This document shows, in pieces, positions 1-14,004 of a DNA stretch of 14,004 nucleotides. Made by a program: the position numbers and the translations under genes. The notes under the pieces were generated by a model that searched no databases, was not told the DNA's origin, and saw only the letters and a program-made list of their open reading frames with translations. This DNA is from Leptospiraceae bacterium. Its GTDB lineage: Bacteria > Spirochaetota > Leptospiria > Turneriellales > Turneriellaceae. The stretch covers positions 1-14,004 of the forward strand of contig JAEUSA010000432.1 in the NCBI GenBank assembly GCA_016788945.1, read 5' to 3'. Within the stretch, counting starts at the first letter, position 1; the number at the start of each line of letters is the position of its first letter.

Positions 1-400
1 TTTCGATACCGATTGCATGGCGGTTCAAACCGATGACATGTCTGCCGATATGATTCTCGGGCATCAGGCGAAAAATTTCGCCTGACTTCGCCACCAGAAA
101 CTGTACCGCGATGTTCGCGCCGCCCGCACTCTTCAGCAAACCCCGACCCGATTCCATCTCTTCGTTGTTGAGATAGTTAAACGAAGTCTCGAGCGAATCC
201 ATTGCGGTATAGTGCACAACAATCATGACCGGTAGCATTTCGAGCGAGTCGATCGACCGGTTGTAACGGTTGTTGATGTAGCGGATTGTCTCTTGTTTGC
301 GCCACTCAGAGAAAGAGATCGGTCGGTTGCGAATAGGATCACTCGAGCAGCCGACGAAAACGGCAGCGGCCAAGAGTGCAAACCATAACCTGATCAACAT
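1..400 (-). CDS. N-acetylmuramoyl-L-alanine amidase, lipoprotein (partial, C-terminus off the window)
   Basis: This is a peptidoglycan amidase of the Amidase_2 (AmpD/T7-lysozyme-like) type, predicted to cleave the bond between MurNAc and L-Ala in the periplasm. About 133 residues are visible. The start ATG is at 400-398 and overlaps the upstream peptidase stop by one base (TAATG), so the two are probably translationally coupled. The N-terminus is a short hydrophobic signal ending in FVGC, with the lipidated Cys at residue 18. Residues about 57-66 read PVMIVVHYTA, where His63 is the expected first zinc ligand. Near the edge, GRHVIGLNRHAIGIE matches the conserved Amidase_2 segment. The second His/Cys zinc ligands and the catalytic Glu/Lys would lie beyond the edge. 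It is the last visible gene of a minus-strand run with the S41 peptidase and the helical protein. The family call is firm; the exact substrate and any role in recycling are not visible. Confidence 0.85.
   Translation of the reverse strand, partial: MLIRLWFALLAAAVFVGCSSDPIRNRPISFSEWRKQETIRYINNRYNRSIDSLEMLPVMIVVHYTAMDSLETSFNYLNNEEMESGRGLLKSAGGANIAVQFLVAKSGEIFRLMPENHIGRHVIGLNRHAIGIE
64..85. repeat. 22-bp perfect inverted repeat inside the amidase gene
   Basis: The arms TCAGGCGAAA and TTTCGCCTGA are perfect 10-bp inverted copies separated by AA. The repeat lies in coding sequence (codons for SGEIFRLM). It has no T-run and is far from either gene end, so it is not an obvious terminator. Its role is unknown. 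Confidence 0.6.
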
Positions 401-1899
401 TATTTTCCGCTGCTGAGCAACTGCGTGGCATGCTCAATCAGAGTATCACGGCCTTGCGCAAAATCATCTGCTTTATCTTGCACAACAATGTCGGGCATGA
501 GCCCGCGCTGCTGCTGCTGCCCGTTCACCAACGGAAAAAAATCTACCTGTGCAAGCGGTACAAGAATGAGCAAAGCTGTGACGGGTAGCCGGTAGGTCAC
601 CAGAATATCTGCGGCATGGCCCGAACCGGGGCTGCCGGTTTCTTGCCCTACGAGCGTGACATTCGGGTTGCCGATCTTCAACAGGCGCGCAAAATTCACG
701 GCGGCCGAATAGGTTGCCGGCCCCATCAGCACGACAATACGCCGGAATTTATAGGCACCGCGCACGGGCTTTAGCTCCAGCTTGGTTGCGTCGTTGTTGC
801 GGACCTCAAAATAGCCATCTTGCATTTTATCGCTATAGAAATCTTGCATATGCTGCTCGACGCGCTTCAACATCATCTCTTCGGCATTTTCGGCATTGAG
901 GCCGACGATATGCTCGCGAAACGGAAGCATGCGGGTGCGAATGCGGTTACGGCTCTTATCGGTCAGCGGATTTTCCAGAAACCATTGCGCGGCAAAGGCC
1001 GAAAAATTCATGACTCCACCCTTATTCTGCCTGAGATCGATGATGAGATTTTCCGGTTTGCGCGCGTTTGCCTCGTTGTGCAGCAAACTCAGGTAGTTAT
1101 GCCAACTTTCGAATGAATCGAGCTGATTCATCGAAGGCATGAAGGTGTTTACGGCAAAATAGAGGGATTTCGCGCGCGGCACATACATGGTGACGAGAGG
1201 TTGCTGGTATTGCGAAAGTGAAAGCGAAGCACGCTGAATGCGCGGCGCATTACCACCTTCGCGGATTCGGTAATTCACAACACGCGCCGCGGCGGCGCGC
1301 GGCGGCCTGACACTCAGGCTCCATTCTTTTTCTTCGCCACGCGCGATGTAGTAAAGGAAGGAAAAATTCTCTTCGAGGCGGTAGTCATCCCACTTACCCG
1401 GCACCGATTGAATACCGAACACTTTGTTGATATCGCGCAGAATCTCAACCATCGGCCGGCCGTTGATATGCGTCAGCTCAGAACCGAATGGAATATCGTG
1501 GTACTCACAGTCGAAGTGCGCGTTTCCGTCGAAAAATTTCAAAGGAAACGGAAACATGGTATTACCGAGCCCGAGTTCTTCGATTAGCTCTGAAGAGAAG
1601 CCGATCTGCGTATGATCGACCTTAATGCCGCGGTAGTAGGCCAGCACACGCGCAATAAAATCGCGTATGCTGACGCGGCCTGCGTCTTTGAAAATATCGG
1701 GCACATCACCTTTCGGTATCTGCCTGAAGGCAGTGGCATGCGCCTGCGAAAAAATTGCATTCATCAGCCTGAAATCTGCGGCCGCGGCCGCAGATTCGAT
1801 GCCGTTTTTGCGCGTCGGCGCCGGCGCAGCAAATATGGTAAACGCGAGCGCCAGCAGCGGCGCGCGTCGCCAAACCATACGCAATGTTGCTTTCACCAC
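400..1899 (-). CDS. Exported S41-family peptidase (C-terminal-processing/tricorn-like)
   Basis: This is a 499-aa protein with an N-terminal signal sequence and a C-terminal S41 peptidase domain, probably acting in the periplasm. The listed start is GTG 1899; ATG 1878 (residue 8) gives an equally good signal peptide (VWRRAP, then a hydrophobic core to AAPAP), and neither has a clear Shine-Dalgarno. Residues about 95-101 (DHTQIGF) match the conserved Asp-x-His segment. Residues about 130-155 resemble a PDZ loop (PFGSELTHINGRP). Residues 286-295 (IIDLRQNKGG) and 393-402 (GPATYSAAVN, candidate nucleophile Ser398) are core S41 motifs, and RGLMPDIVV near 465-473 is the usual family ending. There is no Lys about 25 residues after Ser398 as in CtpA; instead QETG places Glu420 there. 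This fits a Ser/His/Glu arrangement (His96, Ser398, Glu420) better than a Ser/Lys dyad. The substrate is unknown. Confidence 0.82.
   Translation of the reverse strand: MVKATLRMVWRRAPLLALAFTIFAAPAPTRKNGIESAAAAADFRLMNAIFSQAHATAFRQIPKGDVPDIFKDAGRVSIRDFIARVLAYYRGIKVDHTQIGFSSELIEELGLGNTMFPFPLKFFDGNAHFDCEYHDIPFGSELTHINGRPMVEILRDINKVFGIQSVPGKWDDYRLEENFSFLYYIARGEEKEWSLSVRPPRAAAARVVNYRIREGGNAPRIQRASLSLSQYQQPLVTMYVPRAKSLYFAVNTFMPSMNQLDSFESWHNYLSLLHNEANARKPENLIIDLRQNKGGVMNFSAFAAQWFLENPLTDKSRNRIRTRMLPFREHIVGLNAENAEEMMLKRVEQHMQDFYSDKMQDGYFEVRNNDATKLELKPVRGAYKFRRIVVLMGPATYSAAVNFARLLKIGNPNVTLVGQETGSPGSGHAADILVTYRLPVTALLILVPLAQVDFFPLVNGQQQQRGLMPDIVVQDKADDFAQGRDTLIEHATQLLSSGK
1773..1796. repeat. 24-bp perfect palindrome in the signal-proximal part of the S41 gene
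   Basis: AATCTGCGGCCG is followed directly by its exact reverse complement. It encodes the Ser-(Ala)5 run around residues 36-41, just after the signal peptide. The GC-rich core contains a repeated GGCC. The alanine run alone does not require a perfect palindrome. No gene boundary or T-run is present, and the function is unknown. Confidence 0.6.
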
Positions 1900-1918
1900 A
1901 AGCCGGTGTTCTGTTGAA

Positions 1919-2455
1919 TTATTTTCCTTTGACGAGCTTTAGCGCGCGATCGGCACGACCCGAAAGCGAAATAATGCGGCCGACGATATCGCGTGCCTGC
2001 TTGTTGAGTTCTTCGCTGTTTGCCGGCTTGAGCGCGCTGAAGTCGGCTTCAATCGCTGCCTGCTCGCTGCGGATAGCTTTGATCTCAGCGGTTGCGCGGT
2101 TAGCGCGGTCGGTTGTCGTTTTCGTCTTGGTAATTCTGCCAATCGTGCTATCGATACCGGCAAGTTTGGTCTTGATTTCGACAACAACACCGAGATCTTG
2201 ATTGAGGCTGGCGATGGCCGCGGCAATTTTTTCCGCCTTCTGTTTTTCATCACTGATTTTTTCGGCTTCGGCATAGATGGCTTTAGCCTCACTCGCGCGA
2301 GCGTTCAGAATTTTTTTCAATGCCGGGTACTGCGTCGTCGCTTCGTCGAGATCTTTCAGGGCATTCTGCCACTGCTGCGTCTGTCCGGCGACGCTCTTCT
2401 TACAATAATTCACGGCCAAAACCGCCGCTAATACAATAAACCAGATTTTTTTCAT
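1919..2455 (-). CDS. Exported alpha-helical protein of unknown function, possible lipoprotein
   Basis: I do not recognise this 178-aa protein. I chose ATG 2455 because AAGGGGGA sits 3 nt upstream (2459-2466) and because it begins a clean signal sequence, MKKIWFIVLAAVLAVNYC. An upstream in-frame ATG at 2500 would add 15 non-signal-like residues. Cys18 could be lipidated, but Tyr at -1 is atypical for a lipobox, so simple export or membrane anchoring is also possible. The rest is rich in Ala, Glu, Lys and Ile, without Pro over long stretches. Heptad-like spacing over about residues 30-140 suggests coiled-coil helices, and the C-terminus is basic (LKLVKGK). It is followed 20 nt later by the S41 peptidase, so the two are probably co-transcribed. 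It may be a periplasmic scaffold or adaptor, but nothing in the sequence proves this. Confidence 0.72.
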   Translation of the reverse strand: MKKIWFIVLAAVLAVNYCKKSVAGQTQQWQNALKDLDEATTQYPALKKILNARASEAKAIYAEAEKISDEKQKAEKIAAAIASLNQDLGVVVEIKTKLAGIDSTIGRITKTKTTTDRANRATAEIKAIRSEQAAIEADFSALKPANSEELNKQARDIVGRIISLSGRADRALKLVKGK

Positions 2456-2458
2456 AAA

Positions 2459-2466
2459 TCCCCCTT
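2459..2466 (-). promoter_or_regulatory. Strong ribosome-binding site that fixes the start of the helical protein
   Basis: On the minus strand AAGGGGGA lies 3 nt before ATG 2455. It is one of the strongest Shine-Dalgarno matches in the window, and it decides against the longer reading that starts at 2500. Confidence 0.65.
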
Positions 2467-2511
2467 GTGCATCAGGCGGTTCGCACGACGCAGCGCCCAT
2501 GTCGAGAGGTA

Positions 2512-2535
2512 TTGCGTCTGTGCGACAGAGCGCAA
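2512..2535 (-). other. Imperfect inverted repeat downstream of alr
   Basis: TTGCG-TCTGT-gcg-ACAGA-g-CGCAA forms a 10-bp stem with one bulged base and a 3-nt loop. It begins 6 nt after the alr stop. No run of T follows on the minus strand, so it is not a classical intrinsic terminator. It may be an mRNA-stabilising or attenuating hairpin, or an operator for the downstream helical-protein gene. Confidence 0.4.
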
Positions 2536-2541
2536 CAATCG

Positions 2542-3672
2542 CTAAACCAGCACGCGGCGCAGCCGGTTGCCCAAATGCGACATAATCTCATACGAAAAAC
2601 TCTGCGCCAGTTCGCCCCAATATTCGAGCGATGGTACACCCTCACCCAACAGGCGGATTTCTTTTTCTGACGAATCGGCACCGACGACGATCTGGTCCAT
2701 CGTGACCCTGCCGCGCAGCGGAAATTTACCGAATTGGATACGGTTTGAAAGTGCTCGCGGTATACCGTCGGCATAACCCAACGGTAACACGGCAACGTCT
2801 TCGTACTCGGTAACGACGTGATAAAGCGAAGAATAAGAAATACCCTCACCTCGATTCAGCCGGCGGTAACTGATTGGTGTCGCGACGAGTTCGAGACAGG
2901 GTCTGAGGTTAAGGCGCGTATGGTATGCCTCGCGGTCGGCCTCGCTCTGGTAATAACCGTAGAACAATATGCCGGGTCTGATCATGTCATGATGTGTGGC
3001 AGAAAAAAACGCAGCGCTGTATGAATTCGCGGCGTGCAGCAGAACATCCTCACGAGACAGCGACAAGCTGTGCATGATGTTAGCGGCGACCTGCAAAAAC
3101 TCATCATTTTGCCGCAACGTCTCGGCACCGACGTCACTGCCGGCATGCGGAAAATGCGTGAAGATTCCGGCAACGCGCAGACGGCGAGCATTCTGCAGAG
3201 CATTCAGCATCTCTGCGACATCGCCGCGGCGTATGCCGATGCGCCCCATACCGAGGTCGAGCTTGATGTGCACTTGCACCTCGGCATCACCCGCCGCCGC
3301 ATCGAGCGCAGCAATCTGCCACAGATCGGTCAGCGACACCGAGATATCGTGCTCAATGATCGTAGCGATGTTCTGCGGAAAAAAGCCACCGAGATTCAAC
3401 ACCGGCCGCTGCCAACCTAATGAGCGCAGCTCGACCGCCTCTTGGCAATTCGCGACACCCAACATATCAACACCGGCATCGCGAAAAAACGGAAACAACG
3501 TCGCCAGCCCGCAACCGTACGCATTGGCCTTCACCGGCAGCAAAATGCGCGCACGGGGCGCCATGTCGCGAAAACGCTGCAGATTGTGCGCAAGCGCCGA
3601 ACGGTGAATCTTCAGCTGCGGATAAGGGGCTTCACCCGAATCGGTTCTGGTGTGTTGTGGCGCCTTGGTCAT
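2542..3672 (-). CDS. alr: Alanine racemase
   Basis: This PLP-dependent, fold-type III enzyme interconverts L- and D-alanine in the cytoplasm and supplies D-Ala for peptidoglycan. The product is 376 aa, normal for the family. The start is ATG 3672, which overlaps the tadA stop in an ATGA arrangement; a longer in-frame start at 3720 would lie inside tadA. Residues about 44-55 read LLPVKANAYGCG with the PLP-binding Lys48. LDLGMGRIG (about 138-146) and FTHFPHA (about 171-177) are typical barrel motifs. GEGISYSS carries the second catalytic base, Tyr near residue 280. LPLGYADGIPR (about 296-306) and the RGRVTMDQ segment near 318-326 are C-terminal domain signatures. The first 15 residues are polar and extra compared with minimal homologues. 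Expression is probably coupled to tadA. Assignment is near certain. Confidence 0.96.
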   Translation of the reverse strand: MTKAPQHTRTDSGEAPYPQLKIHRSALAHNLQRFRDMAPRARILLPVKANAYGCGLATLFPFFRDAGVDMLGVANCQEAVELRSLGWQRPVLNLGGFFPQNIATIIEHDISVSLTDLWQIAALDAAAGDAEVQVHIKLDLGMGRIGIRRGDVAEMLNALQNARRLRVAGIFTHFPHAGSDVGAETLRQNDEFLQVAANIMHSLSLSREDVLLHAANSYSAAFFSATHHDMIRPGILFYGYYQSEADREAYHTRLNLRPCLELVATPISYRRLNRGEGISYSSLYHVVTEYEDVAVLPLGYADGIPRALSNRIQFGKFPLRGRVTMDQIVVGADSSEKEIRLLGEGVPSLEYWGELAQSFSYEIMSHLGNRLRRVLV

Positions 3673-4124
3673 GATCGGCGCATCTGAAAAAAACGCCTGA
3701 GCAGCGATGCGGAATCCCATTCGTCGCTGCGGTGGCGATAGAGCTGCGGCTTATGGTTGATTTCAGGCAGGGCCAAAAGCGAGCGCAGGCCCGGGGAACG
3801 TTCTTCGTCAGCTAAAAAATGCACCGAAGCAATGCGCGAGAGCACCACCGCCCCCGAACACATCATGCACGGCTCGAGAGTCGTGACGAGATGGCATTCG
3901 GTGAGGCGTTCATTCTTTATTAATTGTGCGGCTTTTTCGATCACATTGAGCTCCGCATGGCGCAGCGCATTGGAAAATTGCACAATGCGGTTATGATCGC
4001 GCGCGATAACCTCGTTATTGTGAACAATCACCGCACCAACCGGTACTTCGTTCTCGTGGAACGCGAGCTCGGCTTCGGCGTAGGCGATACTCAGGGCGTT
4101 GCGCAATATGGCTTCTTCTAACAT
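3669..4124 (-). CDS. tadA: tRNA adenosine(34) deaminase
   Basis: This zinc-dependent cytidine/deoxycytidylate-deaminase-fold enzyme converts A34 to inosine in the tRNA-Arg(ACG) anticodon. The product has 151 residues, the usual length. Visible motifs are EVPVGAVIV (26-34), the zinc ligand and proton shuttle HAE (His56, Glu58) and PCMMC (Cys86 and Cys89), with the flanking TLEP and SGA typical of TadA rather than free-base deaminases. The start ATG 4124 has no clear Shine-Dalgarno. The stop overlaps the alr start by 4 nt, so tadA heads a tadA-alr pair. The gene diverges from the TetR regulator across an 84-bp spacer. A different member of the deaminase family cannot be fully excluded, but the motif set and length favour TadA. 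Confidence 0.92.
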   Translation of the reverse strand: MLEEAILRNALSIAYAEAELAFHENEVPVGAVIVHNNEVIARDHNRIVQFSNALRHAELNVIEKAAQLIKNERLTECHLVTTLEPCMMCSGAVVLSRIASVHFLADEERSPGLRSLLALPEINHKPQLYRHRSDEWDSASLLRRFFQMRRS

Positions 4125-4208
4125 GCTGGCGGGGCGGGCGGACTCTGGTATTTACGTTGCAGACCGATTCGCAACTTTAAGACAGGCTGTCCAACAAGGC
4201 TCAAAACT
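4125..4208. promoter_or_regulatory. Divergent tadA/TetR intergenic region with two short inverted repeats
   Basis: This 84-bp spacer must hold the start signals of both tadA (minus) and the TetR gene (plus). GTTGC-N10-GCAAC (4156-4175) and GACAG-G-CTGTC (4181-4191) are short dyads of the kind bound by TetR dimers, so local autoregulation is plausible. I could not find a convincing -35/-10 pair on either strand. Confidence 0.4.
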
Positions 4209-4814
4209 ATGCGACAGGAAAAACGTAAAGAACTCACGCGCGAGAAGATTCTCGAAGCGGCCCGGCAGGTATTCGCCCAGAAAGGTTATGCGGGTACCTC
4301 GATTGCCGATGTGGTGAAAAAAAGCAAGCTCGCGCGGGGCACTTTCTACCTGCACTTTCAGAATGTCGAACAGGTCATGAATGCACTCTTGCAAGAGATC
4401 TTCATCGACATCCAGCGTTATCTTACCGATCTGCAGGTCGAAGCACTTGACCACAAGAATTTCAAGCTCGCCCTCGGCGAATTGGCGAAATCCCTGTTGT
4501 CCGTTTTCCAAAACCACCGCAACACGGTAATTTTACTGCTGACGACGATGAATTCAGAACCCAAAATACGCGCGCAGACAATCTGGTTTCAAGAATTGCT
4601 GCAGGCGACGATACGCGTGATGCTCGACCGCGGCATTACCTCGGGGCGTCTGAAGAAACACGATTCAGAACTCATGAGCTTTCTGGTATCGGGTGGATTG
4701 CGCGAAGTGCTGTCTCAATGGCTGCTCTACGGTCGATACACCCGCGACATAGAAACAAAGGTCGACGAAATGATCGCGATCTATATGAACGGCGTTGAAT
4801 TACCCGAAAAATAA
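4209..4814 (+). CDS. TetR-family transcriptional regulator
   Basis: This is a 201-aa DNA-binding repressor-type protein. Residues about 10-55 form the TetR N-terminal domain: ILEAARQVFAQKGYAGTSI, then the helix-turn-helix around 31-50 ending in RGTFYLHF, a close match to the family recognition helix. The remaining ~140 residues are helical and would form the ligand and dimer domain; the ligand cannot be read from sequence. AAGG lies about 10 nt before the ATG and is weak. The next gene, a TPR lipoprotein, begins 18 nt after the stop, so the regulator probably controls itself and that gene. Its divergent neighbour tadA is housekeeping and a less likely target. Confidence 0.9.
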   Translation: MRQEKRKELTREKILEAARQVFAQKGYAGTSIADVVKKSKLARGTFYLHFQNVEQVMNALLQEIFIDIQRYLTDLQVEALDHKNFKLALGELAKSLLSVFQNHRNTVILLLTTMNSEPKIRAQTIWFQELLQATIRVMLDRGITSGRLKKHDSELMSFLVSGGLREVLSQWLLYGRYTRDIETKVDEMIAIYMNGVELPEK

Positions 4815-4832
4815 GATTTCCGGAGCACTGCG

Positions 4833-5540
4833 ATGAAACATATTACCATATACTTCCTGATTGTGATCTCTCTGCTACTCGCTGCATGCAAAGACAAGGC
4901 TGCGGTCAAAAAACTCGATATCCCGATTAATCAGAAGATCGATGGCCTCATGAAAGACGCGGCCGCCGCCACTGACGAAAATAAAAAAGCGGCGCTCTAT
5001 GGCGAAGCATCAGAGCTGCTGATTGACAAAGGCGATATGCGCCAGGCGATGCTTGCTGCACGCAATGGCGAGCGCGCTAACCCGACGCAAAAGCAATGCC
5101 TCGCGTCGATCGCCGAAGTGCAGATCAGCGAAGGCAAAATTAATGAAGCCGGCCTGACACTCAAAGATCTGCTCCAGCGGCATCCGCAATATGGCCGTGC
5201 GCATTTCATTCAGGGCAACCTAAATGCGAGCCGCAATGACTTTGCCGGGGCGATTAAAAGCTACGACCTCGCTGAAAAACATAAATTCACCGATGTGCGA
5301 CTGCTGCTCAACCACGGCAATGTCAGCCTGAGAATGAAGAAGACGCGCGACGCGGCAAAATCTTATGCGCGCGCGATAGCGGCTTATCCCGATGTGGCCG
5401 AGGGGTACCTCGGTGCAGGCATCGCGGCGCAGGCCGAAAAGAAAAAAGCTGACGCCAAAAAGAATTTTGAAAAATTCCTCGAACTTGCGCCACATGCCTC
5501 ACAGGCACAGCGTGTGCGTTTGTGGATGAAAAATTTATAG
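4833..5540 (+). CDS. TPR-repeat lipoprotein
   Basis: This 235-aa envelope lipoprotein is made almost entirely of tetratricopeptide repeats. The signal sequence is short, with a lipobox LAAC and the lipidated Cys at residue 19. Roughly five TPR-like units follow (about 52-85, 86-118, 119-152, 153-186, 187-220), with recurrent small residues and a closing Pro, for example KSYARAIAAYPD and KFLELAPH. GGAG sits 7 nt before ATG 4833, a good ribosome-binding site. TPR proteins act as docking scaffolds in secretion, outer-membrane assembly or motility complexes; no specific partner is indicated here. It lies in the same direction as, and 18 nt after, a TetR regulator and was probably co-transcribed with it. 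Confidence 0.88.
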   Translation: MKHITIYFLIVISLLLAACKDKAAVKKLDIPINQKIDGLMKDAAAATDENKKAALYGEASELLIDKGDMRQAMLAARNGERANPTQKQCLASIAEVQISEGKINEAGLTLKDLLQRHPQYGRAHFIQGNLNASRNDFAGAIKSYDLAEKHKFTDVRLLLNHGNVSLRMKKTRDAAKSYARAIAAYPDVAEGYLGAGIAAQAEKKKADAKKNFEKFLELAPHASQAQRVRLWMKNL

Positions 5541-5603
5541 ATCTAAATCTTCTCAGCTAGCCTGTGGCACGCGATGAGCTGAAATAATCTGCAGCGCGCA
5601 GGC
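5541..5603. other. Convergent spacer with weak bidirectional inverted repeats
   Basis: The spacer lies between the TPR gene (plus) and the Lrp-type gene (minus). TCAGCT (5553-5558) pairs with AGCTGA (5577-5582), and AGCCTG near 5559 pairs with CAGGCT near 5599-5604. Loops are long and there is no strong T-run, so this is at best a weak shared terminator. Confidence 0.3.
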
Positions 5604-6107
5604 TTAAATAACCATCGGCAATCGATGCGTCTTGCCGCTCACCGAAAACATATCCCCTGACTGTTTGTAGCGTTTGAGCAAAAAGTTTGTGCTCGTGTGG
5701 TTGACGCCTTCGATGGTCGCGAGTTTATCGGCGACAAAAAAAGCCACATCGCGTAACGAGGGGCCATCCACCTCAACAAGAAGATCAAATGAACCCGAAA
5801 CAAGAAGGCAAGTACGCACTTCGGGAAACGCCGCCACCTTGCGCGCGACCTCGTCATACCCCTGCCCCTGCGCCGGTGTGACCTTAACCTGAATGACAGC
5901 GTTTACCCCGGTACTCTCGATTTTTTCCCAGTTAATGATTGCGCGGTATTTGAGAATAATACCCGCGGATTCAAGCTCAGACCTGATCGCAGACACTTTT
6001 GCCACATCGAGGCGTAACAAGGCCGCGAGTTCGGCGTCGGTTTTCAGGCCATTTTCCGCGAGGGCGTTGAGAATGCCGAGTTCTTCGGTGGCAAGCGTCT
6101 TGAGCAT
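5604..6107 (-). CDS. Lrp/AsnC-family transcriptional regulator
   Basis: This 167-aa regulator has an N-terminal winged helix-turn-helix (about residues 6-50, LGILNALAENGLKTDAELAA onward) and a C-terminal RAM ligand-binding domain (about 68-145) with the characteristic VSGSFDLLVEV. I chose ATG 6107, which gives the usual family N-terminus. TTG 6140 is also in frame, but it lies inside a 23-bp inverted repeat and would add 11 atypical residues. No Shine-Dalgarno is evident before 6107. Lrp-type proteins sense amino acids or related metabolites and usually repress their own gene; the upstream inverted repeat (6134-6156) is a natural candidate site. The effector is not deducible. The gene diverges from the Cys-rich/VOC/YdjM unit, which may be its target. 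Confidence 0.88.
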   Translation of the reverse strand: MLKTLATEELGILNALAENGLKTDAELAALLRLDVAKVSAIRSELESAGIILKYRAIINWEKIESTGVNAVIQVKVTPAQGQGYDEVARKVAAFPEVRTCLLVSGSFDLLVEVDGPSLRDVAFFVADKLATIEGVNHTSTNFLLKRYKQSGDMFSVSGKTHRLPMVI

Positions 6108-6133
6108 GCGTGAGCGCGCAGAAAAGATACGCG

Positions 6134-6156
6134 GGGTCAATGATTTTCATTGACCC
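6134..6156. promoter_or_regulatory. 23-bp perfect inverted repeat, candidate operator between the lrp-type gene and the Cys-rich gene
   Basis: GGGTCAATGA-ttt-TCATTGACCC has perfect 10-bp arms and a 3-nt centre. It lies 26 bp upstream of the lrp-type start and 30 bp upstream of the divergent gene at 6187. The position and symmetry fit a dimeric regulator acting on both genes. It could form an RNA hairpin but has no T-run, so a terminator is unlikely. Confidence 0.6.
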
Positions 6157-6186
6157 TTTGTCTCGAAAGCAAAATTAGCCGATAGA

Positions 6187-6471
6187 ATGCGTGAAAAAGT
6201 CTATTGTGCAAACTGTGAGCACTGCCATGTCGTGCGCGTTTTTGAAGCCGACGCGACCAAATATGTATTACGGGTAAAATGCTCCAAAAAACGCTGGGCC
6301 AAGCGCTCGGGCGAAGAGAAGCAATATAAATATTTTACGGTGGCACGCCGTGTGGTTTCTGACTGCCCAGACTACTCACCGATGGGCGATCCGAATCCGT
6401 TTATCAAGAATCTGCGCCGCGAATTGCCGGTGAAAGACGAAATCTATACCCTGAAAGAATCAGAAGCATGA
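6187..6471 (+). CDS. Small Cys-rich protein of unknown function, putative zinc-binding
   Basis: I do not recognise a named family for this 94-aa protein. It starts [11 protein letters not shown], a CxxCxxCH cluster (Cys7, Cys10, Cys13, His14). Cys32 ([11 protein letters not shown]) and Cys60 (SDCPDY) follow, suggesting one zinc or metal site formed by the N-terminal cluster and one distal Cys. The middle is very basic ([12 protein letters not shown]), compatible with nucleic-acid or ribosome binding. There is no signal peptide, so it should be cytoplasmic. The start ATG 6187 lacks an obvious Shine-Dalgarno. Its stop overlaps the start of the VOC gene (ATGA), implying co-translation, and it diverges from the lrp-type regulator across a 79-bp region containing the perfect inverted repeat. 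Confidence 0.75.
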
Positions 6472-6965
6472 CGCCTGCGCCGAGTGGCGCCGAAGGCGGC
6501 GCATCAAGGCGTCCCTTTAAAATACTTGGTATTCAGCAAATTGCTGTCGGCGCGAGTGACAAGCAGCGCCTGCGCGCACTGTGGGTCGACACCCTCGGTC
6601 TTACCCTCAAGGGTGATTTCAAAAGCGAACGCGAGAACGTCGATGAAGATATCCTCGAGCTCGGCCACGGGCCGCACGCCGTAGAAATAGACATCATGCA
6701 GCCGATCGACCCCGCGAAGAAACCGCGAGTCGACGAACCCGCGCTCAACCACATCGGCCTATGGGTAGATGATCTGCAAACTGCGGTAAGCTACCTGACA
6801 GAAAAAGGCATGCGCTTCACGCCGGGCGGTATCCGCAAAGGTGCCGCGGGTTATGACGTATGTTTTATTCATCCGAAAGGCAACGACGAATTCCCGCTCT
6901 GCGGTGAAGGCGTGCTCATCGAACTGATTCAGGCCCCCGACGAAATCAAAAAAGCACTCGGCTGA
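6468..6965 (+). CDS. VOC-superfamily (glyoxalase/epimerase-fold) metalloenzyme
   Basis: This 165-aa protein has two beta-alpha-beta-beta-beta modules of the vicinal-oxygen-chelate fold: module 1 about residues 18-80 ([10 protein letters not shown]... AVEIDIMQP) and module 2 about 92-158 ([15 protein letters not shown] ... VLIELIQAP). Four candidate metal ligands line up as Gln24, Glu73, His95 and Glu152. This matches the Gln/Glu/His/Glu set of human-type glyoxalase I and is close to the His set of methylmalonyl-CoA epimerase. It could be lactoylglutathione lyase, an epimerase or another VOC enzyme; the sequence does not settle which. The only usable start is ATG 6468, overlapping the previous stop. 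The first 16 residues ([15 protein letters not shown]) do not resemble the fold and are encoded by a REP-like inverted repeat. Confidence 0.82.
6472..6515. repeat. REP-like inverted repeat forming the 5' end of the VOC gene
   Basis: TGCGCCG (6477-6483) and CGGCGCA (6496-6502 by my count) are perfect 7-bp arms around a 14-nt loop that itself contains GGCGCC. Outer ACGCC and GGCGT copies extend the symmetry. The segment encodes the N-terminal Pro/Gly/Ala/Arg tail of the VOC protein. It resembles small mobile palindromic elements that insert in frame, but no second copy occurs in this window. Confidence 0.4.
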
Positions 6966-6971
6966 TTCGCC

Positions 6972-7502
6972 GTGGCTTCCCTCATCACACATCCGGTTGT
7001 GCCGCTGAGCCTCGGCATCGCCATGGGCAGATCCAACATTCCGCTGAAAGCCGTCTTGCTCGGCGTGCTCCTGAGCATGCTGCCCGACGCCGACGTCATC
7101 GCCTTTCGCTTCGGCATTCCGTACGAACATGCGCTCGGCCACCGCGGTGTAACGCATTCGCTCGCGTTTGCGGCAATTCTCGCGCTGTGCCTGTGCTCTT
7201 TGCCCGCTTTCAGCGCGAGGCGCGGCCGTGTATTTCTATTTTTGCTGATCTCCGCGGCATCGCACGGCATACTCGATGCCTTAACCAATGGCGGGCTCGG
7301 CGTCGGTTTTTTTATTCCGGCGAACGACCATCGCTATTTTCTGCCGTGGCGCCCGATCAAGGTAAGCCCGCTCAGCGTGCAGGCATTTTTTTCTGCGCGT
7401 GGGTGGATTATTCTCAAATCGGAACTGACCGCCGTGTGGCTGCCTTGTCTCGCCGGTGCTCTGGCAATTTTCTGGATCAGGCGCGCTAAAGCCCGCGCTT
7501 AA
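6972..7502 (+). CDS. YdjM-type membrane-bound metal-dependent hydrolase family protein
   Basis: This 176-aa integral membrane protein matches the YdjM (LexA-regulated, DUF457-like) family. Visible signatures are His7 in SLITHPVVP, LPDAD (37-41), GHRGVTHS (56-63) and the distal SHGILDALT (97-105), whose His and Asp residues are the expected metal ligands. About four hydrophobic segments lie near residues 10-35, 62-80, 87-101 and 152-169. The start is GTG 6972, 6 nt after the VOC stop. Homologues are associated with phospholipase-like or DNA-damage-related functions, but the reaction is not established. It ends the three-gene plus-strand unit and its last 17 bp overlap the convergent COG3014 gene. 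Confidence 0.85.
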   Translation: MASLITHPVVPLSLGIAMGRSNIPLKAVLLGVLLSMLPDADVIAFRFGIPYEHALGHRGVTHSLAFAAILALCLCSLPAFSARRGRVFLFLLISAASHGILDALTNGGLGVGFFIPANDHRYFLPWRPIKVSPLSVQAFFSARGWIILKSELTAVWLPCLAGALAIFWIRRAKARA

Positions 7503-8856
7503 AGCTGCGCAGTGATACGAATGTCTTTTTACCAGGCCGAATCTCAACGGGCTGTTCGTGATTGCCGAGCACAACCAATCCTTCGGTCGCCGGTGTGCTG
7601 ATCTGATAGGTCCCTGCTGGCAACACTATGCGCAACGCGGAGAAGCGTGCCGGCAGCATGTGCCATGAGCGCAGGTCGGGTTTAACCGTCGCCGCCACAG
7701 CACCGCCCGCGCCGATGCCGACGGCAAGACCGCCAAGAGCGCCGACAATGCCGTTATCGTTTTTTCTGATCTGGCGCGCTACTGCATCGGCGGCAACCGC
7801 CGCAATCACGATTTTGGTCGCAATCGAAGCAACGTTCTTATTGATATACGAAGAATAGTTCTCATTAAAATTCTTTTCGGCGATCTGATCGAAGTCGGTC
7901 AATAGTGCGGGTTTCGGCACGGTTTTTTCGGCAACAGTGAGCGTAGGCAGCGAATCGGCGTCACGGAAGGAAAACTTCGGTATCGGATTTTCCGCGGTGC
8001 CCATCATCGCAATCACACCTGCAGTCGAAAGCCCCTTGCCGTGCGAGAGAATGGCGACGTCAATTGCCACCCTGAGCGCGATGGCGAATTCGCGGTCATT
8101 CATCAGATTGCCGCGACTCGCCTTGACGGCGGCTTTGCCCGATTGCACGAGCAGAACCAGCTCGCCGGCTTCTTTCATTTTTGCCGGCAGCTGCGGGCGG
8201 TGCGCGGCATGCTTTGCCATATCACCTGCATCGCCCGCGCGCATCGCGAGTAAATAGCGCTCGCCATGAATAAAGTCACGGTCAGCGCCAAACATCTCGA
8301 GATTTTTGTATTGCACGCGCGCATCGTTGAAAGCCCGAAGTTCTTCTGAAATCAGTGCGTCGAGATAGCGAGCCGCCAGAATCTGCTTAAAGGCAGAATC
8401 TTCGTATTTCATCTCTTTGAGATCTGCTTCAAGTTTGCGCAATGTGCGCTTGGCATTTTCCAGATCGCCGAGCAAAACCTGATTGAGCGCAATATAATAT
8501 TTGATGAGCACGCGTTCGAAATTTTCACCCTGAAACGCCGATTCGCGGTCATTCAGCAGAAAACTTTTCGCCGAATCGGTAATGCTCGTCTTGATTTCTT
8601 CGGCCATTTCGTCGGCACGGCGAAATATCTCATTGCTGGTTTCGTAATCCCCCTTGGTGTGGTAGACGACGCCTGCTTCCATATAAAACAGCAGCCGGTC
8701 ACGCGACGATGAATCTTGCGCGAGCGGAGTGATTTTCGTCACTGCACCGTCAATGTCGCCCGAATAAAAGGACTCTTCTGTGCCCTGTATTTTTTTCTGA
8801 TACGACCCGGCGCAGGCAACGGCTGACATCACCACAATGAGAGCAGCTGCTCTCAT
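7486..8856 (-). CDS. COG3014-family lipoprotein, partner of the LpoB-like protein
   Basis: This is a 456-aa envelope lipoprotein. I chose ATG 8856, which starts MRAAALIVVMSAVAC with the lipidated Cys at residue 15; GTG 8871 would put five residues before it. Residues about 20-210 are helical and TPR-like (GDIDGAVTKI, GVVYHTKGDYETSNEIF, QVLLGDLENAKRTL). A short Gly/Ala-rich hydrophobic stretch (GALGGLAVGIGAGGAVAA) lies near residues 365-382. The C-terminal segment DLRSWHMLPARF, then LPAGTY, is the part I recognise from COG3014 proteins, which often sit next to LpoB-like lipoproteins. The function of the family is not established. The start codon and signal-peptide codons lie inside a 38-bp perfect palindrome. 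The 3' end overlaps the convergent YdjM-type gene. Confidence 0.8.
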   Translation of the reverse strand: MRAAALIVVMSAVACAGSYQKKIQGTEESFYSGDIDGAVTKITPLAQDSSSRDRLLFYMEAGVVYHTKGDYETSNEIFRRADEMAEEIKTSITDSAKSFLLNDRESAFQGENFERVLIKYYIALNQVLLGDLENAKRTLRKLEADLKEMKYEDSAFKQILAARYLDALISEELRAFNDARVQYKNLEMFGADRDFIHGERYLLAMRAGDAGDMAKHAAHRPQLPAKMKEAGELVLLVQSGKAAVKASRGNLMNDREFAIALRVAIDVAILSHGKGLSTAGVIAMMGTAENPIPKFSFRDADSLPTLTVAEKTVPKPALLTDFDQIAEKNFNENYSSYINKNVASIATKIVIAAVAADAVARQIRKNDNGIVGALGGLAVGIGAGGAVAATVKPDLRSWHMLPARFSALRIVLPAGTYQISTPATEGLVVLGNHEQPVEIRPGKKTFVSLRSFKRGL

Positions 8857-8865
8857 TGTGGTGAT
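8828..8865. repeat. 38-bp perfect palindrome across the LpoB-like/COG3014 junction
   Basis: A 19-nt arm (8828-8846, beginning ATCACCACAATG) is followed with no spacer by its exact reverse complement (8847-8865). In the minus-strand transcript it runs from the last base of the LpoB-like stop codon, through the COG3014 start codon, to the end of the hydrophobic signal core. As RNA it could fold into a stem of about 17 bp with an AGCU loop that buries the AUG. There is no T-run after it, so it is not a standard terminator. Confidence 0.75.
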
Positions 8866-9440
8866 TACCACGTAACGCCGCCCTTCTGGTTTCGCGGCTT
8901 CTTACGGTAGACAATGCGCTCGCTGAACACAACGAGTTGTGTTTCGACGGAGCGCAGTTCGAAATTCAATATTTGCTCGACGATACGGTCACCGCCGCTC
9001 TTGAACAGGTTTTCGGTTATTTCGGCCTGAATGAAAAAATTGGGGCTGCGCATTTTACCGGCTGAAATTCCGGTTGCCGTTGCACCGGTCTGGCTGAACG
9101 CAATTTCTGATAGTGCCTTCGTGCGGTCTTCAACACGCACGGTATAAATTTTTGCCGTCAGCAGATCGCCGACAACCCGGTTATCGAAAACATTGACGGG
9201 CAACTGCTCCGACGTATCGTTTTTCGTGGGCAGAAATGCCACAAACAAACCATCGGGCGGCACATTCTTCGCAAAGTGCGCCTTAACCTTTTGTGCGAGT
9301 TCACCCGCAGCGCGCTCGAGTTCACCCCGGGTCAGCTCACCCGAATCGGCCAGCATGTCTTGACCTGCATCGAGTCGCTTGGTGGTGGTCGTACAGGCGG
9401 CAAGCAAGGCAACCGCCGCCAGCATAGTTAGTCGCAGCAT
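8865..9440 (-). CDS. LpoB-like penicillin-binding-protein activator lipoprotein
   Basis: This 191-aa outer-membrane lipoprotein resembles LpoB (COG3417), which activates the peptidoglycan synthase PBP1B in gamma-proteobacteria. I chose ATG 9440, which starts MLRLTMLAAVALLAAC, a standard lipobox with the lipidated Cys at residue 16. The open frame continues to 9602, but that extension lacks signal character and runs into the divergent dedA start. A hydrophilic linker (about 17-60) is followed by the globular domain, with GLFVAFLPTKNDTSEQLPV (about 64-82) and VFDNRVVGDLL (84-94) matching the LpoB pattern, then FIQAEITENLF and beta strands to the end. The COG3014 gene starts 8 nt after the stop. 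PBP activation in this organism is inferred from family alone. Confidence 0.8.
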   Translation of the reverse strand: MLRLTMLAAVALLAACTTTTKRLDAGQDMLADSGELTRGELERAAGELAQKVKAHFAKNVPPDGLFVAFLPTKNDTSEQLPVNVFDNRVVGDLLTAKIYTVRVEDRTKALSEIAFSQTGATATGISAGKMRSPNFFIQAEITENLFKSGGDRIVEQILNFELRSVETQLVVFSERIVYRKKPRNQKGGVTW

Positions 9441-9591
9441 AGACCCAAAACAGCCAGCGGACAGGGTGCGACAAGGATTATTGCATTCAGTGCCAAAAAA
9501 ATCCCCCGCGTCACGAACGATCGGCGATAGCAAACATTCGTTTCTATAGATATTAATTGCCAGAATACCGGGCACGGGAAGAATAGTAAAC
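9441..9591. promoter_or_regulatory. Divergent LpoB-like/dedA intergenic region
   Basis: At 151 bp this is the largest non-coding stretch in the window. It must contain start signals for both directions. The AT-rich core at 9541-9557 holds TCTATAGA, a palindrome that provides a -10-like TATAGA on either strand, but I find no matching -35. GGGAAGA lies 11 nt before the dedA ATG as a probable ribosome-binding site. No FabR-type or other clear operator is visible. Confidence 0.35.
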
Positions 9592-10236
9592 ATGGAGTTC
9601 ATTATCTCCGCTTTAGACGTTGTGCTCCATCTTGAGCGCTACCTTGATACTTGGGCGGTACAGTATGGTATATGGATGTACGCTATTCTTTTTGGCGTCA
9701 TCTTCGCGGAGACCGGCCTTGTGATCACGCCGTTTTTACCCGGTGACTCCCTGCTGTTCGCCATCGGGGCGATCGCGGCGCGCGGAGTACTTTCGCTGCC
9801 GATGATATTGATCGGCCTTTCGATAGCCGCCATTCTCGGCGACATGGTTAATTATTCTGTCGGTAAATTTTTGGGCGAATTCGTGACGCGAAAATTTTCG
9901 CGCATCGTGAAGCCGGAATATATTCAGAAGACTCACGACTTTTATGAAAAATACGGGAATAAGACGATCGTTCTCGCCCGCTTCGTGCCGATTGTGCGCA
10001 CGATCGCTCCTTTTGTCGCAGGCATCGCCGGCATGCGTTACCGTGATTTTGCCATCTTCAATGTCGCCGGCGGAGTATTCTGGATTCTGTCGATGACACT
10101 TGCGGGTTATGCGTTCGGCAACCTCGATTTTATCCGCAAACATTTCAGTCTCGTTGTACTAGGCATCGTTTTTATTTCACTATTGCCCATGGTTTACGAA
10201 TATTTTCAGATTCGCTCGCTGAATAAACAAAAATGA
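9592..10236 (+). CDS. DedA-family membrane protein (candidate undecaprenyl-phosphate or lipid flippase)
   Basis: This 214-aa inner-membrane protein is of the DedA/VTT family, members of which recycle undecaprenyl phosphate or scramble phospholipids. The signature GVIFAETGLVITPFLPGDSL spans residues 35-54 and RFVPIVRTIAPFVAGIAGM spans 130-148. Glu40, Asp52, Arg130 and Arg136 align with the four charged residues reported as essential in E. coli YqjA (Glu39, Asp51, Arg130, Arg136), and the spacing fits. Hydrophobic segments lie near 28-48, 52-62, 68-84, 138-147, 155-175 and 184-202. The start is ATG 9592. It overlaps the downstream regulator start by 4 nt (ATGA), so DedA and the FabR-like protein are translationally coupled. 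The cargo of this homologue is unproven. Confidence 0.93.
   Translation: MEFIISALDVVLHLERYLDTWAVQYGIWMYAILFGVIFAETGLVITPFLPGDSLLFAIGAIAARGVLSLPMILIGLSIAAILGDMVNYSVGKFLGEFVTRKFSRIVKPEYIQKTHDFYEKYGNKTIVLARFVPIVRTIAPFVAGIAGMRYRDFAIFNVAGGVFWILSMTLAGYAFGNLDFIRKHFSLVVLGIVFISLLPMVYEYFQIRSLNKQK
9887..9902. repeat. 16-bp perfect palindrome inside dedA
   Basis: CGCGAAAA is followed directly by TTTTCGCG within the codons for TRKFSRI. It is shorter than the other palindromes and could arise from codon choice. It is recorded because it shares the CGCGAAA/TTTCGCG style of the repeat at 64-85. Confidence 0.4.
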
Positions 10237-10880
10237 AAAAATCCCAGCAACGCCTCAAAACCCACCGCGCGCTGATGGTTGCCGCCATTAAGCTGATGAG
10301 CGACGATCGCAGTTTTTCGTCGATCAGCCTGCGCGAAGTTACACGCGAGGCCGGCGTTGTGCCCGCTACGTTCTACCGCCATTTCAACGAAATGGAAGAT
10401 CTGGCCGTCGAACTGGTGGATTACTGTTTCAGGCCGATGGAGAATCTCGTCGCGGGGGTTCGCGCACGCCGCCTGACCGCACGCCAGCTGGTCTACGAAT
10501 CTGTGGGCACCTTCATTCGTTTTGCGCGGCGGCACCGCCGGTATTTTCTCTTTCTCACCAAAGAAAGGCTCGGCGGCCGAGTACGAGTGCGTACCCGCAT
10601 TCGTGAGCAAATACGCGATATGGCGCTCATTCTCGGACACGACCTTATTGGTCTGCCCGAATGGCAGGGCGTACCGATCGGCATAGGGCAAGAAGTAGCG
10701 CAGCTGATTATGGATCAGATGATGCTGATTCTCGATGAGGTGCTCGATCTGCCACCGACAGGTGAAAAAAATGAAGAAGTGAAGATTATTGCCCGTGCGC
10801 GCAAAAAGGTATGGATTCTACTGCGCGGCGGATTATCGTATCAAGACCGCCGCGGTACTCGCCTGAAAGGCAGCGGCTGA
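10233..10880 (+). CDS. FabR-like TetR-family regulator
   Basis: This 215-aa TetR-family protein has an N-terminal domain very close to FabR, the repressor of unsaturated fatty-acid synthesis in gamma-proteobacteria. SFSSISLREVTREAGVVPAT (27-46) followed by FYRHF matches the FabR helix-turn-helix wording almost residue for residue. The rest is helical; residues 95-125 are strikingly Arg-rich (RFARRHRRYF, RVRVRTRIREQ). FabR senses the acyl-CoA/acyl-ACP pool and adjusts membrane fluidity. The start ATG 10233 overlaps the dedA stop (ATGA). Pairing with dedA suggests control of membrane lipid composition together with lipid transport. The gene ends directly against the atpC stop on the other strand. 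True FabR function is inferred. Confidence 0.85.
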   Translation: MKKSQQRLKTHRALMVAAIKLMSDDRSFSSISLREVTREAGVVPATFYRHFNEMEDLAVELVDYCFRPMENLVAGVRARRLTARQLVYESVGTFIRFARRHRRYFLFLTKERLGGRVRVRTRIREQIRDMALILGHDLIGLPEWQGVPIGIGQEVAQLIMDQMMLILDEVLDLPPTGEKNEEVKIIARARKKVWILLRGGLSYQDRRGTRLKGSG

Positions 10881-11294
10881 TTACTTCTTAACCGTATCTG
10901 CTACGCGCGCGCGTACACGGCGCAGAGAGATGTCGTGCTGTTTCTTCGCGTATTGCACAGGATTTTCTGTCGCGCGGTTGAGCGCTTCTTCAAGCGCCGC
11001 ACGCTCCTGTGCCGCATCCAGATCTTTTGGATCTGTCGCGCCTTCAACGAGGACGATGACTTGGTTGTTCTTAACTTCAGCAAAGCCCGAATCAACAACA
11101 TAGAGTTCGTCACGGCTGCCGGTTTGTACATGAACGATACCCGCTTCGAGTTCAGCCACGAGGTTAGCATGGCCACGGAGAACCGTGAAGTTACCTTTCT
11201 TGCCCGGCAGGCCGACGGAAACCGCCGGCTCTTCGAGCAGCTTCTTCTCAGGCGAGTAGATGCTGACGGTGAGTTCTGCGCTGCCGGATTCCAT
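10881..11294 (-). CDS. atpC: F1F0 ATP synthase epsilon subunit
   Basis: This is the 137-aa epsilon subunit of the F1 central stalk, which couples gamma rotation and inhibits ATP hydrolysis. The N-terminal beta-sandwich spans about residues 6-92 (LTVSIYSPEKKLLEEPAVSV ... NFTVLRGHANLVAELEAGIV ... YVVDSGFAEVKNNQVIVLVE). The C-terminal helical hairpin spans about 95-137, with the A-rich DLDAAQERAALEEALNRA and basic LRRVRARV. The start ATG 11294 is 3 nt after the atpD stop. The stop codon abuts the fabR-like stop on the opposite strand with no spacer, so any terminator for the operon must lie within the other gene. Visible order is atpA-atpG-atpD-atpC. Confidence 0.96.
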   Translation of the reverse strand: MESGSAELTVSIYSPEKKLLEEPAVSVGLPGKKGNFTVLRGHANLVAELEAGIVHVQTGSRDELYVVDSGFAEVKNNQVIVLVEGATDPKDLDAAQERAALEEALNRATENPVQYAKKQHDISLRRVRARVADTVKK

Positions 11295-11297
11295 GGT

Positions 11298-12710
<1,413 letters not shown>

Positions 12711-12725
12711 TTATCGCCTCAGCGA

Positions 12726-13592
12726 CTATTGAATCGCCGCGGCACCGCCGACAATCTCCGCGATCTCCTGTGTGATTTTTGCCTGACGAATACGGTTATA
12801 CTGCAGCGTGAGCGACTTAATCATATCCGATGCGGCGTCAGTCGCCGATTTCATCGCGATACGGCGCGCGATCTGCTCCGAAGCGATCGCATCGATGAGC
12901 GACTGGTAAACATTCATACAAATCGCCTTAGGCAGCAAAGACTCCAAGATCGCCTGCGGGTCTGGCTCGAAGAGGAAGGGCAGCGATTTATGCTCTTTCT
13001 CTTCGGTATTAATTTCAACGGGCAATACCGTGTCGACGACGGGTTTTTGCGTCGCGGCGCTGAGGTATTTCGTATAGACGATATCGATTTTGTCGACAGT
13101 TTCGAGCGCGAACGCTTCCATGTAGGCTTCTGCAAACTTTTGCGCATCGCTGAAACGCAGCTTGTCGTCAACGTTTGTGAATGAAGCTGCATATGGAATC
13201 TTCTGGTAATTAAAATACGAGATGGCTTTCTTGCCGACCGCATGCAGTACTACTTCTACCCCGGCTTTTTTATACGCTTCCATCAGCGCTACCGATGTGC
13301 GGATAATATTGGAGTTATAACCGCCGCAGAGGCCGCGGTTTGCAGTGACAACAACAACCAACACTTTGCGGATATGCGTATGCCGGCGGAGCAACGGATG
13401 ATCCGCCACTTCGCCCTGCGCCGCCAGCGAACCGATCAATTCCTTGATCTTCTGCGCATAGGGGCGCGATGCAACAACCTTATCTACAGCTTTCTTCGCC
13501 TTCGCGGTGGAGACGAGCTCCATCGTCCGCGTGATCTTTTTGGTATTTTGTACCGAACCGATCCGGCTGCGTATTTCTTTCGAGGTTGCCAT
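12726..13592 (-). CDS. atpG: F1F0 ATP synthase gamma subunit
   Basis: This is the 288-aa gamma subunit, the rotating coiled-coil shaft of F1. The N-terminal helix ATSKEIRSRIGSVQNTKKIT, continuing to the MELVSTAKAKKA segment, and the C-terminal helix with LTLQYNRIRQAKITQEIAEI, ending GGAAAIQ, are the two highly conserved coils. The Rossmann-like middle contains VTANRGLCGGYN (about 82-93), a family signature. AAGGAG lies only 2 nt before ATG 13592, an unusually short spacing. The gene begins 11 nt after the atpA stop. Identification is firm. Confidence 0.97.
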   Translation of the reverse strand: MATSKEIRSRIGSVQNTKKITRTMELVSTAKAKKAVDKVVASRPYAQKIKELIGSLAAQGEVADHPLLRRHTHIRKVLVVVVTANRGLCGGYNSNIIRTSVALMEAYKKAGVEVVLHAVGKKAISYFNYQKIPYAASFTNVDDKLRFSDAQKFAEAYMEAFALETVDKIDIVYTKYLSAATQKPVVDTVLPVEINTEEKEHKSLPFLFEPDPQAILESLLPKAICMNVYQSLIDAIASEQIARRIAMKSATDAASDMIKSLTLQYNRIRQAKITQEIAEIVGGAAAIQ

Positions 13593-13603
13593 GGCTCCTT
13601 AAC

Positions 13604-14004
13604 TTAACGCGGGTCTGCTGATTTGCTGCGCAGGTATGAATCGGCGAAATCTGCCAACACGGTATTTAATTTTCCTTCGTCTGGCAATCCCTTAGTATCA
13701 CGGATCGTGACATAGAATTCGTTGTGCGTCTTCTCGATGAATTCGAGGAGCTTATCTTCGAACTCGCGGATATGCGCCACGGGAATTTTATCCATGAAGC
13801 CTTTTGTCGCAGCATAAATTGAGATGACTTGTTTTTCAACAGGCATCGGCTGGTATTGCGGCTGCTTGAGAAGCTCTACAAGGCGCTGACCGCGATCGAT
13901 CTGGCGCTGTGTTGCAGGGTCGAGTTCTGTACCGAGAGCCGCAAACGCTTCGAGCTCACGGAACTGCGCGAGGTCGAGACGCATGGTGCCTGCAACCTTT
14001 TTCA
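13604..14004 (-). CDS. atpA: F1F0 ATP synthase alpha subunit (partial, C-terminal end only)
   Basis: Only about the last 133 residues of the alpha subunit are visible; the N-terminal domain, nucleotide-binding domain and start lie beyond the right edge. The frame continues upstream of the internal Met at 13984 as KKVAGTMRLDLAQFRELEAF, the conserved C-terminal alpha-domain motif, so that Met is not the start. It ends YLRSKSADPR. The helical C-terminal domain normally contacts gamma and lies at the top of F1. It precedes atpG with an 11-nt gap in the standard order. Confidence 0.95.
   Translation of the reverse strand, partial: KKVAGTMRLDLAQFRELEAFAALGTELDPATQRQIDRGQRLVELLKQPQYQPMPVEKQVISIYAATKGFMDKIPVAHIREFEDKLLEFIEKTHNEFYVTIRDTKGLPDEGKLNTVLADFADSYLRSKSADPR

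Follow-up and report, generated by a model that had tools for sequence, protein, structure and literature searches.

What is a perfect 38-bp palindrome doing at the boundary of two lipoprotein genes, and does it hide the start of the second? The question arises at one junction of the window, by which we mean the whole 14,004-nucleotide stretch analysed here (contig JAEUSA010000432.1, from a Leptospiraceae bacterium). The initial annotation held that the palindrome buries the start codon of the downstream gene. From our comparison across the genus, it resembles a member of a numerous set of stop-codon hairpins more than a start-codon switch. The locus deserves attention because it has a long inverted repeat whose two arms fall mostly in signal-peptide codons and keep their complementarity as most of their letters change. 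A free-living spirochaete that can be cultured would allow two tests: do U-less hairpins at stop codons determine how much of one gene product is made relative to its neighbour, and does DNA template switching account here for the compensatory change that is commonly read as proving RNA function?

The palindrome and the two lipoprotein genes

The features of the junction are as follows.

7486..8856, minus strand: COG3014-like lipoprotein gene, N-terminus MRAAALIVVMSAVAC, counted from ATG 8856; with GTG as the start, it would extend to 8871
8828..8865, both strands: 38-bp perfect palindrome (palindrome search, RNAfold); in minus-strand mRNA a predicted hairpin with loop AGCU
8854..8856, minus strand: candidate start ATG, within the hairpin stem (paired in the fold)
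8865..9440, minus strand: LpoB-like lipoprotein gene (PF13036, E 2.5e-12), stop TAA at 8867-8865
8869..8871, minus strand: alternative in-frame start GTG, in a 7-nt overlap with the LpoB-like stop and outside the palindrome
8878..8885, minus strand: Shine-Dalgarno-like sequence AAGGGCGG (the label is our reading), six bases 5' of GTG 8871 and within the LpoB-like coding sequence

As the initial annotation had it, the palindrome at 8828-8865 is exact, its 19-bp arms matching at 19 of 19 positions without a spacer, and it lies beyond chance: at the base composition of the window, 5.5e-8 centres of this kind are expected per window and 1.5e-5 per 3.7 Mb. When its own 3.7-Mb genome (G000, a draft of 465 contigs) was searched, the palindrome matched only itself, on its two strands; it thus occupies a single place there, where a REP-like element would have several genomic copies. 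Among perfect palindromes that lack a spacer and have arms of 10 or more, the window has just one more (1773-1796, 24 bp; 0.0009 such expected per window). It lies within the N-terminal part of an S41-peptidase-like open reading frame (400-1899, minus strand), near the expected end of an export signal.

Read along the minus-strand mRNA, the palindrome has the final A of the LpoB-like TAA as its first base and runs into the signal-peptide codons of the COG3014-like gene, and the stem of about 17 bp anticipated for the transcript was reproduced by RNAfold, which gives 17 bp closed by a 4-nt loop. The 151-nt stretch around the junction reaches a z of -3.47 against dinucleotide shuffles, with 0 of 200 equally good. 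Across the window, nothing matched Rfam at the gathering threshold, and a promoter scan of 7000-10600 returned scores not above those of shuffles. An intrinsic (rho-independent) terminator was considered and rejected: the mRNA 3' of the palindrome, GTCAGCCG, contains no U-tract, and no terminator-like site was called at the palindrome.

The two genes are adjacent and co-directional, with this stable hairpin at their boundary. The LpoB-like protein falls short of the NCBIfam threshold for LpoB. Against Pfam and NCBIfam, the COG3014-like protein reached no family cut-off and matched no model; a 44%-identical Leptospira relative bears the name 'COG3014 family protein'. Of 33 related proteins read (among P0001-P0034), 7 have the pattern R-A-x-A-L in their signal peptide and 14 a looser variant; as DNA, this pattern can be self-complementary.

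The initial interpretation is supported in part, but that the palindrome exists to bury the COG3014 start is not secured. ATG 8856 is indeed paired, and by our reading it has no Shine-Dalgarno-like sequence at normal spacing; the in-frame GTG 8871, which had gone unmentioned, lies outside the palindrome, and its slot is filled by ATG in the congener G004 and by TTG in G005. Related proteins, available as proteins only and with starts predicted by their source, are divided. P0011, P0013, P0017 and P0023 have MV... N-termini of the length given by the equivalent G004 start, and neither P0013 nor P0023 has an internal Met at the equivalent of ATG 8856. The nearest relatives, P0002-P0010, are 76-80% identical; of these, P0002, P0004, P0005 and P0010 start at the M-R that corresponds to ATG 8856. 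With GTG 8871 outside the stem and the relatives' predicted starts split in this way, burial of the COG3014 start is possible but uncertain. Whichever start is used, an initiating ribosome could probably reach the hairpin.

The junction in other genomes

Six of the seven genus genomes contain each of the two genes; the exception (G002) is an incomplete draft. In G000, G004 and G005, compared ungapped and anchored on the lipobox Cys codon, an inverted repeat is centred 32 nt 5' of that codon; with G-U counted, 16/16, 15/16 and 15/16 pairs form at this centre, respectively, and no rival symmetry centre in these loci is as good. The letters themselves differ widely: G004 and G005 have 14 and 18 of the 38 arm letters in common with the window and 21 in common with each other (37-55% overall), and for these species pairs 10, 7 and 5 of the 19 pairs are altered on both sides yet still pair. 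Paired compensatory changes, for which a comparison of sister genomes had been proposed, are therefore present in G004 and G005, and in these loci the arms are shown to remain complementary while most letters change. At this junction the G004 stem holds three non-Watson-Crick pairs in its outer 16, all of them G-U and too few to judge.

An ungapped alignment of these three junctions, trimmed at the lipobox Cys codon, has two-sided changes in 11 of 17 pairs. Of its cells, 94.1% pair, a level that none of 500 shuffles reaches, and slid structures pair 31-55%. In these figures the selection favours the structure, as the rows were picked after the shared centre was seen and G001, G003 and G006 were left out. 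A MAFFT alignment of all six junctions was gapped, of no use, and dropped.

The shared-centre hairpin is thus found in three of the six gene-bearing members, the remaining three having weak or shifted ones. G001 has an 8-bp stem with the AUG in its loop, G003 a broken stem, and G006 a stem of 10 pairs (two of them G-U) over the GTG start, read by hand and differing from the predicted fold. Against synonymous-codon nulls, folds as good as the real one number 17 per 1000 in G000, 0 in G004 and 35 in G005; the corresponding figures of 113 for G001, 221 for G006 and 870 for G003 indicate no better folding than the nulls. The initial annotation had counted against itself any relatives that keep the protein without the symmetry and without compensatory substitutions. 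This applies in part: the gene pair persists in G001, G003 and G006, where the hairpins are no more than weak or displaced, but G004 and G005 show the compensatory changes. Such paired changes are nevertheless insufficient to secure the burial of a start, since DNA template switching is reported to yield them without selection (PMC8794818).

Because the branching of the genus was not resolved in a COG3014 tree, gains and losses of the hairpin were left uncounted. Outside the genus, 11 further junctions were folded and none was comparably strong, the lowest z being -2.25. By stem score, the junction is the best of 98 tight co-directional junctions sampled in its own genome, sixth of 418 in G004 and unremarkable in G006. 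Among the junctions examined, its hairpin is the most widely kept.

Hairpins at stop codons in the genus

Hairpins of this kind are best seen in G004, of which 1.2 Mb (27% of the chromosome) was surveyed, with genes taken as mechanically called long open reading frames whose starts are uncertain and whose stops are not. This stretch contains 100 perfect stems of at least 12 with loops of up to 9. In co-directional neighbourhoods, 49 of 65 such stems start between -15 and +33 nt from the upstream stop; elsewhere, 185 convergent gaps hold 22 and 181 divergent gaps hold 9, even though there is more DNA in the divergent ones (17.8 vs 10.0 kb). Stems with arms of at least 10 have their centres concentrated 0-40 nt past stops in tight, spaced and convergent settings alike. 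Strong stems follow 14 of 422 tight, 31 of 272 spaced and 40 of 369 convergent stops, compared with 2 of 836 internal controls, and a T-tract (at least 5 T in the next eight bases) comes after 5 of the 85 strong stop-side stems. Loop lengths of 3 and 4 account for 28 of 49. Per stop, stems of at least 12 number 42/703 in G004, 3/160 in the own-genome sample and 3/235 in G006.

By our reading of start positions, the next start at tight junctions may come after the hairpin (e.g. L095, L121), inside it (the LpoB-like/COG3014-like pair, L044, FlgI) or before it (FlgH, L124). The stop is thus the common anchor, which speaks against the idea that the palindrome exists to bury a start. Several hairpins lie within export signals, again as we read them: those of FlgI, FlgH, a LolA-like protein and its neighbour, the ankyrin protein L124 and the cytochrome-peroxidase-like L029.

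Inverted repeats on the far side of stop codons are reported as a general bacterial feature, with an excess of stem-loops just 3' of stops (PMC1590033; PMC13155455), and the placement is the same here. Those repeats are described in the same sources as mostly intergenic and tied to rho-independent termination, whereas here the next gene is overlapped and there is no T-tract. Among the open-licence papers listed, none appears to describe such a hairpin set for Turneriella, as the genus is presumably named.

Possible origin and role of the hairpin

If pairing is selected in the transcript, G-U should be tolerated over A-C. For stems of at least 12 at 191 E. coli stops, 12 are found with G-U allowed and 3 with A-C allowed. 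At 703 stops of G004 the numbers are 50 and 51, at 160 of G000 they are 3 and 3, and at 235 of G006 they are 6 and 3. The 61 near-perfect G004 hairpins contain 6 G-U, 6 A-C and 4 other mismatches. That G-U has no preference over A-C in G004 argues against selection purely at the RNA level.

Comparison of other G004 hairpins with their orthologues shows turnover. The hairpin in the FlgH signal peptide has the loop GAA in G004 and TTC, its reverse complement, in the near relative G002 (a spacer inversion; the text-pattern reading of orthologues was correct for FlgH in G002 only). The FlgI start hairpin, which spans the FlgH stop and the FlgI start (L116 7536-9313, L173), is identical in G002, eroded in G005 and absent from G003 and G006, the contig being cut in G001 and the gene not found in G000. 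In the LolA-like gene (L178, L180), an in-frame hairpin spans the signal-peptide cleavage region; it covaries in G002, where codon pairs co-change relative to G004 (e.g. CAA..TTG to CAG..CTG), is short in G000 and G001, and is not evident in G006. The ankyrin-protein hairpin, compared between G004 and G002, is interrupted in the latter. That of MurC (Mur ligase) is absent from all three orthologues read, and for the iron alcohol dehydrogenase G002 retains the hairpin, G005 has part of it and three further orthologues lack it, with G000 misplaced by the text-pattern reading. The L121 hairpin is absent from both orthologues read; the text patterns did not find the gene in G000 or G006. A strand bias of triloops (GNA 9 vs TNC 1 among 19 with arms of at least 12; 10 vs 3, p 0.09, with arms of at least 9 and G000 added) was left unused.

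Our preferred reading, to which we give a probability of just under one half (about 0.48), is that the palindrome is a U-less operon-junction hairpin which by position belongs to the LpoB-like gene and has a protective or processing role. It would be a member of the set of long, near-perfect U-less hairpins at or just past stop codons; because the next gene begins without a spacer, it occupies the COG3014 start region and signal-peptide codons, which presumably tolerate it. After cleavage further downstream, the hairpin would block 3'-5' exonucleases and so keep the LpoB-like message above the COG3014-like message. It may also make independent COG3014 initiation less frequent when no ribosome comes through from the LpoB-like gene, and DNA template switching may contribute by copying either arm anew from its partner while selection retains a hairpin here. 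The exonuclease barrier, the effect on protein ratio and the respective shares of template switching and selection are all what we infer. In favour of a protective hairpin are the shared centre, the two-sided changes, the stop anchoring, the excess of convergent over divergent gaps and the scarcity of U-tracts. It is weakened by G001, G003 and G006, which retain the genes without a comparable hairpin, by the sparseness of the set in the own-genome sample and by the G-U result in G004. The nearest precedent is the malE-malF type of differentially decaying operon (Dar and Sorek 2018, PMC5927463). In E. coli, U-less hairpins within the downstream coding sequence are reported to protect the upstream message, 17 of a protective set of 26 lying within that sequence (PMC5927463). 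There as here, a stable hairpin without a U-tract stands between co-directional genes, often within the downstream coding sequence; there it is conserved in relatives, here its centre is shared by three of the six genus members with the gene. The present case differs in being a near-perfect palindrome at the stop, mostly in signal-peptide codons and with letters replaced pairwise.

Translational coupling, in which the COG3014 start stays hidden in the stem until opened by a ribosome that completes the LpoB-like gene, so that the lipoprotein ratio is fixed, was the role first proposed, and we regard it as unlikely, if still a serious contender. It accords with the pairing of ATG 8856 and of its equivalents in the G004 and G005 stems, with the GTG in the hand-read G006 stem and the AUG in the G001 loop, with stops and starts a few bases apart in G000, G004, G005 and G006, and with the four nearer proteins that begin at M-R. 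RNA unfolding is moreover a recognised coupling model, and the systems concerned resemble this junction in their nearly touching stop and start and in the structure over the initiation region (PMC12548453). However, the GTG, ATG or TTG at the LpoB-like stop sits outside the stem and has a Shine-Dalgarno-like sequence, P0013 and P0023 could not start at an internal Met, other hairpins of the set have no start in the stem, and structure just past an upstream stop is reported to reduce coupling (PMC12548453). Unlike in those systems, the start used here may be either GTG 8871 or ATG 8856. Slightly less probable still is a functionless product of template switching, a self-correcting quasipalindrome tolerated by a weakly constrained signal peptide and spacer. 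Template switching is described as homogenising arms and inverting spacers (PMC8604942) besides making compensatory changes (PMC8794818), and such an origin would fit the G-U counts of G004, the FlgH loop inversion, the several hairpins in signal peptides and the rapid turnover at MurC, FlgI and L121. SbcD is over the NCBIfam cut-off in 0 of 7 genus genomes but also in only 10 of 48 of the class, so that its loss was rejected as too weak an argument. The junction itself has the homogenised arms and mirrored multi-base changes of a quasipalindrome, but selection could give the same pattern. Against a functionless product, stop anchoring and the convergent over divergent excess are unexpected for a neutral process, and one centre is kept in three species despite 37-55% arm identity. 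Known template-switch quasipalindromes share with these hairpins perfect arms, multi-base compensatory changes and a location within coding sequence, and spacer inversion of their type (PMC8604942) is known here from FlgH; unlike the systems compared, the present hairpins are bacterial, short and tied to stop codons and export signals (PMC8794818; PMC8604942; PMC6649704).

Perfect two-fold symmetry would also suit a DNA operator bound by a dimeric protein, which we nonetheless hold to be very improbable: the letters at the same centre differ among species, there is no second genomic copy, and the site is a gene junction inside an operon in a region where promoter scores did not exceed those of shuffles. 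Least probable of all is an assembly artefact. The assembly is a 465-contig draft, but same-centred inverted repeats with other letters occur in two other assemblies, one of them a 2-contig genome, and a database protein with 2 residue differences in 461 has the identical N-terminus.

Returning to the protective hairpin, its possible maintenance by recopying raises a broader and rather doubtful proposal, namely that DNA template switching writes part of the signal peptides and gene junctions of the genus, as an inverted repeat retained for its hairpin copies one of its arms again and again from the other. If so, an exported protein would have an N-terminus that evolves as a reverse complement of the protein's own codons and spacer further upstream, and the R-A-x-A-L of COG3014 signal peptides would be a side effect of palindromy.

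Separately, three families of repeated spacerless palindromes were seen in G004 (L028, L030, L036, L045, L092, L096, L099, L110, L129), with centre sequences found 5, 3 and 3 times per 1.2 Mb and cores of TTTAAA or AATTAATT.
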